A stretch of DNA of 64,000 nucleotides, from positions 1,550,001 through 1,614,000 of the forward strand of contig NZ_CP032550.1 in NCBI RefSeq assembly GCF_009735645.1, read 5' to 3'. Positions 1 through 64,000 of this stretch are shown here, piece after piece. Made by a program: the position numbers and the translations under genes. Position 1 is the first letter of the stretch; every line of letters begins with the position of its first letter. The notes beneath the pieces are model-generated. The model was given only the letters and a program-made list of their open reading frames with translations, ran no database searches and had not been told where the DNA came from. This DNA is from Microbacterium oryzae. Lineage in GTDB: Bacteria > Actinomycetota > Actinomycetes > Actinomycetales > Microbacteriaceae.

Positions 1-2
1 TC

Positions 3-926
3 ACCCCCGCCGAGCTGACGGCCCATCTCAAGGATGGCCTCCTCTCCTTCCCCGTCACCGCCTTCACCGCGGACCTGCAGTTCGACGAGCGCGCGTACCG
101 CGAGCACGTGGAGTGGCAGTCGAGCTTCGGCGTCGCGGGCCTGTTCGCCGCGGGCGGCACGGGCGAGGGCTTCAGCCTCAGCCCCGCGGAGTCGGCCGCG
201 GTCGTGCGCGCCGCCGTCGAGTCGTCGCGCCCCGAGGTCCCCGTGCTCGCCTCCGCCGGCGGCGCGACCTGGCAGGCCGTCGAGAACGCCCGCGCGGCCG
301 AGGAGGCCGGCGCCGAGGGCCTCCTCGTGCTGCCGCCGTACCTCACCGAGTGCGACCAGCGCGGTCTCGAGGCCCACGTCGACGCCATCGCGTCGGCGAC
401 GAACCTCGCGATCATCGTCTACAACCGCGGCAACGGCATCTACTCGGCCGAGACCGTCGCGCGCCTCGCGGAGAAGCACGAGAACTTCATCGGCTTCAAA
501 GACGCCATCGGCGACATCGAGCACCTCGCCAAGGTCTACAGCCGCAACGGCGACCGCCTCTTCTACCTCGGCGGCCTCCCCACGGCCGAGACGTTCGCGC
601 TGCCGCTCCTGCAGATGGGCCTCAGCACCTACTCGTCGGCGATCTTCAACTTCCTGCCCGAGTTCGCGCTCGAGTTCTACAGCGACGTGCGCGCCCTCGA
701 CCGCACCGCCGTCACCGAGAAGCTGACGAACTTCGTGCTGCCCTACCTCGACATCCGCGATCGCGTGCGCGGCTACGGCGTCTCCATCGTCAAGGCGGGC
801 CTCCGCGCCGTCGGCCGCGACGCCGGACCCGTCCGCCCGCCGCTGCAGGACCTCACCGAGCAGGACTTCGCCGACCTCTCGGCGCTCATCGAGCGAGCCG
901 GCGTCCGCCAGCCCGCCGCCGTCTGA
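3..926 (+). CDS. kdgD: 5-dehydro-4-deoxyglucarate dehydratase, 5' end outside window
   Basis: DapA-superfamily class I aldolase/dehydratase that converts 5-dehydro-4-deoxyglucarate to 2,5-dioxopentanoate, water and CO2 in D-glucarate and galactarate catabolism. The reading frame is open from base 3, so the true start lies left of the window. The visible protein carries FPVTAFTADL near its beginning, the GGTGEGFSL loop, the YNRGNG segment and the Schiff-base lysine in GFKDAIGD. The next gene starts 20 bp downstream and encodes the dehydrogenase for its product, followed by glucarate dehydratase, which makes its substrate. That context supports KdgD over dihydrodipicolinate synthase. Only a few N-terminal residues should be missing. 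Confidence 0.93.
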   Translation, partial: TPAELTAHLKDGLLSFPVTAFTADLQFDERAYREHVEWQSSFGVAGLFAAGGTGEGFSLSPAESAAVVRAAVESSRPEVPVLASAGGATWQAVENARAAEEAGAEGLLVLPPYLTECDQRGLEAHVDAIASATNLAIIVYNRGNGIYSAETVARLAEKHENFIGFKDAIGDIEHLAKVYSRNGDRLFYLGGLPTAETFALPLLQMGLSTYSSAIFNFLPEFALEFYSDVRALDRTAVTEKLTNFVLPYLDIRDRVRGYGVSIVKAGLRAVGRDAGPVRPPLQDLTEQDFADLSALIERAGVRQPAAV

Positions 927-946
927 TTCGAAAGGACTCCCTTCCT

Positions 947-2539
947 ATGACCGAACTGACCGGCCACTCCTTCATCGCCGGCGAGCGCGTCGTCGGCACG
1001 TCGGGCACGACGTACGGCATCAACGCCGAGACCGGCGAGCGCCTCGAGCCCGGCTACTCGCTGCTCGACGTTGACCAGGTCGCCACCGCCACCGCGGCCG
1101 CCGCCGAGGCGTTCCCGTCGTTCTCGAGCCTCGAGCCCGAGAAGCACGCCGCGTTCCTCGAGAGCGTCGCCGACCGCATCGACGCCCTCGGCGACGAGCT
1201 CATCGAGCGCACCTCCCTCGAGACCGGGCTCACGGCCATCCGCCTCACCGGCGAGCGCACGCGCACGTCGAACCAGCTGCGCCTGTTCGCGAAGGTCGTC
1301 CGTCAGGGCGACTTCCGCGGCGTCCGCATCGATCCGGCCATCCCCGACCGCACGCCGCTCCCCCGGGTCGACATCCGGCAGCGGAAGGTCGCGCTCGGCC
1401 CGGTCGCCGTGTTCGGCGCGTCGAACTTCCCGTTCGCGTTCTCGACCGCCGGCGGCGACACCGCGGCCGCCCTCGCGGCCGGCTGCCCGGTCGTCTTCAA
1501 GGCGCACAACGCGCACCCCGCCACGAGCGAGCTGGTCGGCACCGCGATCGCCGCGGCCGTCGCCGAGCACGGCCTGCACCCGGGCGTCTTCTCGCTCGTC
1601 TACGGGCCCGGATCGTCCGTCGGCCAGGCGCTCGTCGCCGACCCGGTCATCCAAGCCGTCGGCTTCACGGGCTCGCGCTCGGGCGGTCTGTCGATCCTCG
1701 CCACCGCGCAGAGCCGCCCCGTGCCGATCCCCGTCTACGCGGAGATGAGCTCGGTGAACCCCGTCTTCATCCTGCCGGGATCGCTCGAGGGCGACGTCGA
1801 GAAGCTCGCCGCCGACTACGTCACGAGTCTGTCGGCCTCGAGCGGCCAGCTCTGCACGCAGCCGGGCATCGTGTTCGTGCCGCGCGGCGAGGCGGGCGAC
1901 CGCTTCCTCGCCGAGAGCGGCCGCATCCTCGGCACCGCGGCGGGCCAGGTCATGCTGACCCCCGGGATGGCCAGGGCCTGGCGTGAGGGCGTCGACTCGC
2001 GAGCCAAGGTGGCGGGTGTCGAGCTCATCGCCGCCGGCTCCGACGGACCGGGCGAGAACGCGCCGGCGCCCGTGATCCACGGGGTCGACGCGTCGACCTT
2101 CCTCTCCGAGGACGAGCTGCAGGAGGAGATCTTCGGCGCCGCGTCGCTCGTCGTCCGCTACGACGGCGCGGCCGACCTCGCCGCGGCCGCCGCGCGGATG
2201 GAAGGCCAGCTCACCGCGACCATCCACCTCACCGAGACCGACCACGAGATCGCCGCGCAGCTGCTGCCGGTGCTCGAGCACCGCGTCGGGCGCATCCTCG
2301 CGAACGGGTGGCCGACGGGCGTCGAGGTCGGGCACGCGATGGTGCACGGCGGGCCGTTCCCGGCCACGTCGGACTCGCGCACCACGAGCGTCGGGACGCT
2401 CGCGATCGAGCGGTTCCTCCGCCCGGTCGCGTACCAGAACATCCCCGACGCGCTGCTGCCGCCGGCCCTGCGCGATGCGAACCCGTGGCACCTCAACCGT
2501 CGCATCGACGGTGACATCCAGCTGAGCGAGAAGCGATGA
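947..2539 (+). CDS. 2,5-dioxovalerate (alpha-ketoglutaric semialdehyde) dehydrogenase
   Basis: NAD(P)-dependent aldehyde dehydrogenase of 530 residues that should oxidise 2,5-dioxopentanoate, the KdgD product, to 2-oxoglutarate. The catalytic cysteine is Cys303 in SGQLCTQPG and the general-base glutamate is Glu266 in YAEMSSVNP. The cofactor-binding FTGSRSGG stretch precedes them. The ATG at 947 is preferred because an AAGGA ribosome site lies about 10 bases upstream; the frame is open further left but there it overlaps kdgD. Its stop overlaps the start of gudD by four bases (ATGA), which indicates translational coupling. Substrate assignment rests on family resemblance plus operon context. 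Confidence 0.9.
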
Positions 2540-3858
2540 GCGCCACCGTCGCCCGCGTCGAGGTCGTGCCCGTCGCCGGGCACGACTCGATGCTCCTCAA
2601 CCTGTCGGGCGCGCATGCGCCGTTCTTCACGCGCAACATCGCCATCGTGACGGACTCCGACGGGCGCGAGGGGCTCGGCGAGGTCCCCGGCGGCGAGGCC
2701 ATCCGCTCGACGATCGAGGAGGCGGGCGCGATGCTCGTCGGCCAGCCGGTCGCGCGGTTCCGCTCGCTGCTGCGCGACGTGGCCCGGCGCTTCGCCGACC
2801 GCGACGCCGGTGGCCGCGGACTGCAGACGTTCGACCTGCGCACGACCGTGCACGCGGTCACCGCGCTCGAGTCGGCGCTGCTCGACCTGCACGGTCAGGA
2901 GCTCGGCGTGCCGGTGGCCGAGCTCCTCGGCTCGGGTCAGCAGCGCGAGGCGGTGCCCATGCTCGGGTACCTCTTCTTCGTCGGCGACCCCGACCGCACC
3001 GACCTGCCGTACCTGCGCGAGCCTCAGGGGGCGGACCCGTGGGAGCGGGTGCGCCGCGAGGAGGCCATGGATGCCGCCGGCGTCGTGCGTCTCGCCGAGG
3101 CCGCGCAGGAGCGCTACGGGTTCAAGGATTTCAAGCTCAAGGGCGGCGTGCTCGACGGCGACAGCGAGGTGGAGGTCGTCACGGCCCTCGCGAAGCGGTT
3201 CCCGGAGGCGCGCATCACCCTCGACCCCAACGGCGGATGGCTGCTGGAGGAGGCGGTGCGCCTCGCCGAGGGTCTGCGCGGCGTCGTGGCGTACGCGGAG
3301 GACCCGTGCGGGGCGGAGGGCCGGTTCTCCGGCCGCGAGGTGATGGCGGAGTTCCGTCGTCGCACCGGACTCCGCACGGCGACGAACATGATCGCGACCG
3401 ACTGGCGCGAGATGGCGCACGCCGTGCGCGAGAACGCCGTGGACATCCCGCTCGCCGACCCGCACTTCTGGACGATGGCGGGCTCCGTGCGCGTCGCGGA
3501 GCTGTGCGCGGACTTCGACCTGACGTGGGGTTCGCACTCGAACAACCACTTCGACATCTCGCTGGCGATGTTCACACACGTGGGCGCCGCAGCGCCGGGC
3601 GAGATCACCGCGCTCGACACGCACTGGATCTGGCAGGACGGCCAGGAGCTCACCACCGCTCCCCCGGTCATCCGCGGCGGCGAGGTGCAGGTGCCGACCA
3701 GCGGCGGCCTCGGCGTGACGATCGACCGCGACCGGCTCGCGGCGGCCAACGCGCTGTACCTCGAGCACGGCCTGGGAGCGCGCGACGACGCCCTCGCGAT
3801 GCAGTACCTCGTGCCCGAGTGGGCGTTCGACCCGAAGCGGCCCTGCCTCGTTCGCTGA
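2536..3858 (+). CDS. gudD: glucarate dehydratase
   Basis: Enolase-superfamily enzyme of 440 residues that dehydrates D-glucarate (and usually L-idarate) to 5-dehydro-4-deoxyglucarate, the KdgD substrate. Visible signatures are the KLK acid/base pair (Lys200, Lys202), the first metal ligand Asp230 in LDPNGGW, the YAEDPCG strand and the catalytic His334 in GSHSNNHFD. Length matches the family. It overlaps the aldehyde dehydrogenase gene by four bases, so kdgD, the dehydrogenase and gudD form one transcription unit that ends at the hairpin about 35 bases downstream. It is distinguished from mandelate racemase relatives by the GudD-specific N-terminus and H-S-N-N-H segment. Confidence 0.94.
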
Positions 3859-3893
3859 ACGGGTATTCGCGGGTGCTCGTCGCCCGCGGCGGA

Positions 3894-3934
3894 GCCCGCC
3901 GCGTGTCCTCGGACGCGCGGCGGGCTTCCTCTTT
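3894..3934 (+). terminator. intrinsic terminator of the kdgD-gudD operon
   Basis: A 15-bp stem (3894-3908 with 3911-3925, one G-U-type mismatch) with a very short loop is followed by TTCCTCTTT. It lies 35 bases after the gudD stop codon and points in the direction of that operon. Confidence 0.8.
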
Positions 3935-3980
3935 GCGTGGGCGGCTTCCGGCGCGCTTCCAGGCCCGAAGAGCGAGGTCG

Positions 3981-4475
3981 GCACCACCGAGCGCGTGGGC
4001 GCGGCCTTCGATGGTGCGGAACTCGTCAAATGCGGGGCGATAGAGCAAGTTCCGCACCACCAAGTCGGATGCCGCCGGCTTCGGCAGTGCGGAACTCGCG
4101 GAAAGCGGGGCCATAGCTCGAGTTCGGCACCACCGAAGCCGAGGGCGCACTCTTCGGTGGTGCGCAACTCGTCAAATGCGGGGCCATAGAGCAAGTTCGG
4201 CACCACCGAGTCGGATGGCGCCGGCTTCGGTAGTGCGTAACTCTCGGAAAGCGACTCCATAGAGCAAGCTCGGCACCACCGAGTCGGATGGCGCCGGCTT
4301 CGATGGTGCGGAACTCGCGGAAAGCGACTCCATAGAGCAAGTTCGGCACCACCGAGTCGGATGGCGCCGGCTTCGATGGTGCGCAACTCGTCAAATGCGA
4401 CTCCATAGAGCAAGTTCGGCACCACCGAACCCGAGGGGCGCTGCACTGGGTGGTGCCGAACTCGCGGAAAGCGCG
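3981..4475. repeat. 73-bp tandem palindromic repeat array A (7 units)
   Basis: The motif GCACCAC(C) recurs at 3981, 4054, 4127, 4200, 4273, 4346 and 4419, exactly 73 bp apart each time; the last unit is incomplete. Each unit contains two dyads of nearly equal size: a 37-bp hairpin (GCACCACCGA, 17-base loop, TCGRTGGTGC) and a 36-bp hairpin that starts with GGAACTCG and ends with CAAGTTC(C). Loops vary, while stems are conserved or compensated. Because 73 is not a multiple of three, the long open frames crossing it on the minus strand are not credible genes. It fills most of the 776-bp gap between gudD and the next gene. A related array lies at 31333-31680. Confidence 0.92.
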
Positions 4476-4505
4476 AACTCCCCCGGTGCGACGGACCCGG
4501 AAGCA

Positions 4506-4563
4506 TTCGCCAGTGCGGGCGACACGCTTCACCCGTCGAAAGCGTCCCGCCCGCACTGGCGAA
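4506..4563. repeat. GTTCGCCAGTGCGGGCGACA-family inverted repeat, copy 1
   Basis: Arms of about 24 bp at 4506-4529 and 4540-4563 match at 22 of 24 positions, separated by a 10-base loop. Other copies in this window are at 30381-30440 and 63152-63213 (perfect 23-bp arms), 31247-31301 (diverged), and partial copies near 6709 and 27195. Confidence 0.85.
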
Positions 4564-4577
4564 CCACTACAGGTTAC

Positions 4578-4609
4578 GAGACAGATCACAAACCTGTCTG
4601 GTAGGTTGT
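4578..4609 (+). promoter_or_regulatory. candidate promoter and GntR operator upstream of the galactarate dehydratase-like gene
   Basis: GAGACA (4578-4583) and TAGGTT (4602-4607) form a plausible -35/-10 pair with an 18-base spacer. Overlapping them are two short dyads: AGACAG-N9-CTGTCT, and AACCT (4591) -N7- AGGTT (4603). Such small dyads are typical sites for FadR-type GntR dimers, and a gene for such a regulator lies 1.4 kb downstream. The pairing of site and regulator is inference. Confidence 0.4.
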
Positions 4610-4634
4610 GTTCAACGCTCTCGAGGAGGAGACC

Positions 4635-5765
4635 ATGACCTACACCCCCGACGCCATCCGCTCGATCACGCTGTCGACGCTGCGTCTGCCGCTTTCCGTG
4701 CCGATCTCCGACGCCAAGGTCTTCACCGGCCGCCAGAAGCCGATGACCGAGGTCGCGTTCCTCATCGCCGAGATCCAGACCGAGCAGGGCTTCTCGGGTC
4801 ACGGCTTCAGCTACTCCAAGCGCGCCGGCGGCGCCGCCCAGTACGCGCACGCCAAGGAGGTCGCGGACGCGGCTATCGGCGAGGATCCGAACGACATCCA
4901 GAAGCTCTACACGAAGCTGCTCTGGGCCGGCGCCTCGGTCGGACGTTCGGGCGTCGCCACCCAGGCCCTCGCCGCCATCGACATCGCGCTCTACGACCTG
5001 AAGGCCAAGCGTGCGGGTCTCCCCCTGTCGAAGCTGCTCGGTGCGCATCGCGACTCGGTCCGCACGTACAACACGTCCGGCGGCTTCCTCAACGCCTCGC
5101 TCGATGAGGTGCTCGCCCGCGCATCGCAGTCGATCGAGGAGGGCATCGGCGGCATCAAGATCAAGGTCGGCCTGCCCGACAGCGCCGAGGACCTCCGCCG
5201 CGTGCGCGCGGTCCGCGAGCACATCGGCGACGCCTTCCCGCTCATGGTCGACGCGAACCAGCAGTGGGACCGCGCCACCGCCCTGCGCATGGGCCGCCGC
5301 TTCGAGGAGCTCGACCTCATCTGGATCGAGGAGCCCCTCGACGCCTACGACGCCGAGGGTCACGCCGACCTCGCCCGCGCCCTCGACACCCCCATCGCCA
5401 CGGGCGAGATGCTCGCCTCGGTCGCCGAGCACGAGCGGCTCATCGCGGCGCGCTCGTGCGACATCATCCAGCCCGACGCCCCGCGCGTGGGCGGCATCAC
5501 GCAGTTCATGCGCCTCATGACGCTCGCCGACCAGGCCGGCCTCGACCTCGCGCCGCACTTCGCGATGGAGATCCACCTCCACCTCGCCGCCTGCTACCCC
5601 CGCGAGCCGTGGGTGGAGCACTTCGACTGGCTCGACCCGCTCTTCGAGGAGCGCCTCGAGACGCGCGACGGCCGCATGATCGTGCCGGATCGTCCCGGCC
5701 TCGGCATCACCTTCAGCGACCAGGCGCGTGCCTGGACGACCGAGTCGGTGACCATCGGCCGCTGA
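4635..5765 (+). CDS. L-talarate/galactarate dehydratase-like enolase-superfamily enzyme
   Basis: Mandelate racemase-type enolase-superfamily protein of 376 residues. It shows a KIK acid/base pair (Lys175, Lys177), the metal-binding VDANQQW (Asp206, Asn208), IEEPL, GEM and the catalytic histidine His308 in APHFAMEIHLHL. These features resemble the L-talarate/galactarate dehydratases, which yield 5-dehydro-4-deoxyglucarate, the KdgD substrate; epimerase or other acid-sugar dehydratase activity cannot be excluded. The start is set at 4635 because a strong GAGGAGGA site lies five bases before it; the frame is open 27 bases further upstream. Its own promoter region precedes it, and the GntR regulator follows 251 bp later. 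Confidence 0.8.
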   Translation: MTYTPDAIRSITLSTLRLPLSVPISDAKVFTGRQKPMTEVAFLIAEIQTEQGFSGHGFSYSKRAGGAAQYAHAKEVADAAIGEDPNDIQKLYTKLLWAGASVGRSGVATQALAAIDIALYDLKAKRAGLPLSKLLGAHRDSVRTYNTSGGFLNASLDEVLARASQSIEEGIGGIKIKVGLPDSAEDLRRVRAVREHIGDAFPLMVDANQQWDRATALRMGRRFEELDLIWIEEPLDAYDAEGHADLARALDTPIATGEMLASVAEHERLIAARSCDIIQPDAPRVGGITQFMRLMTLADQAGLDLAPHFAMEIHLHLAACYPREPWVEHFDWLDPLFEERLETRDGRMIVPDRPGLGITFSDQARAWTTESVTIGR

Positions 5766-5786
5766 CGGATGGCCGGGCGCCGGCCT

Positions 5787-5868
5787 CGGACGTCGAGCGA
5801 GCGAAGCGGGACGAAACGCGGTGACCGATTCTCGACAAGGGCTCGCCCCGTTTCGTCTCGGCCGCTGA
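5787..5868. repeat. TTGAGCGAGCGAAGCGAGAC-family inverted repeat, copy 1
   Basis: A variant of the family starts with CGGACGTCGAGCGAGCG at 5787 and is followed in inverted orientation by CCGTTTCGTCTCGGCCGCTG, ending near 5868. It lies 22 bp after the stop codon of the preceding gene. Confidence 0.8.
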
Positions 5869-5886
5869 CGGATGGCCGGCGCCAGT

Positions 5887-5985
5887 CCGGACGTCGAGCG
5901 AGCGAAACGAGACGAAACGCGGTGACCGGCTCTCGACGACGGCCCCGTCTCGTCTTGGTCGCTGCGTCCCTCGCTCAACGTCCGG
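5887..5985. repeat. TTGAGCGAGCGAAGCGAGAC-family inverted repeat, copy 2 (full length)
   Basis: A complete roughly 100-bp imperfect palindrome. The left arm begins CCGGACGTCGAGCGAGCG and the right arm ends CCTCGCTCAACGTCCGG. Together with copy 1 it fills the gap between the dehydratase-like gene and the GntR gene. Confidence 0.85.
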
Positions 5986-6016
5986 ATGCATCGACAACGA
6001 ATGAAACGATGAGCGG

Positions 6017-6688
6017 ATGAGCCGATCACGCGCGGAGGACATCGCCCGGGTTCTCGCAGACCGCATCGTCGAGGGCACGATCGCCCCCGGCGAGCGCCTG
6101 CCGAGCGAGGGGCGCCTCGTCGAGGAGTTCGGCGCGAGCCGGACCGTCGTGCGCGAGGCGCTCCAGCGTCTGCAGTCGCTCGGCCTCGTGCGCACGCGCG
6201 TCGGCTCGGGCAGCTACGCGCTCACTCCGCCCGCGCCGACGACCGGCGATGACTGGCTCGCCGCGCGCGGAGAATCCGAGCGCGCCGAGCTGCACGCCTT
6301 CCGCATCGCCGTCGAGACGGAAGCCGCCGCGCTCGCGGCGCGCGCGCCATCCGCCCCCGATCTCGCGACGATCGACGCGGCGCTCGACGCGCTGGCCGGG
6401 GCGACGCTCCCGGTGGAGACGGTCGAGGCGGACTTCGCGTTCCACCGTGCGGTCGCCGCCGCGTCGGGCAATCGCTACCTGCTGACCGCCCTCGACCGGA
6501 TCGGGGCGCGTGCGATCGTGCTGCCGACCGCGCGGATCTCCGACGCCGAACGCGATCCCGCGGATGCGGCCGCGGTCCTCGCGGAGCATCGTGCCGTGGC
6601 CACGGCCATCCGCCTCGCCGACCCGCTCGCCGCGGCTGCTGCGATGCGCGCGCACCTCATGGCGTCCGCCGCGCGTCGCGCCCGTTGA
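6017..6688 (+). CDS. FadR-subfamily GntR transcriptional regulator
   Basis: A 223-residue regulator with an N-terminal winged helix (about residues 5-70, including GERLPSEGRLVEEFGASRTV) and a C-terminal all-helical FCD ligand-binding domain (about 85-215) with the expected acidic and histidine residues. FadR/FCD regulators usually repress carboxylic-acid or sugar-acid catabolism and are released by a pathway metabolite. Its position behind two sugar-acid dehydratase units makes it the likely local repressor. The ribosome site is weak and the gene is separated from the preceding one by two inverted repeats, so it may have its own promoter. Confidence 0.85.
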   Translation: MSRSRAEDIARVLADRIVEGTIAPGERLPSEGRLVEEFGASRTVVREALQRLQSLGLVRTRVGSGSYALTPPAPTTGDDWLAARGESERAELHAFRIAVETEAAALAARAPSAPDLATIDAALDALAGATLPVETVEADFAFHRAVAAASGNRYLLTALDRIGARAIVLPTARISDAERDPADAAAVLAEHRAVATAIRLADPLAAAAAMRAHLMASAARRAR

Positions 6689-6708
6689 CCGATCCCCGCT
6701 GACCCACC

Positions 6709-6731
6709 CGCTCGCCCGCACTGGCGAACCG
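6709..6731. repeat. half-copy of the GTTCGCCAGTGCGGGCGACA palindrome
   Basis: Only one arm (CGCCCGCACTGGCGAACCGG) is present, between the convergent gntR and coaA genes. Confidence 0.6.
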
Positions 6732-6750
6732 GAGAAGAGCGCCCCGAGCG

Positions 6751-7695
6751 CTACAGCTTCCGCAGCAGCACGCTCTCCACCGCGTGATCGCGGCCCTTGT
6801 TCAGCACGAGGGTCGCGCGGTGCCGCGTGGGCGCGACGTTGTCGATGAGATTCGGGAGGTTGATGTCGTTCCAGATCCCGCGCGCGGTGCTGATCGCCTC
6901 CGCGTCGCTGAGGTGCTGGAATACGTTGAAGTACGACGACGGGTTCGAGAACGCGCCCGCCCGCAGCGCGAGGAAGCGATTCACGAACCACTCCTCGATG
7001 TGCGCGGCGTCGGCGTCGACGTAGATCGAGAAGTCGAACAGGTCGCTCACCGCCACGTCGTTCGGCGTGGGCGGCGGCTGCAGCACGTTCAGCCCCTCGA
7101 TGATGAGCACGTCCGGACGCCGCACCACCACCTGCGCATCGGGCATGATGTCGTACTTCATGTGCGAGTAGAACGGTGCGCGCACCTCGTCGGCCCCGCT
7201 CTTCACGCGCGTGACGAAGTCGACCAGCGCGCGGCGGTCGTACGACTCGGGAAAGCCCTTGCGGTCCATGATCCCGCGCCGCTCGAGCTCGGCGTTCGGG
7301 TACAGGAACCCGTCCGTCGTCACGAGCTCGACCCGCGGGGTGTCCGGCCAGCGGCTCACGAGCTCGCGCAGCAAACGGGCGATCGTCGACTTGCCCACCG
7401 CGACGGATCCCGCGACGCCGATCACGAACGGTGTCGTCTGGTCCTCCTCCTGCAGGAACGTCGACACCTCCGCGCCGATCCGCCGCACGCCGCTCGCCCA
7501 GATGCTCAGCGCGCGACTCAGCGGAAGGTGCACATCCCGCACCTCGGCGATGTCGAGACGATCCCCGAGCCCGCGCAGCTGCACGACCTCGGTCTCGGTG
7601 AGCGGCTGATCCATGCCCGCGGCCATCCGCGCCCACTCGGCGCGAGGGATCTCGCGATACAGCGAGAGGGAGGCGGGGATGGCAGGCGAACTCAC
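6751..7695 (-). CDS. coaA: pantothenate kinase, type I
   Basis: ATP-dependent phosphorylation of pantothenate, the first and regulated step of coenzyme A synthesis in the cytosol. The 314-residue protein carries the P-loop GVAGSVAVGKS (Gly93-Ser103), the YDRRALVDF and YSHMKYDI segments, and IIEGLNVLQ, all typical of prokaryotic CoaA of the phosphoribulokinase/uridine kinase fold. The start codon is GTG at 7695. A TACGAT hexamer ends five bases before it, so the mRNA is probably leaderless. It is transcribed convergently with the GntR gene; upstream is a repeat array. Confidence 0.95.
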   Translation of the reverse strand: MSSPAIPASLSLYREIPRAEWARMAAGMDQPLTETEVVQLRGLGDRLDIAEVRDVHLPLSRALSIWASGVRRIGAEVSTFLQEEDQTTPFVIGVAGSVAVGKSTIARLLRELVSRWPDTPRVELVTTDGFLYPNAELERRGIMDRKGFPESYDRRALVDFVTRVKSGADEVRAPFYSHMKYDIMPDAQVVVRRPDVLIIEGLNVLQPPPTPNDVAVSDLFDFSIYVDADAAHIEEWFVNRFLALRAGAFSNPSSYFNVFQHLSDAEAISTARGIWNDINLPNLIDNVAPTRHRATLVLNKGRDHAVESVLLRKL

Positions 7696-7772
7696 CGCCC
7701 CATCGTACCGGCGCGGCTCCGGGGCCCTCTGGCCGCTCGGCCGTGCCCGGCGTTCGCGCGGGCCGCGGTGCC

Positions 7773-8083
7773 GAATTTCGGATGGCCGGGGCTGATGTGC
7801 GCGTGTCGGTCACAGCAGTCACCACCCGTGCCACCGCTCTGAAATCCGACACGTCCACCGAGGGCCGTCGATCGCCCGCCCGTCACGAATTTCGGATGGC
7901 CGGGGCTGGTGTGCGCGTGTCGGCCACAGCAGTTGCCACCCGCCCCACCGGTCCGAAATCCGGCACGTCCGCCGAGCGCCGTCGATCGCCCGCCCGTCAC
8001 GAATTTCGGATGGCCGGGGCTGGTGTGCGCGTGTCGGCCACAGCAGTTGCCACCCGCCCCACCGGTCCGAAATCCGGCACGGG
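7773..8083. repeat. 114-bp tandem palindromic repeat array (3 units)
   Basis: GAATTTCGGATGGCC starts at 7773, 7887 and 8001, exactly 114 bp apart; the third unit is truncated near 8083. Each unit is bounded by a dyad (ATTTCGGA near the left end, TCCGAAAT about 65 bp on). A related array with 104-bp pitch lies at 27293-27520. The rest of the coaA-ppx gap (8084-8235) holds a GACCCAGCACGTACC doublet and a Cys/Gly-poor C-rich stretch with no recognisable function. Confidence 0.9.
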
Positions 8084-8235
8084 CGACCCAGCACGTACCC
8101 GACCCAGCACGTACCCACCCCGACCCGACCCGCCCCGACCCGGCCCGCCCCGCCGGCCCCCAGCCCCGGCCATCCGCGCAATAGAACGACCACCGCCCCA
8201 GCGCAACCCCCGCACTCCCGATCCCTGCGCCGCGC

Positions 8236-8250
8236 TAGCCTTGCGGCGTG
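8236..8250 (+). promoter_or_regulatory. leaderless -10 element of ppx
   Basis: TAGCCT (8236-8241) is followed by six bases and the GTG start codon (8248). This spacing would place the transcription start on the initiation codon. Confidence 0.45.
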
Positions 8251-9177
8251 CGCCTGGGAGTCCTCGATATCGGATCGAACACCGTCCACCTGCTCGTCGC
8301 GAACGCGCATCCGGGCGGTCGCCCGCTCGCGCAGACGAGCGAGAAGTCCGTGCTGCGTCTCATGCGGTACCTCGAGGACGACGGGCGCATCAACGACGAG
8401 GGCGTGACGGCCATCCTCGAGGCCGTCAAGCGAGCGCGGGATGTCGCCGAGAAGGAGGGCGTCGACGAGCTGCTCGCGACCGCGACCTCCGCCGTGCGCG
8501 AGGCCGCGAACGGCATCGATGTCATCCTGCAGATCGAAGCCGCGCTCGGGCAGCCGCTGCAGGTGCTCGGCGGCGAGCAGGAGGCGCGCTTCACGTTCCT
8601 CGCGGTCCGGCGCTGGTTCGGATGGTCCGCGGGACAGATCCTGCTGTTCGACATCGGCGGCGGGTCGCTCGAGCTCGCGACCGGCAGCGAGGAGCTTCCC
8701 GAGCTCGCGGAGTCCGTGCCGCTCGGCGCCGGGCGCATGACGATCGGCTTCCTGCCCGATGACCCGCCCGGCGAGCGGCAGGTCGAGCGCCTCCGCGGGC
8801 ACGCGGCGACGGCCCTCGCGCCCCTCGCCGAGCGCTTCGCCGCACAGCCTCGCCCGGATCACGTCGTCGGCTCGTCCAAGACGATCCGGTCGCTCGCGCG
8901 TCTCGCCGGTCAGTCGATAAGCGGATGGTCGGGGACCGAGCGCCTGCTGCTGCGGCGGGATGCGCTCAAGTCGTGGATCCCGCGCCTCGCGAAGATCCCC
9001 GCCTCGGCTCGGCAGGAGCTGCCCGGCATCACGGCGGACCGCACGTTCCAGATCACGGCCGGTGCGGTCGTCCTGCACGAGGCGATGTCCGCACTCGACG
9101 TCGAGGAGCTCGAGGTGTCGCCGTGGGCGCTTCGCGAGGGGGTCCTCATCCGGTACATCGAAGACCTGGGCTGGTGA
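8248..9177 (+). CDS. ppx: Ppx/GppA exopolyphosphatase family protein
   Basis: A 309-residue member of the sugar kinase/Hsp70/actin fold that hydrolyses terminal phosphates of polyphosphate or pppGpp. Visible signatures are the N-terminal phosphate loop DIGSNTVHLLV, the TATSAVREAANG helix with the catalytic glutamate, and the second loop DIGGGSLEL. The short single-module length matches the actinobacterial Ppx type rather than the 500-residue E. coli enzyme. Start is GTG; no ribosome site is visible and a -10-like hexamer sits six bases upstream, which fits leaderless translation. A TTGAGCGAG-family repeat begins right after the stop. Confidence 0.88.
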   Translation: MRLGVLDIGSNTVHLLVANAHPGGRPLAQTSEKSVLRLMRYLEDDGRINDEGVTAILEAVKRARDVAEKEGVDELLATATSAVREAANGIDVILQIEAALGQPLQVLGGEQEARFTFLAVRRWFGWSAGQILLFDIGGGSLELATGSEELPELAESVPLGAGRMTIGFLPDDPPGERQVERLRGHAATALAPLAERFAAQPRPDHVVGSSKTIRSLARLAGQSISGWSGTERLLLRRDALKSWIPRLAKIPASARQELPGITADRTFQITAGAVVLHEAMSALDVEELEVSPWALREGVLIRYIEDLGW

Positions 9178-9185
9178 ACCCAGCC

Positions 9186-9216
9186 GACATCGACCGAGCG
9201 AAGCGAGACGGAACAT
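9186..9216. repeat. TTGAGCGAGCGAAGCGAGAC-family repeat, diverged short copy
   Basis: ATCGACCGAGCGAAGCGAGAC follows the ppx stop codon by about ten bases. Only the left arm is present. Confidence 0.65.
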
Positions 9217-9241
9217 CGCCGCCCGCCCTGGAGGCCACCGC

Positions 9242-9595
9242 ATGAATCGCTTCCCCCAGCGCGTCTACCGTCACGGTGACGAGCCCGACCCGCGCTTCAG
9301 CCTCGCGAACGAACGCACGTTCCTCGCCTGGCTCCGCACCGCGCTCGCGATGTACGCCGGGGCGTTCGCGCTCGAAGCGCTCGCCCTCCCCGAGGCGACA
9401 GCCTGGCGACTCGCTGCGGCGGGCGTCTTCCTCGTCCTCGGCACGCTCGCGGCCATCCAGGCCTGGATCGGCTGGTCGCAGACGGAGAAGGCGCTGCGCG
9501 ACAACAAGCCCCTGCCGGGTCTCGGCGTAGGCGGGGTGCTCGTGGTCGGCGTGATCGTGGCGGTCGCACTCGTCACCGTCGGGATGTTCGTGTGA
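9242..9595 (+). CDS. YidH-like DUF202 membrane protein
   Basis: A 117-residue protein with the N-terminal DPRFSLANERTFLAWLRTAL signature of the DUF202/YidH family, followed by three hydrophobic segments (about residues 36-55, 60-80 and 92-115). Its biochemical function is not established. The ATG at 9242 follows GGAGG. The frame is open further upstream but overlaps ppx there. Its end overlaps the next DUF202 gene by four bases (GTGA), so the two are co-translated, possibly as subunits of one small membrane complex. Confidence 0.85.
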   Translation: MNRFPQRVYRHGDEPDPRFSLANERTFLAWLRTALAMYAGAFALEALALPEATAWRLAAAGVFLVLGTLAAIQAWIGWSQTEKALRDNKPLPGLGVGGVLVVGVIVAVALVTVGMFV

Positions 9596-9930
9596 GCGAG
9601 ACCGTCTTCGACCCGGGCCTGCAGCCCGAGCGGACGCTTCTCGCCTGGCGGCGCACCTGCCTCTCGTTCGGCCTCGGCAGTCTCGTCGCGATGCGCTTCA
9701 CGGCCGAGGTCGCGGGCATCTTCGCCGTGCTCGTCGGGCTCATCGGCGTCGGGCTCGCGGTCGCCGCGTACTTCGCGGCCGCCGTCGGGTACCAGCGCGC
9801 CAACCGGTCGCTCAATCGCACGGGCGCGCTCGAGCACGGCGCGTGGCCGATGGCGCTCGCGACCGCTGCGGCGCTGGTGCTGGGTGCCGCGTGTGCGGCC
9901 TATCTCGTGCTGAGTGCGCTGCGCGGCTGA
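9592..9930 (+). CDS. second DUF202 membrane protein
   Basis: A 112-residue protein with the PERTLLAWRRTCLSFGLGSL variant of the DUF202 signature and three hydrophobic segments. It starts with GTG overlapping the stop of the previous DUF202 gene, and the two proteins are distant homologues that differ in sequence, as expected for a heteromeric pair. No function can be given. Three tandem copies of the TTGAGCGAG-family repeat lie directly downstream, between it and the convergent nhaA. Confidence 0.8.
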   Translation: MSETVFDPGLQPERTLLAWRRTCLSFGLGSLVAMRFTAEVAGIFAVLVGLIGVGLAVAAYFAAAVGYQRANRSLNRTGALEHGAWPMALATAAALVLGAACAAYLVLSALRG

Positions 9931-9945
9931 TCCGTCGCGCCACCT

Positions 9946-10086
9946 CGGACGTTGAGCGAGCGAAGCGGAGACGAAACGCCCCAACCTGCCCTCCAAACGC
10001 GGACGTTGAGCGAGCGAAGCGAGACGAAACGCCCCGACCCGTTCTCCAAACCCGGACGTTGAGCGAGCGAAGCGAGACGAAACGCC
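9946..10086. repeat. three tandem TTGAGCGAGCGAAGCGAGAC-family copies
   Basis: CGGACGTTGAGCGAGCG starts at 9946, 10000 and 10053 (pitch 54 and 53 bp), all in the same orientation. They separate the convergent DUF202 and nhaA genes and start 16 bases after the DUF202 stop. Confidence 0.88.
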
Positions 10087-10098
10087 GCGCCCAGCCCC

Positions 10099-11367
10099 TC
10101 AGTCCTCGACCGGACGGTCCCCGATCAGCGGGCTCTCGCCATCCACCACGCCGTCCTCGTTCATGTCGCTGCTCCGGGCCTTGCGGGCATCCAGTCGCAG
10201 GGTGACGGCGGCGAGGATGGCCGCGAGCAGGCTCGCGATGAGGATCGCGATCTTCGCGCCCGACGTCGCCTCCTCGTCCGACCCGAACGACAGCTCGGCG
10301 ATGAGGAGGGAGACGGTGAACCCGATCGCGGTGAGGAAGCCCACCGGCAGGAGGTCGCGGATGCCGATGCGGTCCGGCAGGCGCAGCGGAGTCACCTTGG
10401 TGACGAGCGCGGTGACGCCGAGCACGCCGACGAGCTTTCCGATCACGAGGGCGGCGACGACCGCGATGACCACCGGCTCGGTGAGAACCGCGCCGGCGTC
10501 GCTGCCGACGATGGTCACGCCGGCGGCGAAGAACGCGAAGATCGGCAGCGCGATGCCCGCCGACAGCGGCTTCACCGCGTGCTCGAGCTGGTGCGTGCGC
10601 GGCTCGACCTCATCGCGCAGCGGGCGCGCGGGGATGCAGAAGCCCAGCAGCACGCCGGCGATCGTCGCGTGCACGCCCGATTCGTGCATGAGCGCCCAGG
10701 CGACGAGCGCGAGCGGGATCATCAGCCACCACCGCATGCGGCGAGCGCGCGCGGCGAGGGCGAACAGCGCGATGACGGCGATCGCGCCGATCAGGCTGAC
10801 GAGGTGGATGGTCGCGGTGTAGAACACGGCGATGACGACGATGGCGAGCAGGTCGTCCACGACGGCGAGGGTGAGGAGGAAGATCCGCAGCTCGACCGGC
10901 AGACCGCGCCCGAAGATCCCGAGGATGGCCAGCGCGAACGCGATATCCGTCGCGGTGGGGATGGCCCATCCGTGCAGCATCTCGGGAGCGCCGAGCGCGA
11001 GCACGACGCCGACGTAGATGAGGGCCGGAAGCATCATGCCGCCGACGGCCGCGAGCACGGGCACGGCCGCCTGCCGCGGGTTGCGGAGGTTGCCCGCGAC
11101 GATCTCGTGCTTCAGCTCGACGCCCACGACGAAGAAGAACACGGCGAGGAGGCCGTCGGCCGCCCACGTCGACAGCGACAGGTCGAGGTGGATGCTCTCG
11201 GGTCCGAGCGTGAACGCCGACAGCGCGGCGTAGCTTTCGCGCCAGGGCGAGTTCGCCCATGCGAGGCCGAGGATGGCCGCGGCGATCATGAGCACTCCGC
11301 CGGTGACGTCCTGCGAGAAGCGGTGTGCGAAGCGGGCCCAGAGTGAGCGGCGGGCGGTGGTTGCCAT
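10099..11367 (-). CDS. nhaA: Na+/H+ antiporter NhaA
   Basis: Electrogenic sodium/proton antiporter of the inner membrane, exchanging internal Na+ for external protons and so controlling internal pH and salt. The 422-residue protein has about twelve hydrophobic segments. The functional acidic residues of the family are visible as Asp141 in PTATDIAF and the Asp171-Asp172 pair in LAVVDDLLA. The conserved FFFVVGVELKHE segment is also present. The C-terminal tail (about 385-422) is charged and cytoplasmic. It stands alone between repeats. Confidence 0.95.
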   Translation of the reverse strand: MATTARRSLWARFAHRFSQDVTGGVLMIAAAILGLAWANSPWRESYAALSAFTLGPESIHLDLSLSTWAADGLLAVFFFVVGVELKHEIVAGNLRNPRQAAVPVLAAVGGMMLPALIYVGVVLALGAPEMLHGWAIPTATDIAFALAILGIFGRGLPVELRIFLLTLAVVDDLLAIVVIAVFYTATIHLVSLIGAIAVIALFALAARARRMRWWLMIPLALVAWALMHESGVHATIAGVLLGFCIPARPLRDEVEPRTHQLEHAVKPLSAGIALPIFAFFAAGVTIVGSDAGAVLTEPVVIAVVAALVIGKLVGVLGVTALVTKVTPLRLPDRIGIRDLLPVGFLTAIGFTVSLLIAELSFGSDEEATSGAKIAILIASLLAAILAAVTLRLDARKARSSDMNEDGVVDGESPLIGDRPVED

Positions 11368-11445
11368 GAGAATCCCTTAGTCGTCGACAAATGCGTCGCC
11401 GACCAGACTTCCCGGCACTCCGCGTTCGAGCCTACAGGTCAACCC

Positions 11446-11482
11446 CGGGCGTTGAGCGAGCGAAGCGAGACGAAACGCCCCC
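11446..11482. repeat. TTGAGCGAGCGAAGCGAGAC-family copy upstream of nhaA
   Basis: One left-arm copy (GGGCGTTGAGCGAGCG onward). It lies between the nhaA start and the 3' end of the next minus-strand gene, so it is downstream of that gene's stop. Confidence 0.85.
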
Positions 11483-11520
11483 AAGCTGCACTCAACGACG
11501 GGTGCCCCAGCACGTCGCTT

Positions 11521-11997
11521 TTACGAGAACAGCGAAAGCGTCACCAGCGAGGAGCCGTCACTCTCCGAATAGTCCACCGTGAGCGCGGACTTCCCCGGCT
11601 TGTCCGGCTTCCCCGGCTTATCCGGCTTCCCAGGCTTGTCCGGTTTCCCGGGCTTGTCCGGCTTCCCAGGCTTGTCCGGCTTTCCAGGCTTATCCGGCTT
11701 CCCCGGCTTCCCGGGCTTATCCGGCTTCCCCGGCCCATCGCACGCCCCCGACACCACGACGCCGGGCAGCCCATCCTCGAAGGGACGGGCCTTTCCGTTC
11801 GAGCGGTCGCGCACGAGATCGGCGACATCGGCCGGAACGTGCAGCACCGGCCCGCGGCACTGCGCCTCGTCGATCGTCACCTGAATCGTCACGTCGGCTT
11901 CGTCGCCGATCGGATCGGCGGCGTGCGCGACGCCACCGCTGATGAGAACGGCGCAGGCGCCTGCAAGCGCACTCCACCGCGAGATATGCCCCGGCAT
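11521..11997 (-). CDS. secreted protein with GKPDKP hexapeptide repeats
   Basis: A 158-residue protein with a clear signal peptide (hydrophobic core about 10-22, cleavage likely after AHA near residue 26). A small domain of about 60 residues with two cysteines (near 48 and 85) follows, then eight KPDKPG units with one extra KPG (about residues 89-141), then a short C-terminal segment, [20 protein letters not shown]. The repeat is very basic and proline-rich and would be an extended spacer that could bind wall polymers or acidic surfaces. Glycine occurs every six residues, so it is not true collagen. No known family is recognised. The 18-bp DNA repeat can vary in copy number. Confidence 0.75.
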
Positions 11998-12052
11998 GCT
12001 CGAAGCCTAGTGGTGCCGCGACTCGCCGCGCATCACCGGCGACCCGCGCGCC

Positions 12053-12394
12053 TCACACCCCGCGCAGTGCCGCCGCAGCGGACTCCAGCGTCTCCCCGAC
12101 CACCGCGAAGTAGGCCCACTTGCCTCGCTGCTCGCGGCGCACGAGCCCGGCCTCGGCGAGCAGCTTCATGTGATGCGAGACGGTCCCCTGCGACAGGCCG
12201 ACCGGCGCGGTGAGGTCGCAGATGCACGCCTCCCCGCCCTCGCCGGCCGAGATCAACGACAGCAGCTTCACGCGCGTCGGGTCGCCGAGGGCCTTGAACA
12301 CGCGCGCCACCCGCTCCGCGTCGCCGTCGGTGATCGCTGACGTGATCACGGGAACGCAGCAGCTCGAATCGCTCACGCCTCGAGTTTCGCACAC
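12053..12394 (-). CDS. arsR: ArsR-family metalloregulator
   Basis: Winged-helix repressor of 113 residues (HTH around residues 60-95, LSQGTVSHHMKLL). It has a Cys-Cys pair (12-13) and a CxC pair (Cys57, Cys59) at the start of the recognition region. This resembles the Corynebacterium-type ArsR, where an N-terminal Cys pair and a downstream Cys form the As(III) site. Start is ambiguous: GTG at 12394 or GTG at 12376; both keep the Cys pair. It is divergent from a flavoprotein gene across a 65-bp region with two operator-like repeats, so it probably represses both genes until arsenite or antimonite binds. Confidence 0.88.
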   Translation of the reverse strand: MCETRGVSDSSCCVPVITSAITDGDAERVARVFKALGDPTRVKLLSLISAGEGGEACICDLTAPVGLSQGTVSHHMKLLAEAGLVRREQRGKWAYFAVVGETLESAAAALRGV

Positions 12395-12453
12395 ATTGAC
12401 ATTCTTCGATACGTCCCCCAGAGTAATCGCATTGAAGTTCTTCGATGTGAGGA
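12395..12453. promoter_or_regulatory. two ArsR-type operator repeats in the divergent promoter region
   Basis: ATTGACATTCTTCGATACG (12395-12413) and ATTGAAGTTCTTCGATGTG (12431-12449) share 15 of 19 bases and are 36 bp apart. The shared core ATTGA-N6/7-TTCGAT resembles SmtB/ArsR operators. A GAGGAG ribosome site for the plus-strand gene follows at 12448-12453. Confidence 0.65.
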
Positions 12454-12459
12454 GTCACC

Positions 12460-13752
12460 ATGCCGGATCTGCCCGTCGTCGTCATCGGCGCCGGCCCACA
12501 GGGCCTCACCGCCGCCGCGCACCTCGTCGAGCGCCAGCAACGCGTCATCGTCCTGGAGCGGGGCGACTCCGCCGGAGCCGCCGTGGCCGAGTGGGGTCAC
12601 GTCCGCCTCTTCTCCGGATGGCCGGAGCTGGTCGACGCGGCATCCCGTCGCCTTCTCGAGGCGGCCGGATGGCAGGCGCCCGCCCGGGGCTACCCGACCG
12701 GCGCGGAGTGGGTGGAGCGCTACCTCCTCCCCCTCGCCGACGCGCTCGGCGACCGCGTCCGCACGGGCGTCAACGTGACCGGCATCAGCCGCGCCGGGCG
12801 CGACAAGGTCGTCGACGGCGGCCGCCGCGGGGCCCCCTTCACCGTGCACACCCTCGCGGCCGACGGCACCGAGGGTCGCATCGCCGCCCGCGCGGTCATC
12901 GACGCGTCGGGCACCTGGTCGCAGCCGAACCCCGCCGGCGCCGACGGACTCCCCGCCCTCGGCGAGCGCGCCGCCCGTGACTTCGTCTCCTACCGCATCC
13001 CCGCCGACGTGTCAGAGTTCGCCGGCCGCCACGTCGTCGTCGTGGGCGCCGGGCACTCGGCGACCCACGCCATCCTGCGCCTGGCCGAACTCGCCCGCAC
13101 CTCCCCCGAGACGCGTGTGACGTGGCTGCTGCGTCGCGGGTCGGCGACCTCCGCGCTCGGCGGCGGCGCGAGCGACGGGCTGCCCGAGCGCGCGGCCCTC
13201 GGCGTGCGCGCACGACGGGCGATCGAACGCGGCGAGGTCGAGGTCGTGACGGGGTTCCGCGTGAGCGAGATCCGACGGGCAGCGGATGGCCTGGGCCTCG
13301 TCTCCGAAGACGGTCGCGTCGTCGACGGGTTCGCGCACGTGTTCGCGCTGACGGGGTTCCGCCCCGACGCGAGCATCCTGTCGGGGCTGCGCGTCGCCCT
13401 CGACCCCGCACTCGAGGCGGTCGCGGGCATCGCGGAGGAGATCGACCCGAACATCCACTCGTGTGGAACGGTGGCGGCCACCGGTGCGCGGCAGCTCGCG
13501 CAGCCGGAGCCGGGGTTCTTCATCGTCGGGGCGAAGAGCTACGGGCGGGCGCCGACCTTCCTCGCGCTGACCGGGTACGAGCAGGTGCGCAGCGTGGTCG
13601 CGCTTCTCGTGGGCGACCACGAGGCCGCGGCGCGCAACGATCTGGCGCTGCCGGAGACGGGTGTGTGCGGCGGTGCGGGTGACTTCGGTGCCGCGAGCGC
13701 GGCTTGCTGTTCCCCGCTCCTCTCGATCGGAGCTGCCCCCTCCGGACGTTGA
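12460..13752 (+). CDS. ArsR-linked FAD/NAD(P)-binding oxidoreductase with Cys-rich tail
   Basis: A 430-residue two-dinucleotide-binding-domain flavoprotein. It has an N-terminal GAGPQGLTAAAHL FAD motif (about 9-21) and a second Rossmann motif, VVVGAGHSATHAI (about 190-202). The C-terminal tail contains TGVCGG and AACCSP, three cysteines that could hold a thiophilic metalloid. Divergent transcription from arsR suggests a role in arsenic or antimony handling, similar to flavoproteins called ArsO in actinobacterial ars operons; the reaction is unproven. The stop codon TGA lies inside the first base pairs of a TTGAGCGAG-family repeat. Confidence 0.75.
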   Translation: MPDLPVVVIGAGPQGLTAAAHLVERQQRVIVLERGDSAGAAVAEWGHVRLFSGWPELVDAASRRLLEAAGWQAPARGYPTGAEWVERYLLPLADALGDRVRTGVNVTGISRAGRDKVVDGGRRGAPFTVHTLAADGTEGRIAARAVIDASGTWSQPNPAGADGLPALGERAARDFVSYRIPADVSEFAGRHVVVVGAGHSATHAILRLAELARTSPETRVTWLLRRGSATSALGGGASDGLPERAALGVRARRAIERGEVEVVTGFRVSEIRRAADGLGLVSEDGRVVDGFAHVFALTGFRPDASILSGLRVALDPALEAVAGIAEEIDPNIHSCGTVAATGARQLAQPEPGFFIVGAKSYGRAPTFLALTGYEQVRSVVALLVGDHEAAARNDLALPETGVCGGAGDFGAASAACCSPLLSIGAAPSGR

Positions 13753-13798
13753 GCAACCACTCCGGACGTTGAGCGAGCGAAGCGAGACGAAACGCCGC
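13742..13798. repeat. TTGAGCGAG-family repeat, one short and one full left arm
   Basis: CGGACGTTGAGC occurs at 13743 (short) and 13763 (followed by the complete left arm). The first copy supplies the stop codon of the preceding flavoprotein gene, so the repeat has inserted at or replaced the gene end. Confidence 0.85.
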
Positions 13799-13820
13799 GA
13801 CCCGCTCTCTGCAACGCCCC

Positions 13821-14909
13821 TCAGACCGCCCCGGCTCCGGATGGCGCGAGCACCGCGGTCTCGCCGGTCCCGACCACGCGCGGCCGCTCCCACCGCGCCT
13901 TGAAGCGCTGCTGGATCGGCAGCTCGTAGAAGCGGAACGACGCCCACGCGATGACGATGGAGATCGCCGCGAGGCCGAGTCGCGGCAGGCCGGCGGCTTC
14001 GGGCCCCCACCACGCGATCCACAGCAGCACGGCATGCCAGAGGTAGAGGCCATAGGAGATGGTGCCGAACCACACGAGCGGCTTGGCGCTGAGCAGGCGC
14101 CCGCCCGACGCGGACCCGGCGACGACGACCACGGCCAGTAGGGCGGCGCCGAGAACGGTCCAGTTCCGCACGATCGGCGAGCCCTCCGGCAGCAGCACCG
14201 ACGCGACGGCGATCACCGCAAGCGCTGCGACCGCGAGCCACCGCGGCACGCGTGTGATCGTCTCCTTCTTCATCACGGCCAGCAGACATCCGAGCAGGAT
14301 GATGAACGCGTTCGTGTCCGGGGCGTAGTAGACCCGGTCGGCGTCAAGGATGAGCGTCGCGACAACGCGCCAGGCGAGTCCGACGAAGGCAAGCGATGCG
14401 ACGATCGCGACGAGCCGCCTCCGGCTTCCACTCACGCCCCATCCGACAGCGCCCAGCAGGCCCACGAGCAGCAGCGGCCAGATGAGGTAGAACTGCTCCT
14501 CGACCGCCAGCGACCACATATGGGTGAAGAAGCCGAGGTTGACCCCGGAGGCCTGGAAGAAGTCGGCGAGGTAGAGGCCGGAGACGACGGCCGGGTACCC
14601 GTAGGTCTCCAGGCGCGCATCGGTCGCGATCCACAGCAGGATGGGCGTCACCGCCAGCACGAGAAGCAGCGCCGGCATCAGTCGCAGAACGCGGCGCATG
14701 TAGAACCCGGTGAAGCTGATGCTTCCGTAGCGGTCGCGCTCCCGCAGCAGCAGAGACGTGATGAGGTACCCCGACAGCACCAAGAACAGCGTCACGCCGA
14801 CGTTGCCCGCGTAGGGCGCCCACGTTCCCGAGATGTGGCCGAGGACCACAAGAAGAACGGCGACCCCTCGGACGCCGTCGAGTGCTACAAGTCGGCGGCC
14901 ACTGCTCAT
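13821..14909 (-). CDS. acyltransferase family 3 (OafA-like) membrane protein
   Basis: A 362-residue integral membrane O-acyltransferase with about ten hydrophobic segments. The family's conserved N-terminal region reads LDGVRGVAVLLVVLGHISG with the catalytic-type His25, followed by FLVLSGYLITSLLL and the FYMRRVLRLMPAL segment. Such enzymes acetylate or otherwise acylate cell-surface polysaccharides, peptidoglycan or lipids, using a cytoplasmic acyl donor. No neighbouring gene points to a specific substrate. The downstream side carries a TTGAGCGAG repeat. Confidence 0.85.
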   Translation of the reverse strand: MSSGRRLVALDGVRGVAVLLVVLGHISGTWAPYAGNVGVTLFLVLSGYLITSLLLRERDRYGSISFTGFYMRRVLRLMPALLLVLAVTPILLWIATDARLETYGYPAVVSGLYLADFFQASGVNLGFFTHMWSLAVEEQFYLIWPLLLVGLLGAVGWGVSGSRRRLVAIVASLAFVGLAWRVVATLILDADRVYYAPDTNAFIILLGCLLAVMKKETITRVPRWLAVAALAVIAVASVLLPEGSPIVRNWTVLGAALLAVVVVAGSASGGRLLSAKPLVWFGTISYGLYLWHAVLLWIAWWGPEAAGLPRLGLAAISIVIAWASFRFYELPIQQRFKARWERPRVVGTGETAVLAPSGAGAV

Positions 14910-15250
14910 GGGCAGAGCATAAAAGCGGGCAGACCGGCATCCTCCGCCGCGCGAGCGCTTCTTACCCTTCCGTCATCCCCCGCTCGCCCAGCGACAAGCC
15001 GGCGGATGGCGGCGGCGCGTTCCCGAAACACACGGCCTTCACGCACGCGGAGCGGCCGTCGGGCACGGGGTCGGCGCGCACGCGATGCGCCAGTACTAGC
15101 CATCGACCGGAGACGAGCCATGACGATCGCGGCGGTCCTCCAGCGTGGGGATCCTTCTGACCTAGCGGATGCGTGAACTGCGTCCGCAATCGGCTTCCGG
15201 CGCTTCCTATCGCGCTCGTGGGCGTCAGTGCGCAATGCCCCGCGATGCGT
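14910..15250. other. 341-bp intergenic stretch without recognised features
   Basis: Between the divergently placed acyltransferase promoter side and the 3' end of the coiled-coil membrane protein gene. No convincing ORF, RNA gene or member of the repeat families was seen; the overlapping frames have no family resemblance. Confidence 0.5.
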
Positions 15251-16297
15251 CTACGGCGCCGGCGTGTTCTCCGGTTCGGCGGGCGCGGTAGTCTCGGGCT
15301 CCGGCGCCACGTCAGATTCCTCGTCCGGCAGCGGCACAGGATCAGGCGTGGCCTCAGGCTCCGGAATGACCTCTGGCTCCGGGAGGGGTTGCGGCACGGG
15401 CGGCGGAACCACCTGCTGCTGACGTTCGCGCTCGAGGGCTTCGAGGCGCTCCGCCTCAATGCGCTGAGCCTCCAGACGCTCGGCTTCGATCGCCTCCGCG
15501 GCCCGCTGCTGGTCCCCTCGAAGCGCATCGACGGCAGCACGGAACTTCTCGAGCGATCCCGGCAGCGCCGACAGGTCTTCATCAGCGGCGATACCGGCCG
15601 CGGCCTCGTTCACCGCCGTCCGGAACTCCTCCACCGCATCCGGGTTCTCCCCTGCGAGCACCTCCGCGCGGGGCGGCAGCGATTCGCGGAAGCCGACGAG
15701 CGCCGCGCGCAGGGAGGCCTCGAGCGAGTCCAACTTCCCAGCGGCCGCGGAAAGCGCCTCGGCCCCGGTCGCAGCGTCGCCCTTCACTCGCTCAAGCGCT
15801 CCGAGCGCGGTGGCGAACTCCTCCGGATCCTCGACGTCTGACTCCACAGGAAGCGCCTCAAGCGGCTCCGGCAGGTCGACCGCGCTCAGCCCCTTCACGT
15901 AGCCGTCGACGGCCGCGAGCGCATCGGTGCGGGCCTGCTCCTCGAGGTACCCCTCTGAGGCTCCGAGAGCAGCAGACAGCTGCTTACCGGTCTCGATGCG
16001 CGAAGAGATCAGCGCCTCGGTCTCGTCCCGTGCCTTCGAGAACTCCTCCACCGTGCCAACAGTCTCAGCCCTCGCGCTGTCGTACTGCGTGTGTCGGCTG
16101 ATCTCGCTGGCGCCGGAACGCCCCGAACCGACGACGAGCGCGGCGACGACGAGCACCGCCACCACCAGCGCGAGCGCGGCCACGAGCCCGATACGCAGCC
16201 ACGGGAGGGGCGGGCGGTCGCGGAACATCGCTGTCTCTGGCGATACGGCGATCCACGTCTTGCGGACGGGTGGCGTGCGCGTATCGGAAGCAGGCAT
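15251..16297 (-). CDS. single-pass membrane protein with helical ectodomain and Pro/Glu-rich tail
   Basis: A 348-residue protein of unknown function. It has a short cytoplasmic N-terminus, one membrane segment (about residues 38-60), a long Ala/Glu-rich helical region (about 65-275) with a strongly charged coiled coil of AEAIEAERLEAQRIEAERLE type at its end, and a Pro/Glu/Ala tail (about 285-348) rich in PEPE motifs. The tail could reach into the cell wall. Start is taken at 16297, since the ATG further upstream (16336) lies inside the glmM terminator. It is not in an operon with glmM, which ends at a hairpin just upstream. Confidence 0.6.
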   Translation of the reverse strand: MPASDTRTPPVRKTWIAVSPETAMFRDRPPLPWLRIGLVAALALVVAVLVVAALVVGSGRSGASEISRHTQYDSARAETVGTVEEFSKARDETEALISSRIETGKQLSAALGASEGYLEEQARTDALAAVDGYVKGLSAVDLPEPLEALPVESDVEDPEEFATALGALERVKGDAATGAEALSAAAGKLDSLEASLRAALVGFRESLPPRAEVLAGENPDAVEEFRTAVNEAAAGIAADEDLSALPGSLEKFRAAVDALRGDQQRAAEAIEAERLEAQRIEAERLEALERERQQQVVPPPVPQPLPEPEVIPEPEATPDPVPLPDEESDVAPEPETTAPAEPENTPAP

Positions 16298-16317
16298 GGT
16301 GACTTCAGGATAGTGAA

Positions 16318-16356
16318 ATGCCGCCGCGCTCCACATATCGCGGAGGGCGGCGGCAT
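16318..16356 (-). terminator. intrinsic terminator of rplM-rpsI-glmM
   Basis: The arms ATGCCGCCGCGCTCC (16318-16332) and GGAGGGCGGCGGCAT (16342-16356) pair at 14 of 15 positions, and TTTCACT follows on the minus strand. It sits 15 bases after the glmM stop. Confidence 0.75.
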
Positions 16357-16371
16357 GTCCGAGAGTCGGAC

Positions 16372-17727
16372 CTAGAGGGCGAGGCGCTCCCGCACGACGT
16401 CCGCGATCGCGTCGGCATGGCGCTGAGCCGTCTCGCCGTCGGCGGCTTCGACCATCACGCGCACGAGGGGCTCGGTGCCCGAGGCGCGCAGCAGCACGCG
16501 GCCGCTGTCGCCCAGCTCAGCTTCGATTCCTCCGACGATCTCCTGCACGCCAGCGTCGTGAACGCGCGCCTTGTCGACGCCGCGAACATTGACGAGCACC
16601 TGCGGGTACACCTTCATGATCGAGGCGAGCTCGGCGAGGGTCTTGCCCTGCCTCGCCATCTCCGCCACGAGATGCAGACCGGTCAGAACACCGTCGCCCG
16701 TGGTGGCGTGCGCGCTCATGATGACGTGACCGGACTGCTCGCCGCCCAGCGAATAGCCGCCCGCGTTCATCTCCTCGAGCACGTAGCGGTCGCCGACCGC
16801 GGTGGTCTTCACCGAGATGCCGTGCTCACGCATGGCCACGTGAAGGCCGAGGTTGCTCATGACCGTCGCGACGAGCGTGTCGTTCGCGAGCAGTCCCCGC
16901 TCCTTCATCGAGACAGCGAGGATGGCCATGATCTGGTCGCCATCGACGACGGTTCCGTCGGCCGTGACCGCGAGGCAGCGGTCCGCGTCCCCGTCGTGCG
17001 CGATGCCCACGTCGGCGCCATGCTCGAGCACCGCGCGAGCCAGCAGGTCGAGGTGCGTCGAGCCGACCCCGTCGTTGATGTTGATGCCGTCAGGCTCGGC
17101 GCCGATGACCGTCACCTGGGCTCCGGCGTCGCGGAACACCTCGGGCGAGACGCCCGAGGCGGCACCATGCGCACAGTCGAGCACGACGTGAATGCCGTCG
17201 AGGCGCGACGGCAGCGAGCCGAGCAGGTGCAGCACGTAGCGGTCCTCGGCATCCGAGAACCGCTGGATGCGTCCGACGTCGCCGCCCGTGGGCAGCAGCT
17301 TCTCGCCGGTCAGGTGCTCTTCGATCCGCTGCTCGACCTCGTCGGGCAGCTTGACGCCGCCGCTGGCGAAGATCTTGATGCCGTTGTCGGGCGCCGGGTT
17401 GTGCGACGCAGAGACCATGACACCGAAGTCGGCCTCGCGGTCCGCGATGAGGAACGCGAGGGCGGGCGTCGGAATGACCCCGGCGTCGAGCACGTCGACT
17501 CCGGACGCGGCAAGGCCCGCGGCCACCGCTGCTCCGAGGAAGTCTCCAGAGATGCGCGGGTCGCGGGCGATGACCGCGGTAGCGCGCTTGCCGGCGGCGC
17601 GGCGCGCCTCGGCGGAACGCCCCTGGCCCAGGACGACCGCGGTCGCCTGGGCCAGGGAGAGAGCCAGATCGGCGGTGAGGGCGCCATTGGCAAGCCCTCG
17701 TACGCCGTCCGTGCCGAAAAGCGGCAT
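16372..17727 (-). CDS. glmM: phosphoglucosamine mutase
   Basis: Interconverts glucosamine-6-phosphate and glucosamine-1-phosphate, feeding UDP-GlcNAc and peptidoglycan synthesis. The 451-residue protein has the N-terminal LFGTDGVRG motif, the phosphoserine loop VSASHNP (Ser108), the metal-binding DGDADR loop, the sugar-binding GGEQSGH and the C-terminal [12 protein letters not shown] phosphate site. Length is standard. It follows rpsI by 14 bases, the usual rplM-rpsI-glmM arrangement of actinobacteria, which links wall precursor supply to ribosome synthesis. Confidence 0.97.
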
Positions 17728-17741
17728 GGAGAGGGTCTGCC

Positions 17742-18218
17742 TCAGCGCTTCGAGAACTGCGAGGCCTTGCGGGCCTTCTTGAGACCGGCCTTCTTGCGCT
17801 CGATGACGCGGGCGTCACGCGTGAGGAAGCCGGCCTTCTTGAGCGTCGGGCGGTTGTTCTCGCGGTCGACCTCGTTGAGCGCACGGGCGATCGCGAGGCG
17901 GAGCGCACCGGCCTGACCCGAGGGGCCACCGCCGTTGATGCGAGCGATCACGTCGTACGCGCCGTTGAGGTTGAGCACCGTGAAGGGGTCGGTGATCAGC
18001 TGCTGGTGCAGCTTGTTCGGGAAGTAGTCCTCCAGCGTGCGACCGTTGACCGTGAAGGAGCCCGAGCCGGGGATGATGCGCACGCGGGCGATGGCCTGCT
18101 TGCGGCGACCCACAGCGGCACCGGGAACGCTGACGACGGGGCGCTCAGCGACCGCCACGTCGCCCGCAGGCGTCTCGGTGGAGTAGTTCTGGATGTCGTT
18201 TTCGATTTCGTTCGCCAC
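17742..18218 (-). CDS. rpsI: 30S ribosomal protein S9
   Basis: A 158-residue S9 with an N-terminal extension of about 30 residues (Glu/Asp/Thr-rich) before the conserved core [12 protein letters not shown]. It ends with the [12 protein letters not shown] tail that reaches the P-site tRNA. The segment [19 protein letters not shown] is diagnostic. It lies 20 bases after rplM and 14 bases before glmM on the minus strand and should be co-transcribed with both. Confidence 0.97.
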
Positions 18219-18238
18219 GATAAGTCCTTAAACGCCGC

Positions 18239-18685
18239 TTACTGGGCGACCTGGTCGAGGGTGTACGTCTTGGGCTGCTGCGCGGCGTGCGGGTGCTCGG
18301 CACCGGCGTACACCTTCAGCTTGGCGAGCTGGTCGCGACCAAGCGTGTTCTTGGGGAGCATGCCGCGGACGGCCTTCTCGACGGCGCGAACCGGGTTCTT
18401 CTCGAGGAACTCCGCGTAGGTGACCGACTTGAGGCCGCCCGGGAAGCCCGAGTGACGGTAGGCCTTCTTCTGCTGGAGCTTCTGACCGGTGAGCGCGACC
18501 TTGTCGGCGTTCACGATGACGACGAAGTCGCCCATGTCCATGTGCGGGGCGAAGGTCGCCTTGTGCTTGCCGCGGAGGAGGGCGGCGGCGTGCGAGGCCA
18601 GGCGGCCGAGAACGACGTCGGTGGCGTCGATCACGAGCCACTCGCGCTGGGCTTCACCGGCCTTCGGGCTGTAGGTGCGCGTCAC
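18239..18685 (-). CDS. rplM: 50S ribosomal protein L13
   Basis: First gene of the rplM-rpsI-glmM unit; an early-assembly protein of the large subunit. The 148-residue sequence contains [16 protein letters not shown], the [12 protein letters not shown] segment, [13 protein letters not shown] and [10 protein letters not shown], all L13 hallmarks. Start is a GTG at 18685. The roughly 200-bp upstream gap to the next gene should hold the promoter and leader; no consensus pair was confidently assigned there. Confidence 0.97.
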
Positions 18686-18883
18686 AGTTGTGCTGCTTTC
18701 TGTTCGAACGGAGACGTTCGTGAATCCCGCTCCGAGCGGTTTGGCTGATAGATCTCGGCCATCACCTGCGGTGGAGGGCTCACGTTCGCGGCGCCCGAGA
18801 CGGGCACCAACAGAACAGCTTAGGCTACGCCCGCCGCAAGCGCAAAACAGCCATGGCGAACAGTCGTCGCCCTTCTTCTGCGT

Positions 18884-19552
18884 CTACCGGTAGCTCGCCC
18901 GCACGAGGATCGGCAGGTGGTCGCTGCTCCCCTGCGGCAGTGTGGTGACGTCGTCGATCGTCAGCCCCTGCGAGGTCGCGAAGTCGTAGTGCCCCTTGAA
19001 GAACCGATACCGCGTGTACGTGCGCGAATCGCTGAGCGTGAGGTCGTAGCCCGCCCCGCGCACCCGCTCGTGCAGCCGCTCCTTGAACACGGGGTAGTTG
19101 TAGTCCCCCACCATGAGCATCGGCAGTCCCGGCCCGAGCCGCTCGAGCGCGCCGAGCGCCGCACGGATCTGGTGCCGCCGCAGCGAGTTCAGCGCCGTGA
19201 GCGGAGCCGCGTGGAACGACGCGACGATCACCTCGGTGCCGGCGTCGATGTCGGTCAGCCGCACCCCCAGCAGCCGCTCGTGTGCCGGCCGCAGCACGAT
19301 GTCGTGCAGCGAGCGCTTGAGCGACAGCACGACGGCGTCGCCGAGACGGAACATGTTCTCGCGGTAGTACAGCGCGAGCCCCAGTCGATTGCGCTCGGTG
19401 GCCCTCGCAAGCTTCAAGCCGGCGATGTGCTCAGGAAGCGCGCGGGTATCGGCCTCCTGCAGACACAGCACGTTCGCCTCCCACCGCTCGACGAGCTGCT
19501 CGAGCTCGTGAGCTGCCGCGTGCTTGCGCAGGTTGTAGGAGAGGACTCTCAT
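18884..19552 (-). CDS. endonuclease/exonuclease/phosphatase (EEP) family protein
   Basis: A 222-residue metal-dependent phosphodiesterase-fold protein. It carries the EEP catalytic set: YNLRKH near the start (Asn7), the metal-binding glutamate in CLQEAD (near 32), SFHAAPL, GDYNYP (Asp/Asn) and the C-terminal SSDHLPI (Asp-His pair). Members cleave nucleic acids, inositol phosphates or other phosphodiesters, so the substrate is unknown. No signal peptide is visible, so it should be cytoplasmic. It is divergent from the histidine kinase gene that follows. Confidence 0.78.
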   Translation of the reverse strand: MRVLSYNLRKHAAAHELEQLVERWEANVLCLQEADTRALPEHIAGLKLARATERNRLGLALYYRENMFRLGDAVVLSLKRSLHDIVLRPAHERLLGVRLTDIDAGTEVIVASFHAAPLTALNSLRRHQIRAALGALERLGPGLPMLMVGDYNYPVFKERLHERVRGAGYDLTLSDSRTYTRYRFFKGHYDFATSQGLTIDDVTTLPQGSSDHLPILVRASYR

Positions 19553-19643
19553 CTACCCCACGGTAGGCCCGGGCCATCCGCCCGGCTAGCGCTTGCGCCG
19601 GTGCGTCGCACTCTGTCCAGCGATTCGCTCAGCAACGCCCAAG

Positions 19644-19659
19644 TAGTATTCCGGGTATG
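19644..19659 (+). promoter_or_regulatory. leaderless -10 element of the histidine kinase gene
   Basis: TAGTAT (19644-19649) is followed by seven bases and the ATG at 19657, so transcription should start at or next to the initiation codon. Confidence 0.45.
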
Positions 19660-21297
19660 GCGGATGGCGGGGGGCGCACGGTAGTAGCGCGCGCCCCGGT
19701 ACCCCGCCACGAGGGCGATGCGCGCACACGATCCATCTGGCGCCATCAGCTCATCCTCGCCTTCAGCACGGTCGCGATCGTCACGGTCGTCGCACTGCTG
19801 CAGCCGGAGCTCTTCGTCATCCCGACCTTCGGGTTCGGGCTCACGGCGGTCATCGTCTGGACCGTTCTCGCCGTCGCCCTCCCCTGGCACCGCCTGCCGA
19901 GCGGCGCCGTCCTCGCGCTGCCGATCCTCGACATCCTCTCGATCGGCCTCCTCGCGCAGGCGGGCGGCGATGCCCTCGGTCTGCTGTGGGCCTTTCCGAT
20001 CGTCTGGCTCGCGAACTACTACTCGGTCGGATGGCTCGTCACCGGCATCTGCCTCGTCGCCGGCTCCATCCTCGGCGCGAGTCTCGCGAACGGCAGCTTC
20101 CAGACCCACGACGCGCTGCGCCTGTTCGCGATGGTGCTCACGCTCGCCTTCATCGGCATCACCCTGAGTCTGGGGATGAGCCGCACCCGCGCGGCCGCGC
20201 GCCTCATGCGCCGCCAGTCCCGGCAGCTCGACGCGGCCCTCGCCCTCGCGCGGCGCGAAGAGCAGCGACGCACCGCCCTCCTCGACACCCTGCAGACCGG
20301 CATCGCCCAGGTCGACCCCGACGGCACCCTCCCCGCGACGAACGCCGCCTACCGCCGCATGTACGGCATCGAGAACCTCCCGATGCTCCATCCCACGCGC
20401 GCGGTCGAGTACCGCGAACGACGGGGCGAGGCCATCCCCGCCGAGCAGACGACCGTCGCGCGCGCGGCCCGGGGCGAGAACTTCGCGGCCGAGCGGGTCT
20501 GGCTGTTCGATCGGGATGGCCGGTGGCGGCTTCTCGAGGTGTCCGCCCGCTATCGCCTCGACGGGATGATCGTCGTCGCCGAGGACGTCACCGCGCAGAC
20601 CGAGGCGAAGACCGAGCGCCAGTCGATGGCGCGGGCGGTGTCGCACGAGCTGCGCAGCCCGCTGACGGCAGTGCTCGGCCACGCCGACCTGCTGCTCGAG
20701 CGCAGCGACCTGCCCGACTCCGCACGCGAGCAGCTCTCGACGATCGAGAACGCCGCGGAGCGCATGCAGCACCTCATCGCGCGCATCCTGCAGGACCCGG
20801 GGCGCGACCCCGCCGACGCGCACACCGTCGTCGACCTCGCCTCCATCGCCGTCGCCTCGGTCTCGGCCTTCGGGCCCGCCGCGCTCTCGGGGGGCGTGCG
20901 GATCGTCCGCCCGGAGGAGGGCGACAGCGCTGTCATCGTGGGCGACGGGTTCCGCCTGCGGCAGGTCGTCGACAACGTCATCGGCAACGCGGTGAAGTAC
21001 ACCCCTCGCGGCGGCACCGTCACCGTGCAGGTCTACTCCACCGGCGACGAGGTCGGGGTCAGCGTCGCCGACACCGGCATCGGCATCCCCGACGACGAGG
21101 TGGCGCACATCTTCGATCAGTACTTCCGCGCCTCGAGCGCCCGCGACGCCGGCATCCCCGGCACCGGGCTCGGCATGGGCATCTCGCGTGAGATCGTCGC
21201 CGAGCACGGTGGCACCCTCGAGCTGAAGAGCGCCCTCGGGCACGGCACCACCGTGACCATCCGGCTCCCCCGCACCATCGACAAGGAGACGGCGTGA
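19657..21297 (+). CDS. membrane sensor histidine kinase with PAS domain
   Basis: A 546-residue sensor kinase. Several hydrophobic segments (about residues 30-175) form a membrane input module without a large external loop. A linker helix and a PAS-like domain (about 205-305) follow. The HisKA domain has the phospho-accepting His330 in SHELRSPLTA. The ATPase domain shows the N box QVVDNVIGNAVKYTP (about 433-447), G1 DTGIGIPDD and G2 GTGLGMGI. It overlaps the degenerate-GGDEF gene by four bases, and its likely partner response regulator is the fourth gene of the cluster. The signal sensed is unknown. Confidence 0.88.
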   Translation: MADGGGRTVVARAPVPRHEGDARTRSIWRHQLILAFSTVAIVTVVALLQPELFVIPTFGFGLTAVIVWTVLAVALPWHRLPSGAVLALPILDILSIGLLAQAGGDALGLLWAFPIVWLANYYSVGWLVTGICLVAGSILGASLANGSFQTHDALRLFAMVLTLAFIGITLSLGMSRTRAAARLMRRQSRQLDAALALARREEQRRTALLDTLQTGIAQVDPDGTLPATNAAYRRMYGIENLPMLHPTRAVEYRERRGEAIPAEQTTVARAARGENFAAERVWLFDRDGRWRLLEVSARYRLDGMIVVAEDVTAQTEAKTERQSMARAVSHELRSPLTAVLGHADLLLERSDLPDSAREQLSTIENAAERMQHLIARILQDPGRDPADAHTVVDLASIAVASVSAFGPAALSGGVRIVRPEEGDSAVIVGDGFRLRQVVDNVIGNAVKYTPRGGTVTVQVYSTGDEVGVSVADTGIGIPDDEVAHIFDQYFRASSARDAGIPGTGLGMGISREIVAEHGGTLELKSALGHGTTVTIRLPRTIDKETA

Positions 21298-22451
21298 ACA
21301 CGACCGTTCCGTTCATCGCCGTCGCGACGGTGGCCTGCATCATCATGATCGGCCTGGGCTTCCTCCCCCGCCCCTCATATGCCGCGGCGCACTGGTCGCT
21401 CGCGTTCGTGCTCGCGATGAACGCCTCGTACACGTACCTGTACGCCGAGACGACCGACTACTGGTTCCTCCCCGCATACGCGTCGGGCATCTTCCTGCCG
21501 GCGAACGCGTTTCTCTGGACCGGACTGCGGTTCTTCAACGAGCGGCGCAGATCCGGATGGTCGTGGGCGACGGTCTATCTCGTCGCGTCGCCGACCGTCC
21601 TCATCCTCCTGTATCCCACGCCCTACTACTCCATGGCGTTCCGCCTCGACTTCCTCGTCTCGTGCGTCTTCGCGGTGCTGTGCATCGCCGAGCTGCTGAA
21701 GCTCTACCCGCGCGTGCACGAGGCCATCCTGCCGATGGTCGTCGCGGCAGCGATCTTCCCCGTGTTCGCGGTCTACGGCCTGCTCGACGGACTGCTGCGC
21801 TGGATTCACGGCAACCCCTCCTCGGACGACCTCGCCACGGTGCGCGCCGTGAACGGCGTGGGCACGAGCGTCTACATCGTCTGCGTGCTCATCACGCTGC
21901 TACTCATCGTGCGTCAGCCGCGTGCGGCGTCGGCGCGCACCGACGGCACGTTCGAGGCCGTCGCGAAGAACCGGCTGGAGCGCGCGCAGAAGACCGGCGA
22001 CGACTGGTGGTCGCTCATCGACGTGCGGCTCGACGACCCGGAGGACATCCGCACCGCCCTCGGCGGCGGCGCCTTCGAGGAGATCGCGGAGCGCTTCTGC
22101 GCGGCCGTGAACGCGGGCCTCCCCGCCGACGCCGACATCGAGCAGCGCGGCGAGACCCGGTTCGTCGCCCTCGTTCCGCGCTCGAGCGAGGCCGCCCGCC
22201 GGCTCATCGTCTCGCTGCTGGAGCGGATCGGAGAACCCGACCCCGACCATCCGCTGCCCGTGCGCACCTCGGCGAGCATCGGATGGGCGACGGTCGCCGC
22301 CACCGGGTACGACCTCGACGCGCTGCTGACCGCCGCGAGCGACGCGAACGCCGCAGCCCGGCAGATGGGCGGCGACCGCTGGGAGCGCGCGGGCAAGCCC
22401 GACGTCGTGACCACCGGCATCGCCACCGTCACCGCCGGGAAGCGCGCGTGA
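21294..22451 (+). CDS. membrane protein with degenerate GGDEF-like domain
   Basis: A 385-residue protein with about six to seven hydrophobic segments (residues 1-205) and a cytoplasmic C-terminal domain (about 220-375) whose layout fits a GGDEF domain, ending in SASIGWATVA and AASDANAAARQMGGDRW. The signature loop is RGETR instead of GGDEF and the metal-binding first motif is also lost, so diguanylate cyclase activity is unlikely; a nucleotide-sensing or protein-binding role is inferred. It overlaps the kinase upstream (ATGA) and its stop overlaps the GH6 start (TGATG), so all three genes are translationally coupled. Confidence 0.7.
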   Translation: MNTTVPFIAVATVACIIMIGLGFLPRPSYAAAHWSLAFVLAMNASYTYLYAETTDYWFLPAYASGIFLPANAFLWTGLRFFNERRRSGWSWATVYLVASPTVLILLYPTPYYSMAFRLDFLVSCVFAVLCIAELLKLYPRVHEAILPMVVAAAIFPVFAVYGLLDGLLRWIHGNPSSDDLATVRAVNGVGTSVYIVCVLITLLLIVRQPRAASARTDGTFEAVAKNRLERAQKTGDDWWSLIDVRLDDPEDIRTALGGGAFEEIAERFCAAVNAGLPADADIEQRGETRFVALVPRSSEAARRLIVSLLERIGEPDPDHPLPVRTSASIGWATVAATGYDLDALLTAASDANAAARQMGGDRWERAGKPDVVTTGIATVTAGKRA

Positions 22452-23512
22452 TGGTGCGGCGTGGGCGGATGGCGCGGGCTCCGAGGGCACCGCGGGCGGC
22501 TCGGGTGCGGCGGGTGTCGCGGGTGCCGCGCGCGCTCCGGTCGCCGTGGCTGTGGATCGGCGTGCTCAGCGCCGTCGTCGTCGGCATGCTCGCCGTGGGA
22601 GGCGTCTTCGTGAGCCACTGGGCCAACGCCGTCACCGCCCGCCCGCCCGGGGTCGGCACGGAGTTCATCGCGCCGACGCTGTCGAAGGCGCAGCGCGCGC
22701 TCGACTCCGACCTGACGCCCGAGCAGCAGGAGGCGGCGGAGTACCTCGCCGCGCAGCCCTCGACGTACTGGATCACCCCCGAGCAGGACCCGATCGGCCA
22801 GGCCGGCGCGACCGTCGGCGCGCTCGCCAAGCAGGCCCGCAGCGAGGGCAAGGCGCTGTCGGTCGCGGTGTACGGGTTGCCGGGGCGCGACTGCGGCAAC
22901 CACTCCGCGGGCGGACTCGAGCCCGACGACTACAAGACGTGGGTCGCCGAGATCGGCGCCGCGCTCGACAACGCCCGCGACGTGCAGAAGATCGTCGTGC
23001 TCGAGCCCGACAGCCTCGCGCTCGCCCCCGAGTGCGGCAACCTCGACGAGCGCGTGACGCAGCTGCGCGGCGCGGTCGCCGCGCTGCAGTCCGTGGACAC
23101 CTGGATCTACCTCGACGGCGGGCACAGCTCGTGGCTCGCCCCCGAGCGGATGGCCCAGCTCATCTCGGCCGTCGACGTCGCGGACTCGGTGCGCGGCTTC
23201 GCGACGAACGTGTCGAACTTCCAGTCGCTGACCGACGAGTTCGCCTACGCGCACGCGGTGGCCTCGCACCTCGACGGCATGCACGCCGTCATCGACACGT
23301 CGCGCAACGGCACCGCATCGGCGGGTGCGGAGTGGTGCAACCCCGCCGGGCAGACGGTCGGTGAGACCGCCGGCGAATACGGCGACGACGTCGTCGACAC
23401 GAACCTCTGGATCAAGCCGCCGGGTGAGAGCGACGGCCCCTGCAACGGCGGGCCGGCTGCGGGCAAGTGGTGGCCCGAGGGGGCGGTCGCCCTGACGGCC
23501 GCTGCCCGATGA
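22451..23512 (+). CDS. membrane-anchored or secreted glycoside hydrolase family 6 protein
   Basis: A 353-residue GH6 (endoglucanase/cellobiohydrolase) family enzyme. It has a very basic N-terminus of about 30 residues, one hydrophobic segment (about 35-55) and then the catalytic domain. GH6 landmarks are visible: VYGLPGRDCGN, VLEPDSLA with the catalytic-acid aspartate, YLDGGHSSWL, VIDTSRNG and the C-terminal NLWIKPPGESDG. GH6 enzymes cut beta-1,4-glucan with inversion. No carbohydrate-binding module is present. Coupling to a sensor kinase and closeness to a cellulose-synthase-like GT2 suggest a role in making or trimming the cell's own glucan rather than in feeding. Confidence 0.88.
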   Translation: MVRRGRMARAPRAPRAARVRRVSRVPRALRSPWLWIGVLSAVVVGMLAVGGVFVSHWANAVTARPPGVGTEFIAPTLSKAQRALDSDLTPEQQEAAEYLAAQPSTYWITPEQDPIGQAGATVGALAKQARSEGKALSVAVYGLPGRDCGNHSAGGLEPDDYKTWVAEIGAALDNARDVQKIVVLEPDSLALAPECGNLDERVTQLRGAVAALQSVDTWIYLDGGHSSWLAPERMAQLISAVDVADSVRGFATNVSNFQSLTDEFAYAHAVASHLDGMHAVIDTSRNGTASAGAEWCNPAGQTVGETAGEYGDDVVDTNLWIKPPGESDGPCNGGPAAGKWWPEGAVALTAAAR

Positions 23513-23517
23513 CGAAG

Positions 23518-23546
23518 GCTAGGATGACTAGCAATAGCAGTATTCT
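23518..23546 (+). promoter_or_regulatory. candidate promoter with CTAG dyad upstream of the response regulator
   Basis: A perfect GCTAG-N5-CTAGC dyad (23518-23532) is followed by TATTCT (23541-23546), a good -10 hexamer, and a GTGGAG ribosome site four bases before the ATG. The dyad position suits a regulator site, possibly autoregulation. Confidence 0.4.
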
Positions 23547-23564
23547 GCATGCGAGTGGAGCAAG

Positions 23565-24554
23565 ATGACTGACCCGGGCGTCCCGATCAAGACCGCCGTG
23601 ATCGTCGAGGACGATCCCGACATCCGTCACCTCCTCGTGGAGGTGCTGGAGTCCGCGGGCTTCTCCACCGTCTCGGCGGGGAACGGCATCGACGGGGTGA
23701 ACGCGGTGCTGCGGTATCAGCCGCTCATCACGACGCTCGACGTGAACATGCCGGGCATCGACGGCTTCGAGGCCGCTCGCCGCATCCGCGCGGGCAGCGA
23801 CACGTACATCATCATGCTCACGGCCCTCGACGATGAGGCCGATGTCGTGCTCGGGCTCAGCTCGGGCGCCGACGAGTACCTGAATAAGCCGTTCCGCCCC
23901 CGCGAGCTGCGCGCGCGCATCGACGCCATGCTGCGCCGCCCCCGTGCCGGTGCGGCGGCGCCGGCCGCGCCCCGGCAGGATGCGGCCGGTCCGTCGTTCC
24001 CGGCCGCGCGCACCGCGCCTGGTGTGTCGGGGTTCCCGGCGGCGTCGGCGCCGTCGCCGCCCGTGCAGCCCGGCGCCCAGGGCGAGCCCGAGGTCTGGCG
24101 GGTCTCGCCCGCGAACGAGGCAGCGCCATCCGCCCCCGTCGTCGTGAACGGCGATGTCGGGCCGCAGGAGGGCGGGCAGGAGCTCGCCACCAGCGGGCCG
24201 ACCGGCCTCGGCCCGCACACGCTCGCGCACCGCGACCTCTACGTCGACCCGGAGAGCCGCATCGCGAAGATCGGCGACCGCGACCTCGAGCTCACGCGCA
24301 CGGAGTTCGATCTGCTCGCCGCACTGATGGAGTCGAAGCGCCGCGTGCGCAGCAAGGCCGACCTCACACTCGTGCTGCGCGGTGAGTCGTACGTGACGAG
24401 CTACTTCGTGGGCGACGCCGACAAGCGCGCGATCGAGGCGCACATGACGAACCTGCGTCGCAAGCTCGGCGACAATCCCGTCACGCCCCGGTACATCGAG
24501 ACCGTGCGCGGCGTGGGCTATCGGCTGACGTCGCAGGTGGCGCCCGCCTACTGA
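23565..24554 (+). CDS. OmpR-type response regulator with long Pro/Ala linker
   Basis: A 329-residue two-component regulator. The receiver domain (about 8-120) has the acidic pair EDD (15-17), phospho-acceptor Asp59 in TTLDVNMPG and the lysine in LNKPF. The C-terminal OmpR/PhoB winged helix (about 225-325) includes LELTRTEFDLLAALME and YIETVRGVGYRL. Between them lies an unusually long linker of about 100 residues, rich in Pro, Ala and Gly; typical linkers are 5-20 residues. It is separated from the kinase by the GGDEF-like and GH6 genes and has its own promoter-like sequence. It is the likely partner of that kinase. Confidence 0.88.
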   Translation: MTDPGVPIKTAVIVEDDPDIRHLLVEVLESAGFSTVSAGNGIDGVNAVLRYQPLITTLDVNMPGIDGFEAARRIRAGSDTYIIMLTALDDEADVVLGLSSGADEYLNKPFRPRELRARIDAMLRRPRAGAAAPAAPRQDAAGPSFPAARTAPGVSGFPAASAPSPPVQPGAQGEPEVWRVSPANEAAPSAPVVVNGDVGPQEGGQELATSGPTGLGPHTLAHRDLYVDPESRIAKIGDRDLELTRTEFDLLAALMESKRRVRSKADLTLVLRGESYVTSYFVGDADKRAIEAHMTNLRRKLGDNPVTPRYIETVRGVGYRLTSQVAPAY

Positions 24555-24568
24555 GTCGTTCCTGCAAA

Positions 24569-24608
24569 CGCGAGAGCCGGCCATCCGATGGGATGGCCGG
24601 CTCTCGCG
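24569..24608. terminator. bidirectional terminator between response regulator and GT2
   Basis: A perfect 18-bp stem (24569-24586 with 24591-24608) with a GATG loop lies between the two convergent stop codons. It contains GGCCATCC/GGATGGCC, the over-represented octamer of this window. Confidence 0.8.
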
Positions 24609-24621
24609 TCCTCGAGAAGAC

Positions 24622-26100
24622 TCAGACCTTGTAGCCGTGCTGGCGACGCAGGAGGCGGAAGATCATCGCGACGGTCTGGATCACGGTGACGATGCCGACG
24701 ATCGGCCACCCCACCCAGAGGATCGACGACTGCACGACCGGGCCGAGCATGAGCCAGATCACGGTGACCGCGGCGACCACGACGACGAGGAGGATGAGCG
24801 GCATCCAGTGCGAGCTTCCGCCGCCCTTCTCCGCGCGAGCCTGCATCGCCCAGTTGTCGACCTTGCGGCGCGAGAGGAAGCGCGACCAGGAGCGGACGAA
24901 GTGACTCATCCGCACCCACATGAAGATCTCCGCGGGGAAGATCAGCGCGGCGAACAGCACGTCGCGCTTGGTGCGCGTCGCGAGGGTCATCGCGATGCGG
25001 ACGTTCAGCAGCGTCGCGACGAGCGGCGTGATGAGCCACACCGGCGAGAAGACGAACGCACCGATGGAGAGCGAGCCGGCGAGCAGCACGACGAACGCGA
25101 AGCGCACGAACAGGTTCGTGAGCATGTCGAAGTTCTCGAGCCACCGCAGACGCAGGTTCGGGTGGAAGGGCTGGCCCTTGGTGTCGCCGCGCTGGCCGGG
25201 CCACATGAGCTCGATGGCGCCGTACGTCCACTTGACCTGCTGCGCGTCGTAGCCGCGGAGCGTGGTCATGCCGCCGACATCGGCGCGGGCGAAGGGGCTG
25301 ATCTTCGTGAGGTACCCGGCGCTCTTGATCTGCAGCGAGAGAAGCGAGTCCTCGACCTCGCTGTCCTTCACCCACGGGGTGCGCTGGTGGTTGCTCTTCA
25401 TGACGTCGCGCAGGGCCGCGGTGGAGAAGATCGAGAACTGCCCGCCGAGCACGGCCATGTTGCGGCCGCGCAGGAGGTTCTGCATGTTGAACGCCGCGAA
25501 CTGCGTGCGCTGTCCGGCGATGAGGAACTTCGGGATGATGCCCTTGATCGGGCGGTCGTCGATCGAGTACACCGCGGAGATGCCGCCGATGCGCGAGTCG
25601 GAGACCGCCTCGTTCTCGAGGTGCTCGACCGCCTGGCGGTCGGCGACCGTGTCGCCATCCACACCGAGGAGGTAGTCGTAGCCCTCCACGAGCGAGTAGC
25701 CGTAGTTCAGCGCGCCGACCTTCTTGTCGGGGTTCTTGCCGATGTCGTGGACGAACACCTCGGTGAACTGGTCGCCGAGCTCGGTGGTGATCTCGTGGGC
25801 GCCGGCGTACTCCGAAGCGATGCGCACGGTGCCGTCCGAGGAGTTGTTGACGACGACGTGGATGACATCCGGCACGCGGGTCTGAGCGAGGAGCGCCTGG
25901 ATCACATCGGCTATCGACTCCTCCTCGTTGTATGCGGGGATGATGCAGCCGATGGTCGAGCGGTGACCCGGGACATCCTCCAGCACGGAGGCGAAGTCGT
26001 CGGCGAATCCGACCGGCTCCATCTCGGCCGACGATGCGCTGGCCGGCTCCATCTCGGCCGACGGCGCGAGGGGGACGATGGTGGTGTCCTGGGTGGTCAC
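24622..26100 (-). CDS. processive membrane glycosyltransferase, family 2 (cellulose/hyaluronan synthase-like)
   Basis: A 492-residue inverting glycosyltransferase. It begins with a cytoplasmic leader containing the duplicated SAEMEP. The GT-A domain (about 48-330) shows IIPAYNEEES, the nucleotide-metal motif GVDGDT (Asp148, Asp150), the acceptor EVEDS motif and a QxxKW variant (QQVKW) of the QxxRW signature of processive synthases. Four to five membrane segments follow (about 340-480). Such enzymes polymerise and often export a beta-linked glycan such as cellulose or hyaluronan; the product here is unknown. It converges on the kinase-GH6-regulator cluster. Confidence 0.85.
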   Translation of the reverse strand: MTTQDTTIVPLAPSAEMEPASASSAEMEPVGFADDFASVLEDVPGHRSTIGCIIPAYNEEESIADVIQALLAQTRVPDVIHVVVNNSSDGTVRIASEYAGAHEITTELGDQFTEVFVHDIGKNPDKKVGALNYGYSLVEGYDYLLGVDGDTVADRQAVEHLENEAVSDSRIGGISAVYSIDDRPIKGIIPKFLIAGQRTQFAAFNMQNLLRGRNMAVLGGQFSIFSTAALRDVMKSNHQRTPWVKDSEVEDSLLSLQIKSAGYLTKISPFARADVGGMTTLRGYDAQQVKWTYGAIELMWPGQRGDTKGQPFHPNLRLRWLENFDMLTNLFVRFAFVVLLAGSLSIGAFVFSPVWLITPLVATLLNVRIAMTLATRTKRDVLFAALIFPAEIFMWVRMSHFVRSWSRFLSRRKVDNWAMQARAEKGGGSSHWMPLILLVVVVAAVTVIWLMLGPVVQSSILWVGWPIVGIVTVIQTVAMIFRLLRRQHGYKV

Positions 26101-26206
26101 GGTGGTTCCTGTCTTCGGGGTGCTTCGTTGAGACGAGTATTCCGGGCGGACCGCGAGGAACGGTGGGGTTTTGCCCCGACGAACCTCAAGATCAGCGCAA
26201 GGAAAA

Positions 26207-26896
26207 TCAGCTCTGGGCGGCGAAGATCGCGATCGGGAGCGTCTGGTGGATCGTCTGCTCGGAGAACGAGCCGTCGCTGTTCGGCGAGCCCTCGGCCGAC
26301 AGGGTCAGCGCGAAGTCCAGCGTGATGCCGGTGGTGCCATCCGGAAGCTGCGAGATCGTGCTCTCGGGAACGAGCAGCCCACCCTGGAAGCTGTTGAGCA
26401 GCAGACCGCGGTCGGTGCTCATGGCGTCGCTCGGCACGAGCGTGCGCGGGTCGGTGGTGAAGTTGACCGGGCCGGGCGTCTGCGCGGGGCTGAGCGTCGA
26501 GGTGACGGCGAGCTGCGAGAGGTACACGCGGCGCTTCTGGTCGAGCGTGGCCTTCTCTGCCACGCGGTAGTCGGCGACGTTGATGGCGTAGCCGAACGTC
26601 TTGTCGCCCGTCGTCGTCCACTCCTGGGTGCGCTTGGGGCTCTCGGCCCACACGTCGATGGTGACCTCGAGGTCGTCCGCGACGTCCGTCGTGAGCGACA
26701 CCGAGCCATCCTGCGAGAGGACCGACTCGAACGCGGCCGCGTCGTCGGTGCCGGCGGCGCTCGTGGACGACGCGTCGGGCGTGCGCTCCACGATCGGCTG
26801 GGCCATCGCGGCGATCTGGCTGCAGCCGGCGGTCGCGATCAGCGAGGCGGCGAGGATGGCCGTGGCGGCCGTCGCGCGGATGGTGCGTGTGAGCAT
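26207..26896 (-). CDS. lipoprotein A (paralogue of the gene at 27532-28155)
   Basis: A 229-residue secreted lipoprotein. The signal peptide is followed by a lipobox ending in ATAGC, so the mature protein would carry a lipid on Cys24 or so. The rest looks like a beta-rich domain with VPDGTTGITLDF-type segments. No known family is recognised. The ATG at 26896 is chosen because AGGAG lies at proper distance and the signal peptide starts there; the earlier start at 26953 lies within a large hairpin. It is 106 bp upstream of the GT2 and may be co-transcribed with it. A paralogue lies 0.6 kb upstream. Confidence 0.72.
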   Translation of the reverse strand: MLTRTIRATAATAILAASLIATAGCSQIAAMAQPIVERTPDASSTSAAGTDDAAAFESVLSQDGSVSLTTDVADDLEVTIDVWAESPKRTQEWTTTGDKTFGYAINVADYRVAEKATLDQKRRVYLSQLAVTSTLSPAQTPGPVNFTTDPRTLVPSDAMSTDRGLLLNSFQGGLLVPESTISQLPDGTTGITLDFALTLSAEGSPNSDGSFSEQTIHQTLPIAIFAAQS

Positions 26897-26918
26897 GACT
26901 GTTTCTCCTGGAAGTCCA

Positions 26919-26956
26919 TGGGCGCTCGTGCGCACCTTGGCCGAGGTGCGCACGAG
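26919..26956. promoter_or_regulatory. large hairpin/dyad just upstream of lipoprotein A
   Basis: CGCTCGTGCGCACCT and AGGTGCGCACGAGCG form a perfect stem of at least 15 bp with a short loop, 22 bp before the lipoprotein start codon. It could be an operator or a leader-RNA structure; there is no U-run for termination. Confidence 0.55.
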
Positions 26957-27194
26957 CGCAGTGGTGCCGTCGCACGAGCTCGGGTGCTGCGCGAGGGCTG
27001 GTCGCGTATTCGGGTTACGCGGGGCCGCCTCCCCAGAAGACGACCTGCTCAGATAATCACGCCGGATGGCCCGAATCCGGCCTCTCCGGGATTCCCTGCG
27101 TCAGTCTTGCGCTTGCCTTGAGGTTGGAGGCCGGTTGGGGTCGGCGGCTTGGTGCGCGCTTGGTGGGGGCTTGAGGTTCGGGACTCGCGGCCCT

Positions 27195-27262
27195 GCGGTT
27201 CGCCCGTGCGGGCGACACGGAATGGGGGCTGATTGCGGCTCGCCAGTGCGGGCGACGCGGCG
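27195..27262. repeat. two partial direct copies of the GTTCGCCAGTGCGGGCGACA arm
   Basis: GTTCGCCCGTGCGGGCGACA (near 27196) and CTCGCCAGTGCGGGCGACG (near 27239) are in the same orientation, so no hairpin forms, unlike other copies. They lie in the 635-bp gap between the two lipoprotein genes. Confidence 0.65.
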
Positions 27263-27292
27263 GCGGCCGAGCGCGGCCATCCGTCGTGTCAG

Positions 27293-27520
27293 ATTTCGGA
27301 TGGCCGGGGCGGGTGTGCGCGTGTCGGCCACAGGAGGCGACTCCCGCACCACCGGCCCGAAATCAGAGACGCGACCCGGGCCATCCGTCGTGTCGGATTT
27401 CGGATGGCCGGGGCTGGTGTGCGCGTGTCCGCCACACGGGGCTACTCCTGCACCGGCGGTCCGAAATCAGGGACGGAAGCCGGGCCATCCGCCGTGTCGA
27501 ATCCCAGATGGCCGGGGCTG
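27293..27520. repeat. 104-bp tandem palindromic repeat array (third unit partial)
   Basis: ATTTCGGATGGCC or a variant begins at 27293, 27397 and 27501, exactly 104 bp apart. Units are related to the 114-bp array at 7773-8083 (same ATTTCGGATGGCCGGGGC start, GTGCGCGTGTCSGCCACA middle and CCGAAAT end) but are ten bases shorter. It ends 12 bp before the stop of the next lipoprotein gene. Confidence 0.9.
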
Positions 27521-27531
27521 GCGCGGCCGGG

Positions 27532-28155
27532 TCAGCCGGCGATGGCGACGGTGAGGCTGTCGGTCGCCGTCTGCTTCGCGTACTCGTCGGATGTCGGGGT
27601 CGTCTGCACGAGGAACTCGTACCGGATCTGCAGCGTGACCGAGCGGGTGCCATCCGGCACGGCGCCGATCGTGAACGTCTGCGAGTAGCTGTAGGGCGAG
27701 AGCACGAGGTATCCGTGCGGCTCGGTGGAGGCGTCCTCCTGCACGGGGAGCGCCTCGCCGCCATCCGGCACGACGGTGACGCTCGCGCGCTGCAGGTACA
27801 CACCCTGCCCGTCGTTCGGCGTGATGGTCGTCGAGAGGGAGAGGCTCAGGGGCTTGGCGGCCGCGGCGGTCCACTGATCGAGCGCGAGGTCGGACCAGTA
27901 CGTGACGTCGGCCACGACCGCGCCGGCGTCGAGCTGCCGCTTGGCGCTGCCGGTCTCGAGGTCGTTGACGACGGGCTCCGGGGTCTCGGTCGGCGCGGGA
28001 GCTTCTGCACCGTCGCCGTAGGAGCGCTGGGATGCGGTCGGCGTCGGGCTGGGGGTGGTCGCGTCGACCCAGGGCGCGGCCCCGTTGCATCCCGTGAGCG
28101 CTGCGGCGAGCGCGCCGAGGGTCAGAGCGAACGTGGCCCTCTTCATGGCGCGCAT
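27532..28155 (-). CDS. lipoprotein B (paralogue of the gene at 26207-26896)
   Basis: A 207-residue lipoprotein with signal peptide and a lipobox ending in ALTGC, then a Pro/Thr-rich linker (about 20-55) and a beta-rich domain. The C-terminal half parallels lipoprotein A: TIGAVPDGTRSVTLQIRYEF against TISQLPDGTTGITLDFALTL, and both end in a TLPIAIFA or SLTVAIAG-type strand. Start is set at 28155 since AAGGGG lies six bases upstream; other ATGs are at 28161 and 28146. Function unknown. It follows truA on the same strand by 85 bp. Confidence 0.7.
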   Translation of the reverse strand: MRAMKRATFALTLGALAAALTGCNGAAPWVDATTPSPTPTASQRSYGDGAEAPAPTETPEPVVNDLETGSAKRQLDAGAVVADVTYWSDLALDQWTAAAAKPLSLSLSTTITPNDGQGVYLQRASVTVVPDGGEALPVQEDASTEPHGYLVLSPYSYSQTFTIGAVPDGTRSVTLQIRYEFLVQTTPTSDEYAKQTATDSLTVAIAG

Positions 28156-28240
28156 CGGCATCCCCTTCGTCTCAGCCAGGATACCGGTGTGGACACCGGC
28201 GGCTCCGGGCCTGCTCCCAGGGGCGCGAGCGCGGGGCGGG

Positions 28241-29104
28241 TCAGCCGCCCACCTCGTCGGCATCGCGGCGCTTGCGGGTCTGCTCGGCGCGCTGGCCGAG
28301 CAGCTCGTCCGCCGGGTACCCCACCTCGGTCAGCGTGAGGCCCCGCGCGGCGAGCACCTTGAACTCGCTCGTGCGCTCGAGGTTGTCGCGGATGATCCGA
28401 AGATGCTCACCCGTGAGCTTCCCCTCCCCCACCGCCACGCACGCGCCGACGAGCGCGCGCACCATGGAGTGGCAGAACGCATCGGCGCGGACGTTCGCGA
28501 CGAGCACGCCGTCGGCATCCCGACGCCAGTCGAACTCGAGCAGGGTGCGGATGGTCGTGGATTCGGGACGAGGCTTGCAGTAGGCCGCGAAATCCCACAG
28601 CCCGACGAGGCCGCGGGCGGCCTCATCCATCGCGGCGACATCGAGATCCGCGCGGACGGTCGTGGTGCGGTGCCGCTCCATCGGGTCGTACCCGACGACC
28701 TGATCCGCGATGCGGTACGAGTACCGACGCCAGGTCGCCGAAAAGCGTGCATCGAACCCCTCGGGCGCAGTCGAGGCGCGCGTGACGAAGACGTCGGGGT
28801 ACTGCCCGAGCACCCCGGCCATCCGCTTCGCCACGGGCTCGATCGGGTCGGCCGCTTCGGGGGCGTTGCGGCGCCGGACCGTGAGGCGCTCCCACTGCTC
28901 GTCGTCGACGTCGACGTGCGCGACCTGGCCGCTCGCATGCACGCCGGCGTCGGTGCGTCCGGCGACGACGAGCTGCACGGGCGATCCCGCGATGCGGCCG
29001 AGCGCTCCCTCGAGGGTGCCCTGCACCGTGCGGAGCGCGGGCTGGCGGGCCCATCCGCGGAAGTGCGTGCCGTCGTAGGCGATGTCGAGGCGGATACGAC
29101 GCAT
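28241..29104 (-). CDS. truA: tRNA pseudouridine synthase A
   Basis: Isomerises uridines 38-40 in the anticodon stem of many tRNAs. The 287-residue protein starts MRRIRLDIAYDGTHFRGWA and has the catalytic aspartate in GRTDAGVHASGQ, the tyrosine-containing WRRYSYRI segment and FCHSMVRALVGACVAVGEG near the end. TruA commonly follows rplQ in actinobacteria, but here it lies 5 kb away, behind mtnN, with a 9-bp gap to that gene, suggesting it is transcribed with luxS and mtnN. Confidence 0.95.
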   Translation of the reverse strand: MRRIRLDIAYDGTHFRGWARQPALRTVQGTLEGALGRIAGSPVQLVVAGRTDAGVHASGQVAHVDVDDEQWERLTVRRRNAPEAADPIEPVAKRMAGVLGQYPDVFVTRASTAPEGFDARFSATWRRYSYRIADQVVGYDPMERHRTTTVRADLDVAAMDEAARGLVGLWDFAAYCKPRPESTTIRTLLEFDWRRDADGVLVANVRADAFCHSMVRALVGACVAVGEGKLTGEHLRIIRDNLERTSEFKVLAARGLTLTEVGYPADELLGQRAEQTRKRRDADEVGG

Positions 29105-29113
29105 CGCCGGCCC

Positions 29114-29803
29114 CTACAGCTGCGCGAGCGCCGCGAGCACGACCTGCGCGGAACGCTCGGCGGCGTCGTCGATGTGGGTCTCGAACTCCGTGCCGTCCGG
29201 CGCGCACAGGTCGCTGATCGCACGGAGCGATGCGAACCGCAGACCGAGGTTGAAGGCCGTCTGCGCGAGGGCTGCGGTCTCCATGTCGACGGCGAGGATG
29301 GCCGGGAACACCTCCCGCAGGCGGTGCGCGATGTCGACGGTGACGAACTTCTCACCGGAGCCGATCGCGCCCTCGCGGCCACGGCCATCCGCCAGCGCCG
29401 CCGTGATGAGCGCGGCGTGCGCGAACGGGTCGGGCGCGTAGCTCGGCGGCATGCCGGGCACCTGGCCGGGAACGTAGCCGAAGGCCTGCGCGTCGGCGTC
29501 GACGTTGATGTACTGCGTGCCGACGACGATGTCGCCGACCTGCACGCCGGGGCCGAGGCCTCCCGCGGATCCGGCGGAGATGAGGAGGATGTCGTCGCCG
29601 TAGCGATGCGCGGACCCGACGGCCGCGACGGCGGCATTCACCATGCCGATGCCCGAGCGGACGAGCACGAACGTGCGCCCGCCGACGACGACACCGCGGT
29701 GGATGGCCCGGCCGATCTGCACGGGTTCGGAGACTTCCGAGGCGGCATCGAGGAAGGGCTGGGCCTCCTCGTCCATGGCGACCTGGACGACGACGTGGCT
29801 CAT
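29114..29803 (-). CDS. mtnN: 5'-methylthioadenosine/S-adenosylhomocysteine nucleosidase
   Basis: Hydrolyses S-adenosylhomocysteine to S-ribosylhomocysteine and adenine (and methylthioadenosine likewise), the step before LuxS. The 229-residue protein shows the PNP/UDP phosphorylase fold: MDEEAQPFL near the N-terminus, GSAGGL, the [10 protein letters not shown] segment with the ribose-binding glutamate, and the catalytic Asp in ISDLCAPDG. The ATG at 29803 overlaps the luxS stop by four bases (ATGA), so the two are translationally coupled; the frame's earlier starts lie inside luxS. Confidence 0.92.
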
Positions 29804-30276
29804 GCCGCGTACACCGTGCTCCACTGGTCGCGCTCGGCGAGGAACGCGCGGACGGCGGACTGGGCGCCCTCGAGGGTGTGGTTCGCACCCCATCCGCACT
29901 GCGTCTCGTTCGCGGCAGGGACCTCGGTGGCGTCGAGGATGTCGGTGAGGGTCGCCTCGATGAGCGCGAGGACCTCGTCGTATGCGGGCTCGCCCTGCAG
30001 GATGAGGTAGAAGCCGGTCTGGCACCCCATGGGCGAGAAGTCGATGACGCGGTCGGAGTGGTTGCGGCTCTTCTCGGCGAACAGGTGCTCGATCGAGTGC
30101 ACGGTCGGCATCTCGAGGTGCGCGCGGTTCGGCTGCGCGAAGCGGACGTCGTACTTCACGATGACGTCGCCCGCGGGGAGCTGCTTCCGGTTGGCGAGGC
30201 GCACATACGGCGCGGAGACGATGCGGTGGTCGAGGTTGAACGACTCGACGTTCATGCGGGGCGCTTCAGTCACCAT
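29800..30276 (-). CDS. luxS: S-ribosylhomocysteine lyase LuxS
   Basis: Splits S-ribosylhomocysteine into homocysteine and DPD, the precursor of autoinducer-2, completing the activated methyl cycle. The 158-residue protein has the metal ligands His60 and His64 in HSIEH and Cys127 in TQCGWG, the catalytic Cys85 in MGCQTGFY, and FNLDHRIV near the start. Start choices are ATG 30276, GTG 30273 or ATG 30255. TATCCT six bases before the GTG suggests a leaderless mRNA starting there. mtnN follows with an ATGA overlap, a complete two-gene detoxification/AI-2 unit. Confidence 0.95.
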
Positions 30277-30380
30277 CCGAGGATACGCGGGGTGCGGTTG
30301 GCGGGCGGTGGGTGCGGGGGGTCTTGCGGGGCGGGGGCCTGTAGGGGCGGGGGTCTGTAAGGGCGGGGGCCCTTGATGCG

Positions 30381-30440
30381 GTTCGCCAGTGCGGGCGACA
30401 CGGCTCGCGGCTCGGAACCGTGTCGCCCGCACTGGCGAAC
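30381..30440. repeat. GTTCGCCAGTGCGGGCGACA-family inverted repeat with perfect 23-bp arms
   Basis: Arms 30381-30403 and 30418-30440 are perfect reverse complements, with a 14-base loop. It begins ten bases after the stop codon of the excalibur-domain gene (minus strand) and could act as its terminator or mRNA 3' stabiliser. Confidence 0.92.
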
Positions 30441-30449
30441 GTGGGGAGG

Positions 30450-31079
30450 TTACTCGCAGCCGACGCCGTCGCCGTCGCGGTCGAGGTGGCTGCCGTAGCC
30501 CGGGTCGCCCACGCGCACGGGTGCGGCGCCCGCGTTGCGCGCCTCGGTGCAGTTCTTGTAGTACGCGCTCGGCTGCGCGGGCTCGGCGACCGGCGGCGCG
30601 GCCTGCTCCGGAGCGGCGGCCTCGGGAGCGGGAGCCGCGGCGACCGGCTGCGAGGCGAGCTCGTCGTACTCCGCCGTCTTCGCGTCGAGCGCGGCGGTCT
30701 TCGCGTCGAGCTCGCTGGTGAGGTCGGCGGTCTGGCCCTCGAGCTCGCTCACCTGCGCGGTGAGGTCGGCGGTCGAGTCCTCGGCCTTGGCCAGCGCGGC
30801 GACGGTGTCGGCGTGCTCGGCGTCGAGGGCGTCGTACTCGTCCTGGATGGATTCAAGCGCGCCCAGACGCTCGTCCATCGCGGCCTTGGTCTGATCGAGC
30901 TCGGCGACCTGCGCCGTGAGCTCGGAGTTCTCGGACGAGCTGCCCGCGGTGCCGAAGCCGGCCCCGAGGATGAGGCCTGCGATGGCGGTGACCGTCGGAA
31001 CGAGGAACTTCTTGAGATTGCGCTTCTTCTTCGCAGGAGGTGCTGCGGGCGCGCTGAAGTCGAAGGTGGGTGCGGACAT
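30450..31079 (-). CDS. membrane-anchored coiled-coil protein with excalibur calcium-binding domain
   Basis: A 209-residue surface protein: basic cytoplasmic N-terminus, one membrane segment (about 27-46), a coiled coil with [21 protein letters not shown] heptads (about 50-140), a Pro/Ala/Glu spacer (about 145-168) and a C-terminal excalibur domain (about 170-209) that starts [12 protein letters not shown] and ends [10 protein letters not shown]. The two cysteines and the DxDxDG loop are the hallmarks of this extracellular calcium-binding motif. Role unknown; such domains sit on surface proteins and nucleases. Transcribed alone, with palindromic repeats on both sides. Confidence 0.85.
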
Positions 31080-31246
31080 GGGTGACTCCGTCAGGGATCG
31101 AGCGAAGGCCGCCGGGGGGAGCGGCCGGAAGATTGCGTCCGGAAACGGTCCGGTCGCATTCCTTTGAAAATATCGCGATACCGTTAGAGGGCGCTACAGG
31201 CAGGAATGCCATCCTCGGCTCCGTCCGAGAGGTACCGAGGAAGCGC

Positions 31247-31301
31247 TCGCCAGTGCGGACGACACGTTTCGGGGGCGTTAGTCGTGTCGGCCGCACTGGT
31301 G
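31247..31301. repeat. GTTCGCCAGTGCGGGCGACA-family inverted repeat, diverged copy
   Basis: Arms TCGCCAGTGCGGACGACAC (31247-31265) and GTGTCGGCCGCACTGGTGA (31283-31301) pair imperfectly. It lies 170 bp upstream of the excalibur gene start, just before the 73-bp array B. Confidence 0.8.
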
Positions 31302-31332
31302 AATCCCCGGACCCGCTCAAAACGCGAGAACC

Positions 31333-31690
31333 GCACCACGGAGCGGACCGGCCCCGCACTCGGTGGTGCCGAACCCGCGGAATAACCCAGCTATCCGCGA
31401 CAAGGGCACCACCGAATCGGATGGTCGCGGCTTCGATGGTGCCTAACTCGCGGATACGCGCTTCAGAACGCGAGAACGGCACCACCGAGCGGACGAGCGC
31501 CGCACTCGGTGGTGCCAAACTCGCGGAATGGCCCCGCTATCCGCGACAAGGGCACCACCGAATCGGACGGCCCTGGCTTCGGTGGCGCCGAACTCGCGGA
31601 TACGCGCTTCAGAACGCAAGAACCGCACCACCGAACGGACCGGCCCCACACTCAGTGGTGCCGAACTCGCGGAATCGCGCCCCGGCCATC
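31333..31690. repeat. 73-bp tandem palindromic repeat array B (5 units)
   Basis: GCACCAC starts at 31333, 31406, 31479, 31552 and 31625, again exactly 73 bp apart. Units 1, 3 and 5 resemble each other (GAGCGGAC loop, CACTCGGTGGTGCC), while units 2 and 4 are of another type (GAATCGGA loop, GATACGCGCTTCAGAACGC linker), so the array has a 146-bp higher-order period. The same stem sequences as array A are conserved, with different loops. It separates the excalibur gene from sulP and lies 16 bases after the sulP stop. Confidence 0.92.
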
Positions 31691-31705
31691 CGCCGGCGCC
31701 CCGCG

Positions 31706-33175
31706 CTACTCCCCGCCGAGGTTTCCCGACAGCCGGCCGTGGAAGTCCTGCGTCGAGGTGTTCATCCCGACGATCTCCACCTCGACACCATGGCGCGCGT
31801 ACTTCGTCTCGATCGCGTCGAGCGCCGCAACCGACGAGGCATCCCAGACGTGCGAGCGCGACATGTCGATGACCACGCGCTTCGGGTCGTCCGCGTAGGA
31901 GAACTGCGTCGTGAGGTCGTTGGACGAGGCGAAGAAGAGCTCGCCATCCACCTCGTAGCGGGCGACGCCATCCGCCACCGTCCGTCGCACGGTCGTGAAG
32001 TGCGCGACGCGGCGCGCGAACAGCACCATCGCGAGCAGCACTCCCCCGCCGACGCCGACGGCGAGGTTGTGCGTCAGAACGGTCAGCACGACCGTCAGCA
32101 CCATGACCGCGGTCTCGCTCCGGGGCATCCGCCGCAGTGTCGAGGGTCGGATGCTGTGCCAGTCGAACGCGGCCACCGACACCATGATCATGACCGCGAC
32201 GAGCGCCGCCATCGGGATCAGCGCGACGACGTCGCCGAAGAGCACGACGAGCACGAGCAGGAACGCTCCGGCAAGGAACGTCGAGATGCGCGTGCGGGCG
32301 CCCGCCACGCGGACGTTCATCATCGTCTGCCCGACGACCGCACAGCCGCCCATCCCGCCGAAGAACGCCGACGCGAGCTGCGCGGTGCCCTGGCCCCACG
32401 CCTCGCACGTCTTCGACGAGTGCGAGTCGGTGATCTCGTCGACGAGCTTGGCCGTCATGAGCGACTCGAGCAGGCCCACCGCCGCGACGCCGATCGCGTA
32501 CGGCGCGATGATCGCGAGCGTCTCGCCGGTGAGCGGCACGTTCGGGATGAACAGCGACGGCAGGCTCCGCGGCAGCGCGCCCTGGTCGCCGACCGTCGGG
32601 ATGTTCACACCCGCGACCACGACGAACACCGTCAGCACGATGATCGCGATGAGCGGCGCGGGGATGGCCGTGGTCAGCTTCGGGAACGCGAAGATGATCG
32701 CGACGCCGACGACGATCAGCGGGTACACGAGCCACGGGACGTCGATCACGTGCGGCAGCTGCGCGATGACGACGAGGATGGCCAGCGCGTTCACGAAGCC
32801 CGTCATCACGCTGCGAGGGATGAAGCGCATGAGCTTCGCGACGCCGAAGACCGCGAGCAGGATCTGGATGACGCCCGCGAGCATGATCGTCGCGATGAGG
32901 TAGTCCACGCCGTACGTCGGAGCGACCGGGGCCACGACGAGCGCCACAGCGCCGGTCGCGGCGGAGATCATGGCCGCGCGTCCGCCGACGATCGAGATGA
33001 CGATGCCCATGATGAACGACGAGTAGAGCCCGACCCGCGGGTCGACCCCGGCGATGATCGAGAACGCGATCGCCTCGGGGATGAGCGCGAGGGCCACGAC
33101 GAGCCCGGCGAGCACCTCGCGCGTGAGCGTGCGCGGTGAGCGGATGGCCTGCAGGACCGTGACGCCAGAGGACAC
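31706..33175 (-). CDS. SulP-family anion transporter with STAS domain
   Basis: A 489-residue SLC26/SulP protein of the cytoplasmic membrane with 10-12 membrane segments (about 15-385) and a cytoplasmic STAS domain (about 390-485, including KRVVIDMSRSHVWDASSVAALD). The N-terminal signature ALVPEAIAFS appears as ALIPEAIAFSIIAGVDPRVGLY. Substrates in the family include sulfate, bicarbonate and dicarboxylates; without a linked carbonic anhydrase or sulfate-assimilation gene no choice is possible. It is divergent from a MerR regulator with a shared control region of about 100 bp, so that regulator probably controls it. Confidence 0.85.
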   Translation of the reverse strand: MSSGVTVLQAIRSPRTLTREVLAGLVVALALIPEAIAFSIIAGVDPRVGLYSSFIMGIVISIVGGRAAMISAATGAVALVVAPVAPTYGVDYLIATIMLAGVIQILLAVFGVAKLMRFIPRSVMTGFVNALAILVVIAQLPHVIDVPWLVYPLIVVGVAIIFAFPKLTTAIPAPLIAIIVLTVFVVVAGVNIPTVGDQGALPRSLPSLFIPNVPLTGETLAIIAPYAIGVAAVGLLESLMTAKLVDEITDSHSSKTCEAWGQGTAQLASAFFGGMGGCAVVGQTMMNVRVAGARTRISTFLAGAFLLVLVVLFGDVVALIPMAALVAVMIMVSVAAFDWHSIRPSTLRRMPRSETAVMVLTVVLTVLTHNLAVGVGGGVLLAMVLFARRVAHFTTVRRTVADGVARYEVDGELFFASSNDLTTQFSYADDPKRVVIDMSRSHVWDASSVAALDAIETKYARHGVEVEIVGMNTSTQDFHGRLSGNLGGE

Positions 33176-33228
33176 CGTGCTCCTTCGAGAACGTGCGCGA
33201 GGATGGGAGCGGCCGAACGGCCATCCCC

Positions 33229-33251
33229 AACCCTACCGTAACGTGAGGGTT
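33229..33251. promoter_or_regulatory. MerR-type operator between sulP and merR-like gene
   Basis: A perfect dyad AACCCT-N11-AGGGTT (33229-33251) with an ACGT-containing centre resembles MerR-family operators such as those of TipA/SoxR. It lies 54 bp from the sulP start and 24 bp from the regulator's GTG. Confidence 0.55.
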
Positions 33252-33274
33252 GCTGCCGACTGGAGAGGACGTCC

Positions 33275-33640
33275 GTGACCGCGACGATGCACATCGGCGA
33301 GCTCGCCGACCGCTCGGAACTGTCGCTGCGGACCATCCGCCACTACGACGAGATCGGGCTGCTGAAGCCGTCCGCCCGATCGGATGGCGGCTATCGGCTC
33401 TACACGGAGCGCGACTTCGAGCGCCTCATGCTGATCCGACGCATGAAGCCGCTCGGCTTCGCGCTGGAGGAGATGGGCGAGCTACTCGCGGCGACCGACG
33501 CGCTTGAGGCAGACCCGGCGGATGGCGCTGCTCGCGCGCGCGTCGACGCCTTCCTCGCCGAGGCGGTCGAGCGCCGCGCCAAGCTCGAGCGGCAGCTGGC
33601 GGCGGCGGACGAGTTCATCGCGCGGCTGTCGGCGCGGTAG
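33275..33640 (+). CDS. MerR-family transcriptional regulator
   Basis: A 121-residue regulator: MerR winged helix (about 4-72, IGELADRSELSLRTIRHYDEIGLLKP) and a short dimerising coiled coil (about 80-120). There are no cysteines for metal sensing, so it belongs to the non-metal group. Start is GTG. It is divergent from sulP and may regulate it and itself through the dyad in between. Confidence 0.85.
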   Translation: MTATMHIGELADRSELSLRTIRHYDEIGLLKPSARSDGGYRLYTERDFERLMLIRRMKPLGFALEEMGELLAATDALEADPADGAARARVDAFLAEAVERRAKLERQLAAADEFIARLSAR

Positions 33641-33708
33641 GGCCGCCGCCGACCCGACCCCGGCCATCCGCCCCACCGCACCGCCCCACCGAACCGCCGC
33701 ACACAGCA

Positions 33709-33740
33709 GAACGCCCCCGACCCGAAGGTCGAGGGCGTTC
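33709..33740 (-). terminator. intrinsic terminator at the end of the alpha operon
   Basis: GAACGCCC and CGACC segments pair across a TTCG loop (a UUCG-type tetraloop on the minus strand), giving a stem of about 13-14 bp, followed by TTCTGCTGT. It is 15 bases after rplQ. Confidence 0.85.
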
Positions 33741-33754
33741 CGCTGAAGCGAGAG

Positions 33755-34360
33755 TTACTTCGCGTCGGCCTCGGGAGCGTCTGCCTCCTCGGCAGCCTCC
33801 TCGTCGCCGGCCTCGTTGTCGACGAGCGCCTCGCCGAGCTTGTCGTCGGCAGCAGCACCCGCCTCTTCGACCTCGGCGGGCTCAGCCGTCTCGTTCTCGT
33901 TGGCGACCGGAGCCGCCGACTCGGCGGGGGCAGCCGGCTCGGCCGAAGCGTCGGCGGCAGCAGCCTTCGACGACGTCGACGAGTTCTTCGCCTTCGGGGT
34001 GACGGGCTCGAGAACGAGCTCGATCACGGCCATGGGGGCGTTGTCGCCCTTGCGGTTCCCGACCTTGGTGATGCGCGTGTAGCCGCCCTCGCGCTCGGCG
34101 ACGAGCGGAGCGATCTCGTTGAAGAGAACGTGGACGACCGACTTGTCGCCGATCGTCGACAGCACGGTGCGACGTGCGTGCAGGTCGCCGCGCTTCGCCT
34201 TCGTGATGAGACGCTCAGCCAGCGGGCGGAGGCGCTTTGCCTTCGTCTCCGTGGTCTTGATGGACTTGTGCGTGAACAGAGCCGCTGCGAGGTTCGCGAG
34301 AAGCAGACGCTCGTGGGCGGGGCCGCCGCCGAGGCGGGCACCCTTGGTGGGCTTAGGCAT
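33755..34360 (-). CDS. rplQ: 50S ribosomal protein L17 with acidic tail
   Basis: The core (about residues 1-120) includes [19 protein letters not shown] and [20 protein letters not shown], typical of L17 near the peptide exit tunnel. A C-terminal extension of about 75 residues, rich in Ala and Glu, brings the protein to 201 residues against about 120 in E. coli; similar tails occur in actinobacterial L17. Last gene of the ribosomal region, 35 bases after rpoA. Confidence 0.97.
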
Positions 34361-34395
34361 TTCGTGTTACTCCAGTATCAGGACGGGAAGTCGGG

Positions 34396-35385
34396 TCAGA
34401 GGGACTCTTCGTCGTAGCCGCTGTAGAAGCCGGTGCCGTCGAAACCGGGCACCGAGTCCTTCAGCGACAGACCGAGCGAGACGAGCTTGTCGCGCACCTC
34501 GTCGACCGACTTCTGACCGAAGTTGCGGATGTTCATGAGCTGCGTCTCCGAGAGGGCGACGAGCTCGCTGACCGTGTTGATTCCCTCGCGCTTGAGGCAG
34601 TTGTACGAGCGGACCGACAGGTCGAGGTCCTCGATCGGCATCGACAGCTCGTTCGAGAGCACGGTCTCGACCGGCGCGGGGCCGATCTCGATGCCCTCGG
34701 CCTCGACGTTCAGCTCGCGGGCGAGACCGAACAGCTCGACGAGCGTGCGACCGGCCGAAGCGACGGCGTCGCGCGGCAGCATCGAGGCCTTCGTCTCGAC
34801 ATCCAGGATCAGCTTGTCGAAGTCGGTGCGCTCACCGGCACGGGTGGCGTCGACGCGGTAGCTGACCTTGAACACCGGCGAGTAGATCGAGTCGACGGGG
34901 ATCTGGCCCGCCTCCGCGTACTCGTTGCGGTTCTGCGTCGCCGAGACGTAGCCGCGGCCGCGCTCGATCGTGAGCTCGAGCTCGAACTTGGCGTCCGAGT
35001 TGAGCGTCGCGATGACGAGCTCGGGGTTGTGGACCTCGACGCCGGCCGGAGCCGAGATGTCGGCGGCCGTGACCTCGCCCGCACCCGTCTTGCGCAGGTA
35101 GGCCGTGATCGGCTCGTCGCGCTCGCTCGAGACGACCAGCTGCTTGATGTTGAGGATGATCTCGGTGACATCCTCCTTCACGCCGGGGATGGTGCTGAAC
35201 TCGTGCAGCACGCCGTCGATCCGGATGCTCGTGACCGATGCACCGGGAATCGACGAGAGCAGGCTGCGACGGAGCGCGTTGCCGATCGTGTAGCCGAAGC
35301 CGGGCTCGAGCGGCTCGATGACGAACCGGCTGCGGAACTCGGAGATCTTCTCCTCGGTGAGGGTCGGACGCTGTGCGATGAGCAC
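34396..35385 (-). CDS. rpoA: RNA polymerase alpha subunit
   Basis: A 329-residue alpha subunit. The N-terminal dimerisation domain (about 1-230) holds [20 protein letters not shown], and the C-terminal UP-element/activator-binding domain (about 245-310) holds [19 protein letters not shown] and [16 protein letters not shown]. The start is GTG with AAAGGAA upstream. It is separated from rpsK by 145 bp containing a strong hairpin and a TATAGC hexamer, so it may have its own promoter. Confidence 0.97.
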
Positions 35386-35489
35386 TATGTGTTCCTTTCG
35401 ATCAAGTGCCCGCTATATGACACTTGCGTGGATGAGAGGTCGTGAGGGGTACTCGGCACCCAGCTCGCGCCGGGCGTGAACGGCGAATG

Positions 35490-35520
35490 CGCCGGGGTGC
35501 TCGTAACGAGCACCCCGGCG
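35490..35520 (-). terminator. strong hairpin between rpsK and rpoA
   Basis: A perfect 14-bp stem (35490-35503 with 35507-35520) with a three-base loop lies 10 bases after rpsK. There is no U-run, so it may be a partial terminator, a processing site or an mRNA stabiliser. Confidence 0.6.
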
Positions 35521-35530
35521 AAGTCGGTTC

Positions 35531-35929
35531 TCAGACGCGGCGACGCTTCGGCGGACGGCAGCCGTTGTGGGCCTGCGGCGTCACATCCTGGATCGACCCG
35601 ACCTCGAGGCCGGCGGCCTGAAGCGAGCGGATCGCGGTCTCGCGGCCCGAGCCCGGGCCCTTCACGAACACGTCGACCTTCTTGACGCCGTGCTCCTGCG
35701 CCTGACGCGCAGCAGCCTCGGCAGCGAGGCCGGCAGCGAACGGCGTCGACTTGCGCGAGCCCTTGAAGCCCACGCCACCCGACGAGGTCCAGCTGATGAC
35801 AGCGCCGGACGGGTCGGTGATCGAGACGATCGTGTTGTTGAACGTCGACTTGATGTGGGCCTGGCCCAGCGCGATGTTCTTCTTTTCCTTGCGGCGCGGC
35901 TTGCGCGCTGCGGACTTCGGTGCAGCCAT
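35531..35929 (-). CDS. rpsK: 30S ribosomal protein S11
   Basis: A 132-residue S11 of the platform of the small subunit: [40 protein letters not shown] and the C-terminal [15 protein letters not shown] are conserved. Lies 28 bases after rpsM and is followed by a strong hairpin before rpoA. Confidence 0.97.
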
Positions 35930-35957
35930 GTTGTTCTCCTAAACCTATCCGCGCGCC

Positions 35958-36332
35958 TTAGCGGGCCTTCTTCTTACCGGCAACGGTGCGCTTCGGACCC
36001 TTGCGCGTACGCGCGTTGGTCTTCGTGCGCTGACCGCGGACCGGGAGACCGCGACGGTGGCGCAGACCCTCGTAGGAGCCGATCTCGACCTTGCGGCGGA
36101 TGTCGGCAGCGACCTCACGGCGGAGGTCACCCTCAACCTTGTAGGTGCCCTCGATGTGGTCACGCAGCGCGACGAGCTGGTCGTCGGAGAGGTCCTTCAC
36201 GCGGACGTCGGGGCTGATGCCCGTGGCCGCGAGGATCTCGTTCGAGCGGGTACGGCCAACGCCGTAGATGTACGTGAGTGCGATCACCACGCGCTTGTCG
36301 CGCGGGATGTCGACGCCGGCAAGACGTGCCAT
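35958..36332 (-). CDS. rpsM: 30S ribosomal protein S13
   Basis: A 124-residue S13 of the small-subunit head, contacting L5 and the P-site tRNA. It begins [14 protein letters not shown], contains the [16 protein letters not shown] helix-hairpin-helix and the [20 protein letters not shown] stretch. 123 bases after rpmJ and 28 before rpsK. Confidence 0.97.
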
Positions 36333-36455
36333 GCGGTTCTCCTGTTGCTATGTGGAGGTGTGGAGCAGGATCGGTGCCCGGGCCTCCGCCCCGAGGTGTC
36401 CCCCGCCTGAGCGGGTTCTGATCCTGCCGAATTCAGTTGCCGGTATCGGCCGAGC

Positions 36456-36572
36456 TCAGCCCTGGCGCTGCTTGTGGCGCGGGTTGCTCTTGCAGATGAC
36501 CATGACGCGGCCGTGACGGCGGATCACCTTGCAGTGGTCGCAGATCGGCTTGACGCTGGGGTTGACCTTCAT
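36456..36572 (-). CDS. rpmJ: 50S ribosomal protein L36
   Basis: A 38-residue zinc-ribbon protein: [20 protein letters not shown], then [12 protein letters not shown]. The Cys-x2-Cys (11, 14), Cys27 and His32 set makes it the zinc-binding form. It lies 70 bases after infA; the short gene was found by reading the gap between infA and rpsM. Confidence 0.96.
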
Positions 36573-36642
36573 GATGCTTCCTATTCGCTGTCTTCGTACC
36601 GGCGTCGCCTCGCGACGCAGCCGGTCGTTACTTCTCGACCGG

Positions 36643-36870
36643 TCAGCGGTAGCGGTAGACGATGCGGCCGCGCGTCAGGTCGTAGGGGCTGAGCTCCACG
36701 ACCACACGGTCTTCGGGGATGATGCGGATGTAGTTCTGCCGCATCTTGCCGGAGATCGTTGCGAGCACCTTGTGCCCTGCGGGCTTGTCGAGCTCGACAC
36801 GGAACATCGCGTTCGGCAGCGCCTCGACGATGGTCCCCTCGGACTCGATGACTCCGTCTTTCTTCGCCAT
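36643..36870 (-). CDS. infA: translation initiation factor IF-1
   Basis: A 75-residue OB-fold protein that binds the ribosomal A site during initiation: [20 protein letters not shown], the [10 protein letters not shown] strand, then [20 protein letters not shown]. The start at 36870 matches the family; the frame is open further upstream in the leader. Its promoter and an unusual CTAG-rich array lie upstream, after the DsbA-like gene. Confidence 0.97.
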
Positions 36871-36979
36871 ATCCTCGCTCGCGCTTGCTGCAGACCGGTC
36901 GGTCTGCGGTGGTTGGGTGATGGTGCCGGATGGCCGTCGGAACGACACGCCGGAATGAGGCGCAAGGCACCAAAGATCA

Positions 36980-37008
36980 ATGGTATGTCACGTCGGGCGT
37001 GTCGGCAA
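36980..37008 (-). promoter_or_regulatory. candidate infA promoter
   Basis: On the minus strand TTGCCG (37003-37008) and TACCAT (36980-36985) are separated by 17 bases. The predicted leader of about 100 bases contains an 8-bp hairpin (GCAGACCG/CGGTCTGC, near 36889-36906). Confidence 0.5.
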
Positions 37009-37067
37009 CCTCGGCGTGTCGGATGGCCGGGCCGGCTTCCGCGTCGCGGGCGGCGGGGCCATCCGGA

Positions 37068-37176
37068 CTAGCGCTCGGAACACTAGGACTAGTGCTCGTC
37101 GCCGAGGCTAGCGCTCCGAGCACTAGTCTCGCCGACGAACGCTAGCCTCGCGCGAGGCTAGTGCTCCGAACGCTAG
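37068..37176. repeat. CTAG-bounded palindromic array
   Basis: Eight CTAG tetramers start at 37068, 37083, 37089, 37108, 37123, 37142, 37158 and 37173. Three 19-bp blocks fit the palindrome CTAGYGCTCSGARCRCTAG (37068, 37108, 37158), and the outer arms of the whole block pair at 18 of 20 positions. It lies between the DsbA-like stop and the infA promoter, in a 364-bp gap whose remainder holds a GGATGGCC/GGCCATCC dyad (37020-37065). Confidence 0.85.
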
Positions 37177-37234
37177 TCCGGTGCCCGCCCGCGTGCCCGC
37201 CCGCGGTGCCCGCCGCCGCCGCGACGACGACCCG

Positions 37235-37927
37235 CTACTTCGCGAGCAGGGGCTCCAGGTCCGTCTCGGGGCCCTGGAACGTCAGCTGCACGAACTCGTC
37301 GTTCACCATGATCGTCGGCGTCGAGATGCCACCGGCGCCCGGCGCGATCGGGGTCTCCTCGGTGCGCTCGGCGACGTAGTCCGAGTACTCGTGGTCGGCG
37401 ATGCACGACGCGGCGTCGCCGGCGCCGACCTCGTCCGCGAACTTCGCGAGCTCGTCGTCCGACAGACCCTTCGACGACTCCGCCGGCTGGTTGTCGAACA
37501 GGCGGTCGACGTACGAGTAGAACGCGTCGGGGTTCGTCTCGGCCACGCAGTACGCGGCGCTCGCGGCGCGGGTGGAGTACTGCGTGCCCTGCGAGGCGTT
37601 GTCGAGGATCGAGATCGGGTGGATGACGAGGGTCGCCTCGCCCGCCTTCACCTTCTCGCCGACGTACTCGCTGTAGCCCTCCCAGTACTGGCTGCAGTAC
37701 GGGCACATGAAGTCCACGTACTCCTCGATGACGTCCGGGCCGTCGCCGATGCTGATGCCGCCCGTCTCCTCGTTCACGACGCCGGCGGCCGGAGCCTCGG
37801 CGGGCGCGGTCGCGGCGTTGTTCATCGTGACGACGAGCGCGCCGACGCCGACGATCGCCACGACGACGATCAGGGAGATGACGATGGCGAACCAGTTCGT
37901 CTTCTTGCCAGGGGTAGCCATCATCAC
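37235..37927 (-). CDS. DsbA-like membrane-anchored thioredoxin-fold protein
   Basis: A 230-residue thiol oxidoreductase, anchored by one N-terminal membrane segment (about 12-34), with the catalytic domain outside. The active site is CPYC (Cys75, Cys78) in YVDFMCPYCSQYW; a cis-proline follows in STPTIMVND. The family forms or isomerises disulfides of exported proteins, together with a VKOR- or DsbB-type partner not seen here. The start is uncertain within three consecutive Met-coding positions (37927-37921). It sits between map and infA in the ribosomal region, 21 bases after map. Confidence 0.85.
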   Translation of the reverse strand: MMMATPGKKTNWFAIVISLIVVVAIVGVGALVVTMNNAATAPAEAPAAGVVNEETGGISIGDGPDVIEEYVDFMCPYCSQYWEGYSEYVGEKVKAGEATLVIHPISILDNASQGTQYSTRAASAAYCVAETNPDAFYSYVDRLFDNQPAESSKGLSDDELAKFADEVGAGDAASCIADHEYSDYVAERTEETPIAPGAGGISTPTIMVNDEFVQLTFQGPETDLEPLLAK

Positions 37928-37948
37928 GTCAGTTCTCTTTCGAAAAGG

Positions 37949-38797
37949 TCAGGCGAGCGGGGCGGGGACGACGCCGAACGGGGCAAGGCCCGCGGCTCCG
38001 CCATCGGGCGCGGTGAGCACCCAGATGCCGCCATCATGCACGGCGACACTGTGCTCCCAGTGGGAGCCGTCGCTGCCGTCGACGGTCGACACGGTCCAGT
38101 CGTCGTCCTCCACGAAGACGTCCTCGGAGCCCGACGTCATCATCGGCTCGATGCACACCGTGAGCCCGGGGCGCACGTCGGCGCCGCGCTCCTCGGTGCG
38201 GTAGTTGAAGATCGACGGCGCCTCGTGCATCTTGCGTCCGATGCCGTGGCCCACGTAGTCCCGCAGGATGCCGGCCGGCTTCCCCGACGACAGCGGGTTC
38301 GCCTCGATGTGGTCCTGGATGGCCGCGCCCACCTCGCCGAGGTGGCTCGCCGTCGCGAGGGCGGCGATCCCCGCCCACATCGACCCCTCGGTCACGCGAG
38401 AGAGCTCCTCACGGCGAGCGGCGACATCCGGGTCTCCCCCGGGAACGACGATCGTGATCGCGGAATCGCCGTTCCAGCCATCCGCCGTCTCGGCCCCGCT
38501 GTCTATGGAGACGATGTCACCCGGCTGGATGACCCGCTCCCCCGGGATGCCGTGCACGACCTGGTCGTTCACCGAGATGCAGGTGGTGTGGCGGTACCCG
38601 CGCACCATCTGGAAGTTCGAGCGCGCGCCGCGGCCGGTGATCACCTGGTTCGCGATCGCGTCGAGCTCGCCGGTCGTCATGCCGGGTCGGATGGCCCGGC
38701 GCACCTCGTCGAGGGAGGCTGCGGTGATGAGGCCGGGTGCGACCATCCCCCGCAGCTGCGCGGCGTTCTTGTAGGGCGAGCGGCGGAACACGCTCAC
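37949..38797 (-). CDS. map: methionine aminopeptidase, type I
   Basis: Removes the initiator methionine from nascent proteins. The 282-residue enzyme has the two-metal set of the pita-bread fold: Asp residues in VSIDSGAETADGWNGDSA, the histidine in YVGHGIGRKMHEAP and the glutamates in CIEPMMTSG and near the C-terminus. YRHTTCISVNDQVVHGIPG is the substrate-pocket strand. Its start overlaps the adk stop by four bases. Confidence 0.96.
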   Translation of the reverse strand: MSVFRRSPYKNAAQLRGMVAPGLITAASLDEVRRAIRPGMTTGELDAIANQVITGRGARSNFQMVRGYRHTTCISVNDQVVHGIPGERVIQPGDIVSIDSGAETADGWNGDSAITIVVPGGDPDVAARREELSRVTEGSMWAGIAALATASHLGEVGAAIQDHIEANPLSSGKPAGILRDYVGHGIGRKMHEAPSIFNYRTEERGADVRPGLTVCIEPMMTSGSEDVFVEDDDWTVSTVDGSDGSHWEHSVAVHDGGIWVLTAPDGGAAGLAPFGVVPAPLA

Positions 38798-39390
38798 GCG
38801 GCCACGCGCACGATGCCGCGCGCCTCGAGGGCGTCGAAGATGCGCGCGGTGATCTCGTCAAGCGAGCCGACGCCGTCGATGCGGTCGACGATGCCGCGCT
38901 CCCCGTACACGTCGAGGATGGGCGCGGTCTCCGACTCGTAGATGTCGAGGCGCTTGGAGATCGCCTCCTCCGTGTCGTCGCTGCGGCCCTGCTCGGCGGC
39001 GCGCTTGGCGATGCGGGCGATCGACTCCTCGCGCGGCACGTCGAGGAGGATCACCGCGTCGAGCTGCTCGCCGCGGTCGGAGAGGAATGCGTCGAGATCG
39101 CGCACCTGCGCGGCGTTGCGGGGGTAGCCATCCAGGAGGAAGCCTTCGGCCGCGTCGTCCTGCGCGAGCCGGTCGCGCACGATCTCGCTGGTGACCTCGT
39201 CGGGCACGAGGTTGCCGGCGTCGGTGATCGCCTGCACCTTGCGGCCGAGCTCGGTGCCCTGGGCGATGTTCGCCCGGAAGATGTCGCCCGTGGAGACGAC
39301 GGGGACGTCGAAGGCCGAGGCCACGAGCACGCCCTGCGTGCCCTTGCCCGAGCCCTGCGGGCCGACGATGAGAAGACGGGGCGCTGTCAT
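38794..39390 (-). CDS. adk: adenylate kinase
   Basis: Interconverts ATP and AMP with two ADP. The 198-residue protein has the P-loop GPQGSGKGT (10-18), the AMP-binding STGDIFRANI and GFLLDGYPRN segments, and a short lid, so it is the form without the zinc-binding insertion. Start at 39390 follows GGACTCCTCCG. It overlaps secY upstream and map downstream by four bases each, so the three are translationally coupled. Confidence 0.96.
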   Translation of the reverse strand: MTAPRLLIVGPQGSGKGTQGVLVASAFDVPVVSTGDIFRANIAQGTELGRKVQAITDAGNLVPDEVTSEIVRDRLAQDDAAEGFLLDGYPRNAAQVRDLDAFLSDRGEQLDAVILLDVPREESIARIAKRAAEQGRSDDTEEAISKRLDIYESETAPILDVYGERGIVDRIDGVGSLDEITARIFDALEARGIVRVAA

Positions 39391-40712
39391 CGGAGGAGTC
39401 CTTCGTAGTGGCGCTGCTGCAGCTGCGCGTCGATCTGCTTCACCGTCTCGAGGCCGACGCCGACCATGATGAGGATCGACGCGCCGCCGAACGGGAAGTT
39501 CTGGTTGGCGCCCACGGTCGCGAGGGCCACGAGCGGGATGAGGGCGACGAGACCGAGGTAGATCGCGCCGGGGAGCGTGATGCGGGTCAGCACGTACTCC
39601 AGGTACTCGGCGGTGGGGCGCCCGGCGCGGATGCCGGGGATGAACCCGCCGTACTTCTTCATGTTGTCGGCGACCTCGATCGGGTTGAACGTGATCGAGA
39701 CGTAGAAGTACGTGAAGCCGATGATAAGGAGGAAGTACACCAGCATGTAGATCAGGTTGTCGCCCGTGGTCAGGTTGTTGTTGATCCACTGGACCCAGCC
39801 GGGTAGGTTGCCGTCGGCGTCGGGCGTCGAGTTGAACTGCGCGATGAGCGACGGGATGTACAGCAGCGACGAGGCGAAGATGACGGGCACGACGCCGGCC
39901 ATGTTCACCTTGATCGGGATGTACGTGTTCGTGCCGCCGTAGGTGCGACGTCCGACCATCCGCTTGGCGTACTGCACGGGCACGCGACGCTGCGACTGCT
40001 CGACGAAGACGACCGCGGCGATGATGACGACGCCGATGACCAGCACGAGGAGGAAGATCTCGAAGCCGCGCGCCTGCCAGATGGCCCACATGGCGGCGGG
40101 GAACGAGGCGGCGATCGAGGTGAAGATCAGCAGCGACATGCCGTTGCCGACGCCGCGCTCGGTGACGAGCTCGGCGAACCACATGATGAGGCCGGTGCCG
40201 GCGGTCAGCGTGATCACGATGAGCAGCTGCGCCCACCACACGTCGTTCGTGAGGACGTTCACGCACTCGGGCACGCCGGTGGTGCCGAACAGCTGGCCGC
40301 TGCGCGCGACCGTGATGAGCGTCGTCGACTGCAGCAGCGCGAGCGCGATCGTGAGGTACCGGGTGTACTGCGTCAGACGCGCCTGGCCGGCCTGACCCTC
40401 CTTGTAGAGGGCCTCGAAGTGCGGGATGACCACGCGCAGCAGCTGCGTGATGATCGTCGCGGTGATGTAGGGCATGACGCCCAGCGCGAAGATCGACAGC
40501 TGGAGCAGGGCGCCGCCCGAGAAGAGGTTCACCAGCGAGAGGAGTCCCTGGGTGCCCGAGGTCTGGTCGATGCAGCTCTGCACGTTCGGGAAGTTGACGA
40601 ACGGCGCGGGGATGTGAGCGCCGAAGCGGTAGATCGCGATGATCCCGAGCGTGAAGCCGATCTTCCGCCGCAGATCCGGCGTGCGGAAGATCCGCGCGAT
40701 AGCGCTGAACAA
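39387..40712 (-). CDS. secY: preprotein translocase subunit SecY
   Basis: Channel-forming subunit of the SecYEG translocon with ten membrane segments in 441 residues. It begins FSAIARIFRTPDLRRKIGFTL, with GGALLQLSIFALGVMPYITA and the C-terminal IPGIRAGRPTAEYL segment. The start is taken as TTG at 40712 because GGGAGG lies at the correct distance and the family N-terminus begins there; an in-frame ATG further upstream would add about 29 unconserved residues. A hairpin separates it from rplO. Confidence 0.96.
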   Translation of the reverse strand: MFSAIARIFRTPDLRRKIGFTLGIIAIYRFGAHIPAPFVNFPNVQSCIDQTSGTQGLLSLVNLFSGGALLQLSIFALGVMPYITATIITQLLRVVIPHFEALYKEGQAGQARLTQYTRYLTIALALLQSTTLITVARSGQLFGTTGVPECVNVLTNDVWWAQLLIVITLTAGTGLIMWFAELVTERGVGNGMSLLIFTSIAASFPAAMWAIWQARGFEIFLLVLVIGVVIIAAVVFVEQSQRRVPVQYAKRMVGRRTYGGTNTYIPIKVNMAGVVPVIFASSLLYIPSLIAQFNSTPDADGNLPGWVQWINNNLTTGDNLIYMLVYFLLIIGFTYFYVSITFNPIEVADNMKKYGGFIPGIRAGRPTAEYLEYVLTRITLPGAIYLGLVALIPLVALATVGANQNFPFGGASILIMVGVGLETVKQIDAQLQQRHYEGLLR

Positions 40713-40783
40713 GGAAGGGCCTCCCAGTGGAATGGAGTGGCGGCCCGACGAAAGAGGGCGCACCGATCTCCAGAGTAACGGAA

Positions 40784-40811
40784 AGGGCCGGAGGCGCATG
40801 CCTCCGGCCCT
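40784..40811 (-). terminator. terminator-like hairpin between rplO and secY
   Basis: A perfect 12-bp stem (40784-40795 with 40800-40811) with a four-base loop is followed on the minus strand by TTTCCGTT. It would partly separate secY-adk-map from the ribosomal genes upstream. Confidence 0.65.
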
Positions 40812-40822
40812 CTCGCGCGGTG

Positions 40823-41284
40823 TTACTTGATGCTGCCGCCGGCGGCGACGATCTTCTGCTCAGCCGAGCCGGAGACCTTGTCCACCGACACCGTCAGTGC
40901 GACGGAGATGTCGCCGTTGCCGAGGACCTTGACCTTCTCGTTCTTGCGAACGGCGCCCTTGGCCACGAGGTCGGCGATGGTCACATCGCCACCCTGCGGG
41001 TAGAGCTCCGCGAGCTTGTCCAGGTTCACGACCTGGTACTCCACGCGGAAGGGGTTCTTGAAGCCGCGGAGCTTCGGGGTGCGCATGTGCAGCGGCATCT
41101 GCCCACCCTCGAAGCCGACGCGCACGGTGTTGCGGGCACGCGTGCCCTTGGTGCCACGACCGGCCGTCTTGCCCTTCGAGCCCTCACCGCGACCCTTGCG
41201 GGTCTTCGCGGTGTTGGCGCCCGGAACGGGGCGGAGGTGGTGGGCCTTCAGCACGCCGGGGCGCTGCTCGTTGCTCTCAGCCAT
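40823..41284 (-). CDS. rplO: 50S ribosomal protein L15
   Basis: A 153-residue L15: basic N-terminal stretch with [18 protein letters not shown], then [19 protein letters not shown], the usual core. One-base overlap with rpmD (TGATG). Followed by a terminator-like hairpin before secY. Confidence 0.97.
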
Positions 41285-41469
41285 CAGTCGATCTCCTCAA
41301 CATTCACGAGGTGAGCGACCGCGCGGACGTAGCCGCGGGTCTGAGCGTCGTCGGGACGGACGACCGAGTCGCCGATCCGCTTGAGACCCAGGCTGCGCAG
41401 CGTGTGGCGCTGGTTCTGCTTCTCGCTCACCTTGGACTTGATCTGCGTCACCTTCAGACGCGCAGCCAT
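41284..41469 (-). CDS. rpmD: 50S ribosomal protein L30
   Basis: A 61-residue protein: [20 protein letters not shown], then [16 protein letters not shown] and the acidic end HLVNVEEID. The ATG at 41469 overlaps the rpsE stop by one base. The longer open frame upstream lies within rpsE and is not used. Confidence 0.96.
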
Positions 41470-42152
41470 CAGGCACCTGCCTTTGCAGTAGCGGCGGCCT
41501 CGGCCTCCGCGCGCACGAGACGAGCCGGGGCGACCTGGTCGAAGTCGAGGCCACGACGCGCGGCGACCGCACGGGGCTCCTCGAGCTGCTTCAGGGCCTC
41601 GACCGTGGCGTGCACGATGTTGATCGTGTTCGACGAGCCGAGCGACTTCGACAGCACGTCGTGGATGCCGGCGCACTCGAGCACGGCGCGCACCGGGCCA
41701 CCGGCGATAACACCGGTACCGGCAGCGGCCGGACGAAGCAGGACGACACCGGCGGCCGCCTCACCCTGCACGGGGTGCGGGATGGTGCTGCCGACGCGGG
41801 GAACGCGGAAGAAGTTGCGCTTCGCGTCCTCGACGCCCTTGGAGATGGCCAGGGGCACCTCGCGGGCCTTGCCGTAGCCGACGCCGACCACGCCGTTGCC
41901 GTCGCCGACCACCACGAGAGCGGTGAAGCTGAAGCGACGACCGCCCTTGACGACCTTCGACACGCGGTTGATCGTGACGACGCGCTCCAGGAACTGACTG
42001 TCGTTGCCACGGCTGTTGCGGTCACGGCCGCCGTTGCCGCGCTGGTCGCGACCGCCGCGGCGAGGCTCGCGCTCGCGGCGCTCCTCGGTCTGCTCGGGCG
42101 CTGCCTGGGCAGCGGCTTCGGTGGTCACTTCGGTCTCCTTGATCTCACTCAC
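41469..42152 (-). CDS. rpsE: 30S ribosomal protein S5
   Basis: A 227-residue S5, longer than the E. coli protein (167), with an N-terminal Glu/Arg/Gly-rich extension of about 55 residues before the RNA-binding core [39 protein letters not shown] and the C-terminal domain [19 protein letters not shown] are conserved. Overlaps rplR (4 bases) and rpmD (1 base). Confidence 0.97.
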
Positions 42153-42508
42153 AGGTTCAGGCCTCCCTCACGGGCGCCATCCGCGATCGCGGCGACACGA
42201 CCGGCGTAGCGGTTGCCTCCACGGTCGAACACGACGTCGTTGATGCCGGCGGCCTTCGCGCGCTCGGCGACGAGCTCGCCGACCTTGCGGGCCTTGGCGG
42301 TCTTGTCACCTTCGAACGAGCGGAGGTCGGTCTCGAGCGTGGACGCGCTGAAGAGCGTGATGCCCTTGCTGTCGTCGACGAGCTGCACGAACACGTGGCG
42401 TGCAGAGCGGTTGACGACGAGACGGGGACGCACCTCGGTGCCCACGACCTTCTTGCGAAGGCGAGTGTGGCGACGCGAGCGCGCGACGGACTTCGACTTC
42501 ACAGCCAT
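42149..42508 (-). CDS. rplR: 50S ribosomal protein L18
   Basis: A 119-residue 5S-rRNA-binding protein: [32 protein letters not shown] and the C-terminal [20 protein letters not shown]. Two bases after rplF; four-base overlap with rpsE. Confidence 0.97.
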
Positions 42509-42510
42509 GA

Positions 42511-43047
42511 TTACTTACCAGCCTTTCCGGCCTTGCGACGCACGACCTCGCCGGCGTAGCGCACGCCCTTGCCCTTGTACGGCTCGGGCTTGCGGATCTT
42601 GCGGATGTTGGCAGCGACCTCGCCGACGGCCTGCTTGTCGATGCCGGCGACGGTGAGGCGGTTGTTGCCCTCGACCGTGAGCGTGATGCCTGCCGGCGGC
42701 TCGATGACGACGGGGTGCGAGAAGCCGAGAGCGAACTCGACGGACGAGCCCTTCTGGGCGACGCGGTAACCCGTGCCGACGACCTCGAGGCCCTTGGTGT
42801 AGCCCTGGGTCACGCCGATGATGTTGTTGGAGATGAGGGTGCGGGTGAGGCCGTGCAGTGCACGCGACTCACGCTCGTCGTCGGGGCGGGTGACGAGAAC
42901 CTGGTTCTCCTCGACCTTGACCTCGATCGGCTTGGCCACCGAGAGGGCGAGCTCGCCCTTGGGGCCCTTGACCGCAACCTGCGACCCGTCGACCGTCACA
43001 GAGACGCCGGCGGGGATGTCGATGGGAAGACGTCCGATACGCGACAT
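42511..43047 (-). CDS. rplF: 50S ribosomal protein L6
   Basis: A 178-residue L6 of the standard length, with start [15 protein letters not shown] and C-terminal [17 protein letters not shown]. It has the two-repeat fold with [12 protein letters not shown] in the middle. The start at 43047 follows the family; the frame is open upstream within rpsH. Seven bases after rpsH. Confidence 0.97.
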
Positions 43048-43054
43048 GTTTCGA

Positions 43055-43453
43055 TCACCACACGTAGGCGAGAACTTCTCCGCCCACGCCCTTCTGCTCG
43101 GCCTGGCGGTCGGTGAGGAGACCGCTGGAGGTGGAAAGGATGGCGACACCGAGACCGCCGAGCACGCGAGGAAGCTCGGTCGACTTCGCGTACACGCGGA
43201 GACCGGGCTTCGAGACGCGCTTGATGCCCGCGATGGAGCGCTCACGGTTCGGGCCGTACTTGAGAGTCAGGGTGAGGGTCTTGCCGACGCGTGCGTCCGA
43301 CTCCTCCCAAGACTGGATGTAGCCCTCCTGGCGGAGGATGTCGGCGATGTGCGTCTTGAGCTTGCTCGACGGCAGCGACACGCTGTCGTGGTGCGCCGAG
43401 TTCGCATTGCGCAGACGGGTCAGCAGATCTGCGACCGGGTCTGTCATTGTCAT
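43055..43453 (-). CDS. rpsH: 30S ribosomal protein S8
   Basis: A 132-residue S8: [20 protein letters not shown] and the C-terminal [21 protein letters not shown] with GGEVLAYVW. It follows rplE after a 150-bp gap with a hairpin, the position where other actinobacteria carry rpsN. Confidence 0.97.
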
Positions 43454-43546
43454 ACGACTTGTCCTTTGTTCATGAGGTTTCGGCTGCCGTTACACGACAG
43501 ACGACCTTCGATGACCTGCGATTTTCAGTTGTGAGCTCATGCGAGA

Positions 43547-43575
43547 CGCCCCCGCGGCGCGCGGCCGCGGGGGCG
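43547..43575 (-). terminator. hairpin in the rplE-rpsH gap
   Basis: A perfect 12-bp GC stem (43547-43558 with 43564-43575) with a five-base loop lies about 30 bases after rplE. No U-run follows. Confidence 0.55.
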
Positions 43576-43603
43576 AAACGCATCAAGCAAACGCCCTAGT
43601 GTA

Positions 43604-44197
43604 TCAGGCCTGCTCGTCGTTCTTGCCGACGAAGGGGAAGCCGAGGTGGCGCAGGAACGCGCGTCCCTCGTCGTCCGTCTTCGCGGAGGTGACGATGGTG
43701 ATGTCGAAGCCGCGGACGCGGTCGATCCGGTCCTGGTCGATCTCGTGGAAGATCGACTGCTCCTGCACACCGAAGGTGTAGTTGCCGTTGCCGTCGAACT
43801 GCTTCGGCGACAGGCCGCGGAAGTCGCGGATGCGGGGCAGCGCCAGCGAGATCAGGCGGTCCAGGAACTCCCACGCGCGGTCACCGCGGAGGGTGACGTG
43901 CGCGCCGATGGCCTGGCCCTCACGCAGCTTGAACTGCGCGATCGACTTCTTGGCCTTGGTCACGATGGGCTTCTGGCCGGTGATGGCGGTGAGGTCGGAG
44001 ACCGCGCCCTCGATGACCTTGCTGTCGCGAGCGGCCTCGCCGACACCCGTGTTCACGACCACCTTGACGAGACCGGGAACCTGCATCGGGTTGGCATAGC
44101 CGAACTCGTCCTGCAGCTTCTGACGGATCTCGTCCCGGTAGACCTGCTTCATGCGCGGCTGGATTCGGCCAGTCTGCGCAGCGGTATCCGTGCTCAT
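43604..44197 (-). CDS. rplE: 50S ribosomal protein L5
   Basis: A 197-residue 5S-rRNA-binding protein at the subunit interface: [35 protein letters not shown] and the C-terminal [18 protein letters not shown] with GFPF. It follows rplX by two bases. A 150-bp gap with hairpin separates it from rpsH. Confidence 0.97.
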
Positions 44198-44199
44198 TG

Positions 44200-44559
44200 T
44201 CAGATGTCCTTACCCGACTTCTTCGCGTAGCGCACGCGAACAGTCTTCTTGACGCCGTTCTTGACCTGCTCCTCGAGACGGAACCCGACACGCGTCGGCT
44301 TCTTGGTCTCGGGGTCGACGAGCGCGACGTTGGACACGTGGATCGGGGCCTCGAGGGTCTCGATGCCGCCGGTCTTCGTGCCGCGCTGCGTCTGGCCGAC
44401 GCGGTTGTGCTTGGTGATGTAGTTGACGCCCTCGACGACGACGCGGTTGCCGCCTTCCAGAACCTCGAGCACCTTGCCCTGCTTGCCGCGGTCTCCACCG
44501 CGCTCGGGCTTGGCGCCGGAGATCACCTGGACGAGGTCGCCCTTCTTGATCTTCGCCAT
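44200..44559 (-). CDS. rplX: 50S ribosomal protein L24
   Basis: A 119-residue KOW-domain protein that starts large-subunit assembly: [20 protein letters not shown], then [20 protein letters not shown] and [20 protein letters not shown]. Three bases after rplN. Confidence 0.97.
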
Positions 44560-44562
44560 GAG

Positions 44563-44931
44563 TTAGAGCACCTCCGGTGCGAGCGAGACGATCTTCATGA
44601 ACCGACGGTCACGAAGCTCGCGGCCGACGGGACCGAAGATGCGGGTGCCACGGGGCTCCCCGTCGTTCTTCAGGATGACGGCGGCGTTCTCGTCGAACTT
44701 GATGTACGAGCCGTCGGGACGACGCGTCTCCTTGACAGTGCGGACGACGACGGCCTTGACCACGTCGCCCTTCTTCACGTTGCCGCCGGGGATCGCGTCC
44801 TTGACGGTGGCGACGATCGTGTCACCGAGACCCGCGTAGCGGCGGCTGGAGCCACCGAGCACGCGGATGGTGAGCAGCTCCTTGGCGCCGGTGTTGTCGG
44901 CGACCTTGAGGCGGGATTCGTTCTGAATCAC
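44563..44931 (-). CDS. rplN: 50S ribosomal protein L14
   Basis: A 122-residue beta-barrel protein of the subunit interface, of standard length: [20 protein letters not shown], then [22 protein letters not shown] and the C-terminal [12 protein letters not shown]. It lies 35 bases after rpsQ, which is the first sizeable gap of the operon. Confidence 0.97.
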
Positions 44932-44966
44932 TTGTTACTCCTTGGATTCCAAGCAGGCCCGGAGGC

Positions 44967-45251
44967 TTACTTGGCCTTCTCGAGGATCTCGACCAGACGC
45001 CAGCGCTTGGTGGCGCTCAGCGGACGGGTCTCGTTGATGACCACGAGGTCGCCGATGCCGGCGCTGTTCTGCTCGTCGTGCGCCTTGAGCTTCTTCGTGC
45101 GACGGATGACCTTGCCGTAGAGGGGGTGCTTAACGCGGTCCTCGACCTCGACGACGATCGTCTTGTCCATCTTGTCGCTCACGACGTAGCCGCGGACGGA
45201 CTTGCGGTAACCGCGGTCAGCGGTCTCCTCGGTCTTGTTCTCGGTGGCCAT
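44967..45251 (-). CDS. rpsQ: 30S ribosomal protein S17
   Basis: A 94-residue OB-fold protein: [40 protein letters not shown] and [20 protein letters not shown]. The ATG at 45251 overlaps the rpmC stop by one base; a GTG one codon earlier is also possible. Confidence 0.97.
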
Positions 45252-45565
45252 CACTCAGCCTCTCCCTCGGCGGCAGCCGGCGTCTCCGCCTTGTCCGCCT
45301 TCTTCGCCTTGGTCTTCTTGGCCTTGGTCTCGACCGGGGCCGGCGTCGCACGGATCCCGAGCTCGCGCTCGCGGATCACGGTGTACAGCCGCGCGATGTC
45401 GCGCTTGACCGCACGGATGCGGCCGTGGCTGTCCAGCTGACCGGTGGCCGACTGGAAGCGCAGGTTAAACAGCTCTTCCTTGGCCTTGCGCAGCTCCTCG
45501 ACGAGGCGCTGGTCTTCGAACGTGTCGAGCTCCTTGGGGGCGAGCTCCTTGGTGCCGATCGCCAT
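45251..45565 (-). CDS. rpmC: 50S ribosomal protein L29 with C-terminal extension
   Basis: The core (about 1-75; [20 protein letters not shown] and [20 protein letters not shown]) is L29. The 104-residue total exceeds the usual 60-70 through a Lys/Ala/Glu tail. Located at the tunnel exit next to L23. One-base overlaps with rplP and rpsQ. Confidence 0.97.
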
Positions 45566-45984
45566 TACGCGTCGCCCTCCTCGCGCTTGATGATGCGTGC
45601 CTTGAGCGGCAGCTTGTGAATTGCTCGGGTCAGTGCCTCACGGGCGAGCTCCTCCGACACACCGGAGACCTCGAAGAGGACGCGACCCGGCTTGACGTTG
45701 GCGACCCACCACTCGGGCGAACCCTTACCGGAACCCATGCGGGTCTCAGCAGGCTTCTTGGTCAGCGGACGGTCGGGGTAGATGTTGATCCACACCTTTC
45801 CGCCGCGCTTGATGTGACGCGTCATGGCGATACGAGCGGACTCGATCTGACGGTTCGTCACGTAAGCGGGCGTCAGCGCCTGGATGCCGAAGTCGCCGAA
45901 GCTGACCTTCGTGCCGCCGGTGGCCTGGCCATCCCGCTTGGGGTGGTGCTGCTTGCGGTACTTGACCTTGCGAGGGATGAGCAT
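45565..45984 (-). CDS. rplP: 50S ribosomal protein L16
   Basis: A 139-residue protein of the A-site region: [19 protein letters not shown], then [20 protein letters not shown] and [20 protein letters not shown]. The standard length. One-base overlaps with rpsC and rpmC suggest translational coupling. Confidence 0.97.
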
Positions 45985-46742
45985 TACGCCGACGCTCCTT
46001 CCGCGACCGGCGCTGCCTCGTCGTTGCGACGCGGGCCGCGGCGGCCGCCACGGTCGCGCTGCGAGGAGGGCTTACGCGAAGCCTCTTCACGCGCGAGTTC
46101 CTTGTTGGTGAGGTCGCCCTTGTAGATCCAGACCTTCACGCCGATGCGGCCGAAGGTGGTCTTCGCCTCGTAGAAGCCGTAGTCGATGTTCGCGCGCAGC
46201 GTGTGCAGCGGCACACGACCCTCGCGGTAGAACTCCGACCGGCTCATCTCGGCGCCGCCGAGACGGCCCGAGACCTGGATCCGGACGCCCTTGGCGCCGG
46301 CGCGCTGCGCGCCCTGCAGGCCCTTGCGCATCGCGCGGCGGAACGCCACGCGAGCGGAGAGCTGCTCGGCCACACCCTGAGCGACGAGCTGAGCGTCGGC
46401 CTCGGGGTTCTTGACCTCGAGGATGTTCAGCTGGATCTGCTTGCCGGTGAGCTTCTCGAGCTCGCCGCGGATGCGCTCGGCCTCCGCACCACGACGGCCG
46501 ATGACGATGCCCGGGCGTGCGGTGTGGATGTCGACGCGCACGCGGTCGCGGGTGCGCTCGATCTCGATGCTGCTCACGCCGGCGCGGTCGAGCGACGTGG
46601 TGAGCAGCTTGCGGATCCGGATGTCCTCGGCCACGTAGTCGGCATAGCGCTGACCCGGCTTGGTCGAGTCAGAGAACCAGCGCGAGACGTGGTCCGTGGT
46701 GATGCCGAGGCGGAAGCCGTACGGGTTTACCTTCTGTCCCAT
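45984..46742 (-). CDS. rpsC: 30S ribosomal protein S3
   Basis: A 252-residue S3 with N-terminal [18 protein letters not shown], the KH domain [15 protein letters not shown] and the C-terminal domain [20 protein letters not shown], plus an Arg/Gly-rich tail. It forms part of the mRNA entry site and helicase. Confidence 0.97.
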
Positions 46743-47137
46743 TACTTGCTCGCCTTCTTCTTGCCCGCGGGGGCCACGTCGGCGGCCTCGGGGGTCGAGA
46801 GCACGACCGTGATGTGGCTCGTGCGCTTCTTGATCTGGAACGCGCGGCCCTGTGCACGGGGCTGGAAGCGCTTGAGCGTCGTCCCCTCGTCCACGAAGGC
46901 GTTCTTCACGTACAGGTCCTGCTCGTTCAGGTACTCACCGGCGTTGCCGGCCTTGACCTGCGCGTTGGCCATAGCCGACTCGACGAGCTTGTAGATCGGG
47001 TCCGAGGCGGACTGCTGCGCGAACTTGAGGATCGCGAGAGCCTCCTCGGCCTGCTTGCCCTTGATGAGGGCCACGACACGACGAGCCTTCTGAGGGGTCA
47101 CGCGGATGTGTCGCACACGTGCGATGGACTCCACCAT
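46742..47137 (-). CDS. rplV: 50S ribosomal protein L22
   Basis: A 131-residue L22 lining the exit tunnel: [20 protein letters not shown], then the macrolide-related loop near [20 protein letters not shown]. It lies 21 bases after rpsS and shares one base with rpsC. Confidence 0.97.
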
Positions 47138-47158
47138 TTCTCTCTCCTCTCGGTCGCC

Positions 47159-47440
47159 TTAGCGGCGACGGCCCTTCTTGTCGTCCTTCACGTGGCCGCG
47201 GAAGGTGCGGGTGGGCGCGAACTCGCCCAGCTTGTGGCCGACCATGGACTCGGTCACGAACACGGGAACGTGCTTGCGACCGTCGTGCACGGCGATGGTG
47301 TGCCCCAGCATCGTGGGGATGATCATCGAACGGCGCGACCAGGTCTTGATGACGTTCTTGGTACCCGCCTCGTTCTGCGAGACAACCTTGCGAAGCAGGT
47401 GCTCGTCGACGAAGGGGCCCTTCTTCAGACTGCGTGGCAT
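47159..47440 (-). CDS. rpsS: 30S ribosomal protein S19
   Basis: A 93-residue S19: [38 protein letters not shown] and [19 protein letters not shown] are conserved; forms the S13-S19 head complex. 11 bases after rplB. Confidence 0.97.
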
Positions 47441-47451
47441 CTTCTTGACTC

Positions 47452-48291
47452 CTACTTGCGCTTCTTGCCGGCGTTACGACGACGAACGATGAGCTTGTCG
47501 CTTTCCTTGTTCGCGTGGCGGGTACGGCCCTCAGGCTGACCCCACGGCGTCACAGGGTTGCGACCACCGGACGTCTTGCCCTCACCACCACCGTGCGGGT
47601 GGTCGACCGGGTTCATGGCGACACCGCGGACGGTCGGGCGAACGCCCTGCCAGCGCTTGCGGCCGGCCTTGCCCCAGTTGATGTTCGACTGCTCGGCGTT
47701 GCCGACCTCGCCGATGGTGGCGCGGCAGCGTGCGTCGACGTTGCGGACCTCACCGGAGGGCAGACGGAGCTGCGCGTAGGGGCCATCCTTCGCGACGAGA
47801 CGCACCGAGGCGCCCGCCGAGCGAGCCAGCTTCGCGCCGCCGCCGGGACGGAGCTCGATGGCGTGGATGACGGTACCCGTGGGGATGTTGCGCAGCGGCA
47901 GGTTGTTGCCGGGCTTGATATCAGCGCCGGCACCCGACTCGACGACATCGCCCTGACGCAGCTTCTCGGGCGCGAGGATGTAGCGCTTCTCGCCGTCGAA
48001 GTAGTGCAGGAGCGCGATGCGCGCGGTGCGGTTGGGGTCGTACTCGATGTGAGCGACCTTCGCGTTGATTCCGTCCTTATCGTTGCGACGGAAGTCGATC
48101 ACGCGGTACTGGCGCTTGTGGCCACCACCGATGTGACGCGTGGTGATGCGGCCCTGGTTGTTACGTCCGCCGGTCTTGGCGAGCGGGCGAAGCAGGGACT
48201 TCTCAGGCGTCGAGCGCGTGATCTCAGCGAAGTCAGCCACCGACGAGCCGCGGCGACCCGGGGTCGTGGGCTTGTAGTTGCGAATAGCCAT
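47452..48291 (-). CDS. rplB: 50S ribosomal protein L2
   Basis: A 279-residue L2, needed for peptidyl transfer and subunit joining: [20 protein letters not shown], then the histidine-bearing [20 protein letters not shown] and a basic C-terminus. 24 bases after rplW. Confidence 0.97.
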
Positions 48292-48315
48292 TTCTCTCTA
48301 TTCCTCCTGGCCGTC

Positions 48316-48615
48316 TCAGCTGACAGCCGTGAAGATGTCGATGGTGCCCGACTTGAGGGTCACGATGGCGCGCTTGGTGTCCTTGCGCTTGCCCGTGCCG
48401 AAGCGGGTGCGGCGAGTCTTGCCGACGCGGTTGATCGTGTTCACCGAGGCGACCTTCACATCGAAGATCTTCTCGATCGCGAGCTTGATCTCCGACTTGT
48501 TCGAGCGGGGGTCCACGATGAACGTGTACTTGCCCTCGTCGATCAGGCCGTAGCTCTTCTCAGAGACGACCGGCGCGATGATGACATCGCGGGGGTCCTT
48601 GTTGAGAGCGGTCAT
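48316..48615 (-). CDS. rplW: 50S ribosomal protein L23
   Basis: A 99-residue tunnel-exit protein that docks SRP and trigger factor: [40 protein letters not shown] and [16 protein letters not shown]. Four-base overlap with rplD. Confidence 0.97.
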
Positions 48616-49271
48616 GCCGAGACCTCCTGAATGGCGCCGGTCTTCTGCGCGATGAACGCGTCGATCGCGGCCTTCGTGAACACGACGTCGTCAGACGTGA
48701 CCACGTCGTATGCGTTGAGCTGGTCAGCGGACAGGACGTGGACGTTGCGCAGGTTGCGCACGCTCAGCCATCCGAAGTCATCGGTGCGGTCGAGCACGAT
48801 GAGGACCTTCTTCGACGTGGTGACCTGCGCGATGAACGACGCAGCAGCCTTCGTCGAGGGCTTCTCGGTGCCGAACGCGTCGACGACGTGCAGGCGGCCG
48901 CCGCGGAGACGGTCGCTGAGCACGCCCGCGAGGGCGGCGGCGATCATCTTCTTGGGGGTGCGCTGCGAGTAGTCGCGCGGCTTCGGACCGTGGACGATGC
49001 CACCACCGGTCATGTGCGGCGCACGGATCGAGCCCTGACGGGCGTTACCCGTGCCCTTCTGCTTGAAGGGCTTGCGGCCGGCACCGGAGACCTCACCGCG
49101 ACGCTTGGTCGAGTGGGTGCCCTGGCGAGCCGCCGCGAGCTGCGCGACGACGACCTGGTGGATCAGCGGGATGTTCGTCTTGGCGTCGAACACCGAAGCG
49201 GGAAGCTCGACCGTGCCGGTCTTGCTGCCATCGGTGCTGAGGACGTCGAGAGCGAGAGTCGAGTCAGCCAT
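48612..49271 (-). CDS. rplD: 50S ribosomal protein L4
   Basis: A 219-residue L4 with the tunnel-lining loop [20 protein letters not shown] and [14 protein letters not shown], and C-terminal [19 protein letters not shown]4 regulates the S10 operon in some bacteria; no such site is identified here. Five bases after rplC. Confidence 0.97.
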
Positions 49272-49276
49272 CTGTC

Positions 49277-49936
49277 TCAGGCCCCCTTCACAGCGTTGCG
49301 GACGAAGACGACCCGGCCGCGCGCACCGGGGACGGCGCCCTTGACGAGCAGCAGACCCTTCTCGGCGTCGACGGCGTGGACCGTGAGGTTGAGGACGGTC
49401 ACGCGCTCGCCACCCATACGGCCGGCCATGCGCATGCCCTTGAAGACGCGGCTCGGGGTCGACGAGGCGCCGATCGAACCGGGCTTGCGGTGGTTGCGGT
49501 GCGCACCGTGCGAAGCGGAGACGCCCTTGAAGTTGTGGCGCTTCATGACACCCGCGGTGCCCTTGCCCTTGCTGGTGCCGACGACGTCGACCAGCTGGCC
49601 GGCCTCGAACACTCCGTCAACCGTGAGCTCCTGGCCCAGGCTGTAGTCGGCAGCGTCCGCGGTGCGGAGCTCGGTGAGGTGACGACGGGGCGTCACGCCA
49701 GCGGCCTCGAAGTGGGCCGTCAGGGGCTTGTTCACCTTGCGGGGGTCGACCTGGCCGTAGCCGATCTGAACGGCGTTGTAGCCGTCCTTCTCGAGCGAAC
49801 GGATCTGGGTCACCACGTTGGGAGCGAGCTCGATCACCGTGACGGGGATGAGCTTGCCGTTCTCGTTCCAGACCTGGGTCATCCCGAGCTTGGTGCCCAG
49901 GAGGCCCTTCGAAACCTTGTTGTTGATGTCAGCCAT
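49277..49936 (-). CDS. rplC: 50S ribosomal protein L3
   Basis: A 219-residue L3: [20 protein letters not shown], then [19 protein letters not shown] and [20 protein letters not shown] with the methylated-glutamine region. Eight bases after rpsJ. Confidence 0.97.
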
Positions 49937-49944
49937 GTCGAACC

Positions 49945-50253
49945 TCAGAGCTTGATCTCAATGTTGACGTCAGCAGGGAGGTCCAGGCGCATGAGCGAGT
50001 CGACCGCCTTGGGGGTCGGGTCGACGATGTCGATGAGGCGCTTGTGGGTGCGCATCTCGAAGTGCTCGCGGCTGTCCTTGTACTTGTGGGGCGAACGGAT
50101 GACCGCCACGACGTTCTTCTCCGTCGGGAGCGGCACCGGGCCGACGACCTGAGCGCCGGCACGGGTCACCGTGTCGACGATCTTGCGCGCCGACGAGTCG
50201 ATGACCTCGTGGTCATACGACTTCAGGCGAATGCGGATCTTCTGTCCCGCCAT
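49945..50253 (-). CDS. rpsJ: 30S ribosomal protein S10
   Basis: A 102-residue S10, also NusE in antitermination: [20 protein letters not shown], then [20 protein letters not shown] and [16 protein letters not shown]. First gene of the whole region. The start at 50253 matches the family; an in-frame start eight codons earlier is unlikely. The upstream 480 bp hold its promoter. Confidence 0.97.
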
Positions 50254-50347
50254 TGTCTGTCTCTCTTTCCGCGTCATACCTCACGGGCATTGGACGCACT
50301 GCGGCGCGGGGCGCGCCTTCGGCACATTCGAGGCCGCCCGGAGGCGG

Positions 50348-50376
50348 CTCATGCTGCACCACTGTTCTGCTGTCAA
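50348..50376 (-). promoter_or_regulatory. candidate S10-operon promoter
   Basis: On the minus strand a perfect TTGACA (50371-50376) is followed after 17 bases by CATGAG (50348-50353), a weak -10. The resulting leader would be about 88 bases. The rest of the gap (50254-50733) has no gene; a second weak ATAGACAG doublet is present near 50480 and 50551. Confidence 0.45.
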
Positions 50377-50692
50377 TCGGCCATCCGGAGACGACCGCAG
50401 CCGCACTTCTCCCCCGGAGGAGGAGGTGGGGTTGTGTTGTTCTGCTGCCCGCGGCCTAGAACTCTGCGCGATCCCGCGCTGTCTATGCACTGCCCTGGCA
50501 GTGATCCGGCCGCACCGAAGCGCGCACCGGAATGTGGAACCTGTCTATTCTGCCATCCGTTCCCATCCTCCCGCAACCCGGGCGTGTCGTGCGGCGCGCC
50601 CTGTCGGGAGTAAGGAAGACCGGGCAGCGCGCGGCTCGCTCTCGGGTGCTTCACATGCCCGCATCCGGGGCCGCTCGCCCGGGTACGGGAAA

Positions 50693-50719
50693 GGCCCCGG
50701 ACGACATGCGTCCGGGGCC
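50693..50719 (-). terminator. intrinsic terminator of the lysozyme-like gene
   Basis: GGCCCCGGACG (50693-50703) pairs with CGTCCGGGGCC (50709-50719) over a five-base loop; TTTCCC follows on the minus strand. It lies 14 bases after the stop. Confidence 0.75.
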
Positions 50720-50733
50720 CTTCATCGCGAGGC

Positions 50734-51741
50734 TCAGTACCAGCCGGTGGACTGAGAGTGGCCCCACGCACCGCACGGGGTGCCGTAGCTGCCGGCGATG
50801 TAGCCGAGGCCCCACGCGATCTGCGTCGCGGGGTTCGTCTGCCAGTCGGCGCCGGCGCTGGCCATCTTGCTGCCGGGCAGCGACTGCGGGATGCCGTAGG
50901 CGCCGCTGGAGGGGTTCATGGCCGAGGGGTTCCAGCCGGACTCCTTGTTCCAGAGCGACACGAGGCACTGGAACTCGCCCTCGCCCCAGCCGTACTGGTT
51001 CGCGGCCATGTCGCGGGCGATCGACTGCGGGTCCCCGCCGCTGAACGTCTGCGCGGGCGCCTGCTCGGGAGCGGGAGCGGCGGGCTGCTCGGGCGCTGCG
51101 GGCGCCGGAGCAGCCTGCTCCTGCGCGGCCTGCTCCTGCGCGGCCTGCTCCTGCGCGGCCTGCTCGGCAGCGGCCTGCTCAGCGGCGGCCTTCTCGGCAG
51201 CAGCCTTCTCCTCCGCGGCCTTCTTCTCGGCAGCAGCCTTCTCCTCGGCGGCCTTCTTCTCCGCAGCGGCCTTCTTCGCGGCGGCGATCTCGGCGTCGGC
51301 CTTGTCCGCGGCGGCGGTGTTGGCGACGACGGCCTTGGTCTCGGCCTCGGCCTCGTCGGCCACGCCCAGCACCACGATGGCGGGGAGCTTGTCGTAGTCC
51401 TCGAGCTTCTGGACGTATGCGTCCAGGCGCTTGGTGTTGACCGTCGGGTGCGCCTCATCGATGGCGGCCTGCGCGTCGTCCAGCGCGACCTTCGCGTCAC
51501 CGGCGGCCTCGGCGATCGTGGCGGCGGCCGTCACGGTGCCGGCGTCACGCGGCGCCGGAGCGAGCTCGGCGGCCGCGGCCGCGACGCTTCCGCTGGCGGC
51601 GGTCATGAACAGGGCGAGTGCGGCGCCGATCGACACGCGACGGCGGCGGCGGCGATCCTTCTCCTGCCGAAGGAGCGCGAGGTGATTCGGTCGGGGGAAC
51701 GGGGTGAGAAGGGGCTCACCCGCTTCAAGCGTGCGGGGCAT
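50734..51741 (-). CDS. secreted lysozyme-like (aggregation-promoting-factor-type) protein with coiled coil
   Basis: A 335-residue exported protein: long basic N-region (RRRRRR near 31-36), signal peptide core (about 37-58), a helical domain (about 65-150), a long coiled coil of AAAEKKAAEEK repeats with a QEQAA tract (about 150-215), a Pro/Ala spacer, and a C-terminal lysozyme-like domain (about 238-335; CLVSLWNKESGWNP with the catalytic-type glutamate, SSGAYGIPQSLPGSKM, GLGYIAGSYGTPCGAW). Such domains occur in aggregation-promoting and resuscitation-type wall proteins. AGGA precedes the start. The leader is long and possibly structured. Confidence 0.82.
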   Translation of the reverse strand: MPRTLEAGEPLLTPFPRPNHLALLRQEKDRRRRRRVSIGAALALFMTAASGSVAAAAAELAPAPRDAGTVTAAATIAEAAGDAKVALDDAQAAIDEAHPTVNTKRLDAYVQKLEDYDKLPAIVVLGVADEAEAETKAVVANTAAADKADAEIAAAKKAAAEKKAAEEKAAAEKKAAEEKAAAEKAAAEQAAAEQAAQEQAAQEQAAQEQAAPAPAAPEQPAAPAPEQAPAQTFSGGDPQSIARDMAANQYGWGEGEFQCLVSLWNKESGWNPSAMNPSSGAYGIPQSLPGSKMASAGADWQTNPATQIAWGLGYIAGSYGTPCGAWGHSQSTGWY

Positions 51742-52216
51742 TCACAGTCCTGTCTTGGGGGAATCTGCCGCGTTCGGGCGCGGCTACAAGACGAAGACCC
51801 TGGCGGCGGAGTCTGAGTGCCCACTGCGTGCGTCATGGGAGGTGCGTGGATCACCCCCTCGCGAAGATCACGGAAGGTAACGGAAATATAACGGCCGATC
51901 CGCATGCTGACGCGGATCGCGCGGGGTGGCCATCCGTAACCGAAACGAGACCCTGGCAGTTGCCTGAGAATGCCGTCAGACGATGTCGTTTCGTCGCGGG
52001 GACACCGTTTGGCAGGGTATCCGCCGGGCGTCGGGGAGGAGATGCGCACCCAGGAGGAGGCTCCTCGGGATGGACCTCCTCCCCTGCGCTCATCTCCTCC
52101 CGACGGCGCGGATGGCCGGGGCCACGTCGTGTGCACAGGCCCGCTGGATGCGGCGTGTCGGTCCGAGGAATCAGCCACCGCCATCCGCGATCATCGGTTC
52201 GCTGCAGATTGAGGGC
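51742..52216. other. 475-bp intergenic region: long leader of the lysozyme-like gene plus repeat
   Basis: On the minus strand TATATT (51885-51890) is a good -10 hexamer, which gives a leader of about 138 bases before the ATG at 51741. It contains GCCGCG-N7-CGCGGC and a GAGGGGGTGATCC stretch. Toward the other side is a copy of the GGGAGGAGATG palindrome (52031-52104), upstream of the nuclease-like gene. Confidence 0.5.
52031..52104. repeat. GGGAGGAGATG-family inverted repeat, copy 1
   Basis: TCGGGGAGGAGATG (52031-52044) and CATCTCCTCCCGAC (52091-52104) are imperfect inverted arms. It precedes the nuclease-like gene; two more copies follow the gene. Confidence 0.8.
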
Positions 52217-53065
52217 ATGAGCACTCCCCCGGGCCCCATGCGGCGACTTCTCGCGGAAGTCCGCCGTCGTCACGGCATCGCTCGCGTCGCGGACCTGCGC
52301 GATGCGGGCGTGGGCCGTCGTGCCATGGACGACGCGGTGGCGATGCGCCTCGCCATCCGTCCCCGGCGAGGCTGGCTCGCACTGCCGCAGTGCGACCCGG
52401 TGCTCGTCGCCGCGGCGCGCGATGGCGTGATCCTCACGTGCCTGTCCGCCGCTCGGCTTCAGGGGCTGTGGACCCGCGACGTCTCAGCCGACCACGTGGC
52501 CGCTCCCTCGCACGCGGGGCACGTCCGGCGTGAGGCCGCGCGCATCCACTGGTGCCAGCCGCTCGTGCCTCGCGCACCCGGATCCCTGGTGGACCCCATC
52601 GAGAACGTGCTCGCGATCGTCGCGGAGTGCCAGCCCTTCGAGGAGGCGCGCGCCATCTGGGAGTCCGCGCTGCATCATCGCAAGGTCGAGATCGGTGCGA
52701 TGCGCGCGTTCCCGCTGAAGCCCGCGGTGCGTCGACTCGCCGACCTCGTCACGCCCTTCGCCGACGAGGGCACCGAATCCACGTTCCTCCAGCGCATCAG
52801 CTGGATGCCCATCCGCATCGTGCCGCAGGTGGTGCTGCTCGGGCGACGGGTCGACTTCCTCCTCGGCGAACGCCTCATCGTCCAGATCGACGGCGGACAC
52901 CACGTGGGCCGCAAGCGCGCGGACGACATCGCGCACGATGCGCAGCTCCGCCTGCACGGCTACCACGTGATCCGGATCTCCTACGGGCAGATCTTCGACG
53001 AATGGCCCATGGTGCAGGACCTCATCCTGCGGAGCATCGCGCAGGGCCTGCACCTGGCGCGCTGA
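52217..53065 (+). CDS. AbiEi/DUF559-type protein (restriction-endonuclease-like fold)
   Basis: A 282-residue protein with two parts: an N-terminal winged-helix region like AbiEi antitoxin/abortive-infection regulators (about 5-95, GIARVADLRDAGVGRR) and a C-terminal DUF559/Vsr-like domain (about 185-280) with TEST (Glu187), VDF (Asp213) and VQIDG (Asp225), then GYHVIRIS. The usual IEIDG glutamate is Gln here, so nuclease activity is uncertain. Such proteins are common, single, variable genes in actinobacteria; their role is unknown. Starts at 52217. Palindromic repeats bracket the gene and its last six codons are included in a downstream duplication. Confidence 0.7.
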   Translation: MSTPPGPMRRLLAEVRRRHGIARVADLRDAGVGRRAMDDAVAMRLAIRPRRGWLALPQCDPVLVAAARDGVILTCLSAARLQGLWTRDVSADHVAAPSHAGHVRREAARIHWCQPLVPRAPGSLVDPIENVLAIVAECQPFEEARAIWESALHHRKVEIGAMRAFPLKPAVRRLADLVTPFADEGTESTFLQRISWMPIRIVPQVVLLGRRVDFLLGERLIVQIDGGHHVGRKRADDIAHDAQLRLHGYHVIRISYGQIFDEWPMVQDLILRSIAQGLHLAR

Positions 53066-53104
53066 GGTATGGGTGCGGGGCGCGGGTGCAGGCGAGCCCG
53101 AGGA

Positions 53105-53178
53105 TTCGGGAGGAGATGAGCACTCAGGAGGAGGGACTGCACCGGACTCCTCCTCCGCAACGCACTTCTCCTCCCGGG
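53105..53178. repeat. GGGAGGAGATG-family inverted repeat, copy 2
   Basis: TTCGGGAGGAGATGAG (53105-53120) and CTTCTCCTCCCGGG (53165-53178). Starts 40 bases after the nuclease-like gene. Confidence 0.85.
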
Positions 53179-53282
53179 TGGTCAGGGCGGGCTTCCGGAT
53201 GGCCAGGGCCGGCTCCCGGGAATGGCCGCGGCCTGCACCTGGCGCGCTGCGGGTGCGGGTGTGGGTGTGGTGAGCCCGAGCA

Positions 53283-53356
53283 TTCGGGAGGAGATGAGCA
53301 TCCCGGAGGACGGATTGCGCGGGATTCCCCCTCCGCAATGCGCTTCTCCTCCCGGA
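53283..53356. repeat. GGGAGGAGATG-family inverted repeat, copy 3
   Basis: TTCGGGAGGAGATGAG (53284 onward) and CTTCTCCTCCCGG near 53343-53355. Together with copy 2 it lies in a 185-bp-pitch tandem duplication that starts with GCCTGCACCTGGCGCGCTG at 53046 and 53231. The rest of the gap (to 53427) is CCAGGGCC-rich without a gene. Confidence 0.85.
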
Positions 53357-53427
53357 TGGCCAGGGCCAGCCCCTAGGGCCAGCTCCCGGAGGGCCCCACC
53401 CAGCTCCAGGAGCCCCAGGCCCGGGCC

Positions 53428-55017
53428 TCAGGAGGCGGTGTCGCCCGGCAGCAGCGCCGCTTTGCCGGTCTTCAGGAGGATGACGATGTCGCCCATGACG
53501 CTCCAGTTCTCCACGTAGGAGAGGTCGAGGCGCACGCTGTCGTCCCACGAGAGGCTCGAGCGGCCGGAGACCTGCCACAGGCCGGTGATGCCCGGCTTCA
53601 CCAGGAAGCGGCGGTGCACGTGGTCGGCGTAGAGGTCCACCTCGCGCTGGATCGGCGGGCGCGGGCCGACGAGCGACATCGAGCCGCCCAGCACGTTGAA
53701 CAGCTGCGGCAGCTCGTCGAGGCTGAGCTTGCGCATGATGCGGCCGACCTTCGTCACGCGAGGGTCGTCCTTCATCTTGAACTGCACCTCGTTGCCCATG
53801 TCCTGCTGGGCGATGAGCTCCTCCAGCCGACTGTCGGCGCCGACCACCATCGACCGGAACTTCAGCATCTGGAACTCGCGCCCATGGCGCCCGATGCGCG
53901 TCTGCCGGTAGATCACCGGGCCCGGCGAGGAGACCTTGACAATGAGTGCGAGCACGAGGAGCACGGGGCTGAGAATCGTCACGATCGCGAGCGACCCGAC
54001 GAGGTCCATCATCCGCTTCACGAAGCGCTGGCCGGGCGAGAACCGCGGCGTCTCCACGTGCATGAGCGGCAGACCCGAGACCGGGCGCATGTGGATGCGG
54101 GGACCGGCGACATCCGTGATCGACGGCGCGAGCACGAGGTGCTGCTTGCCCGACTCCAGCGCCCAGGAGACCTGCTTCACGCGCTGCGGGCCGAGCTCGT
54201 CGGTGCTCGTGATGACGACGGTGTCGGCGCCGGTGACCTCGATGGCGCGCTCGACGGAGTTGACGCTTCCCATGACCGGGATGTCCGTGTCGGTGAGGCT
54301 GCCGGCGATGCGGCCGGTCGGGATGCAGGCTCCGACGATGTGGTACCCGGTGCCCTTGGTGCGCTTGAGCTCCCGCGCGGTATGCGCGACCGACTTCTCC
54401 GAGCCGACGAGCAGCACGCGCGCGGAGTACTCCCCCTTGGCGCGCTGGCGGGCCAGCCATCGGCGCCAGACCCAGCGCTCGAGGAACAGCGCGGCGACGC
54501 CGGTCGGCAGCGCGATGAGCATGTAGCCGCGCGCGATCTCGACCTTGAGGAGGAACGCGACGATGGCGATGACGCCGAACAGCATGAAGCTCGAGTCGAA
54601 GATGCGCTTGTACTCCGCCGTGCCCACGCCGATCACGCGGTCGGACCGGGTGTCGTTCAGCGCGAGCACCATCATCCACAGCAGCACGACGAGCACTGAC
54701 AGCGCGGTGTATGAGCTCAGGCCCGGCCACGCCGGCACGGGCATGGCGATGACCTTGTGGATGCCCAGCCAGCTGATCTGCGTGCCGAACACGACGACCG
54801 TGATGACGATGAAGTCCGTGATACGGAGCATCCGCGCATAGCGCTTGCGCCAGTTGAATGTCGGCGGCGGAGTCGCCCCGACGACGGGGATCTTCCCGCT
54901 CGCGGTGCGCAGCATCGCGGGGAAGGCGGCGCTCTTCGTGATCGCCGATCCCGTGACGTTGGCCACGGGGTCGCCGTCGGACGCCTGCCGCCCACTGCGC
55001 GTGATCTCGCTCGTCAA
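53428..55017 (-). CDS. polyprenyl-phosphate sugar-1-phosphate transferase (WcaJ/CpsE type)
   Basis: A 529-residue initiating enzyme of exopolysaccharide synthesis that moves a sugar-1-phosphate from a nucleotide sugar to undecaprenyl phosphate. Four to five N-terminal membrane segments (about 45-185), a nucleotide-binding-like middle domain (about 195-320) and the C-terminal bacterial sugar-transferase domain (about 335-525; KRMMDLVGSLAIV, KFRSMVVGAD, LDELPQLFNVLGGSMSLVGP) follow in order. The transferred sugar (glucose or galactose) cannot be told from sequence. It is next to the DUF4012 gene on the same strand. Confidence 0.92.
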   Translation of the reverse strand: MTSEITRSGRQASDGDPVANVTGSAITKSAAFPAMLRTASGKIPVVGATPPPTFNWRKRYARMLRITDFIVITVVVFGTQISWLGIHKVIAMPVPAWPGLSSYTALSVLVVLLWMMVLALNDTRSDRVIGVGTAEYKRIFDSSFMLFGVIAIVAFLLKVEIARGYMLIALPTGVAALFLERWVWRRWLARQRAKGEYSARVLLVGSEKSVAHTARELKRTKGTGYHIVGACIPTGRIAGSLTDTDIPVMGSVNSVERAIEVTGADTVVITSTDELGPQRVKQVSWALESGKQHLVLAPSITDVAGPRIHMRPVSGLPLMHVETPRFSPGQRFVKRMMDLVGSLAIVTILSPVLLVLALIVKVSSPGPVIYRQTRIGRHGREFQMLKFRSMVVGADSRLEELIAQQDMGNEVQFKMKDDPRVTKVGRIMRKLSLDELPQLFNVLGGSMSLVGPRPPIQREVDLYADHVHRRFLVKPGITGLWQVSGRSSLSWDDSVRLDLSYVENWSVMGDIVILLKTGKAALLPGDTAS

Positions 55018-55112
55018 GCGTCTGCCCCCGGGAATCTCATCTGAAGATGGACTGAGGCAGTCTACCGCGCAGAATATCCCCGGACAGTCGCATTAGCTCG
55101 CGGGAGCGCGTG

Positions 55113-55141
55113 CACGCCCTCATCCGCACGGCGTGAGGGCG
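55113..55141 (-). terminator. hairpin overlapping the DUF4012 stop codon
   Basis: CGCCCTCA (55115-55122) and TGAGGGCG (55134-55141) form an 8-bp stem that includes the TGA stop at 55120-55122. Weak; a regulatory or termination role is possible. Confidence 0.35.
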
Positions 55142-57264
55142 CCGGTGGTGGTCTGCACCATGGGCGTCGAGCGCAGCGCGAGCGGCCCGAAGTCGCCGTC
55201 GCCGGAGAACGTCGCCGTCACCGTCGCGAGCTCGCTCGGGCGCAGGTATGTCGTGAACCACGCCACCGGACGGTCGAGGTCGACCACGTCGTCGCGCGTG
55301 AGCGTCACATCGCGCCCGTCGACCGCGACCGACTCCACGGTCGTGCCGGGAGGGCCGTAGACGTACACCTGCGTGCGGAACTGCTCCGAGCCCCACGTGC
55401 CGCTCTTGACGTAGTCGGGCAGCGCGTCGGCCGACGCCTGGTCGATGTCGAGGTGCAGGGTCGTCTTCACCTCGAACTGCGACGCATCCGCCGAGCAGGT
55501 CTGCGCGACGTCGATGTTCGACTTCATGTAGTAGTCGATCTTCGACGCCGACTCGTCGCGGAAGAAGACGCCGACCTCGGTCTGCTCCTCGTTGTCCTTC
55601 GCGAGGATGCCGGCGACCTTCTGGTCCGCGATCTGGGCCTGCACGTCTTCGTTCGCGCTGTGGAAGAGGATGTTGCCGCCGTCGATTCCATGCCGGATGG
55701 CCCAGAGCATCGACTGCACGTCGAAGTCGCCCGTCGAGATCTTCGTGAAGACCTGCTCCGCGACGCTCGCGAAGAACTGGTCGACGACGTCCCCGCTCTC
55801 GTAGCTGTTCCAGCGGCTGTAGACGTCGCTGAGAAGCAGCTGCGCGGCGTTCTGGCTCGTCATGACGTCGCCGGTGTCGAGCTGGATGGGCCCGGTCGCC
55901 TCGAGCAGGTAGCCGAGCGCGATCGGGTCGATCGACGCGACGCCGTCGATCCGGTCGTCGGCGATGTCGCGCTGCCAGAACTTCGTGACGATGTTCGACA
56001 TCGTCGGGAAATCGGGGCGGCTCGACGAGGTGTTCACGTGGTCGATGAGGAACGGCGAGTACAGGTCGATGGCGCTCTGGTCGACGTCGACGTCGACGGC
56101 CTGCCCCTCGACGAAGTTCGCACTGGATGCCTGGTTGACGATCTCGAGGTTGCCCGCGTTGGCGTTCATGAGGGTCTGCGAGGCGGCCGAGCCGCCGAGG
56201 CCGACCGACTCGGCGTTGTTCTGGAACACCAGCAGGTAGTTGCGGTCGCCGTTCGCGCCCAGCAGCTCCGGCCCGTATTCGAACGCGGGAGCCGCGACCG
56301 ACATCACCGAGTCGACGAGGTTCACGCCGGTCTGCACGGGCGCGATGAGGTCGCCGGAGTCCTTCACGTCGGCGATGCCGTCGGCGATCCGCGCGACATC
56401 GTCGGTGGAGTCCTGCAGGAGCGGCAGCACCCGCGCGATGATCGACTCGCCGCTGTCGTCCGACATGGCCTCCATCGCGGGCGTGCCGATGCGGTTGCTC
56501 ACGATGTCGAGGGCCTCGGCGGCCAGGCGCACGCCGCGGAGGTTGTCGCCCGCCCACGGGATGAACTCCGCTGCGCGCCACACCGGGTCGACCCGCACGC
56601 TCGCGGCGTTGGCCGCGTGCTCGCCGAGGATCGGCACCGACACCTCGAGCGTGCCGCCGTCCTGCACGTGGTTCACCACGCGCTGCGCGGCCTCGAGCTC
56701 GCTCTTCACGATGAGCACGCGCGCGCCGAGCCAGAGGCCCGCCACCACGAGCACGGCCACGCCGATGAGGATGCCCAGGCGGATGCGCCGCCCGCGCGAC
56801 CCGTCGCCTTCCCCGCGGCGCCGGCCCTTCGCGGGCGGCGGGGCGGATGGCGGTGTGCCGTTCGCGAGATCCGGTGCGTCGAAGCGGGCGGTCGGGGTCT
56901 CGTCGGCGAAGCCGCGGACGTCGTGCCGGGCCGTCGGAGCGTCGTCCGGAAGACGGCTCGTGTTCAGCGCCGTCGTCGGGGTGTTGTCGTCGTCTCGCAC
57001 GTCCCATGCCGTTTCTGGAATCGACTCGTCGTCGCGCGGCTCCCACAGCGACCGCGGCTTCTGCTGCTCGCCCACGCCGCCGAGATCCGGCAGCACGTCG
57101 ATCTTCCCTGTCGCCGCCGCGTCGATGCCGGTGGCGAAGAACCCGGGCTCCTCGATGGACTCGGCCTCGCGGCGGCGAGCCTCCTCGGCGGCCGCCAGGC
57201 GTGCTTGCCGGCGAGCGCGACGGCTCATCGGCGCGGTCAGCGCGTCGTCCTGGGAGTGGGGCAT
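55120..57264 (-). CDS. DUF4012 membrane protein
   Basis: A 714-residue protein with a long charged, repeat-containing cytoplasmic N-terminus (about 1-165; DDAPTARHDVRG and DETPTARFDAPD are similar), one membrane segment (about 170-192) and a large extracytoplasmic domain (about 195-714) with the DUF4012 pattern, ILVVFQNNAE(S) type segment NYLLVFQNNAESVGLGGSAA. DUF4012 proteins are frequently next to polysaccharide genes in actinobacteria; their activity is unknown, but the LytR-like location suggests a role in polymer handling at the wall. It is upstream of the sugar transferase on the same strand. Confidence 0.82.
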   Translation of the reverse strand: MPHSQDDALTAPMSRRARRQARLAAAEEARRREAESIEEPGFFATGIDAAATGKIDVLPDLGGVGEQQKPRSLWEPRDDESIPETAWDVRDDDNTPTTALNTSRLPDDAPTARHDVRGFADETPTARFDAPDLANGTPPSAPPPAKGRRRGEGDGSRGRRIRLGILIGVAVLVVAGLWLGARVLIVKSELEAAQRVVNHVQDGGTLEVSVPILGEHAANAASVRVDPVWRAAEFIPWAGDNLRGVRLAAEALDIVSNRIGTPAMEAMSDDSGESIIARVLPLLQDSTDDVARIADGIADVKDSGDLIAPVQTGVNLVDSVMSVAAPAFEYGPELLGANGDRNYLLVFQNNAESVGLGGSAASQTLMNANAGNLEIVNQASSANFVEGQAVDVDVDQSAIDLYSPFLIDHVNTSSSRPDFPTMSNIVTKFWQRDIADDRIDGVASIDPIALGYLLEATGPIQLDTGDVMTSQNAAQLLLSDVYSRWNSYESGDVVDQFFASVAEQVFTKISTGDFDVQSMLWAIRHGIDGGNILFHSANEDVQAQIADQKVAGILAKDNEEQTEVGVFFRDESASKIDYYMKSNIDVAQTCSADASQFEVKTTLHLDIDQASADALPDYVKSGTWGSEQFRTQVYVYGPPGTTVESVAVDGRDVTLTRDDVVDLDRPVAWFTTYLRPSELATVTATFSGDGDFGPLALRSTPMVQTTTGALTPCG

Positions 57265-57323
57265 TCTCTTACCCTACGAAACCTTCCGCGGGATTCCCGC
57301 GAGAACGGGCCCCGGCCATCCGC

Positions 57324-59525
57324 TCAGTCTTCGGTGCGCGCCGGGGTCTGCGTGGGCGACGGCGTCGCCGTCGGGGTCGGCGTGGGGGTGGGGTCGGGCT
57401 CGTCGGCCGGCGAGAAGTCGCCGGCGAGGAACACTGCGCGCCCGGTGAGTGGCACGGAGACCTTGCCGTCCTCGGGCTTCAGCGTCATCGCGGCGCCGTT
57501 GAAGTCGGTCATGCGGATGGGCCCGCTCGCCTCGTACTCGACGGTCGCCTCGCCGTTGAGCGTCCAGGCGACGCGCACGCCGTCGGACTCCTCGCCGAAG
57601 AGATACGACTGGTTGCCGGAACCGACGTCGTCGCGGCCGATCGCCTCGCGCCCGCCGAGCTGGTCGATGAGGAGCGCCTGGGCGAAGGCCGCCGGCTTCG
57701 GAGCCGCCGTGGCGACGCTCGCGCCCTCCTGGTAGAACATGCCGAAGTTGCCCTCGTGGTTGTTCGAGTCGGTGCTGTCGTCGACGAGGTCGTACCAGTA
57801 GTACTTCTCCACGCCGTTGCCGAGGCTGACGGTCTGCGCGGCGATGAGGTTCTGCGCGGCGTCGGCGAGCGAGCGGGCCTGGCCGAGCTCGTTGCCGTTG
57901 GTCCACCCGAACTCGGTGAGCCAGATCGGGAGCGTGCCGCCCGCGCCGTTCTGCATGTTCGCGCGGGCGTCGTCGAAGGCGCCGGTGAGGTTCTCGGGCT
58001 TCTGGTAATACTGCGGGTTGTACGGGTGGAAGCTCATGGCGTCGGCCTGCGACAGCGTGTCGGTCTGCGACCACAGCTGCGCGAACCAGGCGCTGTCGTA
58101 GTTCGCCGTAGAGCCGGCGACCACGGGGATCGAGTCGTCGACCTTCGCCTGCACGGACTGCACGAGCGGGAAGTAGCAGGTGGGCGCGGTGCCGCAGCCG
58201 CCCGTGTTGAAGCGCTCGTGGTTGAACTCGTTGAAGACCTCGAGCCCGACCACATCGAAGCGCTGGGCGATGGCGGCGGCGTAGTTGCCGTACGCCTCGA
58301 CCGCACCCGGCGACGAGGGAGGGTTGCCGCCGTCGTACATCGGGTTGCCGTAGTTCACGATGCCGAGCAGGCCGATGCCGTGCGCGTGCATCTTGTCGAA
58401 CTCGCTCGTGTAGTGCGAGCTGAACTCGTAGACGCCGGGCGTGCGCTCGTTCTGCTCCCACAGCACGTCGTTGCGGGCGGAGCCGAAGCCCACCGACTGC
58501 AGGATGTCCGCCGCGTCGAGGTACCAGGGCTGGTCGACGTGCGTGATGGCGCCGATGCGGTCGTCCGGCGCGATGCGCGCACCCTCGTAGTCGACGACCG
58601 CGACCGGCGTCGCGACGCTCTGACCCGACGCGTCGGTGACCGAGACGCGGTAGTACCCCTGCGTCACGCCCTCGAGCGGGATGGCGGAGACGCCCTCCCC
58701 GAGCTTGGCCTTGCCCTCGCCCGCCACGGATCCGTCACCGCGCGTGACCTGCCAGCTCGCGTCGCCGGCAGCCATGTTCACGCCGAGCGCCGCGCTCTTC
58801 TCGCGCAGGATCAGGCCGTTGTTGAGGATGCCCCAGTCCGCCGTCACGTCTTCGAACGACGCGTTCGGCACGATGTTGTCGCCGCCCTGAGGCTTCAGGG
58901 TGACGTCGTCGACGCCCAGGCCCTCGACCGGTCCGTCGATCTGGATGGCGATGGTCGCCTCGGTCTGCCCGTCGGGCGCCGTGTAGGTCTCGGTGACCTT
59001 CTGCCACGACGCGTCGAGCTCGCCGAGGTCGACGCGGGTCTCGCCGATGAGGATGGCCGCCTCGACCGGCTCGGGGAGGCTCGCCAGCTGCCGCACCTCG
59101 GCGGAGAACTCGTACGTCTTGCCCGCCTCGACGGGGACCGTCGTGCTGAGCGCGGCCACCGGCTCATCCACGACGGGCGCGTCGATGAACGCCGACGTCT
59201 CGCCGCTCGCCGCGGCACCCGCCTGCGGCCACACGTCGGCGATCTGCGCGGAACCCGCGCCCTGCCATCCGTTCAGTGCGCCTTCGACGGGCACCGACAC
59301 CGGGAAGTCCACCGGCTCGGGCGTCGGAGTCGGCGTGGGGGTCGGCGTCGGCGTCGCGGTGCGCGTGGGACTCGGCGTGGCCGACGGCGTCGCCGCCGTG
59401 GTCTCCGGCTCGTCCTGCTGCAGCGACAGCGCGAGCGCCGTGCCACCGCCCAGCACCACGACCGCGCCGATGGCGCTCGCCGCGATGATGGCGGTTCTCT
59501 TCTTGTCCTTCTGGCGCGCGAACAT
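57324..59525 (-). CDS. PslG/GH39-like secreted glycosidase with Pro/Thr-rich tails
   Basis: A 733-residue exported protein. It has an N-terminal membrane/signal segment (about 12-34), a PT-repeat spacer (about 42-70), a beta-sandwich carbohydrate-binding-like domain (about 72-220), a second small domain, and a TIM-barrel glycosidase domain (about 330-620) of clan GH-A with acid/base Glu433 in EVFNEFNH and nucleophile Glu538 in WLTEFGWT. It ends with a PT tail. It resembles PslG, which cuts the cell's own biofilm polysaccharide in Pseudomonas. GGAAGG precedes the ATG at 59525; the 2.5 kb of open frame further upstream is not coding. Confidence 0.8.
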   Translation of the reverse strand: MFARQKDKKRTAIIAASAIGAVVVLGGGTALALSLQQDEPETTAATPSATPSPTRTATPTPTPTPTPTPEPVDFPVSVPVEGALNGWQGAGSAQIADVWPQAGAAASGETSAFIDAPVVDEPVAALSTTVPVEAGKTYEFSAEVRQLASLPEPVEAAILIGETRVDLGELDASWQKVTETYTAPDGQTEATIAIQIDGPVEGLGVDDVTLKPQGGDNIVPNASFEDVTADWGILNNGLILREKSAALGVNMAAGDASWQVTRGDGSVAGEGKAKLGEGVSAIPLEGVTQGYYRVSVTDASGQSVATPVAVVDYEGARIAPDDRIGAITHVDQPWYLDAADILQSVGFGSARNDVLWEQNERTPGVYEFSSHYTSEFDKMHAHGIGLLGIVNYGNPMYDGGNPPSSPGAVEAYGNYAAAIAQRFDVVGLEVFNEFNHERFNTGGCGTAPTCYFPLVQSVQAKVDDSIPVVAGSTANYDSAWFAQLWSQTDTLSQADAMSFHPYNPQYYQKPENLTGAFDDARANMQNGAGGTLPIWLTEFGWTNGNELGQARSLADAAQNLIAAQTVSLGNGVEKYYWYDLVDDSTDSNNHEGNFGMFYQEGASVATAAPKPAAFAQALLIDQLGGREAIGRDDVGSGNQSYLFGEESDGVRVAWTLNGEATVEYEASGPIRMTDFNGAAMTLKPEDGKVSVPLTGRAVFLAGDFSPADEPDPTPTPTPTATPSPTQTPARTED

Positions 59526-59671
59526 CGGCTGGTCCTTCCCCCGAGGGCTGTCGACGGCTTTCATCTTGTCACCCGCGGATGGGGACGCCGTGCACGTGAC
59601 GGTTTGCGGCGGGGTTGGGGGCGAGTGGACCCGAGCCATCCCACGCGCCCGGCCCCGGCCATCCCGCCTCG

Positions 59672-59687
59672 TAGGATTGAGCCCATG
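59672..59687 (+). promoter_or_regulatory. leaderless -10 element of the first EPS glycosyltransferase
   Basis: TAGGAT (59672-59677) is followed by seven bases and the ATG at 59685. Confidence 0.45.
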
Positions 59688-60644
59688 CCGCTCGAGACAC
59701 CGCTGATCGACGTCGTGGTGCCCGTGTACGGCGGGTGGGAGCATGTCGAGCCGTGCCTGCGCGCGCTCGAGGAGCAGACGATGCGCGCGAACGTCATCGT
59801 CGTCGACGACTGCTCCCCCGACGACACCGCGGATCGGATCGCCCGCGAGTTCCCCGACGTCACGCTGCTGCGCAACGACCGCAACCGCGGCTTCGCGCAC
59901 ACGTGCAATCGCGGAATCGCGCACGGCACCGCGCTCTACGTGCTGCTCCTCAACAGCGATGTCATCGCCGAGCCGACGCTCGTCGAGCAGGTGCTGACCG
60001 CGTTCGAGGGGACGAAGGGGCAGCTCGGCAGCGTGGCGCCGCTGCTGATGCGTCCGGATGGCCGTGTCGATTCCCTGGGGATCACCGCGGATCCGACCGG
60101 AGCCGGGTTCGTCCGCTATCACGGCGCGTCGGTCGAGCGCGCGTCGGCGGTCGTGCCGCCGCTCCTCGGTCCATACGGTGCCGCCGCCGGGTACCGCCGC
60201 AAGGCGCTCGGCGAGGTCGGGCTGCTCGACGAGGGCATCTTCATGTACGGCGAGGAGCTCGATCTCGCTCTGCGCCTGCGCGCGGCGGGATGGCCGACCA
60301 TCGGCCTCGAGACCCCGGGCGGCGTGCACATCGGCGGGGCGTCCGCGGGCGAGGGATCGCCGAAGCAGCGGTACCTCGCGGGCTTCGGCCGCGGCTATCT
60401 CCTCCGCGCGTGGGGCGTGATGCGCACGCGCCGTGCACTGCGGGCGCTGGTGATCGACGCGATCGTGTGCCTGCGACGGATCGTGCTGCACCGCGACGTG
60501 AAGTCCCTGACCGGTCGGCTGGCCGGATGGCGCGCCGCGGCTCGAGAGGTGCGCCCGGCTTTTCCCCTGGTCGCGACGGATGGCTCCATCGGCATGCTGC
60601 AGTCGCTGCGTATGCGCTCCGCGACGTATTGGGAGCGGCTGTGA
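59685..60644 (+). CDS. family 2 glycosyltransferase (rhamnosyltransferase-like)
   Basis: A 319-residue cytoplasmic glycosyltransferase with a GT-A fold: VVVPVYGGWEHVEPCLRAL, VVDDCSPDDT, the DxD-type LLNSDVIAEP (nucleotide-sugar/metal site) and the acceptor-side GEELDLALRLRAAGW motif. The overall layout resembles WbbL-like transferases that add a sugar to a polyprenyl-linked chain. The next genes encode a flippase and another GT2. It is divergent from the PslG-like gene. Confidence 0.85.
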   Translation: MPLETPLIDVVVPVYGGWEHVEPCLRALEEQTMRANVIVVDDCSPDDTADRIAREFPDVTLLRNDRNRGFAHTCNRGIAHGTALYVLLLNSDVIAEPTLVEQVLTAFEGTKGQLGSVAPLLMRPDGRVDSLGITADPTGAGFVRYHGASVERASAVVPPLLGPYGAAAGYRRKALGEVGLLDEGIFMYGEELDLALRLRAAGWPTIGLETPGGVHIGGASAGEGSPKQRYLAGFGRGYLLRAWGVMRTRRALRALVIDAIVCLRRIVLHRDVKSLTGRLAGWRAAAREVRPAFPLVATDGSIGMLQSLRMRSATYWERL

Positions 60645-60665
60645 CGCTGGTGCCGGCTGCTCACC

Positions 60666-60710
60666 CGGACGTTGAGCGAGGAGCGCCAGCGACGAGACGA
60701 AACGCCGCAA
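60666..60710. repeat. TTGAGCGAG-family repeat copy, with 12-base insertion
   Basis: CGGACGTTGAGCGAGGAGCG then CCAGCGACGAGACGAAACG; a variant with extra bases in the middle. It starts 22 bases after the preceding stop. Confidence 0.75.
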
Positions 60711-60753
60711 CCTCTCCCTCGCCACTCCCCACCTCGGCCCCCGACAACCGCTG

Positions 60754-61962
60754 ATGTCCCTCGCCCGGCGTCTCGCCAGCTTCTCGACGATCCCTGCGGC
60801 GTCGGCGCTCATCCCGTTCCTCGTGCTGCCGGTGCTCGCGCACGCGGCGGGCACCGGACCCTGGGTCGCCGTCGCGGTGGGCCAGTCCATCGGCGGATTC
60901 TTCGCCCTCGTCGTGAGCCTCGGTCTCAACGTCGTCGGCCCCACGCTCGTCAGCCTCGCCTCCGTCATCGAGCGCCCCGAGCTCTTCGCCACGGGAACCC
61001 GCGCGCGCATCGCCGTCGCCCTCCCCGCGGCCCTCATCGCCGGGGTGATCGCCGCGCTCCTCGCTCCCGGCGACGACGCCTCGACTGCGGCCATCATGGC
61101 GGTCGCGATCACCTGCGGCGGGCTCTCCTCGGCCTGGTATCTGATCGGGCTCGGGCGTCCGCTGCCCCTCATCGTGTTCGAGCTGCTGCCCCGCGCGGTC
61201 GCGACGCTCATCGGCGGGGCGATCATCCTGCTCGGCGGCCCCGTGATCTGGTACCCGACGCTCCTCCTCCTCGCTATCGCGGGCGGCGTCGCGGCATATG
61301 CCGCCACCGTGATGAAGCCCGCGGCGATCCTCCGCGGCAGCTGGCGGGAGTCCTTCGCCTTCGCCCGGCTGCACCTCGCGGCCGCCGCGACGGAGACCGT
61401 GAGCGGCGCGTACACGACCCTCGCCGTCGCGCTCGTCACCGCCGGCACCACCGCCGTGCAGGCAGCGGGGTACGTCTCCGGCGACAAGCTGTTCCGGATG
61501 GGCCAGACGGTCGTGGGCGCGCAGGGCAACGCCCTGCAGGGCTGGGTCGTGGAGGACGCGCGCGCGCACTTCGGCGCCCGCGCCCGCAAGGCGCTGCTGC
61601 TGCATGCGGCGCTCGGCATGCTCGGCTTCGCCGCCTTCGCGCTGCTCGGTCCGTGGCTGACGACCGTGCTCTTCGGCGACCAGGCCGTGGACCGGGCCAC
61701 GGCCATCCTGTTCGGCGTGGCCATCCTCTGCATCTCGCTGACGACGTCGCTGGGGCGCCATGTGCTCGTGCCCCTCGGGCGGACGCGCGCGATCTTCGTG
61801 AGCGTCGTCGCGGGCGCGATCGTCGGCGTGCCGCTCACGCTCGTGCTGTCGTCGCTGTGGGGTTCGGTCGGCGGTGCGACCGGCCTGGCCTCCGCGGAGA
61901 TCGTCGTGCTGCTCGTGCAGGTGGCGTACGCGCTGACAGCGCGGAAGGCGGTCGCACGTTGA
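60754..61962 (+). CDS. lipid-linked oligosaccharide flippase (Wzx-like/MOP family)
   Basis: A 402-residue multispanning protein with about 12 hydrophobic segments. It belongs to the polysaccharide-transport MOP/MATE-like flippases: hydrophobic helix patterns, GQSIGGFFALVVSLGL, and SGDKLFRMGQTVVGAQGN around mid protein. It should move undecaprenyl-linked repeat units across the membrane for polymerisation outside. No polymerase (Wzy) gene is visible in the window. Lies 109 bp after the first GT2 gene. Confidence 0.75.
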   Translation: MSLARRLASFSTIPAASALIPFLVLPVLAHAAGTGPWVAVAVGQSIGGFFALVVSLGLNVVGPTLVSLASVIERPELFATGTRARIAVALPAALIAGVIAALLAPGDDASTAAIMAVAITCGGLSSAWYLIGLGRPLPLIVFELLPRAVATLIGGAIILLGGPVIWYPTLLLLAIAGGVAAYAATVMKPAAILRGSWRESFAFARLHLAAAATETVSGAYTTLAVALVTAGTTAVQAAGYVSGDKLFRMGQTVVGAQGNALQGWVVEDARAHFGARARKALLLHAALGMLGFAAFALLGPWLTTVLFGDQAVDRATAILFGVAILCISLTTSLGRHVLVPLGRTRAIFVSVVAGAIVGVPLTLVLSSLWGSVGGATGLASAEIVVLLVQVAYALTARKAVAR

Positions 61963-61988
61963 GCGCGGCTCAGGGACGCGCCCATTCC

Positions 61989-62090
61989 CGGACGTTGAGC
62001 GAGCGAAGCGAGACGAAACGCCGCAACCCGCCCCCGACAACGGCGCACCCCGTTTCGTCTCGGTCGCTGGCGCTCCCTCGCTCAACGCCC
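61989..62090. repeat. TTGAGCGAG-family complete inverted repeat
   Basis: Left arm CGGACGTTGAGCGAGCG and right arm CCTCGCTCAACGCCCG span 102 bp. It begins 26 bases after the flippase stop and ends 35 bases before the next start. Confidence 0.9.
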
Positions 62091-62125
62091 GAGATGGAGA
62101 CGCAACCATGGAAGGGGGCCGCATG

Positions 62126-63133
62126 ATGCGCGTGCTCGTCGTCGTCCTCAACTGGAACGGCATCGCCGACACCGAGGAGTGCCTCGCCGCGCTCGCCGCC
62201 CAGACCTACCCGCACGCCGACGTGCTCGTGGTCGACAACGGGTCCCACCCCGACGACGTGCGGCGTCTGCGTGACCGGGGCGAGGCCATCCGCCTGCGTC
62301 TCGAGCCCGAGAACCTCGGGTTCGCCGGCGGCGTGAATGTCGGCATCCGCCTCGCGCAGCACGACGGATACGACGCTGTCGCCCTGCTCAACAACGACGC
62401 GACCCCCGAGCCGGAGTGGCTCGCCGCGCTCGTCGGCGCGCTCGAGGCGCACCCGGAGGCGGCGATCGCGACCGGGCTGCTCCTGCGCCGCTCGGACGAT
62501 GCGGCGAGCGCCGGCACGATCGACACCGCGGGCGACGGGATGAGCGTGTGGGGCATGCCGTTCCCGCAGGGGCGCGGTGAGCCGCGCGAGACTGCGCCCG
62601 CCGCCGGCGCGGTGTTCTCCGCGAGCGGCGGCGCGTCGCTGTACCGCACGGCGCTCTTCGACGAGATCGGCCTGTTCGACGAGACGTTCTTCGCGTACTT
62701 CGAGGACGTCGACATGGGGTTCCGCACGCGCCTCGCCGGCCACGCGATCCTGTTCGCGCCGGACGCCGTCGCACATCATCGGATCGGCGCGACGAGCTCG
62801 CGCATCCCGGGGTTCACGGTGCGGCAGACGTTCAAGAACCTGCCGCTCCTCGTCGTGAAGAACGTGCCGGATGGCCTGCGCCGCGTCGTGTGGCCGCGTT
62901 TCGTCCTGCTGCTGACGATGATGCTGGCCAAGGCCGTCGCGACCGGCTCGGGGCGGCCCGCCCTGCAGGGCCTGGCCGCGGCCATCCGTCTCATGCCGCG
63001 TGCGGTGCGAGAGCGGCGGCGGATCCAGTCGGCGCGCGTCGCGTCCGCCGCGGACATCGCAGCCCGGATGCTGCACGACCTGCCGCCCGAGCAGCACGGG
63101 ATGCGGAAGCTGCTGCGCCCCTTCCGCCGCTGA
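62126..63133 (+). CDS. family 2 glycosyltransferase (rhamnosyltransferase type)
   Basis: A 335-residue GT-A glycosyltransferase: VVVLNWNGIADTEECLAAL, VVDNGSHPDD, the LLNNDATPEP metal motif, ASLYRTALFDEIGLFDETFF and the acceptor motif YFEDVDMGFRTRLAG. The C-terminal part (about 235-330) includes a hydrophobic stretch that may attach it to the membrane. GAAGGGGG precedes the ATG at 62126 by seven bases; 62123 is an alternative. It is part of the plus-strand half of the EPS locus. Confidence 0.87.
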   Translation: MRVLVVVLNWNGIADTEECLAALAAQTYPHADVLVVDNGSHPDDVRRLRDRGEAIRLRLEPENLGFAGGVNVGIRLAQHDGYDAVALLNNDATPEPEWLAALVGALEAHPEAAIATGLLLRRSDDAASAGTIDTAGDGMSVWGMPFPQGRGEPRETAPAAGAVFSASGGASLYRTALFDEIGLFDETFFAYFEDVDMGFRTRLAGHAILFAPDAVAHHRIGATSSRIPGFTVRQTFKNLPLLVVKNVPDGLRRVVWPRFVLLLTMMLAKAVATGSGRPALQGLAAAIRLMPRAVRERRRIQSARVASAADIAARMLHDLPPEQHGMRKLLRPFRR

Positions 63134-63151
63134 CGCGACGCCCCTCCAGAG

Positions 63152-63213
63152 GGTTCGCCAGTGCGGGCGACACGGTTTCCGCGCCCGCAGCGTGTCGCCC
63201 GCACTGGCGAACC
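63152..63213. repeat. GTTCGCCAGTGCGGGCGACA-family inverted repeat with perfect 23-bp arms
   Basis: Arms 63152-63174 and 63191-63213 are perfect reverse complements over a 16-base loop. It starts 18 bases after the GT2 stop codon, so it may terminate that unit. Confidence 0.92.
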
Positions 63214-63274
63214 GGAACGGGTGCCGAAGCCATCCGCAGGCGTCAAGGCCTTCTCAGCCCCGGCCATCCGCCCC

Positions 63275-63289
63275 TACCGTCGCAGCATG
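63275..63289 (+). promoter_or_regulatory. leaderless -10 element of the ThDP enzyme gene
   Basis: TACCGT (63275-63280) is followed by six bases and the ATG at 63287. Confidence 0.4.
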
Positions 63290-64000
63290 GCAGCGGAGAA
63301 GACAGACCAGACCGTGGCCGACGCCATCGTCGCGCGCGTGCGCGCGTGGGGCGTCGACCGGATCTTCGGCTACAGCGGCGACGGCATCAACGGCGTGATG
63401 GAGGCGCTGCGGGCATCGGACGATGCCCCGGCGTTCATCCAGGCCCGGCACGAGGAGAGCGCCGCCTTCATGGCCGTCGCGCACGCCAAGTACACCGGCC
63501 AGGTCGGCGTCATGGCGGCGACGCAGGGGCCCGGCGCTGTGCACCTCCTCAACGGCCTCTACGACGCCAAGCTCGACAGCGTGCCGGTCGTCGCCATCGT
63601 CGGTCAGCAGATGCGGAGCGTCCTCGGCTCCGAATACCAGCAGGAGGTCGACCTCCTCCGCCTCTTCGGCGACGTCGCCGCGCAGTACGCGACGATGGTC
63701 GTCGACCCCGCGCAGATCCCCTCGGCGATCGACCAGGCCTTCCGCACCGCGCTCGCGACCCGCACGCCCACCGTCGTCATCGTGCCGCATGACGTGCAGA
63801 ACGCTCCCGCGGTCGAGCCCGGCGGCGAGCACGGCGAGATCAAGACCGCAGCCGAGTACCGCGCGCCCCGCGTCCTGCCCGCCGACAGTGACATCGCCGA
63901 GGCGGCGGAGATCCTCGCGCAGGCCCAGCGCCCGGTCATGCTCGTCGGCCAGGGCGCGCGCGCCCACGCGGACGAGGTCGTCGCCTTCGCCGAGCACATC
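63287..64000 (+). CDS. thiamine-diphosphate-dependent enzyme (pyruvate oxidase/acetolactate synthase-like), 3' end outside window
   Basis: The visible 238 residues form the N-terminal pyrimidine-binding domain and the start of the central domain of the acetolactate synthase/pyruvate oxidase family: GVDRIFGYSGDGINGVMEAL, RHEESAAFMAVAHAKYTG with the ThDP-activating Glu56, TQGPGAVHLLNGLYDAKLD and PVVAIVGQQ. The SGDGINGVMEAL variant is seen in uncharacterised oxidase/decarboxylase-like proteins, so pyruvate oxidase is a guess. No EPS role is indicated. Confidence 0.85.
   Translation, partial: MAAEKTDQTVADAIVARVRAWGVDRIFGYSGDGINGVMEALRASDDAPAFIQARHEESAAFMAVAHAKYTGQVGVMAATQGPGAVHLLNGLYDAKLDSVPVVAIVGQQMRSVLGSEYQQEVDLLRLFGDVAAQYATMVVDPAQIPSAIDQAFRTALATRTPTVVIVPHDVQNAPAVEPGGEHGEIKTAAEYRAPRVLPADSDIAEAAEILAQAQRPVMLVGQGARAHADEVVAFAEHI

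Follow-up and report, generated by a model that had tools for sequence, protein, structure and literature searches.

A BIME-like lattice of alternating half-sites that keeps its spacing while its spacers drift in two Microbacterium genomes

What could keep short DNA units exactly 73 bp apart at two places in a bacterial chromosome while much of the sequence between them changes? The question is raised by a 64,000-nucleotide stretch of DNA, here called the window, which spans positions 1550001-1614000 of a genome assembled as one contig of 3,040,780 bases. The host is a Microbacterium, a soil bacterium, and its DNA is approximately 70% GC. The original prediction for this locus was that five units (array B), of two alternating types, repeat the 73-bp pitch of an earlier array (array A), and that such a pitch at two diverged loci indicates that unit length is preserved by functional constraint or by the way in which the units spread. 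In what follows, we ask whether the arrangement is real, how widely it occurs, and what might read it.

The units of array B do begin exactly 73 bp apart, at 31333, 31406, 31479, 31552, and 31625, and a tandem-repeat search places the array at 31317-31693 with a period of 73 or 146. The two alternating subtypes, and with them the 146-bp period, were borne out as well: identity is 88% at a shift of 146 bp versus 62% at 73 and 65% at 219; units B1, B3, and B5 are mutually identical at 57 to 63 of 73 bases and B2 and B4 at 66 of 73, and comparisons between the two classes give 44 to 50 of 73. When half-sites are called on the lattice, array B (31324..31670) resolves into ten elements of about 19 bp in strictly alternating orientation, with left half-sites starting at 31324, 31397, 31470, 31543, and 31616 and right (i.e., inverted) half-sites at 31360, 31433, 31506, 31579, and 31652, so that the steps are 36 or 37 bp throughout. 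The 73-bp pitch stands, but the units are better seen as this alternating half-site lattice than as separate hairpins set in a row. Array A (3972..4465) contains fourteen half-sites of the same family on the same lattice, with a final spacer of 18 rather than 17 bp, and six of its units align with the five of array B over 73 columns without a gap. It had also been proposed that the stems match array A and the loops differ, which is half true. The 17-bp spacers of B1, B3, and B5 do differ (4 to 10 of 17 bases matching array A units), but those of B2 and B4 match at 12 to 13 of 17 bases in four of the six array A units compared. Array B lies 35 bp from the 3' end of a sulfate permease family gene with a STAS domain (31706..33175, minus strand; Pfam PF00916 and PF01740), and the next gene downstream encodes a protein with an Excalibur calcium-binding domain (30450..31079, minus strand; PF05901).

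The half-site consensus, of about 19 bp, is GCGAG(TT/AA)C(G/C)GCACCACCGA. With half-sites called individually, starts alternate 36 and then 37 bp, leaving spacers of 17 and 18 bp, and these steps recur in 23 arrays, whose ends fall on either half. A canonical 17- or 18-bp spacer separates 142 of 145 adjacent half-site pairs with good cores, and the remaining three are off by one base, which is also the full tolerance of the caller. The units themselves were called with a fixed-length pattern and a tolerance of one base, a procedure biased toward regular arrays; nevertheless, the rows are contiguous and so cannot conceal a skipped unit of some other length. The exception is one terminal half-site pair 45 bp apart, found in the same array in both species discussed below (L025/L075).

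Is this arrangement a peculiarity of two loci? Allowing up to 3 mismatches, we count 11 occurrences of GCACCACCGA-N17-TCGGTGGTGC in the window; the average over 100 dinucleotide shuffles is 0.01. In the whole source genome the pattern has 44 forward places, 42 of them within 13 arrays in which every step from one unit start to the next is exactly 73 bp (29 of 29); the two places outside arrays are isolated (318637 and 1543825), and a reversed control pattern gives 1. The genome-wide search that had been suggested for stems at 73-bp spacing therefore yields 13 arrays, and the randomly spaced copies that would have spoken for chance did not appear. All 42 half-site matches, collected in a search free of any spacing condition, lie in those 13 arrays, and thus the chance-copy objection fails. 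A second genome, Microbacterium oryzae ZSM5, has 27 pattern places in 10 arrays, within which all 17 steps between neighboring starts measure 73 bp, and 19 of its 20 half-site matches lie in arrays, the odd one being 45 bp from its neighbor at an array end. An eleventh ZSM5 array, detected with a second pattern, has a pitch of 72 and lies within a gene. Among 295 Microbacterium genomes, half-site matches number 42 in the source genome, 20 in ZSM5, and 0 to 3 in each of the remaining 293; with the array family in only 2 of 295 genomes, the genus evidently does not need it. A scan of a named genome collection returned eight stretches, four from ZSM5 and four exact single matches in unrelated organisms, none of the latter with a neighbor at 73 bp. 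Array B has no match in plasmid and phage collections, and we dropped such carriers as a source. In the open-licence literature on repeats of Microbacterium and Microbacteriaceae, no title describes a 73-bp array family, and the main text of the RepRanger paper has no mention of Microbacterium (PMC12306157).

The comparison with ZSM5 bears most directly on what is being conserved. Nine source-genome arrays can be paired with ZSM5 arrays by their flanks; for array A and its counterpart, the match between flanks is interrupted on either side. Orthologous arrays vary in their number of half-sites (e.g., 14 versus 6, 11 versus 5, and 5 versus 10), and spacer identity in orthologous arrays is 0.31 to 0.77, with non-orthologous averages of 0.37 to 0.43 and the L025/L075 spacers no closer than unrelated ones. 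The long flank alignments of the same arrays show 83.5 to 95.9% identity. These flanks contain 29 indel events per 181 mismatches in 14 of 15 segments (one was skipped for length, neither the left flank of L020 nor the array A/L078 pair was used, each segment includes 30 coding bases, and two include a type-2 pair, described below). The best-matching unit pairs of the nine arrays carry 101 spacer mismatches, or 79 excluding L025/L075, so that at the flank indel rate 12.6 to 16 indels are expected; none is seen, and unit length is 73 in every pair. The functional-constraint half of the original prediction is supported by these nine shared sites, at which spacers have diverged far beyond their flanks and unit length is unchanged. 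Conserved spacing amid drifting letters suggests that something in the cell may read the arrangement. The gene-borne ZSM5 array was left out of the spacer-identity and spacer-length statistics, as it was from those on pairing, position class, phasing, and substitution.

The other half, spreading, is favored by arrays that are missing or nearly missing at some orthologous sites, i.e., by insertion polymorphism between the source genome and ZSM5. The array at 2735275 has no ZSM5 counterpart, 52 bp in ZSM5 replacing 453, and at 2476349 ZSM5 has 69 bp against 353, with a single half-site. Conversely, a ZSM5 array (in L071) is missing from the source genome, where only the right flank and the type-2 pair match and the empty site is unclean. 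By eye, neither target-site duplications nor terminal inverted repeats are apparent at the two sites occupied only in the source genome, for which the empty sites are likewise unclean. A further case is the eleventh ZSM5 array, in which the called half-sites step by 37 and 35 bp and the pitch, 72, is divisible by three; the open frame that contains it encodes two ABC-ATPase domains (L093; source counterpart L104). The two proteins are identical at 497 of 579 aligned columns, and all 43 gap columns fall at the array; the locus measures 158 bp in ZSM5 and 29 bp in the source genome, a net 129 bp, and the array contributes in frame 43 residues that the source protein lacks. An insertion in ZSM5 is the simpler reading. 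Comparison of units, which had been proposed as a way to distinguish local amplification from gene conversion, favors local amplification rather than conversion from one array to another: of 42 source-genome units, 38 have their nearest spacer relative in their own array, and units that cluster by array in this way imply that arrays amplify locally. Neither array-bearing genome matches the Y1 (RAYT) transposase family PF01797, for which the control was positive in 5 of 14, and we therefore rejected RAYT/REP mobilization.

Where do the arrays sit? The settings of the 13 source-genome arrays were judged by open frames, codon-position GC, and Pfam. Seven lie between convergent genes (437321, 744852, 1019114, 1501021, 1899503, 2703052, and 2735275; the right-hand gene at 2703052 lacks Pfam support), and five lie between tandem genes (A, B, 2138805, 2327836, and 2476349). 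At the array at 43830, a carboxyltransferase gene ends toward the array and the left neighbor is uncertain. At least one flanking gene ends toward the array in all 13 cases, a raw count for these arrays alone, and no array among the 13 is known to be flanked by gene starts on both sides. One of the tandem settings places an array (L026; 2138805-2138969) between a ribosomal protein S14 gene (PF00253) and the start side of a gene for an HU-type DNA-binding protein (PF00216). At another site (L030), an array in the source genome is accompanied by one GC-rich inverted repeat; the ZSM5 counterpart lacks the array, and its GC-rich inverted repeat is a different one.

A row of inverted repeats naturally invites the idea of structured RNA. 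Array B folds far better than its shuffles on both strands (z of about -9), but a row of inverted repeats must fold. If hairpins were the selected object, an arm should pair better with its own neighbor than with arms from other arrays; across 23 arrays, this excess is 0.00 +/- 0.25 of 19 bases on the 17-bp side and 0.24 +/- 0.20 of 19 on the 18-bp side. The lack of compensatory pairing between neighboring arms argues against a hairpin role. What is conserved looks different. At half-site positions 6 and 7, each of which is T31/A14 over 46 array-strand classes, as at position 9 (G24/C22) and upstream position 6 (C26/G20), both members of one base class occur, and many half-site positions stay A/T or stay G/C even as the base switches strand (this tally leaves out half-sites that did not pass the core or neighbor filter). 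A-T and G-C swaps make up 68% of between-array half-site differences, where composition predicts 38%. Their share falls to 44% among the differences within arrays, which are more recent, and there transitions (87) are as common as strand flips (79). A GC content of about 70% can account for some of the G/C flips, though not for the retention of A/T positions. We infer that the kept class reflects a shape or minor-groove readout of double-stranded DNA. A pitch of 73 bp would correspond to about seven helical turns; in a test of A/T helical phasing, the 10.4-bp harmonic ranks fourth (p 0.065), and outside the core it reaches p 0.006 for 10.4 bp alone, yet 9.0 bp scores higher. Two terminal units with a right half that is not type 1 (the third of L071 and the fifth of L074) were dropped from the phasing and substitution analyses.

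Several other repeat families share this neighborhood. A type-2 inverted pair, TTCGCCAGTGCGGNCGACACG and its inverse with starts 37 bp apart, lies beside array B (31246..31303), another lies beside array A (4506..4563), and further window copies are at 27199-27259, 30382-30439, and 63154-63211. Inverted type-2 starts are 37 bp apart and direct copies 40 bp apart, as in a ZSM5 locus (L094, contig C8, 3138-3278) with four direct half-sites at an exact 40-bp pitch and GGCCATCC in the spacers. The family is abundant only in the source genome and ZSM5 (40 and 34 matches with up to 2 mismatches), and in ZSM5 contig C3 (L071, approximately 4100-4190) a type-1 array passes directly into a type-2 pair without a break in the 36/37-bp lattice. 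Because type-1 and type-2 half-sites share GCAC..CGA at the same positions, they may be relatives. In the source genome, 15 of 30 type-2 loci fall within 1.50-1.62 Mb, near the middle of the record, versus 1.2 expected. Could this cluster mark the replication terminus? We dropped the idea: rpmH/dnaA motif patterns found nothing in the two end stretches (6,000 and 10,780 bases), GC skew of sampled stretches did not separate two replication arms, and a dif-like pattern had no match with up to 5 mismatches in five stretches totaling 108 kb. A third family, at 7772-8081 and 27275-27521, has the ends GATTTCGGATGGCCGGGGC and CCGAAATC, pitches that differ between the two places (114 versus 104), and CGGATGGC in common with the spacers of some 73-bp arrays. 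Finally, 9946-10086 holds a 53-bp tandem repeat of 2.6 copies containing GAGCGAGCGAAGCGAGACGAAACG.

How, then, should these observations be explained? Chance tandem duplication at two loci is next to impossible: the fact that units most resemble their own array is true of any tandem repeat, but thirteen loci with the same half-site and pitch, repeated in a second species and set against a shuffle expectation of 0.01, together with half-sites confined to arrays, refute it. A harder case is a selfish mobile palindromic repeat without host function, in which an enzyme mobilizes only correctly spaced pairs and old arrays have simply not yet decayed. Such a repeat would fit the presence/absence differences, the gene-borne insertion, the restriction to 2 of 295 genomes, and the local amplification. 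However, nine arrays predate the species split, and their spacers are only 31 to 77% identical with length unchanged against 13 to 16 expected indels; a past need for movement would not keep length in place, and no Y1 transposase was found in either genome. We consider a purely selfish repeat unlikely, though by no means negligible.

Readings that give the arrays a known host role fare worse. Transcribed hairpins acting as terminators, 3'-end stabilizers, or small RNAs would suit both the strong fold of array B and the position of arrays downstream of genes, but in addition to the missing own-arm pairing there is no Rfam match in the window, a tRNA search found none, and array B has no terminator-like site, for which reasons RNA structure was rejected for array B; at one array, moreover, a different terminator-type, GC-rich inverted repeat, in our reading, separates the array from the gene end. 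An RNA-level element is thus quite improbable. Might the arrays instead bind gyrase, as loading sites that would remove positive supercoils downstream of genes? Their placement at gene ends is consistent with this analogy, and the BIME-2 repeats of E. coli are bound and cut by gyrase (PMC6379681, PMC2817692). The same sources describe strong binding of gyrase by BIME-2 (PMC2817692) and an E. coli gyrase motif of about 130 bp with a 36-bp center and periodic flanking G/C content, BIME-2 sites being cleavage sites (PMC6379681). Compared with that motif, the 19-bp half-site has a much higher sequence specificity, and the A/T phasing test does not single out 10.4 bp. The arrays are also absent from 293 related genomes, which presumably must have gyrase too. 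A gyrase site of this kind strikes us as improbable.

Comparison with described elements helps to place the family. BIMEs (bacterial interspersed mosaic elements), which are arrays of REPs, consist of short elements set at regular intervals with their orientation alternating; they are mainly extragenic, occur at many loci, and lie near gene ends (PMC2817692, PMC3733652). The Microbacterium arrays share each of these features, and BIME-2 in particular is close to them; by analogy, they would work most like a BIME. They differ in lacking Y1/RAYT, in half-site pairing that is not conserved, and in their occurrence in only two actinobacterial genomes. Their spacing is also stricter than BIME spacing is known to be. 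BIMEs and REPs lie outside genes and not between divergent genes, as do the 13 source-genome arrays, but one ZSM5 array is intragenic; overall, 22 of 24 arrays are outside genes by gene calls or were not gene-tested (all 13 source arrays were). Each REP forms a hairpin of its own, in which the arms stay complementary and a GTAG or CGTC tag is present; the half-site consensus has neither tag, and its arms show no such preserved complementarity. With both the pairing and the RAYT tests failed, we do not file the arrays as RAYT-mobilized REPs, although CGTC-type REPs likewise have no dedicated transposase (PMC3733652). Rickettsia palindromic elements are palindromic and mobile and can insert in frame in genes (PMC10969869); the Microbacterium arrays resemble these RPE and MITE-type elements in being palindromic and mobile, with one in-frame gene insertion, but RPEs are single elements of about 150 bp, often in genes, rather than rows of half-sites. 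The transposed non-coding satellites of Leptospira interrogans are tandem-repeat families with one period at several loci; their periods are 37, 46, and 69, and the passages available describe no alternating inverted half-sites (PMC6749651), in contrast to the alternating period of 73 here. A CRISPR array has repeats with near-constant spacer length too, but the spacers in our arrays are not unique: they recur between units and are locally homogenized, and the half-sites alternate in orientation, both of which differ from a CRISPR array.

Judged from the DNA letters, the arrays form a real, genome-wide, lineage-specific, BIME-like alternating lattice, and a length constraint on it is evident. 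As to what maintains it, the reading we favor, at about even odds, is a BIME-like family of mobile repeats in which a putative multimeric protein, by reading the DNA, preserves the geometry. In this model, the working unit would be the half-site of about 19 bp, repeated in alternating orientation on a 36/37-bp lattice in mostly intergenic arrays, and a putative multimeric DNA-binding protein would contact neighboring half-sites together. Such joint contact would mean that purifying selection keeps distance and rotation while the spacer letters are free. Arrays would probably grow and shrink via slippage or unequal exchange, and new ones might be seeded by a putative mobilizing activity. The likely place of action would be just downstream of genes, for example as a platform for a nucleoid protein or topoisomerase. 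Several observations weigh against this model: the 35-bp step and 72-bp pitch of the gene-borne array, the three spacers off by one base, the 45-bp terminal pair, the bias of the calling procedure toward regular arrays, the restriction of the family to two genomes, and transitions that match strand flips in frequency within arrays. We speculate further, and only tentatively, that this may be a new kind of chromosomal spacing element, namely, a lattice on which a putative actinobacterial protein polymerizes or wraps DNA, which spreads as a mobile array and in which geometry rather than sequence is kept, with base contacts at the core and A/T-versus-G/C shape readout beside it.

The function of BIME-like repeats is still an open question, and this family is a natural experiment of uncommon clarity: two sister species have some arrays in common and others not, and in them geometry is conserved, sequence drifts, and no selection on pairing is evident. 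It also shows a repeat array adding a new in-frame segment to a protein. Here, sequence evidence alone separates a DNA-spacing role from a hairpin role, and the former makes a clear prediction: half a helical turn added between half-sites should abolish binding.
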